Assembly (NCBI GenBank): GCA_031253495.1
Contig: JAIRWC010000015.1
Span: 1-64,000 of the forward strand
DNA length: 64,000 nucleotides
Source of the DNA: Oscillospiraceae bacterium
GTDB taxonomy: Bacteria > Bacillota > Clostridia > Oscillospirales > Ruminococcaceae
Reading direction: 5' to 3'
Shown here: in pieces, positions 1-64,000 of the stretch
Numbering within the stretch: the first letter of the stretch is position 1
Layout of the letters: each line of letters opens with the position of its first letter
Position numbers and translations under genes: made by a program
The notes under the pieces: generated by a model
The model's input: the letters and a program-made list of their open reading frames with translations, nothing else
Told to the model about the DNA's origin: nothing
Databases searched by the model: none

Positions 1-282
1 GGCGCGTTCTGCCCCGCGCCCGGGCTTATGGGGGAGAACCTTGGGATTGGGGGGCAGATTACCCCCGAAGAAATGACGTTGCCCGACGAATACAAAGGAA
101 ACACGCTTATACTAATCAATGCGGGCAATCAGGACGGCGTTGTGGGCGACAACCCGCTTAACTACAGCAACGCTTTTAGGGATAACGGCGTCGAGAACGT
201 CTATTATTCCATTGAAGGCGGGCACGATTTCGGGGTCTGGAAGAACGGGTTGTACTTCTTTGCGAAGAGTGTGTTTGATTGA
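1..282 (+). CDS. C-terminal part of a CE1-type esterase (partial)
   Basis: The reading frame is open from base 1, so only the last 93 codons of a longer gene are present. The motifs GAFCPAPGL near the start and GGHDFGVWKNGLYFF near the end match the end of esterase D/feruloyl esterase-like alpha/beta hydrolases. The His of GGHDF would be the catalytic histidine and the Asp in AGNQDG the acidic triad residue. Such enzymes remove acyl groups from plant polysaccharides or short esters. The nucleophile Ser lies upstream of the window. It is followed by a strong hairpin at 301-333. The family call is by motif only. Confidence 0.65.
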   Translation, partial: GAFCPAPGLMGENLGIGGQITPEEMTLPDEYKGNTLILINAGNQDGVVGDNPLNYSNAFRDNGVENVYYSIEGGHDFGVWKNGLYFFAKSVFD

Positions 283-300
283 GGATTGACTGTAAATATG

Positions 301-333
301 TCGCGGCGGGATAGATTTTCTATCCCGCCGCGA
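301..333. terminator. Convergent intergenic hairpin terminator
   Basis: A perfect 13-bp stem (301-313 with 321-333) closes a 7-base loop and lies between two convergent genes. On the plus strand it is followed by a short T-containing tract (ATAGTTTTC). It probably stops esterase transcripts and may also stop the minus-strand operon. Confidence 0.7.
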
Positions 334-353
334 ATAGTTTTCGAGGAGGTCTT

Positions 354-1652
354 TTATTTCACTTCAATCCCGGTATAATAGTGCTTTAATATTTCGATAT
401 AATCATACCCTTGGCGGTTAGCCAAGATGTTCGCGCCGTTTTGCGAAAGCCCCGCGCCGTGCCCGTAGCCGTAGGTGGTGAACGTGAAAGCGTCGCGGTT
501 TCGGTCGTAAGAGATATCGAAAGCGGCGCTGCGCAGTTCGGACAGCCCCATTATCCGCTCCCTGAAAACGCGCCCCGTGATTTTCACCTCGTTCCCGCCG
601 GACGAATAAGACGTGTTGCCCCCGATTGACATTTCCCCGACATAAACCGTGTCAACCCAGCCCGACACCTTAAACCAGCCCGCCGGGTCGCCCGACAGCT
701 CGATACCCGTTTCTTTCAGCACCTTCAGCATAACCTCGTTCGAGGTGAAAACCTTGGTCAAGCCGTAGTTCGGGTCGTATTCCTCGTCGAAGGCGCATTT
801 TACGCTTTTCAGGTAAGGCAGGTCTTCCCCCCACACGTTAGCCGCGGAAGACGAGTACCCCGCCGACGACGCGGAAAACACCGCCTGTATCAATTCCCCG
901 TTGTAATACGCGCCCTGCCCTGCCACCTCGCCCACGCACTCTTTCACCCTGTCGGAAGCGGTCGGCGCCAGCGTCAGCGACGGCGTGCTGTTCAGCGCGT
1001 TATGCCTTTTGATGTAGGTATAAGCGGCTACGGCTTGCGCCTTAATCGCCTCTTTATTAAACGAGCTGCCGATTTCGTTCTGGACGACCCGCGCCACTAT
1101 GTCGGCGGCGTTCCCCTCGACGACCGCGCCGCCGCTGACGACCCTGAGCGTTTCCGCTGTGGGTTCGGGCGGCGACGTTTCCGGCGGCGGCGTTTCGGTC
1201 GCGGTCGCCGTCGTTTCCGCCGTCGTTTCTTCCGGCGCGGAAGTCGCCGGTTCGTCGGTTTCGCCGATTACGTCAATTTCGCCGCCGGGTTCGTCCGTTT
1301 CGGCGGTTTCGTCGATGACGAAAGTAACGCCGGTTTCGTCCGCTTTTGATATTTCAGGGAGGGTTTCCCCCCCGCCGGGTTCGCCGTTTCGTTCCGGGGG
1401 GCGCGGCAAAACCGGGGCGTTGTAATCGGCAAGCCCCGGCTTTCTTTGGTTGGCGGTATTTATTGTGGTTGCCGGCGCTTCGGGGGGTTCGTCGGGAGCG
1501 TCGGTTTTTACGGGTTCAAAAACGGGTTTCGCTTCTTTCGCGTCCCGCCATGAGGAAACGGGCTCGATTACGCCCACCATCCCGAACAGGAACACGTACA
1601 GCGACAAAATCGACAAGGACATCAAGATTTTCAAAAGCGACGATTTTTCCAT
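354..1652 (-). CDS. SpoIID/LytB-domain protein
   Basis: This 432-residue protein has an N-terminal membrane segment (about residues 8-28), a long Pro/Thr/Glu-rich extracytoplasmic linker (about 35-170) and a C-terminal SpoIID domain. The domain ends in GYGHGAGLSQNGANILA and HYYTGIEV, which is typical of the family. SpoIID is a lytic transglycosylase acting on stem-peptide-free glycan during engulfment. Vegetative paralogues also exist, and the long linker suggests a wall-spanning version. It is the last gene of the sortase operon, nine bases after the third sortase gene, so a role in wall remodelling around sortase-anchored proteins is a reasonable inference. It is not necessarily the sporulation protein itself. 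Confidence 0.85.
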   Translation of the reverse strand: MEKSSLLKILMSLSILSLYVFLFGMVGVIEPVSSWRDAKEAKPVFEPVKTDAPDEPPEAPATTINTANQRKPGLADYNAPVLPRPPERNGEPGGGETLPEISKADETGVTFVIDETAETDEPGGEIDVIGETDEPATSAPEETTAETTATATETPPPETSPPEPTAETLRVVSGGAVVEGNAADIVARVVQNEIGSSFNKEAIKAQAVAAYTYIKRHNALNSTPSLTLAPTASDRVKECVGEVAGQGAYYNGELIQAVFSASSAGYSSSAANVWGEDLPYLKSVKCAFDEEYDPNYGLTKVFTSNEVMLKVLKETGIELSGDPAGWFKVSGWVDTVYVGEMSIGGNTSYSSGGNEVKITGRVFRERIMGLSELRSAAFDISYDRNRDAFTFTTYGYGHGAGLSQNGANILANRQGYDYIEILKHYYTGIEVK

Positions 1653-1661
1653 CCGTTCCCC

Positions 1662-2774
1662 TTATCCCTCTTTTTCGCTCAAATACTCTTTCAAACCCTC
1701 CACCAGTGAAACGTCCCAGTTCCTGCCGGCCCAGCCCTTTCCGCTGTTAAAGACGGTATAATACACGTCGAACATCTTGCGCTTGTATTTGCCGTTCTCG
1801 TCGAACCCCTTGTTGTCGAAGAACCTTTCGGTATCGACGAAAGGCGGTTCCCCCTCGCGGACGCGCCTCGCGACGATTACCAGCCTTAACCCGTCGAACG
1901 CGGAAAAATCACAGGTGGAAAGCGTCAAAAATTCGTCCCCGTATTTAATGTCTGTCCCCGTCTGATAATAGCTCCTGTCAAGACACTCCGTTACGAAGTC
2001 GTAAAACTCGCTTTTAGAGTGGAAATACACATAGTTCCAGTATTTAAAGACCTCGCCGTGATAGTCCTTGGTGTTGGAAAGGAACACCGAGAAAATCTTG
2101 TACGTCCCCTTTTCGTAAAGCGTGTCGAAATTGACGACGGGGTTGTTCTTCAAGAACTCGAATTTGTCGCGATAATTCACCAAAGGCTGGAACAGGTTCT
2201 TGGTTATCAGGTTGTGCCCGTATAAAATCGTGTTGTGCGGGCGGGACGTCGGCGTGAAGACCCCTTCATAATCGGCGAACACCGTGCCGTTTTCCGTCGG
2301 CACCTTCCGGAAGTTGTGGTACAGGTAATACTCGTTGTCGCCGCTTTGCGCGACGGGATAATTGATATACGGGTCGATGGAAACATATCCCACGAAATCG
2401 TTGTTTATTTCATAAAATTCCAAGTATTTTTCGAGAATCTCAACCTCTTTGGTTTCGCCCCCGCCCGATAAGTCGCCGCCCTTGTCGGCGCTGATGGAAA
2501 TCCTTACGCGGTCGTCGAGCGAGTGGTCCACAACCCAGTCGAAAGCCGAGGTTCCCTCCTCTTTGGGTCCGAGATAAAAATTGGCGATAACAAGCACGGA
2601 AACGGCTAACGCAATCAACGACGCGAGAAAAACGATTTTCCGAACGACGTCGGAAACCGTGTCCCCAAACCAAGGCAGCAACCCCGAAACTAAGCTCGCC
2701 GCGAAATTTTCTTTCCTTCTCCCCTTTTTCTTTCTCCCGTAGGTGTATTTCCTGCGTATGTCAAGTTCGGGCAT
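1662..2774 (-). CDS. Class B sortase (third of three)
   Basis: This 370-residue membrane-anchored transpeptidase has a basic N-terminus, a transmembrane helix at about 47-68 and a C-terminal sortase B domain. The catalytic residues are visible: His187 in LYGHN, Cys288 in TLSTC and Arg297 nine residues later. Sortases cut a C-terminal sorting signal and join the protein to the cell wall or to a pilin. The start is an ATG behind AGAGGAGGGG. It is one of three consecutive paralogues that diverge strongly outside the core. No substrate with a clear sorting signal is seen in the window. Confidence 0.9.
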   Translation of the reverse strand: MPELDIRRKYTYGRKKKGRRKENFAASLVSGLLPWFGDTVSDVVRKIVFLASLIALAVSVLVIANFYLGPKEEGTSAFDWVVDHSLDDRVRISISADKGGDLSGGGETKEVEILEKYLEFYEINNDFVGYVSIDPYINYPVAQSGDNEYYLYHNFRKVPTENGTVFADYEGVFTPTSRPHNTILYGHNLITKNLFQPLVNYRDKFEFLKNNPVVNFDTLYEKGTYKIFSVFLSNTKDYHGEVFKYWNYVYFHSKSEFYDFVTECLDRSYYQTGTDIKYGDEFLTLSTCDFSAFDGLRLVIVARRVREGEPPFVDTERFFDNKGFDENGKYKRKMFDVYYTVFNSGKGWAGRNWDVSLVEGLKEYLSEKEG

Positions 2775-2817
2775 ATCAACCCCTCCTCTAACGTGAAGTC
2801 TTCGGGTCCGCGCCGTT

Positions 2818-4149
2818 TCACCCCGCCGGCTTCACCCACGGATTGTCTTCCGGCGAGTGTGTTTTAAGGAACTCGTCCATCCCTTTCACGAGCGAAACGT
2901 CCCAGCTCCTGTCGTCTTGCGTCCAAGGCACGCCGCCCATAACACTGTAAAAATAGTCGAAATATTTGGGCCTTAAATTCCTCGAAGCGGCGTCGGTGTC
3001 CACGTTCTCATCCTCGCCCTCGCGCACCCGTCTCGCGAACAGCGCGAACCGCGTGTCAATATTGTTGCCTAACGGATAATAGCAGGTCGAGAGCGTTAAA
3101 ATCTCGTCCCCGTATTCGATGTCCACGCCCGTGTGGAAAACGCTCCTGTCCATTATCTCCGATATAAAATAGTAAAAATTGTTCTCGGCGGTCGACCCGG
3201 TCTTTTCGTAAAAATCCCCTTCGGAAAACCTGCGGGCGCGGTAATAGCTGAACACGTCGCCGTGTTCCGTTTTGGTGTTGACGTATATCCCCGCGAAGAT
3301 TTTATAAGTGGACCTTTCGACGCCGTACAGCGTTTCAAACGTAATAGTGGGGTTTTTGACGTAAGCGTCCAACCCGAAATTGGGGGCGTAATAGCGCGCC
3401 GCGTGGGCGAACATCGTGCCGTTCGCCATGTTATGCCCGTAAAGAACCGTGTTGTCGGGGCGGCGCCCCGCTTTAACGGGCAGATACCAACCGTAATCCT
3501 TGAAAATTTCAGGGCGGCGGTAAGGGTTAATCGGTATGTGCCAGTCCGCGAATATCGACCCGGCTTTGTCGTCGCCGCCGTCGAAATCGATTTTCAGGTA
3601 ATAGTCGTTGTCGGCGGCTTGAACGACGGGATAGTCGATAATCGTGTCGCCTAACTTTATCCAGCCCACAAAGTCGTTGTTGCGCTCGTAAAGCTCGCGG
3701 AACTTCGGTGCGATTTCCGCCTCGCCGTCGGTTTCCTCGCCGGCGCGGTTGTCGTCTATGCTTAAAACGTCGCCCCTGCTTTTTATTTCCTTTAACTCGT
3801 CGTCCAATCGGCGCCGGGCGGTCGAATGACCGGCGTCGGCGATAATAATCGCGCAACAAACCAAAGCCGCCGCCAGCGACGCCAAAAACACGAATTTGCG
3901 TATGATTTCGTTTTTCGCGTCGCCCTTAAGCGGAACGAACGCCTTTAAAAAACCCTCGATTTTTTTGTCTTTGATTGTGTCCCCTTTTAACACGGAACCG
4001 TTCACGACATACGGGGTTTCCGTCTTCTTCCCGTCTTTTTTTTCGTCCGCGGCGCCGCTCCCCGCTTCGATTTCGTTCAAGATGTCGTCCAAAGTGAACG
4101 AGGTCTCTTCGGTTTCTTCGGGTTTGCCGTTTTCTTCAAAGCCGTCCAT
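2818..4149 (-). CDS. Class B sortase (second of three)
   Basis: At 443 residues this is the longest of the three sortases. It has an acidic, charged cytoplasmic N-terminus of about 85 residues, a membrane helix near 90-108 and the sortase B domain. Catalytic residues are His239 (LYGHN), Cys356 (TLSTC) and Arg367 (DTR). There are insertions between strands relative to its neighbours, for example after FADWHI. It lies 33 bases after the first sortase gene and 43 before the third, with an ATG start after GAAAGGCG. The tandem arrangement suggests either distinct substrates or successive steps of one assembly. Confidence 0.9.
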   Translation of the reverse strand: MDGFEENGKPEETEETSFTLDDILNEIEAGSGAADEKKDGKKTETPYVVNGSVLKGDTIKDKKIEGFLKAFVPLKGDAKNEIIRKFVFLASLAAALVCCAIIIADAGHSTARRRLDDELKEIKSRGDVLSIDDNRAGEETDGEAEIAPKFRELYERNNDFVGWIKLGDTIIDYPVVQAADNDYYLKIDFDGGDDKAGSIFADWHIPINPYRRPEIFKDYGWYLPVKAGRRPDNTVLYGHNMANGTMFAHAARYYAPNFGLDAYVKNPTITFETLYGVERSTYKIFAGIYVNTKTEHGDVFSYYRARRFSEGDFYEKTGSTAENNFYYFISEIMDRSVFHTGVDIEYGDEILTLSTCYYPLGNNIDTRFALFARRVREGEDENVDTDAASRNLRPKYFDYFYSVMGGVPWTQDDRSWDVSLVKGMDEFLKTHSPEDNPWVKPAG

Positions 4150-4182
4150 ATATCACATCGCCTTTCTTCCCGCTTACCGCGG

Positions 4183-5271
4183 TCATCCGCCGTAGCCTTT
4201 GAGATAAGCCGCGGCGTCCCAAACCCTGCCGTTCCAGTTTGAGCCGTAACGCCGCCTTTGCTCGTCGAAACGAAGTTCTTTATTGTTATAAGACGCCTTT
4301 TTCGTATCGACGTAACCGCTCTCCCCCTCGCGCACTTTCCGTGCGAAAAGCGCACACCGCGTGTCCACGCCTTCCCCCATCGGATAATAGCAGGTCGAAA
4401 GGGTGAGGATTTTATCCCCGTATTCCAAATCCACGTCGGTAAAAAGCACGCTCCTGTCCATTACGGCGAGTATAAATTCGTTAAATTCTTCTTCGCTGTT
4501 AAAATCGTGCATATTGTTGTAAGGGTAAACCTCCCCGTATTTTTCCTGCGTATTGAACAGCACGCAGGCGAACACCTTCCATTCCGCGTTTTCGTACAGC
4601 GTGTCGAAATTCACGACCGGGTACTTTTCATACCATGACAGGTCGTTTTTCACCGTGTCCATATAGTACCGCGACACTTTGGCGAAATAGTTCCCCGTCA
4701 TGATGTTATGCCCGTACAGCACGGTGTTGTCGGAAATGTCGTACCCGTCGAACTTGTTTTTGTAATCCGCGAAGATGGTGCCGCCCTTGCTGTACTTCCC
4801 CTTGAAGTCGTGGTTAAGGTAATAGCCGTTGTCGCCGGTTTGGCATACGGCGTAATTTATTACGGTGTCGCCAATCCTCACCCAACCGACAAAATCGTTG
4901 TTTTCCTTGTACAGCGCCAAATAGTCCGGCAACGGCTTGGCTTCCGGTTTTGTTATCTTTTGGATATCGGGGTCGTCTTCGTCCACTTGTGCGCCAATTA
5001 TCGAGATAAGCTCCGATTGGGTAAGCCCGGCTTTGTATTCGCTCAGCAAGTCCATCCCCACCGTCGAGCCGAAATATATAAAACACGCCAACGCCGCCGT
5101 GAACACGACCTTGCGAATACCCTCCCTTACGCCGTCCCCCCTCGCGGGGATAAAAACGAACAACACCCTTAAAAAAATATTCCTCTTTTTTTTCGGTGCC
5201 AACGAGGCGCTTACGGTGGATTCGTAAAATACGCCCCTTTTCGCGGGACGGCGGGTGTATGGCAAAGCCAT
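4183..5271 (-). CDS. Class B sortase (first of three)
   Basis: This 362-residue sortase has a transmembrane helix near residues 58-76 and a C-terminal catalytic domain with His188 (LYGHN), Cys294 (TLSTC) and Arg305 (DTR). Its ribosome binding site, GAGGAGG, lies inside the last codons of the upstream pncC gene, so the two genes are translationally close and cotranscribed. The all-intact active sites of the three paralogues argue that each is functional. The substrate is unknown. Confidence 0.9.
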   Translation of the reverse strand: MALPYTRRPAKRGVFYESTVSASLAPKKKRNIFLRVLFVFIPARGDGVREGIRKVVFTAALACFIYFGSTVGMDLLSEYKAGLTQSELISIIGAQVDEDDPDIQKITKPEAKPLPDYLALYKENNDFVGWVRIGDTVINYAVCQTGDNGYYLNHDFKGKYSKGGTIFADYKNKFDGYDISDNTVLYGHNIMTGNYFAKVSRYYMDTVKNDLSWYEKYPVVNFDTLYENAEWKVFACVLFNTQEKYGEVYPYNNMHDFNSEEEFNEFILAVMDRSVLFTDVDLEYGDKILTLSTCYYPMGEGVDTRCALFARKVREGESGYVDTKKASYNNKELRFDEQRRRYGSNWNGRVWDAAAYLKGYGG

Positions 5272-5272
5272 G

Positions 5273-5776
5273 TCAGCTCCTCCTCAAATAATCCCTCAAT
5301 AAAACCAGCGCCTGCCTTACCGTTTCCACGCGGTTAAGACGCCTGTCGCCATAGCTCATGACGAAACGTTTCGCAACGGTTCCGCCGGCAAAAGCCGCCG
5401 CGATATAAACCGTTCCGACGGGCTTTTCCGCGCTCCCTCCGCCGGGACCCGCTATTCCGGTAACGCCGACGCCAATGTCGGAACCGACCTCGCGCCGTAT
5501 TCCGTCCGCCATGGCGCAAGCCGTTTCAAAAGACACGGCGCCGTAAGCGGCGAGAATTCCGCCCGTTACGCCGACGTATTTTTTCTTCACCCAATCGGCG
5601 TAGGCGACCATACCCGCCTCAAAAACCAAGGACGAACCCGGAACCGACGTCAACGCCGCCGCGAGCATCCCCCCCGTGCAGCTTTCCGCGAAAGCCGCGC
5701 GCAACTTTTTCTCCCGCAGCAACAGCGTAACGTCCCGCGCCGCTTCGTCAACGCCGAGAAACATTTCGTCAAACAT
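5273..5776 (-). CDS. pncC: Nicotinamide-nucleotide amidohydrolase (CinA C-terminal domain)
   Basis: A stand-alone CinA C-terminal domain of about 167 residues. Family motifs are AESCTGGML near the N-terminus, VSFETACAMA, and GVTGIAGPGGG followed by KPVGTVYIA. The enzyme deamidates nicotinamide mononucleotide to nicotinate mononucleotide, recycling the by-product of bacterial DNA ligase and other NAD consumers. I place the start at the ATG at 5776; a TTG one codon earlier is also possible. It is the fourth gene from the 3' end of a minus-strand run shared with thiI and the sortases. The full-length CinA N-terminal domain is absent. Confidence 0.88.
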   Translation of the reverse strand: MFDEMFLGVDEAARDVTLLLREKKLRAAFAESCTGGMLAAALTSVPGSSLVFEAGMVAYADWVKKKYVGVTGGILAAYGAVSFETACAMADGIRREVGSDIGVGVTGIAGPGGGSAEKPVGTVYIAAAFAGGTVAKRFVMSYGDRRLNRVETVRQALVLLRDYLRRS

Positions 5777-5846
5777 CAAGAAAACCCTACGGTAAAGAAG
5801 TCATCTGACGCGCCGTAAAAGTTTCAGACTTTTCCCGAAAATCGCG

Positions 5847-7007
5847 CTAAAAATCCTTTACCGTCCTTTCGTTTACCGCCTTTTCGATTAACGCGCCGTA
5901 ACCGAACGCCGCCTCGATTTTTTCGGCGTCGCTTACGCGCGGCTTCGTTTTCGGGCGTTTCGGGGCGAATATGGTGCAGCAGTCCTCATAAGGCAGTGAG
6001 GACGTTTCAAACGTGCCGATTTTCCGCGCCAAATCCACGATTTCAATTTTATCCATGCCGATTAACGGCCGGAAAACGGGAAATTCCGCCGCCTTATCCG
6101 TGCAGGCAATCGCGCTTAAGGTCTGGCTCGCCACCTGACCGAGGCTTTCGCCGGTTATTATCGCGCCGCAACCGTATTCCGCGCACAGGGCGTTCGCCGC
6201 CCGCATCATAAGCCGCCTTAGGATGACGGTTAAATATTCCTCGGGGCAGCGCTTTTTCGCGCTCTCTTGGATTTCGGTAAAATTAACGCATATAAACCTT
6301 ACCCCCACGCAGTATTCCGTGAGTTTCCCGGCGAGCGCCTCCGCTTTCATAAGCGCGCGTTCCGAGGTGTACGGGGGGCTTTGGAAATGCAAGGCGTTAA
6401 TCTTCACGCCGCGCTTCGCCGACATATAACCCGCCACGGGGCTGTCAATCCCACCCGAAAGCAACAACAGCGCGCTTCCGGAGCTTCCGACCGGAATACC
6501 GCCGGCGCCCTTTAACCGTTCGGGATTGAGATAAGCGCCGTCGTCCCGTATTTCAAGCAGCACCGTCGCGTCGGGTTCGCGCACGTCGACCTTTAAGCGC
6601 GGGTAGGCTTTCAGGATTTCGCCGCCGAGTTCCCTTTGGATATCGGGGGACGTCATGGGAAACCGCTTATCCGAACGCTTCGCCTCGACCTTGAAGGTTG
6701 CGGCGCGTCTCAAAGAATTTTCCAAATACGGTATGCCTTCTTTCACTATAACGGAAAAATCCTTGGGTAACTTCACGCATCTTTGAACCGCGCCCAACCC
6801 GAACACCTTTGTCAAACGGTCGACGGCCCCGTCCAAGTCGGCGGCGCCGAGCGGGGTTATGTACAGCGTGGACTGCATCCGCGAATATCCGAATTCGCCC
6901 AGCCCCCGCAGACTTTTCTTAATGTTTTTGACGAGGATTTCCTCAAAGACGCGTTTGTTCAAGCCTTTGAGGGCGATTTCCCCGTATTTCGCCATAATCA
7001 GTTCCAT
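5847..7007 (-). CDS. thiI: tRNA 4-thiouridine sulfurtransferase
   Basis: ThiI makes 4-thiouridine at position 8 of tRNA and can supply sulfur for thiamine. The protein starts MELIMAKYGEIALKG, the standard NFLD/THUMP beginning. It then has a THUMP region to about residue 160, the PP-loop SGGIDSPVAG for ATP, and the thiouridylase core with a cysteine in the ITGESLGQVASQT region context and EDCCTIF. There is no C-terminal rhodanese domain, as in many Firmicutes. A TTG at 7028 would add seven residues, but the ATG fits the family better. It directly follows a cysteine desulfurase gene, the expected sulfur donor. Confidence 0.92.
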   Translation of the reverse strand: MELIMAKYGEIALKGLNKRVFEEILVKNIKKSLRGLGEFGYSRMQSTLYITPLGAADLDGAVDRLTKVFGLGAVQRCVKLPKDFSVIVKEGIPYLENSLRRAATFKVEAKRSDKRFPMTSPDIQRELGGEILKAYPRLKVDVREPDATVLLEIRDDGAYLNPERLKGAGGIPVGSSGSALLLLSGGIDSPVAGYMSAKRGVKINALHFQSPPYTSERALMKAEALAGKLTEYCVGVRFICVNFTEIQESAKKRCPEEYLTVILRRLMMRAANALCAEYGCGAIITGESLGQVASQTLSAIACTDKAAEFPVFRPLIGMDKIEIVDLARKIGTFETSSLPYEDCCTIFAPKRPKTKPRVSDAEKIEAAFGYGALIEKAVNERTVKDF

Positions 7008-7017
7008 ATCCGCCCCG

Positions 7018-8079
7018 TCATGTCCCAAATCTTTTTACGCCCGCCTCAAGCGCCTCGAGGAACGCGTCTACCTCGCCCGCGACGTTCTGCCAACCGAAGC
7101 TGACGCGAACGGCGGAGTCTATATCCCTGCCGCTCACCCCGAAAGCGGGGAGGATTTTGCTCCTTTTGCCCCTCGAGCAGGCGGAGCCCCCGGAAACGTA
7201 TATGTCCCTTTCCGCCAAAAAGCGCAGCATGACCTCGCTTTTCACGCCGCACGAAAAATTAAGGATGTTGTCGATATTGTTATAGCTGTTGATTTTCATG
7301 CCGCCAAGCCGGTTTAAGCCGTCTTTAAGCCGTTTTTGCAGCTTTGCGCCGAGCGGCTCCGCCGCTTCGGCCGCTTTGGCGAACGCCGCGATTAAGGCGG
7401 TCGGTTCCGTCCCGGGGCGCAAGCCTTTCTGCTGCCCCCCGCCGAAAATTTGGGGAATTACGCGGACGCCCCTTTTTATGAACAATCCGCCCACGCCCGC
7501 CACGCCGCCGATTTTATGCGCGGAAACGCTGATTAAATCGCCGTCGAGCGGCGTCTTTAAAAAACCCTGCGCCCCGTCCGTGTGAATAACGCAATCGGGG
7601 AAACGCCCTTTAATCTCTTTATAAAGGCGTTCGACGCCGACGATAAACCCCGTTTCCGAACAAACCGCCGTTACGCTGACTAAAACCGTGTTTTCGTCGA
7701 CAAAATCCGCTATGTTATCCTTGGGGGACACACGGACGACGTCAAAACCGGACCCGAGGGCGCCGATAACCCCGCTTACGCCGGGATGCTCGAACGCCGT
7801 GGTTATTATTTTATTTCCCCCCCGTTTTTTGACCGAACCCATGACGGCGAGGTTGTTGCTTTCGGTCGCGCCCGACGTGAATATTAAATCCCCGCCTTTC
7901 GGCATAAGCGACAGTAAAGTTTCCCGCGACGACGCGATTATCTTTTCGGCTTCGATACCGCCTTTGTGGAGCGCGTTCGGGTTTGCGTAGCTTTCGCTCA
8001 AAACCGCGTTCATCGCGGAGACGGCTTCGGGGCGCGGCTTCGTCGACGCCGCGTTGTCAAAATAAATCATGCCTTTCAT
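7018..8079 (-). CDS. Cysteine desulfurase (NifS/IscS-like)
   Basis: This PLP-dependent enzyme takes sulfur from cysteine and hands it as persulfide to acceptors, here probably ThiI, which follows with a small gap. The signature FDNAASTKP opens the protein. VIHTDGAQ and SVSAHKIGG contain the PLP aspartate and Schiff-base lysine. SGGSACSRGKRS carries the persulfide-forming cysteine. An upstream reading-frame extension to 8184 lacks family similarity. I choose the ATG at 8079, which has GGGATG upstream and gives about 353 residues; the ATG at 8070 is also possible. It may supply sulfur only for tRNA rather than for Fe-S clusters. Confidence 0.88.
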   Translation of the reverse strand: MKGMIYFDNAASTKPRPEAVSAMNAVLSESYANPNALHKGGIEAEKIIASSRETLLSLMPKGGDLIFTSGATESNNLAVMGSVKKRGGNKIITTAFEHPGVSGVIGALGSGFDVVRVSPKDNIADFVDENTVLVSVTAVCSETGFIVGVERLYKEIKGRFPDCVIHTDGAQGFLKTPLDGDLISVSAHKIGGVAGVGGLFIKRGVRVIPQIFGGGQQKGLRPGTEPTALIAAFAKAAEAAEPLGAKLQKRLKDGLNRLGGMKINSYNNIDNILNFSCGVKSEVMLRFLAERDIYVSGGSACSRGKRSKILPAFGVSGRDIDSAVRVSFGWQNVAGEVDAFLEALEAGVKRFGT

Positions 8080-8110
8080 TATAACATCCCGATTTAAAAA
8101 AATAAAGCGT

Positions 8111-8140
8111 TTTATAAAAAAATCTTGCCGGGACCGACAA
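8111..8140 (-). promoter_or_regulatory. Possible promoter for the desulfurase-thiI-sortase run
   Basis: Read on the minus strand: TTGTCG, an 18-base spacer, then TATAAA, about 30 bases before the chosen ATG. The match is moderate, but it is the only candidate in the divergent region facing this way. Confidence 0.35.
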
Positions 8141-8171
8141 AACGTTAAAATAATAACGAGGCTGAAATCCC

Positions 8172-8200
8172 TTGACTTATTCATGTTTTTAAGTTATTAT
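8172..8200 (+). promoter_or_regulatory. Sigma-A promoter of the rnf operon
   Basis: TTGACT (8172-8177), a 17-base spacer and TATTAT (8195-8200). The predicted transcript start is near 8207, about 25 bases before the rnfC ATG, which has AAGGGG as its ribosome binding site. Confidence 0.75.
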
Positions 8201-8231
8201 TGTCTTATGTAAATTTAAGTAAGGGGTAGTT

Positions 8232-9506
8232 ATGATTCTCAACACCGTAAGGCTTCCGCATTTCAACGCTTCCGCGGACAGAAAAACCGTTAAGCTCCCT
8301 TTGCCGAAAAAGGTGATAATCAGCTTATCGCAGAGCATAGGCGCTTCTTGCGAGCCGATTGTGAAAAAAGGCGACGAGGTGCATACGGGTCAGTTAATCG
8401 GCGACAGCGACGCTTTCGTGTCGGTTCCGGTTCACTCCAGCGTTTCCGGAACCGTCGCGGGAGAGACGGAGGTTTTGAGCGTCAGCGGGAGGTTGAGCCG
8501 CGCCGTCGTCATAAACACCGACCGTCTCCAAAAAAACTGCGAGAGTTTGAAACCGCCGGTTATAGAAAACAAAGAGGATTTTTTAAAGGCCGTCCGCGAC
8601 AGCGGGAGCGTCGGGTTAGGCGGGGCGGGCTTCCCCACCCATGTGAAGCTGTCTTACGATTCCAAAAAAACCCCGGTGGACACGCTTATCATAAACGGCG
8701 CGGAATGTGAACCCTATATCACGAGCGATTATCGCGAAATACTTGAAAACTCGCAGAATATCGCGGACGGGATTAAACTCGTGATGAAACACCTCGAAAT
8801 CCCCTCGGCGATAATAGGCATCGAGCGGGATAAGCCTTTGGCCATCGAACAAATGCGCGAAATTACCGAAAATTACCCCGCCGTAACGGTAAAGCCGCTT
8901 TCCTTGAGTTTTCCGCAGGGCGCGGAAAAAATCCTCATCTACAAAACGACCGGCAGAATAGTCAAAGAAGACGAAAGACCATATTCGGCGGGGTGCCTTG
9001 TGCTTAACATTTCCACCGTCGCGTTTATCGCCGAATACATAAAGACGGGCATACCGATGATTAAGCGGCGTATTACCATCGACGGCGACATAGTCAACAA
9101 GGCCGTGAACGTCAGCGCCCCGATAGGCGCGACGCTTTCCGAACTGTTGCGGAGCGCCGACGCGAGGATTATTCCGGACAGAATAATATTCGGCGGGCCC
9201 ATGATGGGCGTCTGCGTTTACGAACCCGAAACGCCGATAAGCAAAACCACGAGCGCGCTGCTCCTTTTCGGGAACTCCAAATTGAAAAAGGAAAGCGCGT
9301 GTATTCGTTGCGGGAAATGTATAAGCTCATGTTCGATGAACCTTTCCCCCGTCGAGATAAACAAAGCCTACGACGCTTCCGACAAAGCCCTTTTGAAAAA
9401 ACTCCGCGTCGGTCTTTGCATGAACTGCGGCTCATGCTCTTACGTCTGCCCGGCGAAGCGGAATATTTCCGAAAAAAACCAGCTGGCCAAACAAATCGTA
9501 AAATAG
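8232..9506 (+). CDS. rnfC: Rnf complex subunit C
   Basis: RnfC is the peripheral NADH/FMN- and Fe-S-binding subunit of the Rnf ferredoxin:NAD+ oxidoreductase, which couples electron transfer to Na+ or H+ export. The 424-residue protein has GLGGAGFPTHVKLS, the conserved NADH/FMN loop, and two [4Fe-4S] motifs near the C-terminus, CIRCGKCISSCSMNLSP and CMNCGSCSYVCP. It lacks the long C-terminal extension seen in proteobacterial RnfC. It opens a six-gene operon in the clostridial order C-D-G-E-A-B. Confidence 0.95.
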   Translation: MILNTVRLPHFNASADRKTVKLPLPKKVIISLSQSIGASCEPIVKKGDEVHTGQLIGDSDAFVSVPVHSSVSGTVAGETEVLSVSGRLSRAVVINTDRLQKNCESLKPPVIENKEDFLKAVRDSGSVGLGGAGFPTHVKLSYDSKKTPVDTLIINGAECEPYITSDYREILENSQNIADGIKLVMKHLEIPSAIIGIERDKPLAIEQMREITENYPAVTVKPLSLSFPQGAEKILIYKTTGRIVKEDERPYSAGCLVLNISTVAFIAEYIKTGIPMIKRRITIDGDIVNKAVNVSAPIGATLSELLRSADARIIPDRIIFGGPMMGVCVYEPETPISKTTSALLLFGNSKLKKESACIRCGKCISSCSMNLSPVEINKAYDASDKALLKKLRVGLCMNCGSCSYVCPAKRNISEKNQLAKQIVK

Positions 9507-9543
9507 GCGCGAACCGCGCCGATTTTAAAAAGGACGTTAAAAC

Positions 9544-10461
9544 ATGAACAAACTCATCGTAGCTCCCGCCCCTCACATACGGACGCGCAATTCCACCCGG
9601 CGTATAATGCTCCACGTCATAATAGCGTTAATGCCCGCGTTCGTCGCCGCCGCAATCATTTTCGGCCCTCGCGCGGCGGTCGTAACGGTCGTCTGCGTCG
9701 CCTCGTGCGTTTTTTTTGAATATTTTTTCCGCGCGGCCGTAAAAAAAGAGCAGACCGTTTCCGACCTTTCCGCGGTAGTGACGGGGATGCTCCTCGCTTT
9801 TAACCTGCCCGTCACGATGCCGCTTTACATGGTGGTAATCGGCGCGTTCATAGCAATTGTCGTGGTGAAGCAGATGTTCGGCGGAATAGGGCAGAATTTC
9901 GCCAACCCCGCCATCGTGGCGAGGATAGCGCTTATGATGTCGTTCAGCCCCCAAATGTCGAGCTGGGTCAAGCCCTTTTATTACAGACTCGGCGGCGCCG
10001 ACGCCGTAACCGTCGCCTCCCCGCTGGCGGCGGACGCCCCCCCGGATTTAAAGGATTTGTTTTTCGGGATAAACGCGGGTTCACTCGGGGAAACCTGCGC
10101 TTTCGCCCTGTTGCTCGGCTTCGTTTACCTTTTGGCGGCGAGGGTAATCCGCCCCGCGACGCCCGCGGCGTTTGTCGGCGTATTCGCGGCGGCGACGTTT
10201 TTCGCGGGCGGCGACGTATTGGCGGGCGTCCTTTCCGGCGGGCTTTTGCTGGGGGCGATTTTTATGGCGACGGACTACGCGACGACGCCTTTGACCCCCC
10301 TCGGGAAAATCATTTTCGGCACGGGATGCGGGCTGATAACCTTTATAATCAGGCAGTTCGGCACAATGCCGGAAGGGGTTTCGTTCTCGATTTTGATTAT
10401 GAACATACTGACGCCCTACATCGACAAGCTGACCCGCCCGAAGCCGTTCGGCGCCGTGTAA
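9544..10461 (+). CDS. rnfD: Rnf complex subunit D
   Basis: This 305-residue membrane subunit has about ten hydrophobic helices and belongs to the NqrB/RnfD family, which normally carries a covalently bound FMN. In the usual attachment motif, where other RnfD proteins have ATPL with a flavinylated threonine, this protein reads DAVTVASPLA, so Ser159 occupies that position. The C-terminal half contains TDYATTPLTPLGKIIFG, another family signature. It lies 37 bases after rnfC and overlaps nothing downstream; rnfG begins 11 bases later. Function in the first Rnf complex is very likely. Confidence 0.93.
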   Translation: MNKLIVAPAPHIRTRNSTRRIMLHVIIALMPAFVAAAIIFGPRAAVVTVVCVASCVFFEYFFRAAVKKEQTVSDLSAVVTGMLLAFNLPVTMPLYMVVIGAFIAIVVVKQMFGGIGQNFANPAIVARIALMMSFSPQMSSWVKPFYYRLGGADAVTVASPLAADAPPDLKDLFFGINAGSLGETCAFALLLGFVYLLAARVIRPATPAAFVGVFAAATFFAGGDVLAGVLSGGLLLGAIFMATDYATTPLTPLGKIIFGTGCGLITFIIRQFGTMPEGVSFSILIMNILTPYIDKLTRPKPFGAV

Positions 10462-10472
10462 AGGAGAACGCC

Positions 10473-11120
10473 GTGAGCAAAAAAATCAAAGAAAAGCCCG
10501 TTTCCCCGGACGGCGGCGCCGGTTCTTCAAGCGAAGGCAAGAAGGCGGTTTCATTGAGTTTCGGGCAATTCAAACCCGCGATTGTCCTTTCCGTAACAAT
10601 CGCGCTGGTCGGCGCCGTCCTCATTGTGTGCGTCGGCCTCATTCCCGACACGTCGGGCGTTATAACCGAAAAACTTTCGGGAAAATGCGCGGAGCTTATG
10701 GGCGAGGGCGAATTTGAGCTTATCGCCGACTGGGAGGGCGCGGGATACAAAATCCCCAAACCTAAAGAAGTGGCGAAGCTAATCCGCAAAGACGACGGGA
10801 GCGTGGCTTTTGAAATTATCACAAGCGGCTTTAACAGGAACTCTCTCGATTTGCTTATAGCCATGAACGCGGACGGGAGCGTGCGCGGCGTGGCCGTCGT
10901 TTCTATTACCGAATCCCCGAAACAAAGCAAAGAAGTCGCCGCGCCGGAATTTCTCGGCAGATTCAAAGGGAAAAGCGGGAAAATCGCCGTCGTCGGCGGA
11001 AATCCGGAATCCGACGGCGAGGTGGAGCGGATTACGGGCGCGACCGTGTCGTCCAAAGCCATAGCCAAGGCGGTCAATATCGCGATTGAAACCTATTCGG
11101 AAATGGGGGCGCTTGAATAA
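10473..11120 (+). CDS. rnfG: Rnf complex subunit G
   Basis: RnfG is the extracytoplasmic flavoprotein anchored by one helix, here about residues 32-52. The FMN attachment motif ITGATVSS is intact, with Thr191 as the predicted phosphothreonyl-type linkage site. The true start is GTG at 10473, because AAGGAG lies at 10461-10466. A longer frame reaching back to 10326 would sit inside rnfD. The product is 215 residues. The gene ends with TAATG-type overlap into rnfE. An ApbE flavin transferase is needed but is not in this window. Confidence 0.92.
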   Translation: MSKKIKEKPVSPDGGAGSSSEGKKAVSLSFGQFKPAIVLSVTIALVGAVLIVCVGLIPDTSGVITEKLSGKCAELMGEGEFELIADWEGAGYKIPKPKEVAKLIRKDDGSVAFEIITSGFNRNSLDLLIAMNADGSVRGVAVVSITESPKQSKEVAAPEFLGRFKGKSGKIAVVGGNPESDGEVERITGATVSSKAIAKAVNIAIETYSEMGALE

Positions 11121-11788
11121 TGAGCTGTCTTAAAACGTTCTTAAACGGAATAATCAAAGAAAATCCCGTCCTCGTCATGCTTCTCGGAACGTGCCCGACC
11201 CTCGCCGTAACCACGACGGCCGCGAACGGCTTGGGCATGGGCATAACCACGATGTTCGCGCTCGTTTTCTCGAACGTCGCCATATCGCTGCTCAAAGGCC
11301 TTATTCCGAGGCAGGTGCGCCTCCCCTGCTATATAGTGATTGTGGCGGGGTTTGTAACCTTTTTGTCGTTTATGCTGCAAATCATCCCCTGGCTTTATTG
11401 GCTTTATGAAAGTTTGGGGCTGTTTTTGCCGCTCATCGCGGTTAACTGCATTATATTCGAGAGAGCCGAAGCGTTCGCGTCGAAGAACAACCCGTTCATA
11501 TCCTTAATCGACGGCTTGGGCATGGGGGCGGGGTTCACGCTCGCGCTTTTTGTAATGGGTTCCGCGCGTGAAATTCTCGGCTCCGGCAGTTGGATGGGGT
11601 TAAAAATTCCCATGGGTGAAATTTCGCCGATGATGATATTCGGATTGCCGGCCGGCGGGTTTTTCATGTACGGAATTATTATAGCGTTCGTCGGCAAAAT
11701 CACGAAAAAGCCCCCCCGCGCCATAGGATGCGAGGGATGCCCGTCAAGGGGCGTCTGCAAAGATTTCGCCAAAGGGGGGGATAACTGA
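11120..11788 (+). CDS. rnfE: Rnf complex subunit E
   Basis: A six-helix membrane subunit of 222 residues, one half of the RnfA/RnfE pair that shares an intramembrane [2Fe-2S] cluster. Both cluster cysteines are present: Cys25 in LLGTCPTLAV and Cys110 in IAVNCIIFE. The C-terminus carries a short cysteine-containing tail (CEGCPSRGVC) that is not typical of the fold and could bind metal. Start and stop overlap both neighbours, indicating coupled translation. Confidence 0.94.
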   Translation: MSCLKTFLNGIIKENPVLVMLLGTCPTLAVTTTAANGLGMGITTMFALVFSNVAISLLKGLIPRQVRLPCYIVIVAGFVTFLSFMLQIIPWLYWLYESLGLFLPLIAVNCIIFERAEAFASKNNPFISLIDGLGMGAGFTLALFVMGSAREILGSGSWMGLKIPMGEISPMMIFGLPAGGFFMYGIIIAFVGKITKKPPRAIGCEGCPSRGVCKDFAKGGDN

Positions 11789-12375
11789 TGGAAATAGCGC
11801 AAAAATTGCTTTTTATCTTAGTCGCGGAAGTGTTTATCGAAAATTTCGTGCTGACTAAATTCCTCGGGATATGCCCGTTCCTCGGCGTTTCAAAGAAAAT
11901 TTCAAGCTCTTTGAGCATGGGGCTCGCGGTAATGGCGGTGATGGTTTGCGCCGCGATTTTCACCTATCCCGTCTATACCTTTGTTCTCGTCCCGCTGAAT
12001 ATCGCTTACATGAACACGATTATGTTCATACTGATAATCGCCCTGTTCGTCCAAATCATGGAAATGGCGCTGAAAAAATACTTCTCCCCCCTGTATAAAG
12101 CCCTCGGCGTTTATCTGCCGCTCATAACCACGAACTGTGCCATATTGGGCGTAACGCTGCTCAACGTCAACAACGAATACGGCTTTTTGCTGTCGGTGTT
12201 CAACTCGTTTTGCGCGGGCTTGGGCTTCCTCATGGTTATGCTGATTTTTTCGGGGATACGGGAACGGGTGGAGCGCAGCGACGTTCCCGAATCGTTGAAA
12301 GGCACGCCTATCACGCTTATCGCCGCCGCGATAGTGTCGCTGTCCTTTATCGGGTTCGGCGGAATGGCGGGATAA
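11788..12375 (+). CDS. rnfA: Rnf complex subunit A
   Basis: This 195-residue, six-helix integral subunit is the inverted-topology partner of RnfE. Cys29 in FLGICPFLGV and Cys117 in TTNCAILG are the expected ligands of the shared [2Fe-2S] cluster. It overlaps rnfE by one base. It is a useful reference for the second RnfA-like gene at 48.9 kb, which has the same length but lacks the first cysteine. Confidence 0.95.
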   Translation: MEIAQKLLFILVAEVFIENFVLTKFLGICPFLGVSKKISSSLSMGLAVMAVMVCAAIFTYPVYTFVLVPLNIAYMNTIMFILIIALFVQIMEMALKKYFSPLYKALGVYLPLITTNCAILGVTLLNVNNEYGFLLSVFNSFCAGLGFLMVMLIFSGIRERVERSDVPESLKGTPITLIAAAIVSLSFIGFGGMAG

Positions 12376-12390
12376 CCCCCGCTGTTTTCC

Positions 12391-13230
12391 GTGAAAAAGA
12401 AAATGAAAAAAGGATTTATCGCCATGTTCACTTATGTGCTGCCCGTCGCTTTTTTTATAATAATCGGTTTCGCGTCGGGGATAGTCTTGACGGTCGCCGG
12501 GCGCGTCTTCGAGGTTAAGACCGACAACACCGTCAAAAAGCTGTTGGAATGTCTTCCGGAAATCAACTGCGGCGCCTGCGGCTTTCCGGGTTGCGAACAG
12601 TACGCCGCCGCCGTGGCGGCGGAAAACGCCGCCCCGAATCAATGCAAGCCCGGCGGCGAAAAGACCGCCGCCCAAATCGGCGAGGTTTTGGGGATATCCG
12701 TTTCGGCGGGCGAGCCGGAGGTCGCTTTCGTCCGCTGTTCCGGTTCCAGCTCGGAGAAATACGTCTACGCGGGGACGGAAAGCTGCGTCGCTTCCGAAAT
12801 GTATTACAACGGGAAGGAAGACTGCCGCTTCGGTTGCGTGGGGCTGGGCGACTGCGTAAGGGCGTGCCCTAACGGCGCGCTTCACATTGTGGACAGGCGC
12901 GCCGTCGTTACCCCCGTTAAGTGCATAGCCTGCGGTCTGTGCGTCAAAGCCTGCCCGCAAAAGCTGATTACGCTCCAAAAAAGCAGCCGGCTCGTAAACG
13001 TCTTGTGCGGTTCCAAAGACGCGGCGAAGATAACGAAAGCCGCCTGTAAAAGCGGCTGTCTCGGGTGTAGGATATGCGAGAAAAAATGCCCGAAAGAGGC
13101 TATAACCGTCAAGGACAACCTCGCGGTAATAAACGCGGATTTATGCGACAGCTGCGGGAAATGCGCCGTCGCGTGCCCCGTTATGTGCATAACGGTCAGC
13201 GGCGGTTGCGCGAGGAAAACGCAAAATTAA
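12391..13230 (+). CDS. rnfB: Rnf complex subunit B
   Basis: RnfB is the ferredoxin-facing Fe-S subunit. A single N-terminal helix (about 10-30) precedes the NCGACGFPGC cluster motif. Four further cysteine motifs follow: CRFGCVGLGDCVRACP, CIACGLCVKACP, CKSGCLGCRICEKKCP and CDSCGKCAVACP. This is the multi-cluster clostridial form, at 279 residues. It ends the operon, 15 bases after rnfA. Together the six genes encode a complete energy-conserving complex. Confidence 0.94.
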   Translation: MKKKMKKGFIAMFTYVLPVAFFIIIGFASGIVLTVAGRVFEVKTDNTVKKLLECLPEINCGACGFPGCEQYAAAVAAENAAPNQCKPGGEKTAAQIGEVLGISVSAGEPEVAFVRCSGSSSEKYVYAGTESCVASEMYYNGKEDCRFGCVGLGDCVRACPNGALHIVDRRAVVTPVKCIACGLCVKACPQKLITLQKSSRLVNVLCGSKDAAKITKAACKSGCLGCRICEKKCPKEAITVKDNLAVINADLCDSCGKCAVACPVMCITVSGGCARKTQN

Positions 13231-13255
13231 CGGCGCTCCCGCGAAAATAATTTGT

Positions 13256-13284
13256 TTGACTAAACGTTAAGAATATGATATACT
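13256..13284 (+). promoter_or_regulatory. Promoter predicted to make a leaderless transcript
   Basis: TTGACT (13256-13261), 17 bases, TATACT (13279-13284). The start codon at 13291 is seven bases past the -10 element, exactly where transcription should begin, and no Shine-Dalgarno sequence is present. Confidence 0.7.
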
Positions 13285-13290
13285 GCGTGT

Positions 13291-14364
13291 ATGAAAAAAC
13301 TGTTTGCACTCGCCGGGGCGGCGGCATTCGCGCTTGCGCTGACCGCCTGCGGCGAATTGGGCGGGCTTTTCGGCGAGGCGCGGGAAACGTCCGGAACGCT
13401 TGCCGAACCGGCGGACGGCGAAATTATACGGAGCGCGGAAGAACTTGACGAGCGCGTCGCCTACGCCTGTGAAAATATGCTCCCCGCCGTTAAGGCGCGG
13501 TTGCGCGATATCCGCGTGTGGGACGAGCTTATGGCGTTTTATGAGGAAGAGCGGGATATCCTTGTTTTGCGGGGGATAAACTCCCTTGTCATAAATTATA
13601 AGACCTACGCGGGGTATATCGAGGCGGAGCTTGTTCCCGAATATGAAATATACATGAAGGTTACGGACGCGTATAAGAAAAGGGATTCGTCGCCGCTTTC
13701 CCCGGAAGAAAAGCTCGTTTTCGACAAGGCGGAGGAAATAATAAAAAATATCCCGAAATCCGGGACGACGTTTGAAAAAGTGTTCGCCATACACGAATAT
13801 CTCGCGGACAACGTCGAGTACGACTATTCCGTGAACGACGACTCGTTTACGGTGTACGGCGCGCTAATCAAAGGGAGCGCGGTTTGTTCGGGATACGCCC
13901 AATCGTTCAAAATGCTGGCGAATATGCTTGACGTCGATTGTATAATCGTTACGGGCGAGGCGGGCGGGGACAAGCACGCTTGGAATTTGGCGGACTATTA
14001 CGGGGAATGGTATCATATCGACGCCACATGGGACGACCAAAGCTCGACGAAAACGCGCAAATACTTAAACGTCAGCGACGATATCATGAAACGGGACCAC
14101 GTTTGGAACGGCTCGAACTATCCCGCCGCGCGCGGCATGAAGTATAATTATTACAGATATACGGGCAAGAACGTTTCCGCTCCCGCCGCGCTTGAAGACG
14201 CCTTTGACTCCGCTTATTCAAACGGGGAGCGTTTTTTTGAAATCGTTTGCTCGTATGACTTTAAAATAGATGATTTGGCGTTTTTATCGAAATACGGCGG
14301 CTCCGTTTCATACGCGATTGCGGAATACGGGGACGGGACGTTGCTGACGGTCGTTACGGATTGA
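13291..14364 (+). CDS. Transglutaminase-like lipoprotein
   Basis: This 357-residue exported protein has a lipoprotein signal (MKKLFALAG, lipobox LTAC at about residues 17-20). Its transglutaminase/papain-like core has a visible triad: Cys199 in GSAVCSGYAQ, His229 in KHAWN and Asp244 in HIDATW. Such domains act as cysteine peptidases or amidases on peptides outside the cell. The start is fixed by the signal peptide, although no ribosome binding site precedes it. The gene stands alone and is convergent with the large cyclase-like gene. Substrate unknown. Confidence 0.82.
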   Translation: MKKLFALAGAAAFALALTACGELGGLFGEARETSGTLAEPADGEIIRSAEELDERVAYACENMLPAVKARLRDIRVWDELMAFYEEERDILVLRGINSLVINYKTYAGYIEAELVPEYEIYMKVTDAYKKRDSSPLSPEEKLVFDKAEEIIKNIPKSGTTFEKVFAIHEYLADNVEYDYSVNDDSFTVYGALIKGSAVCSGYAQSFKMLANMLDVDCIIVTGEAGGDKHAWNLADYYGEWYHIDATWDDQSSTKTRKYLNVSDDIMKRDHVWNGSNYPAARGMKYNYYRYTGKNVSAPAALEDAFDSAYSNGERFFEIVCSYDFKIDDLAFLSKYGGSVSYAIAEYGDGTLLTVVTD

Positions 14365-14413
14365 CGCCGACTTTTTTGCGCCGTACGGCAACTGAGCATT
14401 TCATGCGGAGTTG

Positions 14414-17074
14414 CTATATTTGTTCCCCGAAAAGCAGCGGCTTCGCCTCGGTTTCGTTTCGCTCGCACATGAACAGATACCGTTTAACCGCCAAATCGGA
14501 CGGCGCCGCTTTCAAAAATTTTATAAAAAGCCGCTTCGCCTCGTACCACTCGCCTTCCTCGAACTTCTCCACGCCGCGCTCGAAAACGCCGCCGTGTTCC
14601 CGCTTGCTCATAAACGCCTCGGTTTCGTCGCCCTCGTAGCAGTCGTAAAGCGCCGCGTTTTTCCCGTCGAAGCCGACGTTCCCCATAAACCTCGCGAAAT
14701 TCGGTTTCAGCGTATCGGCGGGGCATATAATCCTCACGCCGTAATGCGCGGCTATTTCCGCCAACCGCCCCGACAGCTTCACCGCTCCGGAAAGCGTGGT
14801 CGTGCAAAGCCGTTTTTCGTGCCCCGCGACGCCTATAAGTGCGCCTCCGCTTACTATGGAAGAGGCGCATTTCAACTTCTTGAAAAGGGTGGCGTTAACG
14901 CCGTCTAACCGCCTGTTCACGGCGAGGGCGGCGGAATAGGCGGCTTTGGCGTCGTCGAAAAGGCAGACCAACTCCGACTGCCCGCAGGTTTCCGCCACGC
15001 CGCCGCCGGCGATAATCCGCCCGGATATTTCCCCGTAAACCCTGTTAAAAAACGCGAAGGTTTGGCTGTCGTCCATTTTTTCCGTAACCTCGTTTAAATT
15101 GACGAACGAAATATAAAGGATATGCGCGTCGATATGCCGCCAGTCCCCCCGCCGCACCGACAGGATGCTGTCTTTTCCGAGTTTTTTCAGCAGTTGGGCC
15201 GGAATAAATCGGAAATAGGCGCGGTTATGCTCCTCGAGATTCCTCGTGTGGCTTTCTATCCGGCTTGACATAAGGTTGAACGCCGAGGAAATTAACGCGA
15301 TTTCGTCGCGCCCTTTTACCGGAACGGTTTTGTACTCGCCGTTCCCCGCCGCTTCCACCGCTTTGCGGAGTCTTTTCAGCGAGTTAAGCGAAAACCATAA
15401 CCCCGCCAATATAAAAACCGTCCCCCCCGCCATGACCGCCCCCGCGCGAACGGCGACGCGACGCGACTCCAACTGTGTTTCATAAACGTACTGCCGTTTT
15501 GAAATCCCCGTTTCCATAAGCGCGGCGGGATTTCCCGCGCTGTCGAAAACGGGCACGATTACCGCTATCCAGTCTCCGTTCCCGTCGTCGAAGCCCATTA
15601 CGGCGCCGTCATAATCGCCGCGTTCCAAGAAAGCGTTATACCGCTCCGCCGCCTTTGTCCCGATTATGTTTTCAACGGGCGCGTTCACATAATAATTGTC
15701 GTAGTACGCCGCCCTCCATTCCCCGTCCCTTCGGAGCAGCGCGCAGACGTAATGGTTTTCATAGGTCGTAACGGCGCTTTCGCCGTCCGGCAAAAGTTTT
15801 TGCAGCTTCGTTACGTCCACGGCGTATCGAAAATTCCGCGTTATTTTCTCGAACACGGGATTGCCGGAAGGGTCGGATAAATCAATCGCGCCCAAATCGT
15901 CCGCGTCGAATAAATTCGACATTTTATGGGCGGTTTTCCTGAGCGAGAAAATTATATTGTCCTCGTGCTGTTTTTCCAACGCGTCGCTCGCCTGCTTTGA
16001 AATCGCGAAAACCCCCGCCCCCAATACCGCGAGTATAATCACGGCTTGTTTGTATAAAAGCGAGATTTTGATTTTCTTTTTATCCGCGAGGAAAACCGCG
16101 CAGGCGTAAAGGCACGCCAACCCCGCCCCCGCCGCGATTGAAACGGCCGTCGCCCGCCGGCGGGAACGCTCCGGCGCGGAAATTTCCGTTATTTCGCCGT
16201 TTGCGTACAGTTCCGCGCTTTGCCCGTCGTCTTTTATGAAAGCGTATCTGGTTTCGTCAAGTATATATCCCTGCCACAGCCCGCCGAACGCACGTATGCG
16301 CGTATCGGCGAAATCTTGCCCCACGCCTTTTATCCAGCGGTTTTCACCGTGGAGATAAAGGTAGACCCCGCCGTTCGCGTCCGCCGCGAACCGGCTGAAG
16401 CCGCCGGCTTTTTTCGCGTCGCCGTAAAGTTTCTCGTGGGAACGGTCGGGATTTAACCGAAAAACCTCCCCCAGCGCGGTGCTCGCGATTACGGCGCCGC
16501 CGTTTATCGGATACGCGTCGGCCATACCCGCTCCGCCGTCGAAGACCGTTTCGTAAACGGCGGAGGATAAGCGGGTTTTTTCGGTTACGTCAAAGTCGTT
16601 GAAAACCAATTCGTCCGGGCGGACGGTAACGGAACGGAGAATATCCCCCTCGACCAACAGCCTTGTTCCCGCGGGTTGGACGAGCCGCCGTTCCTCCGGA
16701 AAAAATTCTTCGTATATGATATCGCTTGTACCCTTGGAAAAGTTTATCTCAAGCCAGCATTGATACGAAACCGTAAAATTACGCGAATCTATCCGCGACA
16801 CGGCGCAATACGCGCCGCCGTTTTCGCCGAAAGCCATACCGTCCACGGCGGCGAAATCGTATTTGTCATACCGCGGGAAAGAACAGCTCCCCTCGGCGTC
16901 GCCTTCGGAAGATGTTTTGAATATTATTATGTCGTTTTTGTCGTACCGGACGAAATAAACGTTTTCCCCGCCGTCGAGATAAATCGCCTGAACGCCCGCC
17001 GAAGCCGGCCGGTAAAGGTAAAAATTCACCGCCTGCGGCAGCAGGAACATCAGTATAAACAACAGTTTTCTCAC
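14414..17074 (-). CDS. Membrane sensor with degenerate class III cyclase domain
   Basis: This 886-residue protein starts at GTG and has a signal-like N-terminus, an extracytoplasmic beta-rich domain to about 300, and two membrane helices (about 302-322 and 335-357). A second extracytoplasmic sensor region follows, then a helix near 545-567, a HAMP linker, a class III nucleotide cyclase-like domain (about 645-800) and a TPR-like tail. The two metal-binding aspartates expected of the cyclase fold appear replaced: Asn659 in SFVNLNEVT and Gln699 in TCGQSELV. It is therefore probably not an active cyclase. It lies 15 bases after the PAAR-like gene, as last gene of the CIS arm, suggesting a receptor or regulator tied to the injection system. 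Confidence 0.7.
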   Translation of the reverse strand: MRKLLFILMFLLPQAVNFYLYRPASAGVQAIYLDGGENVYFVRYDKNDIIIFKTSSEGDAEGSCSFPRYDKYDFAAVDGMAFGENGGAYCAVSRIDSRNFTVSYQCWLEINFSKGTSDIIYEEFFPEERRLVQPAGTRLLVEGDILRSVTVRPDELVFNDFDVTEKTRLSSAVYETVFDGGAGMADAYPINGGAVIASTALGEVFRLNPDRSHEKLYGDAKKAGGFSRFAADANGGVYLYLHGENRWIKGVGQDFADTRIRAFGGLWQGYILDETRYAFIKDDGQSAELYANGEITEISAPERSRRRATAVSIAAGAGLACLYACAVFLADKKKIKISLLYKQAVIILAVLGAGVFAISKQASDALEKQHEDNIIFSLRKTAHKMSNLFDADDLGAIDLSDPSGNPVFEKITRNFRYAVDVTKLQKLLPDGESAVTTYENHYVCALLRRDGEWRAAYYDNYYVNAPVENIIGTKAAERYNAFLERGDYDGAVMGFDDGNGDWIAVIVPVFDSAGNPAALMETGISKRQYVYETQLESRRVAVRAGAVMAGGTVFILAGLWFSLNSLKRLRKAVEAAGNGEYKTVPVKGRDEIALISSAFNLMSSRIESHTRNLEEHNRAYFRFIPAQLLKKLGKDSILSVRRGDWRHIDAHILYISFVNLNEVTEKMDDSQTFAFFNRVYGEISGRIIAGGGVAETCGQSELVCLFDDAKAAYSAALAVNRRLDGVNATLFKKLKCASSIVSGGALIGVAGHEKRLCTTTLSGAVKLSGRLAEIAAHYGVRIICPADTLKPNFARFMGNVGFDGKNAALYDCYEGDETEAFMSKREHGGVFERGVEKFEEGEWYEAKRLFIKFLKAAPSDLAVKRYLFMCERNETEAKPLLFGEQI

Positions 17075-17089
17075 CGCGCCGTCATCCTT

Positions 17090-17476
17090 TCACGGAACTT
17101 GAATTTGTGTCTGCCCCGCGCTTTTGATTTCGATAACCCCGCCCCACGCGCAGTTAAGCGCGGAGGAATCGTTGAGCGCGGGCTGATTGCCTATCAGGCA
17201 GGAAGCGCTTCCCGGAACCCACGGCGACGCCGTGTTCGGAATACACGGCGCCGGGGTAAGCGCGCCGAACGCCGCCGCCGTCGCCGCCGCTACCGCCGGG
17301 TTTGCGAGAGAGCTGCACATGACGAAAGGCGTGATATTTACGAAAGGCTTGTTATCCGTGATATTGGCGGCGGGGAGGAGGTTTAAGACGTTATTGGCGG
17401 GCAATACCGAGAGAACCGACGGCGCCTGCCCAAAACCGCACTGTATGACCGCGCCGCCGCAAACCAGCATCCCCAT
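17090..17476 (-). CDS. PAAR-like protein (DUF4280)
   Basis: This 128-residue protein matches the DUF4280 PAAR-like group. Its features are an MLVCGGAVIQCGFG opening, CSSLANP, APCIPNTASPWVPG and a closing CAWGG. PAAR proteins form the sharp cone on the spike of contractile injection systems and can carry effectors. Regularly spaced cysteines could bind a metal ion at the tip. It overlaps the upstream MORN gene by one base. The location after the membrane-associated accessory genes, rather than beside the spike gene, is unusual but within the same operon. Confidence 0.8.
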   Translation of the reverse strand: MGMLVCGGAVIQCGFGQAPSVLSVLPANNVLNLLPAANITDNKPFVNITPFVMCSSLANPAVAAATAAAFGALTPAPCIPNTASPWVPGSASCLIGNQPALNDSSALNCAWGGVIEIKSAGQTQIQVP

Positions 17477-18219
17477 TATTCTTCCGCCTCCGTTTCCTTC
17501 GGTTTCTCCGGTTCTTCCGGTTCCTCCGGTTCCTCCGGTTCCTCCGGTTCTTCCGGTTCCTCCGGTTCTTCTATTATCGCTTCTCCCCCGCGGAAAAGCC
17601 CGCTGAAAACGACCGTTCCGGTTTCCTCGTCGTAAAGCGTCCCCGCCCCCTCGTATAAACCTCTTAAAAATCCGCCCTCATAAAGGATATGCCCTTGGTT
17701 GTTGTAAAGTTTTCCCGTTCCGTCCGGGACGCCGTTGGAAAAAGTTCCGTCGTACCGTAAATAAGACGTGTCAAGGTCGTACAGCCTGCCCGTTCCGTGA
17801 TAGGCGTTATCCGAAAACCCGCCCTCGTACAACACATGGTTATCCCCACCGTAAAGCGTCCCCGTTCCGTCGAACAAATCGGCGGAAAATCCCCCTTTGT
17901 AAATCAGTTCGCCCTCTTTGCCGTAAAGCTCGCCTTTGCCTTCGGCGTGCCCGTTCGCGAGGTCGCCTTTGTACAACACCTTCCCGTCGGGGTACAAAAG
18001 CGTCGCGTAACCGGTATAATCCGCCATGGCGGGTTCGTTCGCCGTAAACGTGTCCGGCGCGGGCTCGTCCTTCACAAGGCGCGATTTTATTTCCGGCAGC
18101 GCAAAGGCCGAAAAAGCCGTCGCCGCCGCCGCCGCGAACGCCAAAAAGGTCATGAACGGCTTTTTTTTGATATAAAAGCGTTTAAATTCCCAATAATCGG
18201 GGTATAAACCGTTTCCCAT
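17476..18219 (-). CDS. Membrane-anchored MORN-repeat protein
   Basis: This 247-residue protein has a short basic N-terminus, a single hydrophobic helix at about 21-41, and about six MORN-type repeats (for example GKGELYG, GTGTLYG, GTGRLYD, GTGKLYN, GAGTLYD). It ends in a low-complexity acidic tail built from repeated Glu-Glu-Pro. MORN repeats form beta-hairpin arrays that bind proteins or lipids. Its place between the PAAR-like and pseudokinase-like genes of the CIS operon suggests a membrane tether or scaffold for the baseplate. The RBS GAGGAATAAGGC precedes the ATG. No enzymatic domain is seen. Confidence 0.75.
   Translation of the reverse strand: MGNGLYPDYWEFKRFYIKKKPFMTFLAFAAAAATAFSAFALPEIKSRLVKDEPAPDTFTANEPAMADYTGYATLLYPDGKVLYKGDLANGHAEGKGELYGKEGELIYKGGFSADLFDGTGTLYGGDNHVLYEGGFSDNAYHGTGRLYDLDTSYLRYDGTFSNGVPDGTGKLYNNQGHILYEGGFLRGLYEGAGTLYDEETGTVVFSGLFRGGEAIIEEPEEPEEPEEPEEPEEPEEPEKPKETEAEE
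17503..17565. repeat. Seven tandem 9-bp units
   Basis: Seven consecutive copies of a TTCCTCCGG-type unit with minor C/T variation encode the (Glu-Glu-Pro)n tail of the MORN protein. Such an in-frame array can change copy number without breaking the reading frame. Confidence 0.85.
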
Positions 18220-18222
18220 GCC

Positions 18223-19062
18223 TTATTCCTCTATCTCGACAATTCCTATCGCCGCAATGTTCCCTCTCGCGGTTTCGGGCTGTTCTTCGTCGTGCCGCCC
18301 GAAAAACCAAACCGAAAAAACCGTAACCGCCGCCGCCGCGAGCGCCGCCAAAACAGGTTGAAGCCTTTCCGCCGCCGCCGCGAACGCCGCCGTCTTTTCG
18401 CGAAGGGCGGGCTTTCGCAAAGGGGGCGTCGAAACTTTTTCTTTAAATTCCGGCATACGGAAATAAGCCTCGCATATATGCCCGAACCCGCCCGCCCTCA
18501 GTTTTTTCAACCATGTTTGAAATTCGTCGGTCATATACCCGCCCATAATCCCGCCGATTATTTCGGATAAGCGTTTATAAACCTCCGCCGCGTCGGCGCC
18601 CGCGACAGGGAACGCATAGTCGAAGCTCACGGAATTATCCGGACCTGTCAGTATATTGCGCTCCGTAAGGACGCCGGCCAATACTTCGGGGGGGAGGTTT
18701 TTGACGATAACGGTCTTCATCACGCTTTTCGCCAAACCGTAACGTTCCGCCGGGCTTAAACCGCCGCCAATCTCATCGTGAAGCGTTTCGCCCTCCCGAT
18801 AATTAAAGACCGCGCAATAATAAGGGGCGTCGTAAAATTCCCCGATAAAATCGCGGAATTTCAATCCCCTTAGCATAGGGATTATTTTTCGCGCCGTTTC
18901 GCCTTTCGCCGTACGCACCCTGAACAATTCCCCGCTTTCGCCGCCCTTATACGATTCGCCGTTTAAAAACGGTGAATAGGGTTTGCTCCGTTGCGACGGC
19001 GCGCCGCATATATACCCGTTCGTTTCGTCGCGGTAAAGCGCGCGGTAGCGTTTCTCGCTCAT
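18223..19062 (-). CDS. Tail-anchored pseudokinase-like protein of the CIS operon
   Basis: This 279-residue protein has features of a small protein kinase fold: RKII with a candidate ATP lysine (Lys59), a hinge-like VFNYREGETLHD (84-95), NIL at 136-138 where kinases bind Mg, and FDYAF (147-151) in place of DFG. The catalytic Asp of HRD is missing, with Val at that position. A single helix at about 237-255 leaves a short C-terminal tail, so it is probably membrane tethered. It overlaps the upstream FYGK gene by four bases. The kinase relation is inferred from motif order only; it could be an unrelated fold. Role in CIS anchoring or signalling is inference. Confidence 0.5.
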   Translation of the reverse strand: MSEKRYRALYRDETNGYICGAPSQRSKPYSPFLNGESYKGGESGELFRVRTAKGETARKIIPMLRGLKFRDFIGEFYDAPYYCAVFNYREGETLHDEIGGGLSPAERYGLAKSVMKTVIVKNLPPEVLAGVLTERNILTGPDNSVSFDYAFPVAGADAAEVYKRLSEIIGGIMGGYMTDEFQTWLKKLRAGGFGHICEAYFRMPEFKEKVSTPPLRKPALREKTAAFAAAAERLQPVLAALAAAAVTVFSVWFFGRHDEEQPETARGNIAAIGIVEIEE

Positions 19063-20315
19063 TTCTTTTCCCCGATTACGACGAACGCGGCGGCGTTAAA
19101 TTCCCTTTCGGCGGCGAGTTCCGCGCGTATTTCGCAAAAGCCTTCCCCGCCCCCCGCGGTAAAAACGCCGTTCTTGCTTATTCTGCCGATTTCGGGCGGA
19201 TTAACCGACCAGATAAGCTCGCCGGGATTTAAGCCGCCGTCCCCGGACGAAGCGCGGAACGCGATTGTTTCAAAAGGCGCGACATAGCCGACGTCGGGGC
19301 TTATGGCAAGGGCGGGCGTTCGGTTGGCGGGCGGCTCCCTCTGTTTTACCGCCGACCAGCAGAAATCAAGCGTTTGGGGCGGCGCGTTTTTTATAATTTT
19401 GACCGCGATTTTAAACAGCCCGCGCGTCTTATCCAAAACGGCGCCCCATTTGAAATACGCGCCGGATTGGGGCAAATCCCCGTAAAGCGCCTCGTCCCCG
19501 TCAAGCAGACCGGCGTTTATGAAAACCGTTCCAAGCCCGAGGAAATGCGGGATATCCCGGCTGTAATAAACCTTGCCCTTAACCGCCCCCTCGGGAACGG
19601 TTACTTTCGCCGTCCCGAATTTCATAAGCGGGAACCGCCCGGCGGGACACTCGCTTTCCGGGCAAAAACGCTTAACGTCTTCATGGTTATACGGGGCGGC
19701 GGCGGGCGGCGTTTCCGTAAACGGCAACTTGGAGTTAAGCGGCTCCACCCTGTCGATTATGTAATAATCGGGGGTCAATATCACGTACAGCCGCGCCAAA
19801 TAAAGAGTGCGCCGTTCGCTCAAACGTTCCTCGAAAGACGCTTCGCCGCGGTTTTCATCGGGAACGTCGGGCGCGTTTTCGGTCAGGAAAAGACCGTAGC
19901 TTTCCTTGATTTTGTTGTGTTCGGGACCGTCGTTTTCGTCGTCCGCCGCGTTTTTCATCACCGAATGTATGGGCTCCGCCTGTTCTTCCCTGTATTCGGC
20001 GCAGAGATAAACGCTTTTAACCCCGCCGTCGGCGCTTTTATCCAATAAATCGAAGCCTTTCAGTTCGGACAGCTTCTTTACGGAAGATTGCGGTATAATC
20101 AACTCGTTCCCCTCGTAATCGAGCGCGAAGCCGGCTTCCACGACAATGCGTGAATCGTCCGCCGCGGTTACCTCCATCCCGCTGACAACCCCGCCGCCGA
20201 AAAGGAAACGGTTAATCAGTCCGCGCTTGCCGTTGAAATAACGCTGCTCCGTTTCAAAATCGGCGGCGGTCAGCAGCTTTCCGTAAAAATACCTGTTTCT
20301 CTCGAAAGAATTCAT
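19059..20315 (-). CDS. CIS-associated FYGK-type protein with Ig-like C-terminal domain
   Basis: This 418-residue protein begins NRYFYGKLLTAADFETEQRY with a following NRFLFGGGVVSGMEV and a beta-rich region, a layout I associate with a conserved accessory protein of contractile injection loci with no assigned function. The C-terminal about 90 residues look like a bacterial Ig (Big2) domain: LAISPDVGYVAPFETIAF, then IGRISKNGVFTAGG. Ig domains are common on surface or baseplate parts. It follows the P2-I-like tail gene by nine bases, with GAGGAGGGAAC before the ATG. It could decorate the baseplate or bind the membrane proteins encoded next. Confidence 0.65.
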   Translation of the reverse strand: MNSFERNRYFYGKLLTAADFETEQRYFNGKRGLINRFLFGGGVVSGMEVTAADDSRIVVEAGFALDYEGNELIIPQSSVKKLSELKGFDLLDKSADGGVKSVYLCAEYREEQAEPIHSVMKNAADDENDGPEHNKIKESYGLFLTENAPDVPDENRGEASFEERLSERRTLYLARLYVILTPDYYIIDRVEPLNSKLPFTETPPAAAPYNHEDVKRFCPESECPAGRFPLMKFGTAKVTVPEGAVKGKVYYSRDIPHFLGLGTVFINAGLLDGDEALYGDLPQSGAYFKWGAVLDKTRGLFKIAVKIIKNAPPQTLDFCWSAVKQREPPANRTPALAISPDVGYVAPFETIAFRASSGDGGLNPGELIWSVNPPEIGRISKNGVFTAGGGEGFCEIRAELAAEREFNAAAFVVIGEKK

Positions 20316-20324
20316 GTTCCCTCC

Positions 20325-21320
20325 TCAAAAACAACAATAATTCATAAGACATTCCCCGTTCAGACGGGCGCGTCCGTATCGTGAAACGACGCTGTTCATT
20401 CCCAGATACACGCGAAAATTTAAAATCAAGGCGGAGTTCAGCACGGTTAAGCGAACCCTCGTATTAACCGGTATATTCCGTTCCAATAAGCGGCGAAGCC
20501 CTTTTTCGTCCTGTTCGCTGATTTTTTCGGGGATAATCGTCCAAAAAGAAAATCGGTCGCTTGAATATAAACGCTTCAGCGTCTCGCCGTTTCCGCCGGA
20601 ATAATAGCGCATCGCGTGCCGGGTTTCGACGAACACGGGTTCGACCCCGCAAAAGAGCGACGTTATAAGCCTCAAACCCTCAAACGTGCCTTTCACGCGG
20701 CTGTAGACCGCCGCTTTCCCCAAGAATTTACGCAGTTTGCCGCCCCACAGGGATATATCGGGAACGTCGAGCCACCCCGCCATACGCGTTATAAAATCGT
20801 CCGGGGCGGTTTCGATTTCGTACAAAGCCGCGCCGTGCCTTATCTCCTCCTCAAAATCGTCGTAAAGCGTTTGGAAAATCGAAAGCCAGCGGTCGGCGAA
20901 AGCGTTCTTCCCGTAAATTTCCGGCAGATAATCGAGCAGCGTTTCGGAGGGGAAACTGACTTCGACCGAGTTTAAAACCGCGTTTCCCGCTCCCGAAAAC
21001 TCGACCGAAAACCACAGGTATCTGCCTTTCGCCCCGCGCGCCAAAATGTCGCTCGGGTTTTCATAAACGCCGACAAGGCGTTTGCCCGAAAAGGCGTCGT
21101 TTTTATTGTCGGAGGCGTATACGCTTACCCGCGCGACCGTTTCGGCATCCGTTTCCATGTTCAGTTTAATCCGGTGCCAGACGGTTCCGTCGCCGCCGCT
21201 GTCAAACGCGGGGGAACGGTATTTCGCTTTTCCGTGATTTTTATGCCGTTTCTCATTTGATTGCATTAAATGTGAAACAGCGTTACATTCCGTATAAATC
21301 GTTTGACGTTCGTTCCTCAT
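20325..21320 (-). CDS. P2 gpI-like baseplate/tail protein
   Basis: A phage tail protein of the P2-I-like class (the group known as phage tail protein domain TIGR02242). The core contains LDYLPEIYG, FLSIF-like WLSIFQTLYDDFE, FITRMAGWLDVPD and YSRVKGTFEGLRLI. It joins the outer baseplate wedge. Three possible starts exist: 21365 (no RBS), 21320 (GGGGCGAG upstream, overlapping the previous gene by 38 bases) and 21266 (no overlap, no RBS). I use 21320, giving 331 residues. No host-range fibre gene follows it, unlike most extracellular CIS loci. Confidence 0.78.
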   Translation of the reverse strand: MRNERQTIYTECNAVSHLMQSNEKRHKNHGKAKYRSPAFDSGGDGTVWHRIKLNMETDAETVARVSVYASDNKNDAFSGKRLVGVYENPSDILARGAKGRYLWFSVEFSGAGNAVLNSVEVSFPSETLLDYLPEIYGKNAFADRWLSIFQTLYDDFEEEIRHGAALYEIETAPDDFITRMAGWLDVPDISLWGGKLRKFLGKAAVYSRVKGTFEGLRLITSLFCGVEPVFVETRHAMRYYSGGNGETLKRLYSSDRFSFWTIIPEKISEQDEKGLRRLLERNIPVNTRVRLTVLNSALILNFRVYLGMNSVVSRYGRARLNGECLMNYCCF

Positions 21321-23052
21321 AGCTCGCCCCGTTAATAAATATTTTTTCCACTTTAAGGATTTCATCCGGCGATAAGGTCTTGTCCTTAAAAACGCCGATT
21401 ATTTCCCCGTTTCGCTGTTTTAGGGTTAACCCGTTCGCCTCCCTCGCATAAGGCGCCGCTTCGATTTCACTTTTCCACTTTGACAGCGAAACCGTAACGC
21501 CGAACCGTTTCCCCGCTTCGTCCGCCAACCGCCTCAGCATAAGGCTTATTTCCTTTTCCTTTCCGTCCGCCCACTCTTCAAAGCGGATTTCCGCGAACAA
21601 ATCCCCCGTTCGGTACGAAGGCGGCGTTATCTCAAGCTCGACGCACGGCGCCCGCCGTTCAAACAAGAATTTGCGTATATTGCGGACATAGGCGGGGGGC
21701 AGCCCTTTTTCGCTTTTATGCGCGGGGTTGACGCAAATCCGCGTTTTCCCCTCTTCGGGGAAATACGCGTTCGCGCTTTCGATACGCAACCCGGGAACCC
21801 GGCGGATAAGCGCGAGGCAGTCCGCCGCGGTGAAAGCGGCGTAAGGCTTTTTGCTTTCCCTTACAAACCGCTCAAAGGCTTCGGAAACGGTTTCGCGGTT
21901 CGCCCCCGCGTTTTCCGGCGGCAAAGGGAACGGGTTACGCGCCTTTATTTCCGCGCCGCCGCCGCTAATTGTGAAATCGAGGTTTTCCTTGACGTTGCCC
22001 TCGCTCCCCGCCGTCAGGCTCATAGACGCGATAACGACGCCTTTTTCCGGCTTTTTTCCCCTGACGTTATCGCCGAACCGCACTGTTCCTTCGGTTTCGT
22101 CAAGCTCATAATGGCGGTCGAACGGTCCCGAGCAGGATAAATCGTCGGTTTGACTCCATTCGGTCAACCCGCCCTCTTCCTCGGTAAAGAGCCGAAAATC
22201 TTCCTTAACGGCGATAAGCGGCGGCGTGTCGAGGCAAAGCGGGTTTTCGCGGAACTCATACCTAATCGGAACGGCGGCGTATTCTTTTTGAACCAACTCG
22301 ACGGCGGAAAGGCAAAGCGCTTCCACAACGGGCGGGGCGTCCGCCTCGCAGCGGATTAACGCGCATTTCAGCGCGACGCAGGGCAAAGGGGAGATAAGCG
22401 CAATCGCGCCGCTTTGAGAAAATCCGTAAGAGCCGTCCCTGATTTCGCACGGCAGCCATTCCCCGCCGCATAACGCCGCCATCTCAATCTCATAAGTCGG
22501 GTAATACCCGTCCCTCAGCGGCGTTCCGCCCGTTTTGTCCCGCGCCGTTACGGCGTAAAGCCGGTATTCCTCGCCGCCGATTAAAGGCTCGTCGAGGGCG
22601 ATATAAAATTCCGCCCCCGCGCGCGGTTTTTCCCCGAACGGCTTAAACCCGTAAACGTCGCTCGCCGCGCCGCCGTACTCCCGCGAGACGGTGATTTTGC
22701 CGCCCAAATTAACGTCTTCCTCAAGGGTGAACGGCACGCCGTTAACGTCGGCTTTCGAGCCTTTGGGCAATTTCGCGCCCATCGGTTCGCAGACGGCGAG
22801 CAGACGGGCGGGGCGGGCGGAAATCGGCGCGGTTCCTAGCAGCTTTAAATATTTCAGTTCGTGCTTTTCGGTTATACGGCTCAGGTAATACCGCTGGTTC
22901 TCCGTAAGCCAACACAGCATTTCAAGAAAGGTTACGCCGGGGTCGTGCGTGTTATAATCCGTCCATTCCGGCGCGAGCGCCCGCAGTTTTGCCGTCGCTT
23001 CGGCGAGGATTTCGGCGTAGGTCATATCGTCCGGCGATTTATAATCCAGCAT
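21283..23052 (-). CDS. Baseplate J-like protein (second)
   Basis: This 589-residue putative baseplate assembly protein resembles gpJ. TYAEILAEA and THDPGVTFLEMLCWLTE near the N-terminus are hallmark motifs. The central RFGDNVRGKKP and GSEGNV regions and the later FVRESKKPYAAFTAADCLALI are also typical. It forms the baseplate wedge together with the preceding larger paralogue. It begins three bases before the end of the 733-residue gene, i.e. tightly coupled. Confidence 0.88.
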   Translation of the reverse strand: MLDYKSPDDMTYAEILAEATAKLRALAPEWTDYNTHDPGVTFLEMLCWLTENQRYYLSRITEKHELKYLKLLGTAPISARPARLLAVCEPMGAKLPKGSKADVNGVPFTLEEDVNLGGKITVSREYGGAASDVYGFKPFGEKPRAGAEFYIALDEPLIGGEEYRLYAVTARDKTGGTPLRDGYYPTYEIEMAALCGGEWLPCEIRDGSYGFSQSGAIALISPLPCVALKCALIRCEADAPPVVEALCLSAVELVQKEYAAVPIRYEFRENPLCLDTPPLIAVKEDFRLFTEEEGGLTEWSQTDDLSCSGPFDRHYELDETEGTVRFGDNVRGKKPEKGVVIASMSLTAGSEGNVKENLDFTISGGGAEIKARNPFPLPPENAGANRETVSEAFERFVRESKKPYAAFTAADCLALIRRVPGLRIESANAYFPEEGKTRICVNPAHKSEKGLPPAYVRNIRKFLFERRAPCVELEITPPSYRTGDLFAEIRFEEWADGKEKEISLMLRRLADEAGKRFGVTVSLSKWKSEIEAAPYAREANGLTLKQRNGEIIGVFKDKTLSPDEILKVEKIFINGASYEERTSNDLYGM

Positions 23053-23054
23053 GG

Positions 23055-25256
23055 CTAATCCTCAAAATCGGAACGGATAACGGGATTGCGGCCCCGCCTC
23101 AATTCCCTCCCGAACCGCGATATTGCCGCTTCCCGCTCTTCTTTTCCCGTCCCTCCCGTAATCGGCAGGGGATTGAAGGCTTTACAAACATAACCGATGT
23201 TCAAGGAAGGGATAAATTCCGAATTGGCGGCGACGTTGGCTTCGCCGCCCCCTCCGCAGCGATAGTCGGCGCTGATTGCGCGTTTGCCGCCCGCGCTTTC
23301 CGAAAACGTAACCGTCCCCTCCGAGCGGTCCGCGCGAAACATATCGCCGGCTATCCTTTCGCGGCCCGAACCGGGCAAATCTTCGTCGAGCGCGTATAAA
23401 TCCAATTCCGCAATGTTTTTGTTCTTCAGAGTGAACGCCCGTTCCCCCCCGTCGATATAATGCCTTTCGTCCTTTATCGTTTCAAGCTGTTCGACGCCGA
23501 CGGCGTTCATAAAAATTTTTTCTATCCGCAATTCGGGCGGACGTCCGGCAAAAGCCGCGCGCACCCAGTAACATTCCTCGCCGTATTTTACTTCCCGCGA
23601 CATTTCCCCGTCGACGCTTAAAGACAAAATCCCCGTTCGGGTAAAGCCCTTTGTCTCGTCGTCCGCGCCGACCGGATAAAGTTTCCCTCCGCAAAGGCGG
23701 CTCCACTCACATTCGGCGGGGGGCGGGGGCGCCCCTTTGTGTGAATCCTCGCCGCAAACGATTAACAGCCTTATGACCCCTTTTTCAAGCGGGCGGTCAA
23801 ACCCGAGCCATAACGCGGTTCCCTCGCTTTTCAGACTTTTGAAATAAACCCCTTCCGATATGCCGTATTTTTCAAAATTGCTTTCAATTTCACCTTTTTC
23901 CACAGGTTCGGGCGGGCTTTTGAAATCAAACCGCGCGTTTTGTATATACGGCGCGTAAATCCGCGCCGGCCGCGCGAACATATCGGCGGCTTCTTTTAAG
24001 CGGGCGCGCACGCAATACCCCGACCTCGAACCGATTAAAAGCGGTTCCATATCCCGCGGGCAGTCGAAACTTACGGCGTATTCGGCGGTTTTTACGGCGT
24101 CGCCCGTTTCGTCAAGCCCCGCGAATACGCGGTTGGCGGGGCGGTTCAGCGGCAGCGGCGCGAACCCCGCGCCGTTAAAGTATTCCCACGCGGCGTTTTT
24201 TATGACAACGTCGTAATATTTCGGTTCGAGAATGTTTTTCTTCAAGACGATAAATTTTTTCAACGGCGGGGGCGGGGGCGGTTCGCCCTGCGTTATAACG
24301 TCGAAGCCCGCCGTAAATTTCAGCGTGACGGACGCTCCTTTCCGGTTCAACGCGCCGTCGCATAAAAAAGTTACCGCGCCGTCGGGTCGGAAAACCCTAC
24401 CGAACGGGTAGATTTTCGCGTTTTCCGGCGTCTGCTCCTCGCCGTCGGCGAAAACCGCCTCCGGTTCTATGCCCGCGCCGTCCGCCCCGACCGTGAACCG
24501 CGCGGGGGCAAGACGTTCAAACGCGCTTATATCTTTGACGGCGAGTTCTATACGGCTCTTGCCGCCGCTCGCGGGGAACCCGTTCAGCAGGATTTTTCCG
24601 TCCCGCAAAGACGGGGTGAGCGCGTGGGCTTCACCGTCCCTTATCAAAACCCAACCGGCGTTTTTGGGGCGGCATAACGCCTCGTTCCACAACGCGCTTT
24701 GTTCGCCGCCCGCCTTTAAATAAAGCCGCGAATTTCCCGCGCTTTTGTCTATATAATCATGCTCGAACGCGAGTTTTCGCTTTACGGCGGTTTTATCGGG
24801 AACGAACGGCAGGGATAAATCATCCCGGATATATACGCCGTCTTTGGCGGAATCGACGAAAACCGCGGCGACGGGTTCGGAGGGGCTCGCGAACGTTTCC
24901 GCCCGCGTTTCAAAAATACGGCGGTTTCCCGCTTCGTCAAGGACGGGCGAAAACAGTTTGAACGCCTTGGGGACAAGCGAGCCTTCCGTTCCGCCGGCGG
25001 ACAGCTTAAGGCATACGACCCCTTTCGCCGGTTCGGCGGGGAGCGGGGAGGCGCCCAATTTATTGTAAAAGGCTATTTTGTGGTTTTCCGCCATTTCCGC
25101 GAAACGCTCCATGCTTCCGCAAAGCTGCTCCGCGAAAACAACGGCGACCGCGCTTCCGAAATCGGGGCGGGAGGGATTGAACCGCCATTCCGGCGCGTAA
25201 ACGGGCGACAGCTTTTCAATCCGCGACAGTATGTTCTTATAAAGCGTTTCGTCCAT
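23055..25256 (-). CDS. Baseplate J-like protein (first, large)
   Basis: This 733-residue wedge protein has EKLSPVYAPEWRFNPSRPDFGSAVA near the start and later VTFSESAGGKRAISADYRCGGG, fitting the large baseplate J/gp6-like component (Afp11 position). The pair of J-like genes is characteristic of extracellular and intracellular CIS. It overlaps the gp25 gene by one base at an ATGA junction. The middle part (about 250-550) is poorly conserved and may hold inserted beta domains. Confidence 0.82.
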   Translation of the reverse strand: MDETLYKNILSRIEKLSPVYAPEWRFNPSRPDFGSAVAVVFAEQLCGSMERFAEMAENHKIAFYNKLGASPLPAEPAKGVVCLKLSAGGTEGSLVPKAFKLFSPVLDEAGNRRIFETRAETFASPSEPVAAVFVDSAKDGVYIRDDLSLPFVPDKTAVKRKLAFEHDYIDKSAGNSRLYLKAGGEQSALWNEALCRPKNAGWVLIRDGEAHALTPSLRDGKILLNGFPASGGKSRIELAVKDISAFERLAPARFTVGADGAGIEPEAVFADGEEQTPENAKIYPFGRVFRPDGAVTFLCDGALNRKGASVTLKFTAGFDVITQGEPPPPPPLKKFIVLKKNILEPKYYDVVIKNAAWEYFNGAGFAPLPLNRPANRVFAGLDETGDAVKTAEYAVSFDCPRDMEPLLIGSRSGYCVRARLKEAADMFARPARIYAPYIQNARFDFKSPPEPVEKGEIESNFEKYGISEGVYFKSLKSEGTALWLGFDRPLEKGVIRLLIVCGEDSHKGAPPPPAECEWSRLCGGKLYPVGADDETKGFTRTGILSLSVDGEMSREVKYGEECYWVRAAFAGRPPELRIEKIFMNAVGVEQLETIKDERHYIDGGERAFTLKNKNIAELDLYALDEDLPGSGRERIAGDMFRADRSEGTVTFSESAGGKRAISADYRCGGGGEANVAANSEFIPSLNIGYVCKAFNPLPITGGTGKEEREAAISRFGRELRRGRNPVIRSDFED

Positions 25257-25669
25257 CAGCGCTCACCCGCTTCCCCTTCGTCGATATAAAACGGAAAAAC
25301 CAGATTGTAGGGGCTGTTGGTGGCGCGTATCACATAAGACGCGGTTATATCCGCCCTCGCCGGATTTTCGGCGTTTTGAACGGCCGTAACCTCGACGTCG
25401 CGTATTCTCGGCTCCCACAGAACGAGGCTGTTTTTCGCCTCGTCCGATATAAGCGAAAGCGCGGAAAGGGAAAGGCTTTCAAAAACATACGCGTTTAAAT
25501 TCGTTCCGAAATCGGGGCGCATCAATCTTTCGCCTTTCGAGGTGCCGAGAATAATCCTTATCGCTTCGGCCACGTCGTCCTCGTACTCGCTCGCCCTAAT
25601 CTTTCCGGAAGCCGCGTCCGCGCTTACGGGGAACCGCCACCCCACCCCCAAAAAATCCCTGTCGTTCAT
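25256..25669 (-). CDS. gp25-like baseplate protein
   Basis: This 137-residue T4 gp25/GPW-family protein initiates sheath polymerisation on the baseplate. Motifs include FLGVGWRFPVSAD, EAIRIILGTSKGERLMRPDFGTNLN and VLWEPRI. The Glu-Arg pair in GERLMRPDFG is the family signature. The start ATG is closely preceded by a hairpin at 25673-25696 and a poor ribosome binding site, so its translation may be limited. Confidence 0.92.
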   Translation of the reverse strand: MNDRDFLGVGWRFPVSADAASGKIRASEYEDDVAEAIRIILGTSKGERLMRPDFGTNLNAYVFESLSLSALSLISDEAKNSLVLWEPRIRDVEVTAVQNAENPARADITASYVIRATNSPYNLVFPFYIDEGEAGER

Positions 25670-25672
25670 TAC

Positions 25673-25696
25673 CCGTTACCGCCGCCGCCGTAACGG
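25673..25696 (-). promoter_or_regulatory. Hairpin next to the gp25 start codon
   Basis: A 7-bp stem (25673-25679 with 25690-25696) around a 10-base GC loop ends three bases before the gp25 ATG on the transcript. It could hide the ribosome binding region. The assignment is structural only. Confidence 0.3.
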
Positions 25697-25733
25697 CGCA
25701 AACCCGATTCCCGTTTTTGAACGACGAATCGTA

Positions 25734-26498
25734 TCAGTTAAGTTTCAGCGGCGTTCCTTTAACGTTTGTCATGGCGGAGCTTTTCAAATCGAGCCCGGTT
25801 TTCCCCTCGACCGAAACTACCGTCCCTTTGACGCTGACCTGCGCGCCCTCTAAATTTAACGCGTTGTCCGCTTTAATATTGACGTTCGGCGCTTTTAAAG
25901 TCGCGCTCTGCCCCGCCCCGTCGAGCGTTATTCGGCAGGCGCCCGCTTTCACGCTTATATTCGCCGCCGCGCCCACGCTTATTTCGCCTTTGGCGCCGTC
26001 GACCACGATAATGTTTTGCGACGAGGAATCCTTGATTGTAACCGACATGGAAACGTCGTCCATTTTCAAGCCCAGTTTGGCCGCCGTCATAATCTCTATT
26101 CCGATTTGCCCGGGGGTGTCGTCGATTTTTAACAGGTTGCCGCTTTTGGTTTTAAGGCACTTTACCGTGTTTAAAGGGTTCGCGGTTTCCGAAGGGGGCG
26201 GCGACGCGGAACCGTACAGACTCCCCACCACTATGGGCATATCAATCTCCCCGTTGCAAAAAGCGAGGACGACCTCGTCGCCCACGTCGGGCAGGCTGTA
26301 ATTCCCGCGCCCGTCCCCGGCGAACGGCATAGCCACGCGCGCCCACGCGGTGATGTTCATCCCCTCGGTTCCGTCCGGAATCCTCACTTGAACCGCGGCG
26401 GGTTTCAACGGGTTGAAGTTGTTGATAACCTTTCCCGTCATTACGCCGGGAATTTTATGGTTGTCCGCCTCAAGCCATCCAAACAAATCGTCCAGCAT
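25734..26498 (-). CDS. Spike protein, gp5/VgrG OB-fold and beta-helix part
   Basis: This 254-residue phage base_V-type protein has an OB-fold region (VTGKV-like VMTGKVINNF, VQVRIPD, ARVAMPFAGDGRG, LPDVGDEVVLAF, PIVVGSLYG) followed by a repetitive beta-helix tail ending VKGTPLKLN. It forms the membrane-piercing spike below the hub. Here the spike and the gp27/D-like hub are separate genes rather than one VgrG. The PAAR-like tip is encoded eight kilobases downstream in the same operon. Confidence 0.9.
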   Translation of the reverse strand: MLDDLFGWLEADNHKIPGVMTGKVINNFNPLKPAAVQVRIPDGTEGMNITAWARVAMPFAGDGRGNYSLPDVGDEVVLAFCNGEIDMPIVVGSLYGSASPPPSETANPLNTVKCLKTKSGNLLKIDDTPGQIGIEIMTAAKLGLKMDDVSMSVTIKDSSSQNIIVVDGAKGEISVGAAANISVKAGACRITLDGAGQSATLKAPNVNIKADNALNLEGAQVSVKGTVVSVEGKTGLDLKSSAMTNVKGTPLKLN

Positions 26499-26535
26499 AG
26501 CAGACCTCCCTGAAAACTGTATCGCGGCGGTCCGG

Positions 26536-27615
26536 TCAAAGCTCCGAGGTTATGTTAAAATCGGTGGTATACCCGCTGCTTGAAAATTTGTGCGTGGCTT
26601 CCTCGATGTAATAACTCCTGTCAAGGAAGTCCGCGTCAAGGTTCTTCAGTTTTATGAATCTCGCGGGCGTTATTTCCGGCAACCCCACGCAGCTTACGCT
26701 CCCGCCCGCCGAATCCGTTAAGGTTTTAATCCCGTAATTCACCATGATGGCGGCGAGGTCGAGCGCGTTCTTCGAGTCCGACGTGTCCGGGTGCGTTTGA
26801 ATGTTCGCGTTTGGGTTTTCGGCGGGGTAGGCGTTTAAAAAAGGCAGGCTCACCGTGAAAGGGAGCGCGCTCAACATTCCCGAAAGCGCGCCCTTTACGT
26901 TGGTCGCGTTGTAGGAATAATTGCGGCTGAAAGAGATTAGCCCCTCCCCCCACTCAAGCGTGGTAACGGGGGTCAGGTTGAGCCATTTTTTTATAAAATA
27001 AACGTCCTCGCCCAACACGAAAAACTCGTAACCGCGTTTTTGCCCGTAGTTGTAAATATAGTTAAAGTCGCTGGCGTTTTGCCTAAATTCCTCGAAGACG
27101 TTCCATACGTCGAAATAGGTAACGTTCAAATTCGACATACAGGCGTAACGCCGCAATATGTCCATCGCGATAACGGGGAAGCTCGACACGGTCATGGAGG
27201 CGTTCAGCCTCCCTTGCTTCATCAGTGCGCGGACGTCGAGACAGGCTATCGAAACGGAGGGCTGCTCCCCCTGTGAAAAAGAAAAAGAAACGTCGGAAAC
27301 GAAACCTTTAAACATCACCTTGGGCTGCCCGTAACCCAAACGCGCCTCCACATTTTTCCCCAGCGGAAAATTTTCCTTAATTTTTTCGTCGAACTTGCGG
27401 GCTTTTATGTCGTAGGCGTTTTTTACGGTGAATTTACACATCCCGGACGAATCCTTGACCGTCTGGCTGATTTCAATCCCGTCCGCGTACAGCCCCAAAT
27501 CGTCGTTTAAATCGCGGGAACCTACTTTTATTTTGTACACGGGGGTTTTAAACCCGCCGTGCCGCTCGTAAAGGTTTTTGAAAGCGTAGGCGTCCTTATT
27601 CCACAATCCCGGCAT
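26536..27615 (-). CDS. Hub protein, late-control D/gp27-like
   Basis: This 359-residue protein matches the D/gp27 hub half of VgrG: YKIKVGSRDLNDDL, SQTVKDSSGMCKFTVKNAYD, FPLGKNVEARLGYG, KGFVSDVSFSFSQGEQPSVSIAC. The C-terminus YYIEEATHKFSSSGYTTDFNI is also typical. It forms the trimeric hub between tube and spike. The RBS GGGGAGGAAC precedes the ATG. Confidence 0.9.
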   Translation of the reverse strand: MPGLWNKDAYAFKNLYERHGGFKTPVYKIKVGSRDLNDDLGLYADGIEISQTVKDSSGMCKFTVKNAYDIKARKFDEKIKENFPLGKNVEARLGYGQPKVMFKGFVSDVSFSFSQGEQPSVSIACLDVRALMKQGRLNASMTVSSFPVIAMDILRRYACMSNLNVTYFDVWNVFEEFRQNASDFNYIYNYGQKRGYEFFVLGEDVYFIKKWLNLTPVTTLEWGEGLISFSRNYSYNATNVKGALSGMLSALPFTVSLPFLNAYPAENPNANIQTHPDTSDSKNALDLAAIMVNYGIKTLTDSAGGSVSCVGLPEITPARFIKLKNLDADFLDRSYYIEEATHKFSSSGYTTDFNITSEL

Positions 27616-27634
27616 GTTCCTCCCCTAACCGTTG

Positions 27635-28273
27635 CTAAATCGGCGGTATTTTCAGCCGCGTTCCCGCCGGGCATTTAAGCGGGTTATGGATATCGTTGGC
27701 TTCGGCAATCAGCCGCCACTTGCCCGCGTCGCCGTATTCCGCCCACGCCAAACGCCACAGGTCGAATCCCTGTTCGGAATAGCGCAGCTTGGTTCTGTCG
27801 GGGGACTCGAACGGCGACTGTTTTTTTTCGTCGCGTATGCTCCCAACCGATTCAAACGTCAAATCCATTCTCGCGCGGACGGGCTTCCCGCTCGGCAAAA
27901 ACATGGTGAAGCTCTGCTTGGCGTTTGTGATTACCCCCGCGAACGAAAAACTCCCCCAGAAAAACGCGGCCGTCGGCGGCGCGTGCAAAGCCCCGTCTAT
28001 CCGTAAGGCGTTCAATATGGGCGCGGTATACGCCCGCACGTCCTCGTCGGCTCCCTTCGGCACGAAATCGTTGAGCGTGTCAAAATGCAAGGTAAGCGTC
28101 AGCGTGGTTTCCTGCCCGTTTATAAACTGCAAAATAGGGTTGTTTAACCCGGGGACGGAAAGTTTGGCGTAATTGACCGAACGGGAAAGGTCGTAATTTT
28201 CCGGGTTGAACAGCACGGGCACCGTTTTCGGCGCACCCTCCCCGTAAAGAATGATTTTGGCTTTTTCAAGCAA
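27635..28273 (-). CDS. LysM-domain tube-hub adaptor (Afp7-like)
   Basis: This 212-residue protein has an N-terminal beta domain (VPVLFNPENYDLSRSVNYA) and a C-terminal LysM-like segment (WRLAWAEYGDAGKWRLIAEAN, then CPAGTRLKIPPI). It matches the LysM-containing adaptor found in CIS loci, related to T4 gp53. It links the baseplate inner ring to the hub. It appears to start at TTG immediately after the previous stop codon, an overlapping start that depends on coupled translation. Confidence 0.85.
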   Translation of the reverse strand: MLEKAKIILYGEGAPKTVPVLFNPENYDLSRSVNYAKLSVPGLNNPILQFINGQETTLTLTLHFDTLNDFVPKGADEDVRAYTAPILNALRIDGALHAPPTAAFFWGSFSFAGVITNAKQSFTMFLPSGKPVRARMDLTFESVGSIRDEKKQSPFESPDRTKLRYSEQGFDLWRLAWAEYGDAGKWRLIAEANDIHNPLKCPAGTRLKIPPI

Positions 28274-28915
28274 TTACATCAGCCCTCTTTGCAATTTTTC
28301 GTATCTCCACTCGTCGTTTTGCTCTTTTCTTATCCTTTCGGCAATCGTCTTTATCAAAACCTCTCCGTTTTCGGGCGCCGCGCCCCCCGTATAAGGTTTA
28401 AGCCCCTTCAGTTTGTCCTCGATTAACTTTTCGGCGGCTTTAAACGAAATAAAGTCAAAGCGCCCGGTTTCGCCGTCGGCGGGATGGCTGAGAACGACCA
28501 AAGGCGCCACGCCTTTTTTCGTTTTTCCCGCCGCGTGAATATCGCTCACAAGGTTTATCAAACTGTTCCGCAAGGATAAATTGTTTGAATTGAACGCCTG
28601 CCTTAACGTCCCGATTAAGCCGTCGGGCGCGTTCCTTTCCTTTAAAAGCGACCGCAGGGTTATATTCCCCGGCTTTCCGGACGTCAGGTTCAAATAGAAA
28701 GTCATGTTCTTTTTTTGAATGTTCAAACCGAGCGAAAACCGCCCGCCGGCGGATAAGCGAAATTCCGTTTTGTACACCGGCGCGGCGCGTTCAACCGCGC
28801 GCCCGATTTCATAACGCCGCCTGATTGTTTCGTTTAACGGCAAAGGCTTGGCGGAACCGCCGCGTACGGCGGACAGCTTATCTTTTAAACCGCGTATGAT
28901 TTTAACAAATTTCAT
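28274..28915 (-). CDS. CIS operon protein of unknown function
   Basis: I do not recognise this 213-residue protein. It is basic at the N-terminus, has a beta-rich centre (FRLSAGGRFSLGLN, MTFYLNLTSG) and a helical C-terminus. It has no signal or membrane segment. It sits between the tube initiator (14-base overlap) and the LysM adaptor, where other loci have variable small baseplate parts. A structural inner-baseplate role is likely from position only. Confidence 0.6.
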   Translation of the reverse strand: MKFVKIIRGLKDKLSAVRGGSAKPLPLNETIRRRYEIGRAVERAAPVYKTEFRLSAGGRFSLGLNIQKKNMTFYLNLTSGKPGNITLRSLLKERNAPDGLIGTLRQAFNSNNLSLRNSLINLVSDIHAAGKTKKGVAPLVVLSHPADGETGRFDFISFKAAEKLIEDKLKGLKPYTGGAAPENGEVLIKTIAERIRKEQNDEWRYEKLQRGLM

Positions 28916-29318
28916 AAATCCCCGTATGCTCTATCTCAACCTTGTCTATAATCAGTTCGCCGCTTTTCGCGTCGAGGGGGGTACATTCCCACGATACAAT
29001 CAACCCGCCGTCAAAAGCGAACGCCTTTTTTACCGTACCGCCCGTTCCCGGAATAATTATGCTGCACGTCTTGCCTATACGCTTTCCCGGGACGAATCCG
29101 GCGGGCGAGCGGAGCGGGTTAAGAAAGCCGCACCCCTTTTCAAAGGCGAGCCGCCCCGCCGATTTCTTGGTCCCCCTTATCGGGTAAGCGCAGTCGAGCC
29201 GCCCCCCCTCGTGAATGTATTCCACCTCGATTTTTCCGCCTATCCCGCTGATTTTCTGAAACCCCGCCTTTATGACGTTTTCGTAATAGAAAAGGAAGTT
29301 ATACCCGGATAAAAGCAT
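28902..29318 (-). CDS. Tube initiator protein (Afp5-like)
   Basis: This 138-residue gp19-fold protein (SGYNFLFYYENVIKAGFQKISGIGGKIEVEYIHEGG, which is longer here than I quote fully) resembles the second tube-type gene of CIS loci. It connects the main tube to the hub. The C-terminal ...VEIEHTGIYEI is characteristic. The RBS is GAGGTAAAT. Confidence 0.85.
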   Translation of the reverse strand: MLLSGYNFLFYYENVIKAGFQKISGIGGKIEVEYIHEGGRLDCAYPIRGTKKSAGRLAFEKGCGFLNPLRSPAGFVPGKRIGKTCSIIIPGTGGTVKKAFAFDGGLIVSWECTPLDAKSGELIIDKVEIEHTGIYEIC

Positions 29319-29320
29319 AT

Positions 29321-29551
29321 TTACCTCAAATCAAAAACGTTTCGGTTTTCCTGCCGCCCCTCTTGGTGAATCCGCGAGATTTCCGCGCACCACCGCCGCC
29401 TCTCGCGATGGGGAAGCGCCATGACTTCCCCTCGGGACCAATGGAAGTAATAGGCGATAAAGGCGACCTCTTTACAGAGCTGTTCCTCCGGCGTCAGGCT
29501 TATTCGGGGGCGGGGGGAAAATTTATGGGGATACGCGCCTCCTTGCCGCAT
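29321..29551 (-). CDS. Small CIS protein, DUF6760-like
   Basis: A short conserved protein of CIS loci: EVAFIAYYFHW, GEVMALPHRERRRWCAEI. The start at 29551 overlaps the preceding chaperone gene by 52 bases. The conserved part begins near LTPEEQLCKEV, so a non-ATG start further in is possible. Such proteins sit beside the tail chaperone in many eCIS loci and have no proven function. Confidence 0.7.
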   Translation of the reverse strand: MRQGGAYPHKFSPRPRISLTPEEQLCKEVAFIAYYFHWSRGEVMALPHRERRRWCAEISRIHQEGRQENRNVFDLR

Positions 29552-29868
29552 TCGGGGCAGACGCCCTCGTAAAAAAGGTTGTCCTCGGCGTTAATCTTTT
29601 GGTACAAGTCCTGTAAATACGCCAAATCGGCGGCAAACAGCCTTTCTATTATTTTTGTGTCAACCGCGGGGAGGGTTCCGAGTTTGGTGATAACCCTGCT
29701 TAACAAAACCACCGACAAATAGGCGGGATTTTGCTGAACGCGCGGGTCTTTCAACGGCACAATCTCGTCCGCCGCCGTTGACAGCCGCATCGTTCCCGCG
29801 CGGTGAAGCGTTCCGCCGCTATCCGAATACCCTTTGGGCAACGTAAATTCATATTCTGTCTGAAGCAT
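29500..29868 (-). CDS. Tail assembly chaperone-like protein
   Basis: This 122-residue protein resembles the T4 baseplate/tail chaperone group placed next to the tube gene: FTLPKGYSDSGGTLHRAGTMRLSTAADEI, LLSRVITKLG, VDTKIIERLFAADLAYLQDLY (quoted in parts). It ends in CPECG, a possible half zinc site. It probably helps tube or sheath assembly and is not part of the final particle. Confidence 0.78.
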   Translation of the reverse strand: MLQTEYEFTLPKGYSDSGGTLHRAGTMRLSTAADEIVPLKDPRVQQNPAYLSVVLLSRVITKLGTLPAVDTKIIERLFAADLAYLQDLYQKINAEDNLFYEGVCPECGKEARIPINFPPAPE

Positions 29869-29893
29869 TTCCCATCGTCCTTTCCGCCGCCGA

Positions 29894-30325
29894 TTACGAC
29901 GTTCTGGTCATTCCCTCGTGCGCCAGCTCAAGGGATTCTATGGCTATTTCAGACGCGCTCGCGTTGAAATCGGGGGCGGTATATTTGCAGGGCCAAGCGT
30001 TGATAATCTGCCATGAAGCGCAGTCCGCCGCCGTCGCGTCCATCAGGGTAACGGTAACGGTCTTGCGGTTTTCGGGACCGTTCACCCCTTCCATAAGCCA
30101 GTCTACAAGCACGGTTGACGAGGTCGCGCCCCACTTTAACGTAACGTTGCCGTATTTGCGCAGCCCTTGAACCTTCATCGGGGTGGGGACCATGTCCCCC
30201 TCCCTGTATTCCACGACGTCAATCGAAGCGTCAAACCCCGTAACCTCGCTGAAGCCCCCCGCCTCAATCCCGTCGATTTCCAGGCGATACCGAAATTTCG
30301 CGAACGGATATACTGCTTCCGCCAT
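29894..30325 (-). CDS. Inner tube protein (gp19-like)
   Basis: This 143-residue main tube subunit has YRLEIDGIEAGGFSEVTGFD, VVEYREGDMVPTPMKVQGL and LKWGATSS, the signature of the TIGR02241-type tube family. Hexamers stack inside the sheath. It is preceded by AGGAGGAATGATTTA, a strong ribosome binding site, as expected for an abundant structural protein. Only one such main tube gene is present. Confidence 0.95.
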   Translation of the reverse strand: MAEAVYPFAKFRYRLEIDGIEAGGFSEVTGFDASIDVVEYREGDMVPTPMKVQGLRKYGNVTLKWGATSSTVLVDWLMEGVNGPENRKTVTVTLMDATAADCASWQIINAWPCKYTAPDFNASASEIAIESLELAHEGMTRTS

Positions 30326-30357
30326 TAAATCATTCCTCCTTTTGCGTCAAACGTTGA

Positions 30358-32079
30358 TTATTCCGACGCGGTTTTTTGCGTGATTCTGAAGATTACGAAC
30401 TCGGCGGGTTTGACGGGCGCGACGCCGATTACGCAAATCAGTCTGCCGTTGTCTATGTCGTCTTGCGACATGGTGCTTTTCCCGACGTCCACGAAGAACG
30501 CCTCCGCCGGCGAACCGCCCGTAAGCGCACCGCTCCTCCACACGTTGTTCAGGAATACCTCTATGGTGCGCTTCACCCTGACCCACAGGGTTTCGTCGTT
30601 CGGCTCGAACACGACCCAGTTGGTGTTCGCTTTGATTGATTCTTCGATGAAAATGAACAGCCTGCGCACGTTAACGTACTTCCACAGCGAGTTTGACGAA
30701 CAGGTTCGCGCACCCCAGACGCGTATCCCCTGCCCGGGGAACGTCCTTATCAGATTAACGCCTTTGGGGTTGAGGATATCCTGCTCCCCTTTGTTATAAA
30801 GGCAGTCCAACCCCACGCAGGCGCGAACCGGTTCGTTGGCGGGCGCTTTATGAACCCCCCTCGAGTTGTCGTTCCTCGCGTAAATTCCGGCGACCGAGCC
30901 GGAGGGCGGGATAGGTATGTTTTTCTTGTCAAGCGGGTCGAAAACCGTAAGCCACGGGTGATACACAGCCGCGAAATGCGAATCGAAAATATCGCGGTGG
31001 TTCATAACGTCGTCTATTTTTTTGCTGTCTTTGGGAATATCGAGCACGGCGAAGCGGCTCCCCAAACTTTCGCAGTGCGCCACCAAAGTAAGCTGCACGT
31101 TCGGGTCGGTTATGCCGGGCGCCGCGATAATACTTACCGTGTCGTTGTCGATAAAGCTCTTTATTCCCGTACGCTTTCCGGGTCCGTCGTCAAAGCCGAT
31201 AAAATCCGCCGCGGTCAGGCTGCTTTGAGCGCCGTCGGAACCGCCGTCGAACCCGATTACCAAAAACGCTTTCTCTTCCCCCGCGAGCAAGGCGTAAGGC
31301 GGGATAATCTCGTTTGTTTCGGGGGCGGTGTAAACGACGTCCGCGAGGTCGGATTTCGCCGTCTTTTTTTCTACGTAATTGGCGGCGGAAACGTTGAACG
31401 AAACGTTTTCGTATAACTCGACGACGTCGTCGTATTTCATCTCTATGGAAAACTCGCAGGTTGAAATGGTCTTCACGGGTAAAATCCCGGTATCGGTAAC
31501 GTCGCCCTCAAATTCCTCCGAAAAGGTCAGCAGGTTATCCGCCGACGAGGCGATTTGGTTATACACTGTTTCTTTTCCGTCGGTGAAGGCGACGATATCC
31601 CCCGCGTTAAAACCCGCGCCTGACTTTACTTTATAGGCTTTCCCCCGCGCGAGCGTTTCTTCGCTCAAAATCTGCGTTTTCGCCTTTGAGGACGCGGTTA
31701 TCACCACGCGTATCGAATTGCCCCACGTCCCGGGGTTCTTCGCCGTGAAAGCGAGCGGCGTCCGGTCGGTAACGCTCGCGGCGCGCTTGGCGTCGGGCGG
31801 CGTTACGCGCATTATGAAAGCGCGGGTGCCGCCGTTGATAAAGAAGTGTTCCGCCGCGTAAGCGAGATAGCGGTAATCCCCGAACTCGCTTTGCGATAAA
31901 TAACCGCCGTATTTACGCTTAAAATCGGAGAAATTGGTAACCAGCCGCGGCGCCCCCGTATCGGGACCCCTTTCGCTCAAGCCGACGAACCCGGCGGTAC
32001 TCGTCCCCACGCCCTCCATGGGGCGGGGTCCCGATTCAAATTCCTCCACATATACCCCGGGCGATAAATATTCCGGCAT
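30358..32079 (-). CDS. Contractile sheath protein
   Basis: This 573-residue sheath subunit has YLSPGVYVEEFESGPRPMEGVGTSTAGFVG, DTVSIIAAPGI, AAVYHPWLTV, ARTCSSNSLWKYVNVRR and the C-terminal KPAEFVIFRITQK, all canonical sheath motifs (given in part). Contraction drives the tube outward. It is the first gene of the minus arm, with GAGGAGG seven bases before ATG. Only one sheath gene is present, whereas Afp/PVC-type loci have several. Confidence 0.96.
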   Translation of the reverse strand: MPEYLSPGVYVEEFESGPRPMEGVGTSTAGFVGLSERGPDTGAPRLVTNFSDFKRKYGGYLSQSEFGDYRYLAYAAEHFFINGGTRAFIMRVTPPDAKRAASVTDRTPLAFTAKNPGTWGNSIRVVITASSKAKTQILSEETLARGKAYKVKSGAGFNAGDIVAFTDGKETVYNQIASSADNLLTFSEEFEGDVTDTGILPVKTISTCEFSIEMKYDDVVELYENVSFNVSAANYVEKKTAKSDLADVVYTAPETNEIIPPYALLAGEEKAFLVIGFDGGSDGAQSSLTAADFIGFDDGPGKRTGIKSFIDNDTVSIIAAPGITDPNVQLTLVAHCESLGSRFAVLDIPKDSKKIDDVMNHRDIFDSHFAAVYHPWLTVFDPLDKKNIPIPPSGSVAGIYARNDNSRGVHKAPANEPVRACVGLDCLYNKGEQDILNPKGVNLIRTFPGQGIRVWGARTCSSNSLWKYVNVRRLFIFIEESIKANTNWVVFEPNDETLWVRVKRTIEVFLNNVWRSGALTGGSPAEAFFVDVGKSTMSQDDIDNGRLICVIGVAPVKPAEFVIFRITQKTASE

Positions 32080-32176
32080 TTTGATTTCCTCCTCGTTGTT
32101 GATTTTAGTTAACCCTGTTCTTATTATATGCGCCGTTCGCGCCGTGTATGCGTCTTTTCGGATAAAAATTTTTCGG

Positions 32177-32203
32177 AATATTTTTTAAAAAGCCGCATAT
32201 TAT
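32177..32203 (+). promoter_or_regulatory. Possible non-housekeeping promoter of the CIS plus arm
   Basis: The 142-base divergent region contains ATATT (32178-32182), 13 bases, CATATTAT (32196-32203), somewhat like sporulation sigma-E promoters (ATATT ... CATACAnT). On the minus strand CATATAAT lies at 32123-32130. No TTGACA-N17-TATAAT-like pair is seen on either strand. The region is AT rich and chance matches are likely. Confidence 0.25.
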
Positions 32204-32221
32204 GGTATAGGGGTAACAATT

Positions 32222-33997
32222 ATGAAGAACGCGCCTTACAAAAACGGCTTCGAGCATCTGAACGACATATGCCGCCTGTTCGGGGATACGGTCGCCGCGC
32301 TGTCCGAGGGCGAACGGGCGGCGGGGTTCGGCGAGGGATTGGCGCGGATTGCCGAACGCGAGAAAAACGCGCCCGTTCGGCTGCCGATTTTAAGCGTGCG
32401 CGAACGGTTCGGGCTGAACGATTATGAAAACGTCTGCTTTTTGCTTTCCGCCGCCGTTTGCGCGGACGAAGCGGTCGGCGACGTTTTGTCGAAGTGGACC
32501 GGCGGCCGCGAACCGAGCTTCGGTCTCGCCGCCGCCCTGCTTTCGTTATGCCGCGAAACAAGCGGAGAGATATTCGGTTTCCTCGCGCCGAACCGCCCTT
32601 TGTCGTATTTGACCGTTTCCAACGCGGACGGCTTGGCTTCAAGGCGTTTCAAACTGCGAAACGAAGTTTTCCATTACATAACGGGGAACTCCGTTTCAGA
32701 GGACGCGCACCTTACCTTCGGGGAAAAATCCCCCGCGAAGCCCGATTTGTACCCTTTGCAAAAAGGCAGGATTATCGGTATTTTAAATTCTCTGAAATCA
32801 AATTCCGGCAAAACGCTTATCGCGCTGTGCGGGAACAAGGAGAGCGATAAAACAAAACTCGCGCTTCAAAGCTGCGAGGCGGTCGGGAAAGGCGCCGTTT
32901 TCGCGGATTTAGACGGCGAAGCCGATTTTGGCGAATTGTGCGAACTCGCCCGAAAAACCGTCTGTTTATGCGTTATGACGGAGAGCTTGCCCGTGATAAC
33001 GTCGAACGGCGGCAATTCGGTCGCGAAAAAATTCGCGGCTCTTCTGCCGCCCGTTTTAAACGCCGTTTTTTTGTGCGCCGCCCCAAAAGAGGAATTGGCG
33101 GCGCCGCGCGGATTTTCGGTCGTTGAAATCGCCCTGCCGTCCTTAACCAAAGGAACGGGGGCGGCGGAATGGAATTACCGCGCCGACGGAACGGCGCGGG
33201 TTATCACCCCGCCTTTCGGGATAGACGAGGTCGTCGCGGGCGAAAAAACAAAGTCGCTCTTTAAAAAGATAATCGCGACCTTCAAACACAAGGAGAAGCT
33301 ATACGGGGAATACGGCTACGGAAAGCTGTTCCCGTACGGCAGGGGCATAGGCGTTTTGTTTCACGGTTCTTCCGGCACGGGCAAGACAATGGCGGCAATG
33401 GGTTTGGCGCGGGAGTTGGGATTGGATTTAATGGTCGCCGACTTGTCCGGCGTCGTGGATAAGTATATAGGCGAAACCGAAAAGCGCGTTTCGCGGATTT
33501 TTGAAAAGGCGGAGGAAAGCGGCTGCGTTTTATTCTTCGACGAGGCGGACTCCCTTTTTTCCAAGCGCGTGGAAGTCGGTTCGGCGCACGACCGCCACGC
33601 CAATACCCAAACGGCGCACCTTCTGCAAAAAACGGAGGAATACGACGGGCTTGTCGTGCTCGCCACCAACCTGATTGACAACGTGGACGACGCCTTTAAG
33701 CGGCGGCTGCCGTTCATAGTGGAATTTCCGCGGCCCGACGCGGGGTTAAGGGAAATATTATGGCGGCGGTTCATAACGGAAGAGACGCCCCGCGACGATA
33801 TAGACTTCGGTTATTTGAGCGAAACGTTCGAGCTTTCGCCCGCCGCAATCAGATGGGCGGCGTTTTCCTCCTGCGTCCGCGCCGTTTCCGAAAACGTAAA
33901 GCTGTCGACGGGGCTTATTACGGAGACCTTGGAATACGAGTACGAAAAATCGGGCGCCTCATTCCCCGATAAGGCGTACGACGATATAATATTGTGA
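32222..33997 (+). CDS. CIS AAA+ ATPase
   Basis: This 591-residue ATPase is the Afp15/Cis15-type AAA+ protein. The N-terminal about 330 residues are divergent and probably recognise CIS components. The C-terminal AAA module has Walker A HGSSGTGKT (381-389), Walker B FFDEAD with Asp440-Glu441, and a KRRLPF arginine-finger region near 485. It is thought to help assemble or remodel the particle. It opens the plus arm, divergent from the sheath gene; the RBS is GGGG eight bases before ATG. Confidence 0.9.
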   Translation: MKNAPYKNGFEHLNDICRLFGDTVAALSEGERAAGFGEGLARIAEREKNAPVRLPILSVRERFGLNDYENVCFLLSAAVCADEAVGDVLSKWTGGREPSFGLAAALLSLCRETSGEIFGFLAPNRPLSYLTVSNADGLASRRFKLRNEVFHYITGNSVSEDAHLTFGEKSPAKPDLYPLQKGRIIGILNSLKSNSGKTLIALCGNKESDKTKLALQSCEAVGKGAVFADLDGEADFGELCELARKTVCLCVMTESLPVITSNGGNSVAKKFAALLPPVLNAVFLCAAPKEELAAPRGFSVVEIALPSLTKGTGAAEWNYRADGTARVITPPFGIDEVVAGEKTKSLFKKIIATFKHKEKLYGEYGYGKLFPYGRGIGVLFHGSSGTGKTMAAMGLARELGLDLMVADLSGVVDKYIGETEKRVSRIFEKAEESGCVLFFDEADSLFSKRVEVGSAHDRHANTQTAHLLQKTEEYDGLVVLATNLIDNVDDAFKRRLPFIVEFPRPDAGLREILWRRFITEETPRDDIDFGYLSETFELSPAAIRWAAFSSCVRAVSENVKLSTGLITETLEYEYEKSGASFPDKAYDDIIL

Positions 33998-34009
33998 AAG
34001 GAGCGGATT

Positions 34010-34888
34010 ATGTACGCTAACGCCGAAAAAACCGCGACGAGGAAAAAGCGCGGAAATTCAACGGGTATCCCCGATGAAATGAAGAAAAGGTTTGAAAACG
34101 CTTCCGGCTATTCGTTCGACGACGTAAAAGTGCATTATAACTCGGACAAGCCCGCGCGTCTGCGCGCCAACGCCTATACCAAGGGGGATGACGTTTTCGT
34201 CGCGCCGGGGCAAGAAGAGCATATCCCGCACGAGTTAGGGCACGTGGTTCAGCAGAAAAAGGGAATCGTCAAGCCCACGGAAAGCGCGGGGGGCGTTCCC
34301 GTCAATTCCGACCCCGCCATGGAGGATAACGCGGACGTTATGGCGCGGCGGGCAAAAAGCGGGGAAGTGGTTCAGCGAAACGCGCTGGCAAATTTTAAAG
34401 ATGTGGGCGGATTAAGCGGGATAGGTTCCGTTATAGGCGGGATAGGCAACATTTTAACCGGAGTAGCGAACTTCAAAAACGCTTTTTTCGGTCCGAAAAA
34501 AGACAAAAGCGTCGACGTCAATAAGGAAAGCGCCGCCGCCGTAACCACGGCCGAAAAAGCCGCAACCGATGCGGAAACGGCTAAAAGGGAAGCGGACACA
34601 GAACAAGACGCGGGCAAAAAAACAGAAGCCGCCAAAAAGGCCTGCGCCGCCGCCGACAGAGCCAAATTCGCTTTTAACACGGTAAAAAAATACAAAAACA
34701 GCAATAAAGAAAACTTTACCGTGGTAAACAACTTTGAAAAAATCAAAGAGGCGACCATAAAAGCTTTCACCTTCGCCCAAGAGGCGATGATAAGCGTCAA
34801 TGACGCCGTCCCCGCCAATGCCGCCAAACCGTTCAAAGACGGCGATTTGTTGAAATACCTCCCCGCTAAAATCGTTATACAAAAATAG
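34010..34888 (+). CDS. DUF4157 metallopeptidase-like protein, candidate CIS cargo
   Basis: This 292-residue protein carries a DUF4157 domain with HELGH at 74-78 and a downstream MEDNAD (Glu105), a zinc-peptidase arrangement. DUF4157 genes are frequent in CIS loci and often precede toxin domains. After about residue 125 comes a Gly/Ile-rich hydrophobic stretch (132-160), then a helical Ala/Lys/Glu-rich region of about 100 residues without known domain. The layout suggests a processing or loading peptidase fused to a helical effector. No signal peptide. RBS AAAGGAG. Confidence 0.8.
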   Translation: MYANAEKTATRKKRGNSTGIPDEMKKRFENASGYSFDDVKVHYNSDKPARLRANAYTKGDDVFVAPGQEEHIPHELGHVVQQKKGIVKPTESAGGVPVNSDPAMEDNADVMARRAKSGEVVQRNALANFKDVGGLSGIGSVIGGIGNILTGVANFKNAFFGPKKDKSVDVNKESAAAVTTAEKAATDAETAKREADTEQDAGKKTEAAKKACAAADRAKFAFNTVKKYKNSNKENFTVVNNFEKIKEATIKAFTFAQEAMISVNDAVPANAAKPFKDGDLLKYLPAKIVIQK

Positions 34889-34899
34889 GAAGCAGCCTT

Positions 34900-35451
34900 A
34901 TGTTCTCACAGATTGACGCCGCGCTCGTTAATATACTTTCCGCCGCCCTCGCCGACGTTATCCCGGCGAAAGGGCGCGCCGGGGTGTGTTCCTTAAAGGA
35001 ACCCGGCGATATAAACCTCGGTCTGTGCCTTTACGGCGTCAACTCCTGCCCGGAGGTTTCCGCGCCGCCCGTAACGCCGAAAGGGCGGAGCGTTCAACTT
35101 TTGACGCCGAGGTTTTTAACCCTCCGTTATCTTTTGGCGGCTTTCGGCAAGGCGGACGCGCCCTTTCGCGCGGGGGAGGAACACCGCCTGCTCAACCGCG
35201 CCATGAGGGCGTTCGACGAAAATCAGACGCTTAAGGAAAGCGAACTCGGCTTCGAGCCGGAATGGACGGACGGGATAAACCTGTGGTTCGAGGACTTGAG
35301 CTTCGCCGAGATTTCAAACATATGGGAAAAACAAGGGGCGCACTACCGACTGTCGGCGGCTTACCGCGTTTTTCCGGTGGAATTGCGGCGCATTTCCGGC
35401 AGCGTGAACGCCCGGATAGGGCGGGCGGACTTTTCGGGGGTGCGAAAATGA
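34900..35451 (+). CDS. DUF4255 (Pvc16-like) terminal cap protein
   Basis: This 183-residue protein fits the DUF4255/Pvc16 N-terminal family: FSQIDAALVNILSAAL, PGDINLGLCLYGV, LLTPRFLTLRYLLAAFG, HRLLNRAMRAFDEN and YRLSAAYRVFPVEL. Family members cap the far end of the CIS tube and fix particle length. It overlaps the next gene at ATGA (35448-35451). Length regulation here may rest on this protein, as no tape-measure gene is seen. Confidence 0.85.
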   Translation: MFSQIDAALVNILSAALADVIPAKGRAGVCSLKEPGDINLGLCLYGVNSCPEVSAPPVTPKGRSVQLLTPRFLTLRYLLAAFGKADAPFRAGEEHRLLNRAMRAFDENQTLKESELGFEPEWTDGINLWFEDLSFAEISNIWEKQGAHYRLSAAYRVFPVELRRISGSVNARIGRADFSGVRK

Positions 35452-36164
35452 GGCTTGTTTTAGCGCTTCAATGTATAAGCGTATGGGATTTCAAACCGAT
35501 TGAAAAATTCGGACAGCCGAAGGTTTTCATAAACGGTTCGGCTTGCCCTTGCGTACGGAAGAAAGGCGGTTTCTTCGTGATAACGCGGGAATTTGCCGTC
35601 CCTTTTTCCCTTTCGGTTTATTCCGGGGCGTTCTTGCCTTTTGAACGCGCTTACGATTTCGTCCCCGCCGATAAGATAATCACGGTCGAATTGGTTCCGC
35701 GCCGTTCCCCCGTTCCGGAGGGTTCGGCCGCCCGCCTTATAATCGGCGGGACGGGGCGAGGCGTGAAAATCGTTTTGGGATACGGTTATTTCCGGCCGGC
35801 GGGAAACGTCGCCGAAGGCGACGGCGAACTGTTTATAGAGAACCCCGGGCGGGTCAACGTCGAGGGGCGCGGCTTTCTGTTGAAAGACGGCGGCGGGGAG
35901 GAATTCATCGCCGTCGGCGCGGCGAAAGACGTTTCGTTCACGCGGTACGGGCTTTCCGACGGCGGCGCGGTTAAGCGCGGCTACGACGCGAAACGGGCGG
36001 TTCTGCTCCCCGCTTTCACGGTTTGCGAAAGCCGGGGAGACCTTTCGATACCGCTGCGCGTTCCGGAGAAAGGTGCGCCGTTATGGGTTTATTCCGCGGG
36101 GGTAACGAGGTTCGACGTCCGCCGGGGCGACGTTTTGAAAATCGGGCGCCCCCCGGAAAAATAA
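35448..36164 (+). CDS. CIS plus-arm protein of unknown function
   Basis: This 238-residue protein begins at ATG 35448, overlapping the DUF4255 stop. It reads MRLVLALQCISVWDFKP, is beta-rich throughout and ends PLWVYSAGVTRFDVRRGDVLKIG. I see no signal, membrane helix or known motif. It resembles a chain of two small beta-sandwich domains, possibly a Pvc16-associated carbohydrate-binding-like part split into a separate gene. Position suggests a role at the cap end of the particle. Confidence 0.55.
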   Translation: MRLVLALQCISVWDFKPIEKFGQPKVFINGSACPCVRKKGGFFVITREFAVPFSLSVYSGAFLPFERAYDFVPADKIITVELVPRRSPVPEGSAARLIIGGTGRGVKIVLGYGYFRPAGNVAEGDGELFIENPGRVNVEGRGFLLKDGGGEEFIAVGAAKDVSFTRYGLSDGGAVKRGYDAKRAVLLPAFTVCESRGDLSIPLRVPEKGAPLWVYSAGVTRFDVRRGDVLKIGRPPEK

Positions 36165-36170
36165 ATGAAA

Positions 36171-36196
36171 GAAGCCGCCCTGCCAAAGGCGGCTTC
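36171..36196. terminator. Convergent terminator after the CIS plus arm
   Basis: A 9-bp stem (36171-36179 with 36188-36196), 8-base loop. On the minus strand it is followed by TTTCATTTATTTTT, a good T tract, and lies about 40 bases past the membrane-protein gene. It also follows the plus-arm stop by seven bases. Confidence 0.7.
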
Positions 36197-36235
36197 GGTT
36201 TGAAAAGGTTACGGCCGTTGAAGATATACCCTTTT

Positions 36236-37210
36236 TTACAACACCGTGGGGATTTCAGTCGGTTCGTTCGGCGCGGGCTGACCGGATTTGTTGAACAGTT
36301 CGCGGAATTTCTTTGAAACCTTGCAGAGGGTTCCGTGCAAATCGCGTTTGAGGGGCTGATTGGCGATTGCCTTGTAATAATCGTTAATCATTATGCAAGT
36401 GGCGTAGGGTTCCACTATAATCGCCTCGATACCGTACAGTATGACGAACGCCAGCAATATGCCGCAAACAATCCCAACCCCGCTCGAAAGGACGGCGCCG
36501 CCGATGACGCTGAATATCCCGTAAAAGACGAGGTAAACCAGCACGCGCAAAATCCAGACGAAAGCGCCGACTTTAAGCGCGCCCTTGAGCATGCCTTTCC
36601 AGCTTTGCGCGTAATACGACAAAGCGTCGCAGGCCTTCTTAAACGCGTTGCCCTCTTCGGAATGGTAGAAAATGTAACTCAACACCGCTTCGTCGATATA
36701 GTTGAGCGCGGTGGAAATGACAAAATTGATGAAAGCCATGACCTTATCCGCGCCGGGAATCCAGGAAAGCAGTTTTTGAACCTTGTTCAGCCATTTCATA
36801 ATCTGCCGCGTCGCGCCGGAGATGAGCGCGTCGGCGACGAAAGCGATATTCACCGCGCCGAAGTGCCCTTTGACTTTCTCCGTGCCGTAGGCGACGACGC
36901 CCTTGTAGCCTTTTTCGGTAACGGGAACCTGCCCCGTCTTTATAAACTCCGTAATCGCCGCGACGTGCGCCGCCTTTATCATGTAAAGGAAATACCTTTG
37001 GGCGAACCTTATCACCCCGAACATTCCGCCGAAGAAAATAACGGCGACGATAAAAACGGCTTGACCGTTCTCCCTTAACTGATAGCATAAAAAAATCCCG
37101 ATAGCCCCGACGGCGAGCATAATCAGCGTAACCACGATATACGCGAGGGCGCGGACGGCGACAAACGACTTTGTCGCTTTGAGAATTTTGGCGGCGGATA
37201 ATTTTTCCAT
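36236..37210 (-). CDS. Multi-pass membrane protein of unknown function
   Basis: This 324-residue protein has four to five hydrophobic segments, including ALAYIVVTLIMLAVGAIGIF, AVFIVAVIFFGG and, near the C-terminus, VGAFVWILRVLVYLVFYGIF and ILLAFVILYGIEAIIV (shown in part). I choose the ATG at 37210, with GGAGGT ten bases upstream. Longer starts at 37228 and 37303 lack such a site. The C-terminal tail is Pro/Glu-rich. It lies 76 bases after nrdR. No family recognised. Confidence 0.7.
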   Translation of the reverse strand: MEKLSAAKILKATKSFVAVRALAYIVVTLIMLAVGAIGIFLCYQLRENGQAVFIVAVIFFGGMFGVIRFAQRYFLYMIKAAHVAAITEFIKTGQVPVTEKGYKGVVAYGTEKVKGHFGAVNIAFVADALISGATRQIMKWLNKVQKLLSWIPGADKVMAFINFVISTALNYIDEAVLSYIFYHSEEGNAFKKACDALSYYAQSWKGMLKGALKVGAFVWILRVLVYLVFYGIFSVIGGAVLSSGVGIVCGILLAFVILYGIEAIIVEPYATCIMINDYYKAIANQPLKRDLHGTLCKVSKKFRELFNKSGQPAPNEPTEIPTVL

Positions 37211-37286
37211 AAAAGCATGAACCTCCATAAAAATTTTGTTATTACACTTCACGCAAAATTGCCATACCACGGCCGACCGGCCGTCG

Positions 37287-37748
37287 TCAAGGCGTTTTTT
37301 CAAGTTCCGAAGAGAGTTCGCTGATTATCTTGATAAAACTCTCGACGTCGTCAAACTCGCGGTAAACCGACGCGAACCTGACATAAGCCACATGGTCTAT
37401 GTCCTTGAGTTTTCGCAAAACGATTTCCCCGATTTTTTCGGAAGACACCTCCCTTTGAAGCCGGTTCTTAAAATCGGTTTGAATGTTTTCCACCATGCTT
37501 TCGACCGTCTTCAGCTTGACGGGGCGTTTAATCGTCGCCCTTAACACGCGGTCAATCAGCTTTTGGCTGTCAAAAGGCTCGATGGTATTGTCTTTTTTCA
37601 CGACCATGACGGGCATATCCTCGATTATCTCATACGTCGTGAACCTTTCGGAGCATTTTAAACACTCTCTGCGCCTGCGGATTTTATTTTCCGTCGGGCG
37701 CGAATCAATCACCCTGCTGTCGTCATACCCGCAATCGGGACATTTCAT
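37287..37748 (-). CDS. nrdR: Ribonucleotide reductase regulator NrdR
   Basis: This 153-residue repressor has a zinc ribbon (CPDCG near the start, CLKC at about 31-34) and an ATP-cone domain (VVKKDNTIEPFD...). It senses ATP/dATP and represses ribonucleotide reductase genes. The start is the ATG at 37748 with GGGTGG upstream; extension to 37799 is not conserved. It has its own promoter. No nrd genes occur here. Confidence 0.95.
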   Translation of the reverse strand: MKCPDCGYDDSRVIDSRPTENKIRRRRECLKCSERFTTYEIIEDMPVMVVKKDNTIEPFDSQKLIDRVLRATIKRPVKLKTVESMVENIQTDFKNRLQREVSSEKIGEIVLRKLKDIDHVAYVRFASVYREFDDVESFIKIISELSSELEKTP

Positions 37749-37800
37749 AAATCCACCCGCTTTCCCGTATCCCGCTTTCCCGTCGCGGAATAACAACAAT

Positions 37801-37829
37801 ATGATAGCACTATTTTAATAATATTGCAA
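37801..37829 (-). promoter_or_regulatory. Sigma-A promoter of nrdR
   Basis: Minus strand: TTGCAA (37824-37829), 17 bases, TATCAT (37801-37806). The predicted start is near 37794, 46 bases before the nrdR ATG. Confidence 0.65.
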
Positions 37830-37837
37830 TACTTTTT

Positions 37838-38623
37838 CTATAAATTGTGATAAATTTCTTCCAGTTTCCTCACGCAGACGGCCAATTCCGTATAATCCCC
37901 GTAACCGCTCCTGTACAGTTCCACCGCGGCGCCGCCGGAATAGCCGGACGCCTTCAACTTCCCGAAAAACCCCGCGAAGTCGAAATCCCCCGTTCCCGGC
38001 GGGAGACAGTCGTATTCCCCGTCGCTGTCGCTCAAATGAAGGTGGATAAGTTTGTCGCCTATCCCGTCGAGGACGTCGAACGCCGTGTAACCGGCGCGCA
38101 GGGCCTGTTTTATATCGAGCACGAACTTTATCTCGCCGCCCATCTCCCGCGAAAGCGTTTCAAGGAAGCTAAGGCTGCCGCTTTTGCAATAGCTCACGTT
38201 TTCCTGGGCGACGGTAACGCCGTATTCCCTGCCCGCGCCGATTAACGCGGAAAGCCGCTCCATATAAACCCCGTCGCCGCACTTCGCGCTTGAAATCGCG
38301 CCGTGAACAACAAAGATACGCGCCCCCAACTCGGTCATCGCCGCGAAATACCTTTTGTACATATCGAGCATTTCATCGACACGCCTGTCATACGACGAAA
38401 AGAGGAACAGCGTTTCCATCGGCGACGAAAACGGATGCGCCGACATAACGTTCATGCCGTAATCCCTCACGACGGCTTTTATCGCGGAAAAAATCCCCCC
38501 CTCCAATTCCTTGGTGGAGTTTAAGAAGATTTCGGCGTTTTTCACCCCTGTTTCCGCGAGCTTCAATAACGCGTCTTCGGTATGCATGGGATAAAGCGAC
38601 GCCGTCGAAACGCCTATCTGCAT
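37838..38623 (-). CDS. Sugar-phosphate isomerase/epimerase-like TIM-barrel protein
   Basis: This 261-residue protein of the xylose isomerase-like/AP endonuclease 2 superfamily opens IGVSTASLYPMHTEDAL and contains VMSAHPFSSPME, FVVHGA, VAQENVSYC, FVLDIKQA, LHLSDSDGEYDCLPPG and AAVELYRSGYGD. Acidic and histidine metal ligands are present. Substrate is unknown; sugar or inositol derivatives are usual. It follows secDF by 26 bases with GGGGTG as ribosome binding site. Confidence 0.8.
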   Translation of the reverse strand: MQIGVSTASLYPMHTEDALLKLAETGVKNAEIFLNSTKELEGGIFSAIKAVVRDYGMNVMSAHPFSSPMETLFLFSSYDRRVDEMLDMYKRYFAAMTELGARIFVVHGAISSAKCGDGVYMERLSALIGAGREYGVTVAQENVSYCKSGSLSFLETLSREMGGEIKFVLDIKQALRAGYTAFDVLDGIGDKLIHLHLSDSDGEYDCLPPGTGDFDFAGFFGKLKASGYSGGAAVELYRSGYGDYTELAVCVRKLEEIYHNL

Positions 38624-38649
38624 AATTCACCCCGATTATACGGGAGCCG

Positions 38650-41037
38650 TTATCCCCGCCCCGCGACTTCCGCCCGCGATTTGCTTTTCGCGTTTTTTCG
38701 CCTGTATTCCTGCCATACCACCCACAGCGGCGCGGAAATGAACAGCGAGGAGAAGAAGCCGGCAATCATCCCCACCGTCATCGGAAACGCGAAGCTGATT
38801 ATCGAGTTTATACCCGCGATTACCGCCACGGCGCATATGGAGCCCAGCGTGAACACCGTGGTAATCGTGGTGTTCAAAGACCGCGTGAACGACTGGCTTA
38901 CGCTCTTGTTGACGAGTTCCCTGTAACTCGCCCTGTTCCCCAAAAGGGCGCGGTTTTCGCGGATGCGGTCGTATATGACAATGGTGCTGTTTATCGAATA
39001 GCCGAGCACGGTCAGCACGACCGCCATAAAGTTCGCGTCGACGGAAAGGCGGAAGAATATAACCGCCGCGAACACCAGCAAAACGTCGTGCAAAAGCGCG
39101 ATTATCGCGCAGGCCCCCGCCGACCACCCGCCGATTTTCTTAAACCTTAACGCGATGTACAGCACGAGGACGATGAAAGAGAACACGACCGCCACAAGAC
39201 ATTTCAAAAAGAAGGTTTTGCCCATGGCGGGGCTGACGTTCTGCTTTTGGGAGGTCAGCGGGCTTGTGTCCAAATTATCGAACTTGCCGGCCAAAATCCG
39301 TTCCAACTCGTCCAAGGTATCGGTCGTTACGGCTTCGTTCGAGGTGAACGCGATTGTTATGTTTTCCGCGCCGGAGCCGAAAGACGAACCGGTGGTAACC
39401 TTGACCGAACCTTTCCCCGTTTCCTCGACGGCGCTTTTAACCTTGGCGGCGTCTATTTCCCCCTCGTAGGCGTAAGTCAATATCGAGCCGCCCTTAAATT
39501 CAATCGCCACCTCAAGACCTGACGCCATAAGCACGACGAAAGCCGCAAGGACGATAACCGCGGGGGTAATAATGAAAGGGGCTTTGTTCTTCACCGCGTC
39601 GAACGGTTTCTTTTCCTCTTTCGGCTTTTCCTCGCCGTCCTTGTAGCCGCCGTAGAGATGAGGCTTCCTGAACGCCTTAAACTTTGATATCGAATAAATC
39701 ATTATCCTCGACGCGAACACGCCGAAAACAAAGTTAAGGATTACCCCGACTATGAGCGTGTACCCGAACGAGTAAATAGTTCCCGCCGTGCTGGGGCCGA
39801 ACATGAAGAACACGGGGGACAGCGCCATCGACGCCCAGCTGTCCGGCGTCCCGAACGCGCCCATCAGTATGAACGCAATCATAAGCACGGTTATATTCCC
39901 GTCGAAAATGGCGGTGAAAGCCCTCTTATACCCGGAAACGAGCGCGCCGTCAAGCGACTTGCCCATCCTTAATTCCTCTTTTATCCTCTCTCCGGTTATA
40001 ACGTTGGCGTCTATGCCCATTCCGAGCGACAAAACGATACCCGCGATACCCGGAATTGTCAGGGTGAAGCTCTCGTTAAACCCGAAGAATCCGGAAATGA
40101 CGGCCAACGAGCCGAACGCCTGCCCGAGCAGACCGAACACCGCGATTACGCCGGGGAGCCTGTACAGGCTTGTCATAAACACGGCGATTAAAGCGAACGC
40201 GATTACGCCCGCCAGCGCCATGGCGTCCCTCGCGCCCATCCCGAGCGTGGGGGTAATCGTGCTGAAGCTGTCAATCTTCAGTTTATAGGGGAGCGCGCCG
40301 CCGTTGATTTTATTCGCCAGCGACTTCGCTTCGTCGAGGGTAAATTCCCCGGTAATCGACGCCCTTCCGCCGGAAATCTGCTCGTTCACCCTCGGTGACG
40401 AAACGTAAACGTCGTCCAACCATATCGAGATTACGTCCCTGCCCGCGAGGCGCCCCGTCGCTTCCGCGAACTTATCGCTTCCGGAAGGGTTGAGGGACAG
40501 GCTGACCATGTATTCCCTCGTCTGGGAATCGTAGTTGGCGGCGGCCCTGTCCACGTCAATCCCGGAAATAACTATCGGCAAATCCTCATAATTCGGTTTT
40601 TCCTCCGATATCATGCCCTCCCTGAACGTGAGCATCGCCGTTTCGCCCAATTCCTTAACGGCCTCTTCCGGGTTGAACGACGAGTCGCCGGACTGCCAAG
40701 GGAAGCGCACGATTACGCGCCCCGTGTTATAATCCGCGTAAACTTCGTAGTCGGTGATGTTCTTTGAAATCATCCTCGTTTCGATAACCGTTTTCGCCGC
40801 GTCCACGTTGTCGCTCGTTACCGAGGAAAAATCCGCGACGTCCGGAACGAAGGTTACGTCCACGCCGCCGCGTATGTCGATACCCCAACGGATATCGCCC
40901 ACGCCCTTAATCCAGGTGGTGGAATAGTCGCCGTAATAAGTTCTGAACCCGACCGTCGTCAGCGCGGAAAACCCCAGAATAAGCAGCGCGGTTATAACGA
41001 ACACCGGCTTTTTAATTTTCTTCAAGCGCCTTTTCAC
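38650..41037 (-). CDS. secDF: Protein translocase SecDF (fused)
   Basis: This 795-residue fusion of SecD and SecF uses ion-motive force to pull exported proteins across the membrane. The SecD half has DIRGGVDVTF near residue 55, a periplasmic P1 region and LGMGARDAMALAGVIA. The SecF half begins around 480 with VAIEFKGGSILTYAYEG and ends with VVLTVLGYSINSTIVIYDRIRE, NKSVSQSFTRSLNTT. The start appears to be GTG at 41037. Its usual partner yajC is 6 kb away. Confidence 0.95.
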   Translation of the reverse strand: MKRRLKKIKKPVFVITALLILGFSALTTVGFRTYYGDYSTTWIKGVGDIRWGIDIRGGVDVTFVPDVADFSSVTSDNVDAAKTVIETRMISKNITDYEVYADYNTGRVIVRFPWQSGDSSFNPEEAVKELGETAMLTFREGMISEEKPNYEDLPIVISGIDVDRAAANYDSQTREYMVSLSLNPSGSDKFAEATGRLAGRDVISIWLDDVYVSSPRVNEQISGGRASITGEFTLDEAKSLANKINGGALPYKLKIDSFSTITPTLGMGARDAMALAGVIAFALIAVFMTSLYRLPGVIAVFGLLGQAFGSLAVISGFFGFNESFTLTIPGIAGIVLSLGMGIDANVITGERIKEELRMGKSLDGALVSGYKRAFTAIFDGNITVLMIAFILMGAFGTPDSWASMALSPVFFMFGPSTAGTIYSFGYTLIVGVILNFVFGVFASRIMIYSISKFKAFRKPHLYGGYKDGEEKPKEEKKPFDAVKNKAPFIITPAVIVLAAFVVLMASGLEVAIEFKGGSILTYAYEGEIDAAKVKSAVEETGKGSVKVTTGSSFGSGAENITIAFTSNEAVTTDTLDELERILAGKFDNLDTSPLTSQKQNVSPAMGKTFFLKCLVAVVFSFIVLVLYIALRFKKIGGWSAGACAIIALLHDVLLVFAAVIFFRLSVDANFMAVVLTVLGYSINSTIVIYDRIRENRALLGNRASYRELVNKSVSQSFTRSLNTTITTVFTLGSICAVAVIAGINSIISFAFPMTVGMIAGFFSSLFISAPLWVVWQEYRRKNAKSKSRAEVAGRG

Positions 41038-41096
41038 TCCGTTTCTTTATGGTTTCGGCGGTTTGCCGTAAAAGTTTCGCAAATCGTGCTTTCAGT

Positions 41097-41125
41097 ATTA
41101 TAACGCAATTACCGCGAATAGTCAA
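41097..41125 (-). promoter_or_regulatory. Sigma-A promoter of secDF
   Basis: Minus strand: TTGACT (41120-41125), 17 bases, TATAAT (41097-41102), 60 bases before the secDF start. A strong consensus match. Confidence 0.8.
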
Positions 41126-41169
41126 GCGTTATAATCTTTTAAAATGAAAACTGCCGCCGAAACAGGGAT

Positions 41170-44073
41170 TTAATCCGCCGATTTCAACGCTTCGACCATG
41201 TCGGTTTTTTTGAGATAAAAGTGCATAAACGCCGACACGAGCACAGAAAACGCCATCGTAACAACCGCCGCGAAAATATAGCTCGACAGGTGTATGTCCC
41301 GCCCGAACATAACGTCGTCCACCTCCGCCGTCCGAATGACGAACATAGACAAGAACCTCCCCGCCGCCAAGCCGAAGCCCGTTCCGAGTAGCGTGAGGAG
41401 CAGGTTCTCGCGGAAGACGTACATATCCACCTCCAAATCGTGGAACCCCAATACCTTCAAAGTGGAGATTTCGCGTATGCGCTCGCGTATGTTTATGTTC
41501 GTGAGGTTGTACAGCACGATTACCGACAGCGCGCCCGCCGCGAATATAAGTATGACGATTACCGAGTTGAGCGTGTTTATCATCTCTTCAAACCCGCCGG
41601 CGTAGTCGCTGACGTAAACCGTGGCCAAGGCGAGCTTTTCGTCAAGCAGACGCGCCGCCAGACCGTCTTGGTCTTCGCGGGGGACGCCTTTGAAGTAAAC
41701 GGAGCCGTATTCCGGCTCCCCGCCGAACAACCCGCGATAAACCTCTTCCGACACGCGCAGGTAATGCCACGCGTAATTTTCGGAAACGCCGCCGATTTTA
41801 ACCTCCGTCTTTTCGGTTTCGGACTTGCGGAGCGTTACGGTATCGCCGTCCTTAACGCCGAGGAGCCTCGCCGCCTTTTCGGTTATAATCGCGCCGCTTC
41901 GGCTTAAATCGTATTCCTCCCCGCTGACGCGGTTACGCGCCGAGAAATAACCGCCCGCCCTTTCGGCGTCCTCTATAACCGCCACCGTCAGCTCGACGCT
42001 CTTGCCGCCGTATTCGCACGGCATGACCTTTTCATAAACGTATAAGGTTTCGCAGCCGTACTCGCCGTAAACCGCGTTTAACCTCTCCCTGCCGGAAGCG
42101 TTCGTTTTTTCGTCAATCAAGGAATACCCGGAATACATGGCGACTTTGCCGAACTGCAGCTTCGCCACGTCCCCTATGCCGTCCTTAAGCGCGAACGCGG
42201 TAAGCGTCAGCGCGGTGCATCCCGCTATTCCCGTTACCGTCATCAGCATACGCTGTTTGTACCGAAAAATGTTTCTGAACGTAACCTTGCCGGAAAAACC
42301 CACGCGGTTCCAGATAAAACCGATTTTCTCAAGGAACACGCGCTTGCCCTTTTTAGGCGCTTTCGGGCGCATCAGCCGCGCGGGCGATTCCGAAAGCTCT
42401 TTCCTTGTCGAAAGAAACACCACCAGCGCGGTTAAACCGCCGGAAGCCGCGACCGATATCAAAGACAGCTTCAAGTCATACGGCATAACCGCGTCGGGGA
42501 AGTTATACATCATTTGGTACGCCGTGATGATTACGTAAGGAAACAGCTTCATACACGCCGACAGACCCGCGACGCTCCCGAAAACCGCCGCGCTGACCGC
42601 GTAAAGCATATATTTGAACATAATCGCGCCGTTACCGTAGCCAAGTGCTTTGAACAAACCCAACTGAACCCTTTGCTCCTCCGCCATGCGTGAAATCGTC
42701 GTGGAACACACCAAAACCGCCACGAGCAGGAAAAACACGGGGAACGCTTTCGCTATGCTGTTTATCCTGTCGGCGTTTTCGCCGTATTCGGTATAGCCCG
42801 GGTTGTCGTCGCGGTCAAACACGTACCAGACGGGCTTTTCCAATTCCGCCAAATCGCGCCGCGCCTTTTCCGTTTCCCTGTTTGCCTCGGCGAATTTCTC
42901 CTCCGCCTCCCTTTCGCCGTCGATATAATCCGCCAAGCCTTGTTCATAATCCGCCAAACCCCGCTCGTATTCGGCTGTCCCGTCGTCTGACGCGGCGCGC
43001 CCCTTCTCGTATTCCGCCCATCCGTAATCAAGCTCCGCGCGCGTTCTCGCCATCGCTTCCTCGCCGTAAGCGGCGACCGCCAGTTCGTATCGCTCCTCCC
43101 CCGAAAGCAGCGCCGCCCTGCTTTCCTCAAGCGCCGCCTCGCCGGCGTCTATTTCGGCTTTGGCGCCGTCCAACGCCGTTTTCGCGTCGTCAAGTTTTTT
43201 TTTCGCGTCGGCTAATTCTTCAAGGGCTTCGCGCTTGGCGGCGTTTAACTCGTTTTCGGCTTTCGCTATCTCCTTTTCCGCCCGCGCGACAATTTCGCCC
43301 AGCCGCTCTTCCGAACGGCGTTCGCCCGCGCTTTCCAGCGTTTCCGCGATTTTGGCGGCGGCGGCGGCATATTCGCCGGAATAGCAGTTAAATTCGCGCA
43401 GCTCGCCGAATTGCGCGTATACTTCCGTGTAATAATCGTATTTGAAATTGCTTTCGGGGATAAAAACGGCGAACTGTATCACGCCGTTGCCCACCATCGT
43501 ATAACCGCGCGTGTCGTCGCTCGGGTAAAGCGGCGTGCGGCAGACCCCCACGACGGTAAACGCGGCGTTCTCCAAAACCTCGCCTACGTCCGCGTCCTTA
43601 TCGCCGCTTTTAAAGGCGATTTTCTCGCCGATAAGCGCGACGTCGGTATACCATCTTCCGTCGACGACGCATTCGTCCGCCCTTTCGGGGAATCTTCCAT
43701 CGATGATTTCAATTTTGTTTAACGGCAGATTTTCCCCGCCGTCGGGTATTGTCATAACGCGGACCACGCTCTCGCTGTTATCGTCTTGTAAAATCAAGTC
43801 GGAAAAATACGCCGCGTATACTTTCATGTCGAAATCGAGGGCGTTTATCGCGACCACGTCGTTTTCGTCGAACCCGAACGAGGAAACAAGCCGGAAATCA
43901 GCCAAATCCAGCCTGTCGTAATAATTTTCCGCGGAATACCGCATATCATAAGGCGATGCGGTTATCCCCGCGAAAAAGCCCACGCCGAGCGCCGTTATCG
44001 CAAAAATTGACAGATAACGGGTAAAAGAGGATTTTATTTCCCTGAGGGCGTTTTTCAGCACGGTCCTGTTCAT
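41170..44073 (-). CDS. FtsX-family ABC transporter permease with coiled coil
   Basis: This 967-residue permease has one helix near the N-terminus, an extracytoplasmic domain, a long charged coiled coil (about 260-410, rich in Ala, Glu, Lys), three helices (FFLLVAVLVCSTTISRM...), a second external domain and three terminal helices. It ends in a FYLKKTDMVEALKSAD tail. Members act as mechanotransmission permeases for lipoprotein or peptide functions rather than as import channels. No ATPase gene is adjacent, so the partner is encoded elsewhere. It follows the leucine-rich repeat gene by eight bases. Confidence 0.88.
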   Translation of the reverse strand: MNRTVLKNALREIKSSFTRYLSIFAITALGVGFFAGITASPYDMRYSAENYYDRLDLADFRLVSSFGFDENDVVAINALDFDMKVYAAYFSDLILQDDNSESVVRVMTIPDGGENLPLNKIEIIDGRFPERADECVVDGRWYTDVALIGEKIAFKSGDKDADVGEVLENAAFTVVGVCRTPLYPSDDTRGYTMVGNGVIQFAVFIPESNFKYDYYTEVYAQFGELREFNCYSGEYAAAAAKIAETLESAGERRSEERLGEIVARAEKEIAKAENELNAAKREALEELADAKKKLDDAKTALDGAKAEIDAGEAALEESRAALLSGEERYELAVAAYGEEAMARTRAELDYGWAEYEKGRAASDDGTAEYERGLADYEQGLADYIDGEREAEEKFAEANRETEKARRDLAELEKPVWYVFDRDDNPGYTEYGENADRINSIAKAFPVFFLLVAVLVCSTTISRMAEEQRVQLGLFKALGYGNGAIMFKYMLYAVSAAVFGSVAGLSACMKLFPYVIITAYQMMYNFPDAVMPYDLKLSLISVAASGGLTALVVFLSTRKELSESPARLMRPKAPKKGKRVFLEKIGFIWNRVGFSGKVTFRNIFRYKQRMLMTVTGIAGCTALTLTAFALKDGIGDVAKLQFGKVAMYSGYSLIDEKTNASGRERLNAVYGEYGCETLYVYEKVMPCEYGGKSVELTVAVIEDAERAGGYFSARNRVSGEEYDLSRSGAIITEKAARLLGVKDGDTVTLRKSETEKTEVKIGGVSENYAWHYLRVSEEVYRGLFGGEPEYGSVYFKGVPREDQDGLAARLLDEKLALATVYVSDYAGGFEEMINTLNSVIVILIFAAGALSVIVLYNLTNINIRERIREISTLKVLGFHDLEVDMYVFRENLLLTLLGTGFGLAAGRFLSMFVIRTAEVDDVMFGRDIHLSSYIFAAVVTMAFSVLVSAFMHFYLKKTDMVEALKSAD

Positions 44074-44081
44074 ATATAATC

Positions 44082-45161
44082 CTACGCAAAACCATTACAC
44101 GGCAATTCCGCCGACACCGCGTATCCGCGTTCGCCCGCCCACAAAGCCGCGTACGAGCCTTCGGCGCATCTGACGGTTTTAAGGTTTCCGCACCCCGCGA
44201 ACGCGTCGTCCGCGATAAACGTAATCCCCTCCGGCAACCCGGCTTCCGCCAGACTTTCACACCCGGCGAAGGTTTTTGAGTTTATACCGGCTATTTTGGC
44301 GGGGAGCGAGATTTTCTCCAGCGAGGCGCAGTCCCTGAACGCGTGCGTTCCGACGTATTCGAGCGAAGGCGGGAAATTAACTTCCTTAAGCGAAACGCAG
44401 CCGACGAAGGCGTGCGTCTTTATTTCCCTGACGGTTTCGGGCAGGACGACCCGTTTAAGCCCCGCGCAGTCCCTAAACGTGAATTTCTCGACGACCGTCA
44501 GCCCGCGGAGCAGTTCGACGCTTTCGACGTACCCGCACCCCGCGAACGCTTCCTCGTCCAGCGCGGCGACGCGTTTGCCGTTCACATAAGGCGGCATTTT
44601 ATGAACCGCTTCCCCCCCGATATATTTCTTCAGGTTAATTCCGCCCACGCAAATCTCATAGTCATAAACCAAATTCCCGCCGTAGCCGTTTCGCTCCGCC
44701 CAGTCCATGGCGTATGAGCCGCGCGGGCATTTTATCGAAGCGAGGGCGGGGCATCCGCTGAAAACGTTATAGCCTATTTCAACGAGGCTTGCCGGAAAGA
44801 TTACCCGCTCCAGCCCGGCGCAGCCGTAAAAGGCGGCGTTGCCTATTTTTTTCGTCCGTTCCGGAACCCTTATCCTCACGAGCCGCCCGCACCCCAAAAA
44901 GGCTTGCGCGCCGATACGCTCAAGCCCCTTCGGCAATCTCACCGCGTCGAGCGCGCTGTTTGAAAACGCGCCGTCCTCTATTTCCCTGACGCCGTCGGGC
45001 AGCCCCAGCTTCTTTATAACCTTGTTATCGCGCAAAGCGGCGGAACCAATCGCCGTTACGGGTTCCCCCCCTATTTGTTCGGGGATATAAAGTATTTCCC
45101 CGCCGCCGCCGCACCCGGTGATAACCAAGCCGTCCGCGCGCTTTGAATATTCGTAAGTCAT
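44082..45161 (-). CDS. BspA-type leucine-rich repeat protein
   Basis: This 359-residue protein consists of about eleven LRR_5/BspA-like repeats (for example IEDGAFSNSALDAVRLP, IGAQAFLGCGRLVRI, IGNAAFYGCAGLERVIFP, IKTHAFVGCVSLKEVNFP). It has no clear signal peptide, starting MTYEYSKRADGLVITGCGGG, so it may be cytoplasmic or the start may be wrong. Its ATG overlaps the stop codon of the GH5 gene. BspA-like repeats bind proteins. Confidence 0.85.
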   Translation of the reverse strand: MTYEYSKRADGLVITGCGGGGEILYIPEQIGGEPVTAIGSAALRDNKVIKKLGLPDGVREIEDGAFSNSALDAVRLPKGLERIGAQAFLGCGRLVRIRVPERTKKIGNAAFYGCAGLERVIFPASLVEIGYNVFSGCPALASIKCPRGSYAMDWAERNGYGGNLVYDYEICVGGINLKKYIGGEAVHKMPPYVNGKRVAALDEEAFAGCGYVESVELLRGLTVVEKFTFRDCAGLKRVVLPETVREIKTHAFVGCVSLKEVNFPPSLEYVGTHAFRDCASLEKISLPAKIAGINSKTFAGCESLAEAGLPEGITFIADDAFAGCGNLKTVRCAEGSYAALWAGERGYAVSAELPCNGFA

Positions 45162-46309
45162 CGCTTTCCGAAAATCGCGTCTTTTATTTCGGGGAAATAC
45201 CAGTTCAGCCCGCGCCTGTCGAATATCCCGAACAACTCCCCGCCGCCGGTAAACGCGCCGTTATCCCACCAAAAGCAGGGAACGCCGTATTCGCGCCCTT
45301 TCCCGAAATAATATCCCGCCCAGTCCACGCGGTATTCAAGGTTGTTTTCGCTCAAATGCTCTTTGTTGCGGGCGCCCGTTTCGCCGATGATAACGGCGAC
45401 GCCCCCGTCGAGGAACGTTTCTTTTATCGCTTCAAACAACTCGTCAATCGGCAGCCTGCCGTTTTCCTTTTCGGAACTCCATTTCGCCCCGCCCCTCTCG
45501 TTAAGCGCGAAGCCGTAGGGCTTATACGCGTGAACGGACACAATCAGCTTATCGTCGTTTTCGGGAATTTCAAGGGTTTCAAAAATCCATTGGTCGTCGT
45601 TCAGCCTGTCGGCGGAGGCGGCGTAAGGCGTTATCATAAGATGTCTTTTAGCGTTGTTCCCCCCCGATTCCCGCACGGTTTTGACGAAAGCGGCGTTGAG
45701 GCGGTTAACCGCCGCCCGCGATTCTTCCGTGCCGCCGTTCCACTCATAAGGCGTGCCGCGCAGCCTCGGCTCGTTCATCCCCTCGAAAATCAGTTTCTCG
45801 TCGTATCCGGCAAACCGTTCGGAAATCTGCTTCCACACGGCGACAAGCCGCTCGGTGTTCCGCTCCTCGTTTTCCGCGTCCGGGAAAAGCCAGTCTTCGT
45901 GATGTGTGTTGATAATACAGTACATACCGTTGTCGAGGACGTATCCCGCCACCTCTTCCACCCTGTCCAACCAGGCGGAATCGATTTCATAACCCGGCGC
46001 CTCCCCCGTGTGCTTCCCCCATGAAACGGGCACGCGCACCGCGTCGAACCCCGCTTCGCCGACGGCTTTAATCATTTCAAAGGTCGTTTTCGGATTCCCC
46101 CACGAAACCTCGGAATTTAAGCCCTCGCCGCCCGTCGCGTCCAAGGCGTTCCCCAAATTCCAGCCCGCTTTTATTTCCTTGATAAGCTCCGTCGAGGGAA
46201 TATCGCGTATCGGGAGAAGCTCCGGCAAAGCGTCCCGCGTTTGGCAGGCGGTTATTCCCGCCGCAACCGCGAGGGACAAAACCCCCGCTAAAATTCCGCG
46301 CAATTTCAT
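45158..46309 (-). CDS. Glycoside hydrolase family 5 lipoprotein
   Basis: This 383-residue secreted glucanase-like enzyme has a lipoprotein signal with lipobox ITAC. The family 5 barrel shows GWNLGNALDATGG, FDAVRVPVSWGKH, IINTHHEDW, FEGMNEPRLRG (acid/base Glu), SVHAYKPYGFAL and IIGETGARNKEH (nucleophile Glu). The features suit GH5 subfamily 4-like endoglucanase/xyloglucanase activity. The RBS GAGGAATAG lies in the end of the cyclophilin gene. Confidence 0.9.
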   Translation of the reverse strand: MKLRGILAGVLSLAVAAGITACQTRDALPELLPIRDIPSTELIKEIKAGWNLGNALDATGGEGLNSEVSWGNPKTTFEMIKAVGEAGFDAVRVPVSWGKHTGEAPGYEIDSAWLDRVEEVAGYVLDNGMYCIINTHHEDWLFPDAENEERNTERLVAVWKQISERFAGYDEKLIFEGMNEPRLRGTPYEWNGGTEESRAAVNRLNAAFVKTVRESGGNNAKRHLMITPYAASADRLNDDQWIFETLEIPENDDKLIVSVHAYKPYGFALNERGGAKWSSEKENGRLPIDELFEAIKETFLDGGVAVIIGETGARNKEHLSENNLEYRVDWAGYYFGKGREYGVPCFWWDNGAFTGGGELFGIFDRRGLNWYFPEIKDAIFGKR

Positions 46310-46312
46310 AAA

Positions 46313-47167
46313 CTATTCCTCATAGGTGTAAACCCTCACGCTTTCTATAATAATATCCTCGACGGGCGCGCTTTTCTCGCTGTTCGGGTCGCCGGGGTCG
46401 GACGGCCCCACCTCTGCCGCCGAAACGGCGTCCAAAACGTCGAACCCTTTCACCGTCTGCCCAAACACCGTGTACCCCCCGTCAAGGAAAGCCGCGCCGC
46501 CGCTCTTATACTTTTCGATAATCTCGTCGGTCAGGTTTTCGCGGAACATCGTCATGCCGTTATAAATGTCGTTATAACTGTCATAAACCAAATTATAATA
46601 TTCCAGCGTTCTCTCGTCCATTTGCGCCCCGTACATATCGACGAGCGCTTTCGCCTCGTCGGCACTCGCCTTATAACCGGCGGCGGAAACGGCGGCGGGG
46701 TCGTTCGGTTCCTTGTTGTTCACGATATAAAACTGCTGTGAATTGCGCCCGTACGAGTTCGCCATGCACAGCGCCCCGTAAAAATGCCGCGCGTTATACG
46801 CCCTCTCGACGGCGAAGGTTTCGCCGCTCATGTCGGCTAACCCGTCGCCGTTCGGCGAACCGCCCTGAATCATAAACCCTTCCATCACGCGGTGAAATTT
46901 CTTCCCGTCATAATATCCGTCCCCTATTAAGTCGATAAAGTTCCGCACGGCGACGGGGGCGCATTCCGGAAGCAGCTTAACCCATATGTCGCCGTAACCG
47001 CGCACGCTTATCACCGCGTATTCGTCGCCCTTTTCAAGCGCGGTTTCGCCCGTGTTCCCGCCGGTTAACCCGGTAACGCCTATGAACGGCGGTTCTTTCG
47101 GCCCGCACGAGGCGAGCGCGAGCGCGGCGGCCGCGGTCAAAGCGGCGAACGTCCTCGATTTACCCAT
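46313..47167 (-). CDS. Cyclophilin-type peptidyl-prolyl isomerase lipoprotein
   Basis: An exported folding helper. The lipobox is ALASC near residue 20 from the ATG at 47167, chosen because GAGGGG lies seven bases upstream; an ATG at 47179 overlaps yajC. The core has FHRVMEGFMIQGGSPNGDG, GRNSQQFYIVNN and GYTVFGQTVKGFDVLD. About 80 residues are inserted before the last strand pair, a helical segment not seen in short cyclophilins. It follows yajC directly. Confidence 0.88.
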   Translation of the reverse strand: MGKSRTFAALTAAAALALASCGPKEPPFIGVTGLTGGNTGETALEKGDEYAVISVRGYGDIWVKLLPECAPVAVRNFIDLIGDGYYDGKKFHRVMEGFMIQGGSPNGDGLADMSGETFAVERAYNARHFYGALCMANSYGRNSQQFYIVNNKEPNDPAAVSAAGYKASADEAKALVDMYGAQMDERTLEYYNLVYDSYNDIYNGMTMFRENLTDEIIEKYKSGGAAFLDGGYTVFGQTVKGFDVLDAVSAAEVGPSDPGDPNSEKSAPVEDIIIESVRVYTYEE

Positions 47168-47175
47168 AAAACCCC

Positions 47176-47493
47176 TCATTCGTCGTGGATTGTCCTGTTT
47201 TCGACTATATACGACTTTAAAATCCTTATCCTTGTACGGTTGCCGCCCGTTTCAAGGACGACCGTGTCGGCGTCCGGCTTGATATCCACCACCCTGCCGA
47301 TTATCCCGCCGGCCGTTACGACCTCGTCCGCTATCTGAATACTTTCAAGCATTGCTTTCGCGCGTTTTTTCCGTCTGCTTTCCGGGAGGATGAGCAGAAC
47401 ATAAAAAAGCGCAATCATGATGCCGAAAGACATCAGCAGGGTAATCATCTCCCCTCCGCCGCCCGCCTGGTTTTGCAGAAATAAAAAGTCCAT
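47176..47493 (-). CDS. yajC: Preprotein translocase subunit YajC
   Basis: This 105-residue single-span protein has the helix MITLLMSFGIMIALFYVLLI-like segment at about 16-35, then ESRRKKRAKAMLESIQIADEVVTAGGIIGRVV, the YajC signature (in part). It associates with SecDF-YidC. RBS AAGGAGAAG. It heads a five-gene run through the permease at 41.2 kb. Confidence 0.95.
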   Translation of the reverse strand: MDFLFLQNQAGGGGEMITLLMSFGIMIALFYVLLILPESRRKKRAKAMLESIQIADEVVTAGGIIGRVVDIKPDADTVVLETGGNRTRIRILKSYIVENRTIHDE

Positions 47494-47527
47494 TTTTCTT
47501 CTCCTTTACGTTTTGTTTTCACAGATA

Positions 47528-47556
47528 ATTATACAGGCTTTCCGGTCAAAAAGCAA
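47528..47556 (-). promoter_or_regulatory. Sigma-A promoter of the yajC run
   Basis: Minus strand: TTGCTT (47551-47556), 17 bases, TATAAT (47528-47533). The predicted start is near 47521, 28 bases before the yajC ATG. Confidence 0.7.
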
Positions 47557-47629
47557 GCGTTATAACCGTTTTGCGCAACATTCGCGCGGGGAATGTCGTC
47601 AAGCGGAATCGCCATATAATCTTTTAAAT

Positions 47630-48847
47630 TCACTTTGTCATATAATTTTCATATCCCATTTTCAAAAACGCGGAAATAACTTTCCCGACGTCGCTTTCGG
47701 ATAACCCCGAAACGTCCGCGCAGGGGATGATTTCAAGCTCCCCCGTTTGCTTTTCCGCCTTTTCAAACACGCTCCTGACAAGCTCCGTCAGTTCCTCCGG
47801 CGTCGGAACCTCCCCGCCGGTGGCTTCCGCCGCCTTTTCGGCGCGGCTGAATATCAAGACCGCCCCCGCCGCCGAAAACGAGCTTCCGGCGCGGAGGATT
47901 TCGGCTGTTTTCACCGGACCGCCGCCGCTTATAACGTCGCCCGCCGACATTTCGATATAAATGTTTACGCCGGGCGATTTTTCCGCCGCTTTGTTCACAA
48001 AATCCGCCAAAGCGGAAAACCTCGTTTTTTCGTCGGTATCCCGCCGGGAAAGTATGGTCAGGTCGTATTTCCTGAAATCGGGGAACACCACGTTCGCGTA
48101 GATGACGTCGCCGAACCCCGCCTCGTAAAGTTCGGCGGTTATGTCCGAGATATAATCCGCCGTTCCCTGCAAGAACGGGTTTGCCCAAAACTTGCCGCCG
48201 TTTTCCGGTCTGTCGTCCAGCCAGGCGGAATTCCCGTCGGCGAACCTGTACGACACGTCTTTTATTTTAGCGGGCGCGAGCCGGTCTTTAAGCGTGTTTA
48301 TCCTTGCGATGGGCCTAATCCCCGCGTTTGAGAAACTTTCGGCGATTTGCTTCGCCGTGAGCGTCCCCGCGATTATATCCCCGTCGCCCGCCACGGCGGC
48401 GACGCCGCTTTTATAAAGCAGCCTCCCGTCTTCGTCCTTGAGCTCCACCACGACCGCGTCATACCCTTCGGACTTGGCTTCCTCGATGAACGCCGAAAGC
48501 GAGGTGGGGCTTGAAAGGACGTTCAAGCGGGCGTAAACGGTCTTGCCTAAGGATTTATAAGGCGGCGGCTCCGCGTCCGACCCGGATTCGGAAACGCCGG
48601 GCGTTTCGCCGCTTTCCCCCGTAACGCCGCCGCTCGTCGCGGTCGGCGCGCTTTCGGTAACGTCGCCGCCGCCTTGCGGCCTTTCATAATTGAACACGGT
48701 CGCCGCGATTGTATAACCGACGAAACACAGCCCCGCGACGGCCGCCGCCGTGACGGCAAATTCAACTATCGTCCTGAACCGGCTTTTTTGATTTTTATAG
48801 AGGTTTTTTGAACGCTTGATTTTCTTCCCGTAACCGCGTTTTGACAT
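47630..48847 (-). CDS. DUF4015 putative glycoside hydrolase-like protein
   Basis: This 405-residue protein has a basic N-terminus, a membrane helix at about 29-51, a Ser/Thr/Pro/Glu linker and a DUF4015 TIM-barrel domain. Family signs are VYARLNVLSSP, YDAVVVELKDEDGRLLY, GIRPIARINTLKDRL, and ENGGKFWANPFLQGTADYISDI (in part). DUF4015 proteins are predicted sugar-acting hydrolases of the cell surface; activity is unproven. It follows the RnfA-like gene by 22 bases, so it is probably cotranscribed with the degenerate Rnf-like cluster. Confidence 0.82.
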   Translation of the reverse strand: MSKRGYGKKIKRSKNLYKNQKSRFRTIVEFAVTAAAVAGLCFVGYTIAATVFNYERPQGGGDVTESAPTATSGGVTGESGETPGVSESGSDAEPPPYKSLGKTVYARLNVLSSPTSLSAFIEEAKSEGYDAVVVELKDEDGRLLYKSGVAAVAGDGDIIAGTLTAKQIAESFSNAGIRPIARINTLKDRLAPAKIKDVSYRFADGNSAWLDDRPENGGKFWANPFLQGTADYISDITAELYEAGFGDVIYANVVFPDFRKYDLTILSRRDTDEKTRFSALADFVNKAAEKSPGVNIYIEMSAGDVISGGGPVKTAEILRAGSSFSAAGAVLIFSRAEKAAEATGGEVPTPEELTELVRSVFEKAEKQTGELEIIPCADVSGLSESDVGKVISAFLKMGYENYMTK

Positions 48848-48869
48848 ATCAATCTCTCCCGTAAATTAC

Positions 48870-49457
48870 TCAAGCGGACGCCGAATACCCGACAAACGCG
48901 TGCAACGCCAACGAAAGGATGCCTATGTAGATTACCATTATCGGCATACCCCTAAAAACGGACGGCACCAGCTCGCTGTTAAGGCGCGTGTGCGCCACGT
49001 AAAGCAGATACCCCGCCGCTAAGAACCCCAAGCCCGTTCCGAAACCGTATCCCAGATAACCCCATATGTCCGCCCCCGACCGCGAACCTATGAACAGCGC
49101 CCCCAATACCGCGCAGTTAAACACCGCGAGATGGGCGAATTTCTTTATTTTTCTGAAAAGGTTATGGAAAAAACGCCATACCGCAATCAGGCTCGATATG
49201 TATATTACGCCGATAACCAGTATATAAAGGACGGGCGATATTACCGCGTAACGCTCATGGTTCCCGAAAGCGCCGTCCAGCGCCCACACCGCGATTGAGG
49301 ACAGCGTGGTTATATAGCACAAGCCCAAGGCGAACCCGATTACGCTCGAGCGTTTGCGCGCCGCGTAAAGCAGTATGTTTATCCCGAGGGCGCGCTCGAA
49401 AATCGAGTTTTGCAGAAAAACGGCAAGCAAAGCCGCCGATACGAAATTAGCCAGCAC
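48870..49457 (-). CDS. RnfA-like membrane protein lacking a cluster cysteine
   Basis: At 195 residues it matches the length and six-helix pattern of the real RnfA at 11.8 kb. I start it at GTG 49457 with AGGAGG nine to ten bases upstream; a longer frame runs back into the E-like gene. In place of LGIC the protein reads LGIN, so the first [2Fe-2S] cysteine is Asn27. The second, FNCAVLG (Cys115), is kept. It is the third gene of a D-E-A cluster. Confidence 0.8.
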   Translation of the reverse strand: MLANFVSAALLAVFLQNSIFERALGINILLYAARKRSSVIGFALGLCYITTLSSIAVWALDGAFGNHERYAVISPVLYILVIGVIYISSLIAVWRFFHNLFRKIKKFAHLAVFNCAVLGALFIGSRSGADIWGYLGYGFGTGLGFLAAGYLLYVAHTRLNSELVPSVFRGMPIMVIYIGILSLALHAFVGYSASA

Positions 49458-49459
49458 AG

Positions 49460-50116
49460 TCAGATTACCTCCTCGATAAATTCCCGCCGCCGTTTTTCCC
49501 TTTCGGCTTTTTCGGCTTTTTTCCTTTTTGAGCGGTTGTAAAAGGCGCGGCACATCCCCGCCAGCGCCCCCGTGATAATCAGCCCCCCGAACGTGGTCTC
49601 AAAAGCCGGCACGAAAAACCCGGCGCTTAAGTTCATCCAGCCCACCCTGCCGTTCACCAGAACGTCGCGCAGGGTTCCGACGAAGACGCACACGACGTCA
49701 AATCCGACGATATATCCCAAAAGCTCGACCATCATCAAATGCGGCGGGCGAAGGCAAAACCTCGTTTCGGTCTTAGCGAGAATGAGCGGGTTCACCGCCA
49801 AAACGGGCAGGTATAAACCGAGGCTCGCCGTAACGTCTTCCCCGAATACGGCGTCAATCAGGAGACGCGCGGGAATATAGCTGAGCCCCGCTATCAGCGC
49901 GTAAATTATCACCCTGATGGTGTATATGATTTTTTTGGGAACGAACCTGCATACCAAAACGCCGAGGAACGCGATAACCGTAAACCCCATGCCGAGCGCT
50001 AAGCTCTTTTCAAAGTTCGTGGCGCAGGCGGCGACCGGGGCGATGGCCACCCCGCTCATCAAAACGACGTTTTGCCTAATCAAACCGTCCGAAAGCCGCC
50101 GTTTGTCATTTTCCAT
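49460..50116 (-). CDS. RnfE-like membrane protein lacking both cluster cysteines
   Basis: This 218-residue relative of RnfE has six predicted helices. Aligned to the RnfE at 11.1 kb, Cys25 corresponds to Ala26 (VAIAPVAA) and Cys110 to Pro110 (LAVNPLIL). It therefore cannot hold the intramembrane [2Fe-2S] cluster of active Rnf. The ATG at 50116 overlaps the D-like gene's end; the frame upstream to 50152 is not conserved. The basic C-terminal tail (RSKRKKAEKAEREKRRR) is longer than in RnfE1. Confidence 0.8.
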   Translation of the reverse strand: MENDKRRLSDGLIRQNVVLMSGVAIAPVAACATNFEKSLALGMGFTVIAFLGVLVCRFVPKKIIYTIRVIIYALIAGLSYIPARLLIDAVFGEDVTASLGLYLPVLAVNPLILAKTETRFCLRPPHLMMVELLGYIVGFDVVCVFVGTLRDVLVNGRVGWMNLSAGFFVPAFETTFGGLIITGALAGMCRAFYNRSKRKKAEKAEREKRRREFIEEVI

Positions 50117-51617
50117 CCTTCGCGCCCTCCGGTTTTTCCGGGGCTTCGGCAAATTCCGCGCCGCCGCCCGCCTTTTCTTCCTCGTCGATAATTTCCGGCT
50201 CCTCCTCTTTTTCAGAAGCGCCTATCACCACCACGTCGTCGTCGTCAAGCATCAAGGACAGCCTGAGCGGGGTCAAGTCGGTCTCCGGCTCCGGCGTTTC
50301 GGGAATTTCCTCTTTTTTCTTGAACGCGTCCCCTAATTCCTTCACCCCTTCGCGTAAATTCTCGAAAAAGTTTATGTCCGGCTTTTCCTTCTTTTCCTCT
50401 TCGTTTAATTTCCTTTTTTCCGCCGCCATGCCGATTTTTTCCCTTAACCGCGCCGTCAGCCCCTGCTTTTTCCTGTTTATTCTGGTTACTTTGCCGTCAA
50501 TCGGCGGCATATTATAATTTTGGCGGACAATCATTATTTCCTGCGTGTCTGAAAGTCCCGGGCGCATCTTCGCCTCGTTTTCCGTCTTTGCCCTCTCGCG
50601 TATGGTCTCGTAAGAGTTCAGCCTGTTCTTGACGAAAACCGCCGCGTGTTTTATTCCGCTGATTGTTTGCCCCGCCAAAATATCGGAACGCTCGGTCATG
50701 GTGTTTACGAAAAGCAGCGCGAACGCGGGCGACCCGTCCACTTTCCCGAACTTCCCAAAAAACGCCGCGGCAAGACCGAAAAGCGCGCCGTAATAAATTT
50801 TCCCCAAAAACGTTTTCGGGAGGGTTTGCGGGTCGTTGGCGAGGAATATCAGTATAAACAAAAAATATCCCGAAACCAGCATCATGAGCAAGGGCCCGGC
50901 AATTCCGCCGCCCGGCGCCAAAACCCCCGAAAACAGACCGCTCGCGAAAAGCGCGGAAAGCGTTACGGTCGGCGACGCCGAACGCCTTATCATAAGGCAG
51001 ACCGCGCAGACCAAAAGCACCAGTATATGCACCGTGCCCATCGCCCCGGCGAAATTCCCCGTGAGAATGTCGAACGGCTCGATTACCCGGTTTTTGTCGA
51101 AACTTGAAAACGCGACGGAATCAATCCCGCCGAAAACGGGGAGGTGTTCGCGCGGTTTCGGGAACATCAGCATTTTCCCGGGGTAGCATATGACAAGGAA
51201 AGCGAAAGCCACGGCGGTCGGGTTGAATATATAGTTGTCCTTGCCGCCGAAAATGTGTTTAATCCCTATCGTCAGCGCCGAACCGGAAAACGCCATAAAA
51301 TAGCTTATTCCCGCCGGCATGAGCAAGGCGACGCACATCCCCGCCGTTACCGTGGAAAGGTCTTTGGGGTTGTACGTTTTTTTGGAAAGGGCGCAGCCCG
51401 CCATATCCATCAACACCGCGCCCAACACCGAAACCGCCGTCATCACGAGAACGCGGGGACCGCCGCTCCAAAACGCGATAACAACGAGAGAGCAAAGGCA
51501 TAAAAGCTGTTCGGAATAAATCTGCGACGGTTTTATTCCCCTTTTTACGCCTTTGCTTTCCGATTTTGAGGCGGCTTCACCGTCATAATCGAACTTTTCT
51601 ATTATATCTTTGTCCAT
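50106..51617 (-). CDS. RnfD/NqrB-like membrane protein with long charged C-terminal extension
   Basis: This 503-residue protein has an N-terminal about 330 residues like RnfD/NqrB (DLSTVTAGMCVALLMPAGISY, FGGKDNYIFNPTAVAFAFLVICYPGKM, in part). The flavin motif is replaced by DSVAFSSFDKNRV, without ATPL. Then comes about 165 residues of charged, low-complexity sequence (KLNEEEKKEKPD, PETPEPETDL, LDDDDVVVIGASEKEEEPE). No C, G or B partner is nearby. It heads a D-E-A-DUF4015 run on the minus strand. Confidence 0.8.
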   Translation of the reverse strand: MDKDIIEKFDYDGEAASKSESKGVKRGIKPSQIYSEQLLCLCSLVVIAFWSGGPRVLVMTAVSVLGAVLMDMAGCALSKKTYNPKDLSTVTAGMCVALLMPAGISYFMAFSGSALTIGIKHIFGGKDNYIFNPTAVAFAFLVICYPGKMLMFPKPREHLPVFGGIDSVAFSSFDKNRVIEPFDILTGNFAGAMGTVHILVLLVCAVCLMIRRSASPTVTLSALFASGLFSGVLAPGGGIAGPLLMMLVSGYFLFILIFLANDPQTLPKTFLGKIYYGALFGLAAAFFGKFGKVDGSPAFALLFVNTMTERSDILAGQTISGIKHAAVFVKNRLNSYETIRERAKTENEAKMRPGLSDTQEIMIVRQNYNMPPIDGKVTRINRKKQGLTARLREKIGMAAEKRKLNEEEKKEKPDINFFENLREGVKELGDAFKKKEEIPETPEPETDLTPLRLSLMLDDDDVVVIGASEKEEEPEIIDEEEKAGGGAEFAEAPEKPEGAKDGK

Positions 51618-51673
51618 ACGCGGGTTTCCTTTTTTTAACGACAGAACCGGTTTCCGGGGAGGTCCGGTCTCTT

Positions 51674-51703
51674 AAAATGAAAACTCCCGGGAGTTTTCGT
51701 TTT
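51674..51703. terminator. Terminator after rpe
   Basis: A near-perfect palindrome centred on CCCGGG with a 12- to 13-bp stem, flanked by T tracts on both strands, at the rpe stop codon. It separates rpe from the RnfD-like gene downstream on the minus strand. Confidence 0.75.
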
Positions 51704-52352
51704 AAAAGGGTTTCCGCAACTCGTCGACGGCTTTCGCCATATCCGGCGAAGCGAACAGATGAGTTCCGGCGGTGAGGATGTTCGCGCCCGCCTTAACGGC
51801 GGACGGAGCGGTTTTTTCGTTTATTCCGCCGTCAACCTGTATATCGGTGTTCAAGCCCCTTTCTCTCACCGCCGCGCGGAGCGCGGCGATTTTGCCGAGC
51901 GTTTCGGGAATAAAACTCTGCCCCCCGTAACCCGGCTCCACCGACATCACGAGGAACATATCCGCCAAACCGATGAAAGGGAACGCCTCTTCGGCGTCCG
52001 TTTCGGGGCTTAACGCCAATCCGGCCTTTATGCCCAAGTCCTTGATTTTTTTCAGCGTTCCCGCGATATCGCAGTCGCTTTCGGCGTGAACGGAAATTAT
52101 ATCGCTCCCCGCCGCCGCGAAGAACGGAACGACCCTTTCCGGCTCGATAACCATCAAATGCGTGTCAAAGGTCAAAAAACTCTTCTTCCTTAACGACCGG
52201 ATTACAATGTCGCCCATGGTCATCGGCGGCACGAAAATACCGTCCATAACGTCAATGTGGAGGAAATCCGCCCCCGCCTGTTCCGCCCTGTTCACTTCCT
52301 CGCCGAGCGCGGCAAGGTCCGAATTTAATATCGACGCTGAAATTTTAATCAT
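51702..52352 (-). CDS. rpe: Ribulose-phosphate 3-epimerase
   Basis: This 216-residue enzyme interconverts ribulose 5-phosphate and xylulose 5-phosphate in the pentose phosphate pathway. It opens IKISASILNSDLAALGEE and has FLHIDVMDGIFVPPMTMG, FDTHLMV, SVHAESD, VMSVEPGYGGQSF and DGGINEKTA, all canonical active-site motifs. The start is ATG 52352; the frame extends to a TTG at 52403 without family similarity. It has a good own promoter. Confidence 0.95.
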   Translation of the reverse strand: MIKISASILNSDLAALGEEVNRAEQAGADFLHIDVMDGIFVPPMTMGDIVIRSLRKKSFLTFDTHLMVIEPERVVPFFAAAGSDIISVHAESDCDIAGTLKKIKDLGIKAGLALSPETDAEEAFPFIGLADMFLVMSVEPGYGGQSFIPETLGKIAALRAAVRERGLNTDIQVDGGINEKTAPSAVKAGANILTAGTHLFASPDMAKAVDELRKPF

Positions 52353-52424
52353 TTTTACGGCAATACCGCCTTTCTCGCGTTTTTGGAATTTGCCCCGCGG
52401 CAAAAAATAATTTCCTTCGTTACC

Positions 52425-52453
52425 ATTTTACATTAGTTAGTTTGGTTAGTCAA
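52425..52453 (-). promoter_or_regulatory. Sigma-A promoter of rpe
   Basis: Minus strand: TTGACT (52448-52453), 17 bases, TAAAAT (52425-52430). The leader is about 65 bases and holds a small TTGCC...GGCAA hairpin. Confidence 0.65.
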
Positions 52454-52536
52454 GGTTTTCGACGATAAAAACATCAAAAAACGGGCTTAAAGTTTTCCGG
52501 CTGTTTTTTGCCGATATAATTATACCTAAAGTATAT

Positions 52537-52565
52537 TTGATTTTTTCTTTTTTTTGATGTACAAT
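52537..52565 (+). promoter_or_regulatory. Sigma-A promoter of pth
   Basis: TTGATT (52537-52542), 17 bases of T-rich spacer, TACAAT (52560-52565). The predicted start near 52572 is 23 bases before the ATG. Confidence 0.65.
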
Positions 52566-52594
52566 AAAATAAAAAAAGGGGCGGGTTGACTTTT

Positions 52595-53227
52595 ATGTTT
52601 TTCGGGAAACGGCGGAAAAACGCCCCCGCTTCGGGCGGCGGCGCGGAGTTCATCATCTGCGGGCTCGGGAATCCGGGTACGCGTTACGAAAACACCCGCC
52701 ATAACTGCGGGTTCATGGTAATCGACGGTCTGGCGGAAAAACACGGCGTCGTTGTAAAAAAACTGCGGTTCAAGTCGCTCACGGGGGAAATAACATTAAG
52801 CGGCTCGCGCTGTTTTCTTATGAAACCGACGACATACATGAACAAAAGCGGGGAAGCCGTTACGGAAGCCATGCGCTTTTATAAGATTCCGCCCCGAAAC
52901 GTTCTCGTTATCTGCGACGACGTCAATTTGGACGCGGGGGTTATCCGCGTCCGCGAGAAAGGCAGCGACGGCGGGCAAAAAGGGTTGCGTAACATCATAT
53001 GCTTAAGCGGCTCGGACGAATTTCCCCGCGTTAGGGTGGGCATAGGGGGGAAGCCGCATCCCGATTACGACCTCGCCGACTGGGTAACCTCCCCGTTCTT
53101 GAAAACCGAAAAAGACGCGATAGAGTTCGCGCTGGCGAACGCGGCGGAAGCGGCGGAGATGATAGCGGGGGGGGATATCGCCGGGGCGATGAACAGGTTC
53201 AACGGGGCGAGACCCGAAAACGTATAG
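52595..53227 (+). CDS. pth: Peptidyl-tRNA hydrolase
   Basis: Pth frees tRNA from peptidyl-tRNA dropped by ribosomes. The core has IICGLGNPGTRYENTRHNCGF (His of TRHN is the catalytic base), FLMKPTTYMNKSGEA, VICDDVNLDAGVIRVREKGSDGGQKGLRNI and FPRVRVGIG (in part). About 18 residues (FFGKRRKNAPASGGG) precede the usual start of the family. I choose ATG 52595 with GGGGCGGG nine bases upstream rather than a TTG at 52586. The product is 210 residues. Confidence 0.94.
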   Translation: MFFGKRRKNAPASGGGAEFIICGLGNPGTRYENTRHNCGFMVIDGLAEKHGVVVKKLRFKSLTGEITLSGSRCFLMKPTTYMNKSGEAVTEAMRFYKIPPRNVLVICDDVNLDAGVIRVREKGSDGGQKGLRNIICLSGSDEFPRVRVGIGGKPHPDYDLADWVTSPFLKTEKDAIEFALANAAEAAEMIAGGDIAGAMNRFNGARPENV

Positions 53228-53266
53228 CGCCGCGTCAAACCGCCGTTTCGCCCGCGTTCGGCGGTC

Positions 53267-53295
53267 TTGACAACATCCGGCGTTTATAGTATAAT
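53267..53295 (+). promoter_or_regulatory. Consensus sigma-A promoter of the aconitase operon
   Basis: TTGACA (53267-53272), exactly 17 bases, TATAAT (53290-53295): a perfect consensus. The predicted start near 53302 precedes AGAGGGGGCGGAG and the aconitase ATG. Confidence 0.9.
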
Positions 53296-53330
53296 GTTTT
53301 TACAAAATCATAAAGAGGGGGCGGAGATAA

Positions 53331-55277
53331 ATGGGCTTAACTCTCGCGGAAAAAATCATAAACGCGCATATCGTCGACGGGGAACCGCTGAAAGGCTCGG
53401 AAGTCGGCCTGAAAATCGACCAAACGCTTACCCAAGACGCCACCGGGACAATGGCGTACCTGCAGTTCGAGGCGATGGGGATTAAGCGCGTCAAAACCGA
53501 ACTGAGCGTCGCTTACATCGACCACAACACGCTGCAAACGGGGTTTGAGAACGCGGACGACCACCGTTACATAGGCGGCGTCGCCAAAAAGCACGGAATA
53601 TATTTTTCGCGCCCGGGTAACGGTATTTGCCATCAGGTGCATTTGGAACGGTTCGCCAAGCCGGGGAAAACGCTCATAGGTTCGGATTCCCACACGCCGA
53701 CTTGCGGCGGCTGCGGTATGCTCGCAATCGGCGCGGGCGGGCTTGACGTCGCCGTCGCCATGGGCGGCGGCGCGTATTATATAACCTATCCCGAAATTGT
53801 GGGGATTGAGCTGAAAGGAAAGCTTCGCGACCGGGTTTCCGCGAAGGACGTTATTTTGGCCGTTCTGAAACTGCTCACCGTTAAAGGCGGCGTGGGCAGG
53901 GTTATAGAATACTTCGGCGAAGGGGTTAAAACCCTGTCGGTTCCCGAACGCGCCACGATTACCAATATGGGGGCGGAGCTCGGCGCGACGGCTTCGATAT
54001 TCCCGTCGGACGAAGCGACGGGGCGGTTCCTTAAAGCGCAGGGGCGCGAGGGGGATTACGCGGAGTTTTCCGCCGACCCCGGCGCGGTTTACGATAAAAC
54101 ATACGCAATCGACCTTTCGGAATTGGTTCCTTTGGCGGCTTGCCCCCACAGCCCCGACAACGTAAAAGAAGTCAAGGAGTTGAGCGGCGTTAAAATCAAT
54201 CAGGTCTGTATCGGCTCTTGCACCAATTCGTCGTTTACGGACTTGATGAAAGCCGCGCGCGTTCTCAAAGGCAAAACCGCCGCCGAAAACGTCGATTTGT
54301 CAATCGCGCCGGGTTCCAAGCAGGTTTTGAACATGCTGGCGCGAAACGGCGCGTTAAGCGATTTAATCACTTCGGGGGCGCGTATTCTCGAATCCGCCTG
54401 CGGTCCGTGTATCGGAATGGGGCAGTCGCCCTGTTCGGGCGGTGTCTCGCTTAGGACGTTTAACCGCAACTTCGAGGGGAGGAGCGGAACGAAAGACGCG
54501 CTGGTGTATCTTGTTTCGCCCGAAACGGCGGCGGCTTCGGCGGTTAGCGGCGTTTTTACCGACCCGCGGACATTGGGCGAAACGCCGGGTTTTGAAATGC
54601 CCGAAAGGTTTATGACAGACGACAATATGCTCGTCGAGCCGCGCGGGGAAGAGTCCGCGGGCGACGTTGAAATTATTCGCGGTCCGAATATCAAGCCGTT
54701 CCCCGTCAATCGACCGCTTGAAAACGACATACGCGCCGACGTCGTCCTTAAAGTCGGGGATAACGTCACCACCGACCACATTATGCCGGCCGGCGCCAAG
54801 ATACTGCCGCTGCGCTCCAACATCCCCGCAATCAGCGAATACTGCTTTACCGCGGTTGACCCCGATTTCCCGGAACGCGCCAAGGCGGCCAAGGGAAAGG
54901 GCGGCGGCGTTATAATCGGCGGGCATAACTACGGGCAGGGTTCCTCCCGCGAGCACGCCGCGTTAGCCCCGTTGTACCTCGGTATAAAGGCGGTCGTATG
55001 CAAATCGTTCGCGAGAATCCACAGGCAGAACCTTATCAACAACGGGATTATCCCGCTGACGTTCGCGAACGAGGGGGATTACGACAAAATTGAGCGGGGG
55101 GATTTTTTGCAAAAACACGGACTTAAACAGGAAATCGAAAAAGGCGCCGGAGAAATTTTATTTAACGGCGTATATAAGTTAAGGAACGATTTGTCCGGGC
55201 GGGAAAAGGAAATTATTTTGGCGGGCGGGTTGCTTAACTTTACCAAAGAAACGAAAGAAAGGCGAGATAATGGCTGA
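53331..55277 (+). CDS. Aconitate hydratase
   Basis: This 648-residue enzyme interconverts citrate and isocitrate. Its [4Fe-4S] cysteines are in [11 protein letters not shown] and [14 protein letters not shown]. The substrate-binding [11 protein letters not shown] and the C-terminal swivel domain [15 protein letters not shown] are present. It is the short bacterial form of about 640 residues rather than the 890-residue AcnA. It is followed by isocitrate dehydrogenase with an 8-base overlap, giving a citrate to 2-oxoglutarate branch, probably for glutamate. Citrate synthase is not in the window. Confidence 0.93.
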
Positions 55278-56475
55278 AAAAATCAAAATGCTCACCCCAC
55301 TCGTCGAAATGGACGGGGATGAAATGACGCGGGTTATATGGAAAATGATTAAGGAGATTCTTCTGCTTCCGTATATCGACCTTAAAACCGAATATTATGA
55401 CTTAGGGCTTAAAAACCGCGACGCGACGGACGACCGCGTTACCGCCGAAAGCGCCGCGGCGGCGAAGAAATTGGGCGTGGCGGTGAAATGCGCCACGATT
55501 ACCCCGAACGCGCAACGGGTCAAAGAGTACGGCTTGAAAGAAATGTGGAAATCCCCGAACGGAACAATCCGCGCCATACTCGACGGCACGGTGTTCCGCG
55601 CGCCGATAGTCGCCAAAGGGATTGAACCGCTTGTGCCGGGCTGGGTAAAACCGATTACCATCGCCCGCCACGCCTACGGCGACGTGTATAAAAATTCCGA
55701 AATGGCGGTCGAAGAGGGCGCGAAAGCGGAACTCGTCGTTACCGGCAAGAACGGCGAAACAAGACGGCTTATTCATGATTTTACCGATACGGGCGGAATA
55801 ATTCAAGGGGTTCACAACACCGACAAAAGCATCCGCAGCTTCGCGAAATCCTGCTTCGACTTCGCGCTCGGCGTAAAACAAGACCTGTGGTTCGCGACGA
55901 AGGACACCATCTCCAAGACCTACGACCACAGGTTTAAGGATATTTTCGCCGAAATGTACGAGAACGGGTACAAAGACGGCTTCAACAAAGCGGGCATAGA
56001 GTATTTCTATACCTTAATCGACGACGCGGTGGCGCGGGTAATGCGTTCCGAGGGCGGGTATATCTGGGCTTGCAAGAATTACGACGGGGACGTTATGTCC
56101 GATATGGTGGCGACCGCCTTCGGCAGCCTCGGAATGATGACGTCGGTATTGGTTTCACCGGAAGGCGCATACGAGTACGAAGCCGCCCACGGCACCGTAA
56201 CGCGGCATTATTACAGACACCTCGAAGGGGAGGAAACCTCCACCAATTCCATGGCCACCCTGTTCGCGTGGACGGGCGCGCTTAAAAAGCGGGGGGAACT
56301 CGACGGCTTGGCGGAGCTTTCGGCTTTCGCCGAAAAGCTGGAGAAAGCGGCCGTCCGCACCGTCGAGAACGGCGTGATGACAGGGGACTTATACGCCATT
56401 TCAACCCTCGAGGATAAAAAGAAAGTCAGCACCGAAGAGTTCATAAGGGAAACCGAAAAAAACTTGAACGGGTAA
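55270..56475 (+). CDS. icd: Isocitrate dehydrogenase, NADP-type
   Basis: This 401-residue enzyme matches the eukaryote-like type II NADP-dependent isocitrate dehydrogenase: [69 protein letters not shown] and [13 protein letters not shown] (in part). It makes 2-oxoglutarate and NADPH. It overlaps the aconitase gene and precedes rex by five bases, so carbon and redox genes share one transcript. Confidence 0.95.
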
Positions 56476-56480
56476 AAGCG

Positions 56481-57137
56481 ATGAAAAACTCAAACATTTC
56501 CAATTCGGTAATCAGGAGGCTGCCCAGATATTATCGTTTCCTCGGCGAGCTTATGAACGAGGGCAAGGAAAAAATTTCCTCTAAAGAGCTGTCGGAGAGG
56601 ATGAAACTGACCGCTTCGCAGATACGGCAGGACTTGAACTGTTTCGGGGGCTTCGGGCAGCAGGGCTACGGCTATAACGTCGGGGTTCTCCGCGGGGAAA
56701 TCGCCGAGATAATCGGCATCGAAAAAAAAACGGACGTTATTATCATCGGAGCGGGGAATTTGGGGCGCGCCATAGCTTCCGGCATGAATTTCGACGAGCG
56801 CGGTTGCAGGTTAATCGGTATTTTTGACGACAATCCCGATATCAAAAACACCGAAACGGCGGGATTTTCGGTAATGGGCATGGAGGACTTGGCCGCGTTT
56901 TGCGGGGAAAACAGCCCGAAAATCGCGGTGCTGTGCATTCCGGAGGAAAGCGCGAAAAGCGTCTGCGACGAGTTAATCTCGCTCAACGTGCGCAGCTTTT
57001 GGAATTTCTCGCATTTTGACATAAACTTGCATTATGAGGACGTAACAGCTGAAAACGTGCATATGGGCGACAGCTTGTTGACGCTGGTTTACGGCGTGAA
57101 CAACCGGCAAAACCGCCCGGCGAACGGGGTGTTTTAA
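56481..57137 (+). CDS. rex: Redox-sensing repressor Rex
   Basis: This 218-residue NADH/NAD+ sensor has an N-terminal winged helix (VIRRLPRYYRFLGEL, LTASQIRQDLNCFGGFGQQGYGYN) and a Rossmann domain with IIGAGNLGRAIA. Rex represses fermentation and electron-transfer genes until NADH rises. Its presence in the operon couples it to aconitase and isocitrate dehydrogenase. I found no convincing Rex palindrome at the acn promoter by eye. Confidence 0.94.
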   Translation: MKNSNISNSVIRRLPRYYRFLGELMNEGKEKISSKELSERMKLTASQIRQDLNCFGGFGQQGYGYNVGVLRGEIAEIIGIEKKTDVIIIGAGNLGRAIASGMNFDERGCRLIGIFDDNPDIKNTETAGFSVMGMEDLAAFCGENSPKIAVLCIPEESAKSVCDELISLNVRSFWNFSHFDINLHYEDVTAENVHMGDSLLTLVYGVNNRQNRPANGVF

Positions 57138-59548
57138 TGAAACGTGGGATAATTATCGCCGCGACGGCGCTTTTCGGGGCGGTTTCGGTATTTTTTTTCG
57201 AGAACCCGCCGTTTTTATCCGAAGAACCTTTGCCTTTAACCGCAAATACTTCCTCAAGCCCCGATAACGGGCTGCCCGACGATTCCGCCGAACCGGGCGC
57301 GATTATCGATTCCGGCGGCGTAACCGACCCGCTTGAGGTGATTTTCTCCCGCGGAGCGGGGTTTTACGGCGAGGGCTTTGACGTCGCGCTGACCTGCGCC
57401 GACCCCGAAGCCGAGATTTATTACACCTTGGACGGTTCCCCCCCGAACGAGTCTTCGCGGAGATACGACGAACCCATTGCCGTGGCGGCGAAGAACGCGG
57501 TAACGGCCACAACGGTTAAGGCAATCGCGGTGAAAGGCGGCGAAAGGTCGTTGCGCCCCGCAACCGTGAGTTATGTTACGGGCGTCGGCGTGTCAAGCCG
57601 TTTCGATTCGTCCACCTTGGTTTTCGTGCTGTCCGCCGACCCGTTCGATTTGTACGATTATTACGAGGGGATAGCCAACGAGGGGTATCTGCGGGACGAA
57701 TACGTTAAGAACAGGCGCGGAGGCGGCGAGATAGAGCCCACGGCCCCCGCCAACTATAACAAACGCGGGGAAGAATCCGAACGCCCCATGTACGTCGAGG
57801 CGTTCGACAGCAAGGGCAACCTGTTGGTTTCACAGGCGGCGGGCGGACGCGTTAAGGGGGGGTGGTCCCGCGACCATTCGCAGAAATCCTGGCAGCTTTA
57901 CGCCAAATGGAAGTACGGCGACGCCGGAAAGTTCAAATACCCCTTTTTCGGCGCGGCGTATTCGAGCGAAGGGCAGCTTATCGCCAAGTATGACGTCATA
58001 CGGTTAAGAAACAACGCCAACGACAGGGAATTTGCCGCCGTGAGGGACGAGCTGACCCAGCGGTTATCGCGGGAGGCGGGCTTCCCCGACACGCAGTCGG
58101 CCGTTCCGGCGGCGGTGTTCTTAAACGGGGAATACTACGGTTTCGCTTGGTTGAAGGATATCTACTGCAACGGTTATCTCGAGTTGAAATACGGGGGGAA
58201 GAAAGACAATTATCAGATAATAGAAAAGAACGAAAAAGGCGGCGACGGCGAGGAAAAGGCGGTCGAGGACTACGCGCGCGCGTATGACTTGGCGGAAAGC
58301 GGCCTGACGGACGACGAAAAGTTTGAGGAATTTGCCTCGCTTGTCGATATCGACAACCTGATGCTGTATTATGCCGCGCAGATTTACATCGATAACAAGG
58401 ACTGGCCGAACAACAACATGAGGATGTGGCGGTATTATCCCGACGAGGGCGAAGAGGTTACCAACCCGTACAACGACGGGAAATGGCGTTTTTTAATGTA
58501 CGACGCGGAATTTGCCTGGGGGCTTTACGGGCGCGGTTACAGGGACGACACCTTAAATAACGTGCTGACGGGCAAAAACCATATGGGCGGGCAGTCCGCG
58601 CTGTTAAGCGCGTTGACGGAACGCCCCGATATGCGCGAGAAATTCGCCAACACGATGTGCGATTTGATTGACGGGGCGTTCAGCCCCGAAAACGCGTCGC
58701 GCGTCCTCGGCGAGCTGATTAAGGAAAGCGAAACGGAGCTGAATTACGCGCTTGACAACGGCACAATCGCCCCCGACAACCCTTGGTGGCCAAGCAGGGA
58801 AAGTTTTGAGGACAGCCGCAGTCAAATCCGCGTTTTCGCGGAAAAGCGCCCCGGCGTTATGTATAAGGCGCTGCGCGGCAGTTTCGGCTACGGCGAGGAT
58901 ATGTACGAGGTTTCGGTAAACGCGCCCGACGGGGCGGAGGTTTATCTCAACACGCGAAAGTTAAGCGGCGCCGGAACGCTTACGGGCAGGTATTTTGAGG
59001 AATGTTCCGTCGAGGTGAAAGCGCGCGCTTATCGCGGGTACAAAATATCGCATTGGACGGTGAACGGCGAAACCTTTTACGGGGACAGCGTTACTGTCAG
59101 CCCCGCCGCGTTCCGAAGCGGCGCGATTGACGTAACGCTCCGCGTTGAAAAGAGCGGCGAGGAAATGCCCGTTTATATCAGCGCGGTTCATTCCGCGGGG
59201 GACGATTGGATTGAGCTTTTCAACCCGAACGGCGCCGACGCTTCCACCGGGAGCCTGTACCTTTCGGACGACGCGAAAGACCTTAAAAAGTGGAAAATCC
59301 CCGCTATGAACATACCGCCCGAAAGCTCCGTAACGGTCGTGTGCAAGAGCAACGTCTCGCAGGAATCGCTGATGAAGGCGCAGACGAACTTTAACGTAAA
59401 AGAAGGGGAAACGGTGTATTTATCCGACAAAGACGGGGAAATTTTGGGGTTCGTCAACGTCGTGAACATGAAGAAAGACGAGGAGTTAAGGCGGCGAATC
59501 GACGGCGGTTACGAAGTGGTGAAAAAAAAATACAGCAATTCCACATGA
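57137..59548 (+). CDS. Secreted CotH-kinase protein with lamin-tail domain
   Basis: This 803-residue protein has a signal-like N-terminus (MKRGIIIAATALFGAVSVFFF), a chitobiase/beta-hexosaminidase-like domain (IYYTLDGSPPNESSRRY, about 70-125), a CotH kinase-type core (about 200-560, with VKGGWSRDHSQKSW, DVIRLRNNANDRE, WPNNNMRMW, MYDAEFAWG) and a C-terminal lamin-tail-like domain (DDWIELFNPNG, SLYLSDD). CotH proteins phosphorylate other proteins in some spore coats; extracellular versions are common near cellulosome-type surfaces. Start ATG overlaps the rex stop. Confidence 0.87.
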   Translation: MKRGIIIAATALFGAVSVFFFENPPFLSEEPLPLTANTSSSPDNGLPDDSAEPGAIIDSGGVTDPLEVIFSRGAGFYGEGFDVALTCADPEAEIYYTLDGSPPNESSRRYDEPIAVAAKNAVTATTVKAIAVKGGERSLRPATVSYVTGVGVSSRFDSSTLVFVLSADPFDLYDYYEGIANEGYLRDEYVKNRRGGGEIEPTAPANYNKRGEESERPMYVEAFDSKGNLLVSQAAGGRVKGGWSRDHSQKSWQLYAKWKYGDAGKFKYPFFGAAYSSEGQLIAKYDVIRLRNNANDREFAAVRDELTQRLSREAGFPDTQSAVPAAVFLNGEYYGFAWLKDIYCNGYLELKYGGKKDNYQIIEKNEKGGDGEEKAVEDYARAYDLAESGLTDDEKFEEFASLVDIDNLMLYYAAQIYIDNKDWPNNNMRMWRYYPDEGEEVTNPYNDGKWRFLMYDAEFAWGLYGRGYRDDTLNNVLTGKNHMGGQSALLSALTERPDMREKFANTMCDLIDGAFSPENASRVLGELIKESETELNYALDNGTIAPDNPWWPSRESFEDSRSQIRVFAEKRPGVMYKALRGSFGYGEDMYEVSVNAPDGAEVYLNTRKLSGAGTLTGRYFEECSVEVKARAYRGYKISHWTVNGETFYGDSVTVSPAAFRSGAIDVTLRVEKSGEEMPVYISAVHSAGDDWIELFNPNGADASTGSLYLSDDAKDLKKWKIPAMNIPPESSVTVVCKSNVSQESLMKAQTNFNVKEGETVYLSDKDGEILGFVNVVNMKKDEELRRRIDGGYEVVKKKYSNST

Positions 59549-59564
59549 AATGTGGAATTGCTGT
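59532..59564. terminator. Convergent terminator between cotH and jag
   Basis: A perfect 14-bp stem (59532-59545 with 59551-59564) around a 5-base loop. The run of nine A upstream on the plus strand gives a T9 tail for minus-strand transcripts from jag. The hairpin overlaps the last codons and stop of the cotH gene. Confidence 0.88.
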
Positions 59565-59596
59565 CCGCCTTTAACGCAATTAAACGAGAAACGGCA

Positions 59597-60541
59597 TTAC
59601 AGTTCAATCTTTCCGTAAAGCGACGCGCTTTTTTCGATATCGGCGGTTTCGGGTGAAATCTCTGCGGGCGCGCCGGGCGTTTTCTTGTATTCCCTCTCGA
59701 ACGACGTGGAAAAACCGCTCGATTGCTTATACGATTTTCCCGTAACCGCCCCTCTGTTCGGGGCGTTTCTTCTGTCGCCGCCGGGCTGTCCGGAACGCCT
59801 TTTCGGGATTTCGGCGGAGATGACGACCTTCCTGTAAGGTTCCTCGCCTATCGAATTGCTGAAAACGCCGTCTATTTCCGAAACCTTGCTGTGGATAACC
59901 CTCCGTTCGTAGGGGTTCATCGGTTCAAGGGTAATCCTCCTCCCTTGCTTTATAACCTTGTTGGACGTGCGAACAGCCAAGGTTTCAAGCGTTTCGAGCC
60001 GCTTTTCCCTGTAACCGTTGCAATCGACGGTCAAGCGCGAATGTTCGCCGTCGCCGTTCCTGTTATTCGCCAAAATCGCGAGATACTGCAGGCTGTCAAG
60101 GGTTTCGCCGCGCCTGCCGATAACTATGCCCAAGCCGTCGCCGATTATATCCAAAACGGCGGAATCCCCCGTCGCTTTCACGTTGATTGAAAAAGCCTCC
60201 GCCCCCAGTTTTTTCAGCACGTTTTCGATATATTCGACGGCGGGCTTGTACTTCTTCGCTTCTTCCCCGCTTAAAGGCGCCGCCGCCGGCTTGTCCGGCG
60301 TTTTTTCCGCTTCTTTCTTATCGCTCGTTTTCACGTCGCCGACGTTGTTGCCGCCGTTGCCGCCGCCGCCGCCTTCGCCGTCGCAAACCGCCCTTACGCG
60401 GTATTCGCCTTTGGTGCCGAACAGCTTTTTAACGGGCTGCTCAATTATTTCAAAATGAATGTCGAGTTCGTCAACCCCAAATTCCGCCGCCGCCAATTCC
60501 CTCGCTTCGTCAAGCGTTTTCGCGTTAAATATTTTCTCCAT
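59597..60541 (-). CDS. jag: SpoIIIJ-associated RNA-binding protein Jag/KhpB
   Basis: This 314-residue protein has a Jag_N domain (KTLDEARELAAAEFGVDELDI), a Gly/Asn and Lys/Glu linker, a KH domain (VLDIIGDGLGIVIGRRGETLDSLQYL in part) and an R3H domain (YREKRLETLETLA, MNPYERRVIHSKV). It binds RNA with KhpA and influences division and wall growth. The C-terminal tail of about 60 residues is basic and disordered. It ends the rpmH operon. Confidence 0.93.
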   Translation of the reverse strand: MEKIFNAKTLDEARELAAAEFGVDELDIHFEIIEQPVKKLFGTKGEYRVRAVCDGEGGGGGNGGNNVGDVKTSDKKEAEKTPDKPAAAPLSGEEAKKYKPAVEYIENVLKKLGAEAFSINVKATGDSAVLDIIGDGLGIVIGRRGETLDSLQYLAILANNRNGDGEHSRLTVDCNGYREKRLETLETLAVRTSNKVIKQGRRITLEPMNPYERRVIHSKVSEIDGVFSNSIGEEPYRKVVISAEIPKRRSGQPGGDRRNAPNRGAVTGKSYKQSSGFSTSFEREYKKTPGAPAEISPETADIEKSASLYGKIEL

Positions 60542-60565
60542 GCTTAAACCCTTTCCAAAAATTAG

Positions 60566-61753
60566 TTAATACCCGTCGTCGGGTTGTTCCGTTTCGCCGT
60601 CGGGCGAACCCGCGCCGACCTCGCCGTATTTTTCCAAATCGGCTTTGCGCGCCTCTTCCAATTTCTTGCGATAATATTCCTTACGCTCGCTTGACGACAT
60701 ATCCGACATACGTTTCGAGCGCTTTTCCCCGTCGTCTTTTTCGATAACGACGACGCTGCCGGCTTTATATCCGGCGTTTCTCTTTTCAAGCGCGGCCATC
60801 GCTTCCGCTTTCAGCTTTTCGGGCGACCAGATTTTGAAAATCAACACGCTCTGCGCTATTCCCAAAACATAAGACACAGACCAATAAAAACCCACGCCCG
60901 CCGGGAACTGGAACGCGATAAACAGGGAAAACAGCGGCATGATGTAAAACATGACCTTCATACCGCCCATTTGCTGCGCCGCTTCGGGCGAGGTCCTCTT
61001 TTGAATATACATCGTCAACACGGTTTGAACCACCGAAAGCAAAAACGACAAAACGGGAATCAGTATAATCGGCGCGAAACCCACATAAGGCACCTCGCTG
61101 AAATCAATCCCCGCGAAAACAATCTTCTCGTCTAACGATTTCAGCCTTTCGAGGACGCCTTCCTTCTCCTTTAACCTCTCCTCGAACTCTTCCGTATAGT
61201 CTTTGTTCCTGTAAACGCCGATTGCCTTGATTTCCCCCTGAAGCGAGGAATATTGAGTGCTAAGCGTTTTTTCCCGGTTTTTCGCCTCGTCGGAACCCTC
61301 TTCCAAGCCGTTTTCCGCAAGATAATGCCTAAACTCGATATCCTTAGCCGCGTCCTTGACGTACTGTATGCTGCCCTTTTCAACGTCCTCGAAGCGCTCA
61401 AAGTAGGTCATCGGCTTATACACGACGTCGAGGACGCCGAAGAGGATTACAAGCGTAAGAACCATGGGCAGGCATCCGCCCATCGGGTTATACCCCTCCC
61501 TTTGCAGCTTCGCGGTTTCCTCGGCTAATTTCTGCCTGTTGTTGCGGTATTTGGTCTGCAACTCTTTCAGCTTCGGCGCGAAAAGCTGCGTCATAGCCAT
61601 GTTTTTCTGCTGTTTTAACCCGAGCGGGAACATCGCCGCCCTTATAATCACCGTAAATATGACAATCGCCAAGCCGATATTCTTCGTAACAAGGTAACAC
61701 GCCCACATAACATAGCCCAAAGGCGTCCCGAACAGGGTATAAATAAATGTCAT
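60566..61753 (-). CDS. yidC: Membrane protein insertase YidC/SpoIIIJ
   Basis: This 395-residue insertase has five core helices. Features are TVIIRAAMFPLGLKQQKNM, LQREGYNPMGGCLPMVL and, late, LPLFSLFIAFQFPAGVGFYWSVSYV-type motifs. The loop between the second and third core helices is enlarged by about 90 charged residues (about 125-210), including NREKTLSTQYSSLQGEIK. The cytoplasmic C-terminus is basic. It is encoded between yidD and jag as usual; the RBS is GGAG. Confidence 0.94.
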   Translation of the reverse strand: MTFIYTLFGTPLGYVMWACYLVTKNIGLAIVIFTVIIRAAMFPLGLKQQKNMAMTQLFAPKLKELQTKYRNNRQKLAEETAKLQREGYNPMGGCLPMVLTLVILFGVLDVVYKPMTYFERFEDVEKGSIQYVKDAAKDIEFRHYLAENGLEEGSDEAKNREKTLSTQYSSLQGEIKAIGVYRNKDYTEEFEERLKEKEGVLERLKSLDEKIVFAGIDFSEVPYVGFAPIILIPVLSFLLSVVQTVLTMYIQKRTSPEAAQQMGGMKVMFYIMPLFSLFIAFQFPAGVGFYWSVSYVLGIAQSVLIFKIWSPEKLKAEAMAALEKRNAGYKAGSVVVIEKDDGEKRSKRMSDMSSSERKEYYRKKLEEARKADLEKYGEVGAGSPDGETEQPDDGY

Positions 61754-61776
61754 CTGCTAAACTCCGTTAATTTCCC

Positions 61777-62013
61777 TTATTTTTCGTAAATCCCGCGCCT
61801 TTTCTCCGGAACCTCGTCCGCCCCGCCCGCCGCGAAAGGATGACAGCGCAAAATCCGCCTGAACGCCAAATAGCCGCCCTTGACCGCGCCGAACCGCCCA
61901 ATGGCGGTTATGGCGTATCGGGAGCAGCTTGGCGTATACCGACAGGACGGCGGCAGTATTCTCGACAGGGTTATCCCGTACAGCTTGATTAAGCCGATAA
62001 AAATATATTTCAT
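61777..62013 (-). CDS. yidD: Membrane insertion efficiency factor YidD
   Basis: This 78-residue protein has an amphipathic helix KYIFIGLIKLYGITLSRILP followed by SCRYTPSCSRYAITAI, FGAVKGGYLAFRRILRCHPF (given in parts), all hallmark of YidD. I choose ATG 62013 with GCGGGATTTT upstream. A frame extending to a TTG near 62052 would include unconserved residues. Confidence 0.93.
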   Translation of the reverse strand: MKYIFIGLIKLYGITLSRILPPSCRYTPSCSRYAITAIGRFGAVKGGYLAFRRILRCHPFAAGGADEVPEKRRGIYEK

Positions 62014-62052
62014 AAAATCCCGCAAAATGTATAAACCCGCCGGCGGGCGCAA

Positions 62053-62403
62053 TCACACGAGCCTATCCATAAAGTTTTTCATCAGTCCGCATACCGCCGT
62101 CGATTTCACATACGGCGTTTTCCCTCTCGCCACAAAAACAAAATCAAAACGTTTTTCCGTTTTCGCCCTTAATTCCGGTTCCGCGAGACGGAACGCCTCC
62201 CTGATTACCCGTTTCGCGCGGTTGCGCTTAACCGCGCCGCCCACTTTCTTGCTCGCGACAATGCCGAGCCTGTTCACGCGCCTGTTGTTCGCGCGGTGAT
62301 AACACGCGAACGCGTATGTTACGAAGTTGTTCCCTTTTTGGAATAAAAACTGAAATTCCCTGTTTTTTCTTACGATTGCGTATTTTTTGCCGTAACCTTC
62401 CAT
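62053..62403 (-). CDS. rnpA: Ribonuclease P protein component
   Basis: This 116-residue protein subunit of RNase P has RKNREFQFLFQKG, the NRRVNRLGIVASKKVGGAVKRNRAKRVIREAFR basic signature (in part) and a FVFVARGKTPYV end. It supports maturation of tRNA 5' ends. It follows rpmH by seven bases. Confidence 0.96.
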   Translation of the reverse strand: MEGYGKKYAIVRKNREFQFLFQKGNNFVTYAFACYHRANNRRVNRLGIVASKKVGGAVKRNRAKRVIREAFRLAEPELRAKTEKRFDFVFVARGKTPYVKSTAVCGLMKNFMDRLV

Positions 62404-62410
62404 AAAAACC

Positions 62411-62545
62411 TTAGCAGGACAGCGACTTCCTCCCTTTCGCCCTTCTTCTCGAAAGAATTTTGCGCCCGTTCCCGGCGGACATCCTCTTTCTGAAACCGTG
62501 CTCTTTTTTTCTCTGCCGCTTTTTCGGCTGATAGGTTCTTTTCAT
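62411..62545 (-). CDS. rpmH: Ribosomal protein L34
   Basis: A 44-codon gene, easily missed. The product begins [20 protein letters not shown] and ends AKGRKSLSC, the universal L34 pattern. AAGGAGGTGCGGGAA precedes the ATG at 62545. It heads the rpmH-rnpA-yidD-yidC-jag operon. Confidence 0.97.
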
Positions 62546-62603
62546 TTCCCGCACCTCCTTAATTATGTTCCGACATGACCGCTTTGTTTTTGCCGCCGTG
62601 ATA

Positions 62604-62632
62604 ATTATACGCGATTTTTATAAAAATGTCAA
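62604..62632 (-). promoter_or_regulatory. Consensus sigma-A promoter of rpmH
   Basis: Minus strand: TTGACA (62627-62632), 17 bases, TATAAT (62604-62609). A perfect match, 59 bases before the rpmH ATG. Confidence 0.9.
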
Positions 62633-62692
62633 GTTTTTTTGGAAAACGTGATTGGACAAACGGCGCGTTTTACGATGCGATAAGAGTTACGG

Positions 62693-62733
62693 CCGTTTAA
62701 ATTCAAAACGCGAAACATTTTGAATTTAAACGG
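62693..62733. repeat. 16-bp perfect inverted repeat upstream of rpmH
   Basis: CCGTTTAAATTCAAAA (62693-62708) and its complement (62718-62733) around a 9-base loop. No T tract follows on either side. It could be a terminator remnant or a protein-binding site. No DnaA-box cluster is seen in the surrounding 256-base gap. Confidence 0.5.
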
Positions 62734-62756
62734 GGTCGCGCCCGCTCCCCGTGAAA

Positions 62757-62779
62757 ACGGGCGGCATAAATCCGCCCGT
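62757..62779 (-). terminator. Terminator of the secreted repeat protein gene
   Basis: An 8-bp GC stem (62757-62764 with 62772-62779) with a 7-base loop, followed on the minus strand by TTTTCAC. It lies 22 bases past the stop codon at 62802. Confidence 0.6.
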
Positions 62780-62801
62780 CAATATCAACTTAACCCCGGC
62801 T

Positions 62802-63953
62802 TTAAGTTACCTTAATCCTGAGTTTTCCCGCCGCGCCGCTCGCCGCCGTTACGGTGATTGTCGCGCTCCCCTTGGCTTTGGCGGTAACCTGCCCCGAACT
62901 GCTTACCGAAGCGACCGATTTCTTGCTCGATTTCCATTTAACGCTGTCCTTCGAGGACGACGGCGTCAGAAAAGCGCCTAACTTGAGCTTATCGCCGACT
63001 TTCAAGGTGATTTGCGGGATAACCTCTTCGGCGGCGTCGCCCGACCCGCTTGTCGTGCCGCCCGAGAACGTGCCGTCATACAAGGCCGCGGCGGCTGTTT
63101 GGTTGGTCCAAATTTCCAGCGTGTCAACCGCGGAAAGGTCAAGGTCTATCTTTTGGAGTTTAACCGAACCGTCGGCTTTGAAGGTGTTGGATTCAAAAAC
63201 CGTCGTCCCGTTCGCTTTTATCCTCCAATAACCGCTGCCGCTCGCCCCCGCGTTCGGCGTCGCCACCGTCGCGGTGAACTTCTTGAACCTCTTTACGTCG
63301 AACGTAACGGATTGGTAACTGGACGTGAGAAAAAAGCCGGATTTATAGCTGTTGCCCTGCGAGTCTTTCAAAACCGGCGCTTTCTTTGTGCCGCCGCCTG
63401 AAATTTTGGTATACTCCATGTCGAAGATGTTTACGGTGGACTTTTTGGCTTGGGCAATCGCGTTTTGTGTGGTCGCCGTAACCTTCGAGGTCGAGAACTT
63501 GCCGTCGTATATAACCCCGGCGGTTGTTTGGTTGGTCCAAAGCTCCAGCGTGTCGGCCGCGGAAATGTCGATGTTGAACGCCTGCGCCCTCACCGTGCCC
63601 TCTTGGTAAAACGTATGCGACTCAAAAACCGTCGTTCCGTCTATCTTGACCCTCCAATAGCCGTTGCTTTTCGCCCCCGCGTTCGGCGTGGCGATTATGC
63701 CTGAAAACCAGGAATAGTTCTTCACGTTGTAGGTAACGGTGCTGTAAGTGCTGGAAAGGTAAAACGCCGTGCTGTACTTGTTCCCGTCGACGTCCGTCAG
63801 GGTCGAACCCTTAACGGTGCTCCCGCTCGAAATTTTGGTGTAGTCCATGTCGTAGAGACCGGTGGTCGCCGCGCCCGCGGTAATCGGGAACGCCGAGAAC
63901 AGACCGAACATGACCGCCGCCGCCAAAACCGCGCTTAAAAATTTCTTCTTCAC
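62802..63953 (-). CDS. Secreted protein with two NPCBM-like repeats and a Big2 domain
   Basis: The start is GTG 63953, because AGGAGG lies nine bases upstream. The 383-residue protein has a signal peptide ending near AGAA. Two tandem repeats of about 140 residues follow, each with MDYTKIS/MEYTKIS, ATPNAGA, GYWR(V/I)K, GTTVFES, DTLE(L/I)WTNQT and YDG(K/T)FS. They resemble NPCBM-type sugar-binding modules. A C-terminal Big2 domain ends the protein (VKWKSSKKSVASVSSSGQVTAKAKG). It is probably a surface carbohydrate-binding protein with no enzyme part. Confidence 0.82.
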   Translation of the reverse strand: MKKKFLSAVLAAAVMFGLFSAFPITAGAATTGLYDMDYTKISSGSTVKGSTLTDVDGNKYSTAFYLSSTYSTVTYNVKNYSWFSGIIATPNAGAKSNGYWRVKIDGTTVFESHTFYQEGTVRAQAFNIDISAADTLELWTNQTTAGVIYDGKFSTSKVTATTQNAIAQAKKSTVNIFDMEYTKISGGGTKKAPVLKDSQGNSYKSGFFLTSSYQSVTFDVKRFKKFTATVATPNAGASGSGYWRIKANGTTVFESNTFKADGSVKLQKIDLDLSAVDTLEIWTNQTAAAALYDGTFSGGTTSGSGDAAEEVIPQITLKVGDKLKLGAFLTPSSSKDSVKWKSSKKSVASVSSSGQVTAKAKGSATITVTAASGAAGKLRIKVT

Positions 63954-64000
63954 GAGAAAATTCCTCCTTATAAGTTTGTTATGCTTCATTTTAACATATT

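Follow-up and report, generated by a model that had tools for sequence, protein, structure and literature searches.

In the 64,000-nucleotide stretch of DNA analyzed here, which we call the window, a D-E-A gene set accompanied by a DUF4015 gene is very probably an ancient operon kept by selection and derived from an operon of the Rnf type. G and B are gone from it, as are the [2Fe-2S] ligands and the site in D for covalent FMN, and in the window's lineage the module is also without C. In Rnf, electrons pass from B to the A/E cluster and then through G and D to C. With these components gone, the Rnf electron path cannot run through D-E-A. Our best overall explanation, to which we give slightly less than an even chance, is a maintained Rnf-derived D-E-A module without the electron path that passes a putative ion or solute.

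Results

Two Rnf-type loci in the window

The features on which the analysis is based are as follows.

8232..13230, plus strand: intact rnfCDGEAB operon, the internal control in the window; 4/4 cysteines present
47630..48847, minus strand: DUF4015 protein; PF13200, 80.1 bits; profile match to PDB 4s1a, E 1.6e-19
48870..49457, minus strand: A-like gene (pA), RnfA-like membrane protein, 195 aa; PF02508, 78.6 bits; phmmer match to 9eri_A
49460..50116, minus strand: E-like gene (pE), RnfE-like membrane protein; PF02508, 70.4 bits; phmmer match to 7zc6_E
50106..51617, minus strand: D-like gene (pD), RnfD/NqrB-like membrane protein, 503 aa; PF03116, 163.6 bits
51702..52403, minus strand: rpe (ribulose-phosphate 3-epimerase), conserved upstream neighbor of the module

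Two PF02508 matches and one PF03116 match exceed the Pfam cut-offs, showing that homologues of RnfA, RnfE and RnfD are encoded together. The initial annotation had described a full rnfCDGEAB operon and a second D-E-A set 36 kb away, and the Pfam matches bear this out: the other operon reads C-D-G-E-A-B with four cysteines, and of the six-subunit Rnf set (C, D, G, E, A, B) the module contains D, E and A only. Its NCBIfam scores fall far under the cut-offs (rnfA 62.4 vs 229.3, rnfE 50.1 vs 213.4 and rnfD 87.2 vs 207.05 bits). Of the four Rnf-Nqr matches in the genome, each locus holds two, which rules out a single Rnf split over two places.

We also agree that the D, E and A frames are intact, with ribosome-binding sites and coupled starts. 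The GTG start of pA at 49457 is preceded by GAGGAGG and lies directly past the E stop, and pE starts at ATG 50116, overlapping D by 11 bases; TTG 50152, which the ORF lister gave as the pE start, is unlikely. Of additional note, the DUF4015 gene, which starts at ATG 48847 behind GGGAGAG and 22 bases past A, belongs to the operon in the window, a point absent from the earlier description. A promoter scan (7 hits vs 3.5 expected) and a terminator scan (13 vs 11.8 expected) were not drawn on.

Loss of the [2Fe-2S] cysteines

In phmmer alignments to solved Rnf chains, the RnfA motifs GIC and TTNC become GIN and VFNC in the module, the latter with its cysteine kept, and the RnfE motifs GMC and VNC become AIA and VNP. 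In the numbering of the window's Rnf, Cys29 of A is Asn in pA and Cys117 is kept, while Cys25 and Cys110 of E are Ala and Pro in pE. The proposal that three of the four [2Fe-2S] cysteines are replaced therefore stands. The remaining one, pA Cys115, is present in the window as claimed but is no conserved feature, being Cys in 73/108 Cys-less relatives. That the cysteines are shifted yet present, which could have overturned this picture, is ruled out by the same alignments together with a count of nearby residues: another cysteine lies at most seven residues from the site in 1 (A29), 4 (E25) and 4 (E110) of 29 clusters. Within the window's genus, a cysteine often but not always stands five residues past the E25 site, and 32/106 loci have one within seven residues of that site.

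The relatives fetched in the course of the analysis include the best 80 of 142 matches in one collection, the best 30 loci in another and 30 of 36 matches in a third. The set used for the counts, with identical A proteins entered once, comprises 125 loci, 108 of them Cys-less and 17 classed intact; where D or E was not usable, the locus does not enter the count for that gene. The recurrence of the same losses across 108 distinct loci excludes an oddity of the window alone. In A. woodii numbering and with gaps omitted, RnfA Cys25 is kept in 0/107 Cys-less loci, RnfE Cys25 in 2/105 and RnfE Cys108 in 0/106, against 17/17 in each of these columns for the loci classed intact. Where both A and E could be read (106 loci), none of the four cysteines is left in 34, one in 71 and two in 1. 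As a same-genus control, 20 Rnf copies were retrieved out of 32 second matches in the window's genus, and all 20 retain all four cysteines. The intact class includes L211, in which B is cut off, and L069, which has four cysteines although the profiles detect D, E and A alone; a short ORF occupies the place of G, after D and before E, and B is missing downstream. L069 is thus an exception to the rule of no G or B, no cysteines, and is probably a broken operon copy; genome G036 also has a full operon.

A maintained gene order

The Cys-less loci share a common core order, kept across many genera. By profile, rnfG and rnfB were found in 0/108 of them. D and E lie on one strand in 104/104 loci and E and A in 106/106, with median gaps of -4 and -1 when measured from the first possible starts. 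The rpe gene shares the locus in 102/108, the other six being cut by contig ends, and serves to mark the locus; it is not a likely partner. A MecA-family gene on the opposite strand lies between rpe and the module in 15/29 cluster representatives, and beyond rpe, MecA and DUF4015 no neighbor family occurs in more than 4 of the 29. Separately scored, yajC is found near the window module and near many loci of the genus. Merdimmobilis hominis is one cultured carrier of the operon. Most genomes with a Cys-less set also hold a true Rnf. Two draft genomes depart from this: G033 (96% complete) has the Cys-less A/E pair only and no RnfC_N match, indicating that the paralogue can occur without Rnf, and in G003 (82% complete) both an RnfC_N match and a second Rnf-Nqr pair are likewise absent.

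The dN/dS ratio ranged from 0.018 to 0.154 in the 42 printed pairs (14 per gene, taken from 124 for A, 46 for E and 91 for D with dS <1.5), which are not independent of one another. In trees, the Cys-less set falls on one side of a branch and Rnf on the other (30 vs 16 rows, support 100/100; 32 vs 21 rows, support 100). A single common origin of all Cys-less A/E copies was rejected by the AU test (p 0.013; quick tree, 28 rows, simple model). A has also gained new, widely kept residues (Thr77 to Pro, Val88 to Tyr and Thr115 to Phe), with Pro111 to His in the window's clade. A decaying Rnf duplicate would account for the lost catalytic ligands, but the low dN/dS, the gene order kept over many genera and these new residues of A speak against it; we regard it as already refuted and give it a barely appreciable probability. 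The earlier interpretation is thus supported in part. The description of the module as a maintained paralogue rather than decay holds, given the 108 loci, the dN/dS values and the tree branch, and the ligands and covalent-FMN threonine are indeed lost. Its description as wholly non-redox is not borne out: D frequently keeps two residues that contact riboflavin, and an RnfC-like protein is kept in 6/108 loci.

Flavin sites of D and the RnfC-like gene

In alignments to solved chains, pD has a long C-terminal tail, lacks the FMN threonine and retains the Asn and Asp that correspond to N123 and D249, which contact riboflavin in RnfD of A. woodii. The loop alignment at the threonine column is uncertain, and there Thr is found in 5/103 D paralogues with a letter at that place, against 17/17 intact loci and the intact RnfD of 20/20 fetched relatives of the genus. 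The D-like protein had been noted to lack the ATPL flavin motif; the rarity of Thr agrees with this, but the motif is not a perfect standard, since ASPL stands at that place in the intact RnfD of the window itself. At the D249 column, 99/104 Cys-less paralogues have an acid (82 Asp and 17 Glu), and at the N123 column Asn is kept in 76/103. Mutation of either residue in A. woodii RnfD abolishes Rnf activity, according to the passages of PMC11889175 used here.

Deeper relatives retain an RnfC-like gene, in 6/108 Cys-less loci by profile plus others fetched later. The six aligned proteins keep both CxxCxxCxxxC [4Fe-4S] motifs, with the last Pro changed in one, and none of the six retains the Gly-rich FMN loop of RnfC; in L202 and L215 the match to the Pfam FMN domain stays under the cut-off. 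Both riboflavin-contact residues of D are kept in 11/13 loci with C vs 12/25 without (p 0.04 if rows are independent), an association that comes down to two or three independent changes.

These features raise the possibility of a slimmed-down redox module, in which D would bind riboflavin and an RnfC-like protein would pass electrons between two [4Fe-4S] clusters and the riboflavin on the cytosolic side. Its purpose would be signaling or driving a conformational change, and in C-less lineages another cytosolic partner, perhaps on the D tail, would replace C. While the retained D residues, the [4Fe-4S] motifs and the co-occurrence with C fit such a scheme, the missing or sub-threshold FMN domain of the RnfC-like proteins, the absence of any known route left across the membrane and the small number of independent changes count against it, and we consider it rather improbable.

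Ion-path residues of A and E

Passages of PMC11889175 locate RnfA Asn112 and RnfE Arg67, Asn107 and Glu115 along the Na+ path through RnfA/E or at its gate. In the Cys-less loci they are kept in 108/108, 103/105, 99/106 and 95/106, respectively. Retention in the five RnfE ion-path columns exceeds that in other near-invariant columns of RnfE (0.74 vs 0.34, p 0.009); taken over the full 12 columns of the ion path, it does not rise above background (0.46 vs 0.36, p 0.18). Other residues have replaced RnfA Gln85, Thr110 and Thr111 and, in most cases, Pro107. The acid at position 92 of the window's RnfA, which by our own reading is NqrE Glu95, is kept in 0/29. Mutation of NqrE Glu95 stops Na+ pumping in Nqr, as stated in the part of PMC10643135 drawn on. 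In the excerpts of PMC11889175, the A. woodii E115A strain showed wild-type growth, and N107A did so in part; because of this the retention of RnfE Glu115 and Asn107 is weak evidence; the retained Asn and Arg may be structural. RnfE Glu115 is kept in 1/13 loci that still have C, and the relation between loss of C and retention of this residue comprises two or three independent contrasts only.

DUF4015

DUF4015 is found in 102/108 Cys-less loci, five of the other six being cut by contig ends, and all 102 copies share the strand of A, the median gap being 37 nt. Six genomes from four families also have it after rnfB, likewise a point absent from the earlier description. It is absent beside A in L215 and, among the f24 loci, also in L315-L318 and L320-L322, and is therefore not obligatory. 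By a crude hydropathy count, the window protein has one N-terminal hydrophobic segment, followed by a glycosidase-like domain. All 27 operon-linked members scanned match PF13200, as do putative DUF4015 glycosidases, which have a solved relative in 4s1a; the window member differs from these in its N-terminal segment and its operon with Rnf-type genes. The Asp of the 4s1a motif FDYIRFP, which we take to be catalytic, is Ala in the window and is kept in 1/27 aligned members.

With this Asp absent in 26/27, DUF4015 too may only bind, and its close linkage to A and its place past rnfB would suit a scaffold or regulatory pseudo-complex, in which D-E-A transports nothing and instead tethers DUF4015 or some other partner to the membrane, or modulates Rnf assembly. 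We think this unlikely: polar core residues of A/E remain under selection, several f24 loci have no DUF4015 beside A, and modulation of Rnf in particular is disfavored by G033 and G003, drafts with neither an RnfC_N match nor a second Rnf-Nqr pair.

Discussion

Based on these findings, we propose tentatively, with confidence some way below even, that D-E-A moves an ion or solute, which is our preferred mechanism. The A/E pair, for which alternating access around the cluster is proposed in Rnf, would still form and open to either side without an electron, and this opening could let an ion or small solute through, with D as the membrane partner of A/E and DUF4015, where present, docked outside near the would-be site of RnfG. 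Na+ transport by alternating access in RnfA/E has been argued (passages of PMC11889175), and the half-helix core has been likened to Na+/solute symporters (passages of PMC12174285). NqrB is said to resemble urea/ammonium channels closely (in part of PMC10643135), so a cofactor-free D could be channel-like; no Pfam match of the window module to a urea/ammonium channel was found at E 0.01. In a more specific and somewhat doubtful form, a redox-driven pump core would have been converted once, long ago, to a cofactor-free secondary ion/solute carrier, with A/E lacking the cluster and DUF4015 extracytoplasmic near the place of RnfG in most lineages, and DUF4015 would be an unrecognized accessory subunit of some true Rnf complexes of the same order. 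The f24 loci without DUF4015 beside A make both this form and the best overall explanation slightly less likely.

The module resembles Rnf (RnfABCDGE) and its cousin Nqr in that D, E and A are homologous over most of their length and the D-(G)-E-A order is kept. It differs in being without G, B and usually C, in its incomplete [2Fe-2S] ligands, in a D without the FMN Thr and in the usual addition of DUF4015. Nqr/Rnf-like flavinylation systems are likewise reduced derivatives with an NqrB/RnfD-like subunit lacking the flavinylated Thr; in the portions of PMC8238504 and PMC11334425 consulted, they are electron exporters of two genes, one for an RnfD-like protein with an NAD-binding domain and one for an FMN-bind protein, and no A or E figures in their description. 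The module here keeps A and E, and neither the window set nor the L181 set matches PF00175 (NAD-binding) or PF04205 (FMN-bind). Among the matches listed in searches of open-licence PMC full texts, none had a title or abstract on Cys-less RnfA/E, on this operon or on a link between DUF4015 and Rnf.

Where Na+ crosses Rnf/Nqr is disputed, with routes via RnfD/NqrB (parts of PMC9588780 and PMC10643135) or via RnfA/E (parts of PMC11889175). A natural, maintained A-E-D core without cluster or covalent flavin is a ready experiment on that core without electron flow. DUF4015 is flagged here as an Rnf-linked protein. Rnf-family matches in gut Oscillospiraceae need not imply energy conservation: a redox pump has seemingly been turned into a module that no longer moves electrons in the manner of Rnf, and this module is common in related gut bacteria, usually beside a normal Rnf.

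Two Rnf-type loci in one genome

The window is contig 31 of a genome of 1.67 Mb in 45 contigs. All four Rnf-Nqr matches of the genome fall within it, two in each of two loci 36 kb apart:

8232-13230, forward strand: intact rnfCDGEAB operon
51617-48870, reverse strand: Cys-less D-E-A set (members pD, pE and pA)

In the Cys-less set, the [2Fe-2S] cysteine columns hold Asn and Cys in A and Ala and Pro in E; three of the four ligands are thus replaced, as the initial annotation had claimed. The coupled starts and ribosome site that it described were also found: pE starts inside the 3' end of the pD gene, and pA starts directly after pE with a strong ribosome site ahead. Because the starts are coupled and a DUF4015 gene lies only 22 bases 3' of pA, we count this gene in the operon; its product combines a single hydrophobic segment at the N terminus with a PF13200 domain, of which PDB 4s1a is a solved relative. 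The FMN site of pD has no Thr, in line with the proposed loss of the flavin motif from D, but the window's intact RnfD has none either. At this position the intact RnfD (9544-10461, forward strand) carries Ser (VASPL), unlike the 20 genus relatives fetched, all of which have Thr. A single ApbE match was found in the genome. The C-terminal tail of pD (gene at 50106-51617, reverse strand) contains DTQEI...YNMPPID, which 23 of 104 D paralogues have and which is perhaps a docking motif.

Recurrence of the Cys-less set

Sixty genomes were compared, including the window's own. Of the 35 others that belong to its genus, 34 have a pA orthologue (43-69% identity); the 35th, G023, has a low-scoring Rnf-Nqr match at a contig end. 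The gene order at these 34 loci is rpe-D-E-A-DUF4015, with rpe absent twice and D and DUF4015 once each, all near contig ends. As a paired control, we fetched 20 Rnf operons of this genus, and every one (20 of 20) retains the full set of four cysteines.

We widened the sampling by searching 394 genomes of the order with profiles, scanning named genomes and fetching further loci; nearly all source genomes are MAGs or unnamed. The best 80 of 142 named-genome matches were mostly Oscillospiraceae, Ruminiclostridium and Clostridia MAGs, and include rumen, termite-type and rabbit bins and Merdimmobilis hominis An559 (NCBI family Oscillospiraceae). Among 125 distinct A proteins in total, 108 are Cys-less and 17 were classed intact; the cysteine losses do recur in homologues, the check proposed at the outset. 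Profiles found G or B in 0 of the 108 Cys-less loci and an rnfC-like gene in 6. By profile, rpe occurs in 102 of 108 and DUF4015 also in 102; the six loci lacking rpe are cut by contig ends, as are five of the six lacking DUF4015, and the last, L215, genuinely lacks it. C, G and B are all present in 15 of the 17 intact-class loci. Of the other two, L211 is cut by the contig before B, and in L069 (G036, 140-2654) D is followed by a short G-like ORF, E and A, all four cysteines being present, and beyond A lie unrelated genes rather than B; L069 is an exception, a D-E-A stretch that keeps the ligands without clear G or B.

Under the family codes of the search tool, Cys-less sets occur in f1, f5 and f24 and, on further checks, in f7 (G041, with C and DUF4015 and no rpe seen within 3.5 kb upstream), f15 (G072 and G049, the latter's contig holding only A and DUF4015) and f23 (G057). 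The G041 locus, L385, is C-D-E-A-DUF4015, and its E of 505 aa has about 300 extra N-terminal residues with no match above the Pfam cut-off. In f1, 38 of the 42 genomes listed carry the set (G169 and G412 by score alone), G066, G129 and G181 have intact Rnf only, and neither was found in G315. A class-wide search covered 391 genomes. Of the best 30 loci read, eight are Cys-less, all in the window's order, and the 22 outside it have four cysteines in every case; from these 30 loci, the family therefore looks confined to the order.

Redox sites and relation to Rnf

With gaps left out, the Cys-less relatives (A. woodii numbering) keep RnfA Cys25 in 0/107, RnfE Cys25 in 2/105 and RnfE Cys108 in 0/106, and RnfA Cys113 is retained in 73/108. 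RnfA Thr111, adjoining the cluster, is Phe in 99/108, which may fill the empty cluster site. The FMN Thr of D is Thr in 5/103, in a loop that aligns poorly, and RnfD Glu185, as numbered in PMC9588780, is kept in 0/103.

In two drafts, G033 (96% complete) and G003 (82%), the Cys-less A/E pair is the only one seen and RnfC_N has no match; this speaks against the Cys-less proteins being subunits of Rnf. The set is maintained rather than decaying, in line with the initial annotation: comparisons of close orthologues give dN/dS of 0.018-0.090 (A), 0.039-0.154 (E) and 0.052-0.131 (D) in the 14 pairs listed per gene. A concatenated D+E+A tree splits the Cys-less, mostly rpe-linked set from Rnf at 100/100 (30 vs 16 rows), and a second recovers the same branch with support 100 (32 vs 21 rows). 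An RnfC-like gene turns up here and there among the deeper branches, so C was probably present in the ancestor, with two or three losses at least since then. Both 4Fe-4S motifs persist in the six RnfC-like proteins aligned, but the Gly-rich FMN loop and the NGAECEPY motif are gone.

Another five second copies lack two to four of the cluster cysteines but retain C, a D that has the FMN Thr, and a gene of the G type. L307 (G053), L310 (G219) and L311 (G161) are C-D-G-E-A-B with two or three lost. L323 (G281) and L324 (G395) are C-D-G-E-A with all four replaced and no clear B; they retain FMN-Thr in D and FMN-bind G, and could possibly be one-way electron exporters. Since all five group with Rnf in the tree, and the AU test rejects a single clade of these copies and the rpe-linked set (p 0.013), cluster loss probably occurred more than once. 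Cluster ligands may vary elsewhere too, as a table in PMC13188914 has an entry for a PF02508 protein (NADH:ubiquinone oxidoreductase subunit E) in selenoprotein form. Two further loci, L308 (G359) and L309 (G353), encode C, a long D and A in that order, and profiles detected no E; D of L308 is fused to an FMN-bind domain.

DUF4015 as a neighbor

A DUF4015 gene directly follows rnfB, with gaps of 7-312 bases, in six genomes of four families (G037, G036, G061, G113, G045 and G038; loci L210, L218, L220, L364/L389, L387 and L388), which suggests that it was already an Rnf neighbor before the Cys-less line split off. A and E were read in L210, L218, L220, L387 and L388, and together have four cysteines at each locus; of A, E and B, the G036 contig has only B. 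A further 12 loci have enough sequence after rnfB to show a DUF4015 gene, yet none was found there or in the window's intact operon, where a transglutaminase-like gene follows. It is not obligatory for the Cys-less set either, as the f24 loci L315-L318 and L320-L322 have none beside A. Of 27 operon-linked members, one retains the Asp of the 4s1a motif FDYIRFP, a residue that is also variable in Rnf-linked and free-standing DUF4015 proteins.

Possible function

The initial annotation suggested an ion or solute channel, or a scaffold. RnfA Asn112 and RnfE Arg67, Asn107 and Glu115 are placed at the Na+ path or gate in PMC11889175. Asn112 is kept in 108/108 Cys-less proteins (though L313, a locus read later, has lost it too), Arg67 in 103/105, Asn107 in 99/106 and Glu115 in 95/106. 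Against a simple reading that the ion path is kept, RnfA Gln85, Thr110 and Thr111 are replaced, as is mostly Pro107 (His in 94/108, one gain, in the window's clade); none of the 29 Cys-less clusters (0/29) has the acid found at window RnfA position 92; the 12 ion-path columns taken together are retained no better than background (p 0.18), and the RnfE part alone exceeds it (p 0.009); and the A. woodii E115A strain, in PMC11889175, grew like wild type. The riboflavin contacts of D are kept to a lesser degree (Asp/Glu 99/104, Asn 76/103). A riboflavin-type module seems unlikely to us. We also regard a scaffold as doubtful. Our tentative preference, short of an even chance, is a carrier that works without a cofactor and moves an ion or solute, since PMC11889175 and PMC12174285 describe RnfA/E as working by alternating access.

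With B, G, the cluster and the covalent FMN all gone, electrons cannot follow the Rnf route. We infer that D, E and A form a complex; substrate and direction of transport are likewise putative. Selection still acts on the membrane core and, usually, on an external partner.
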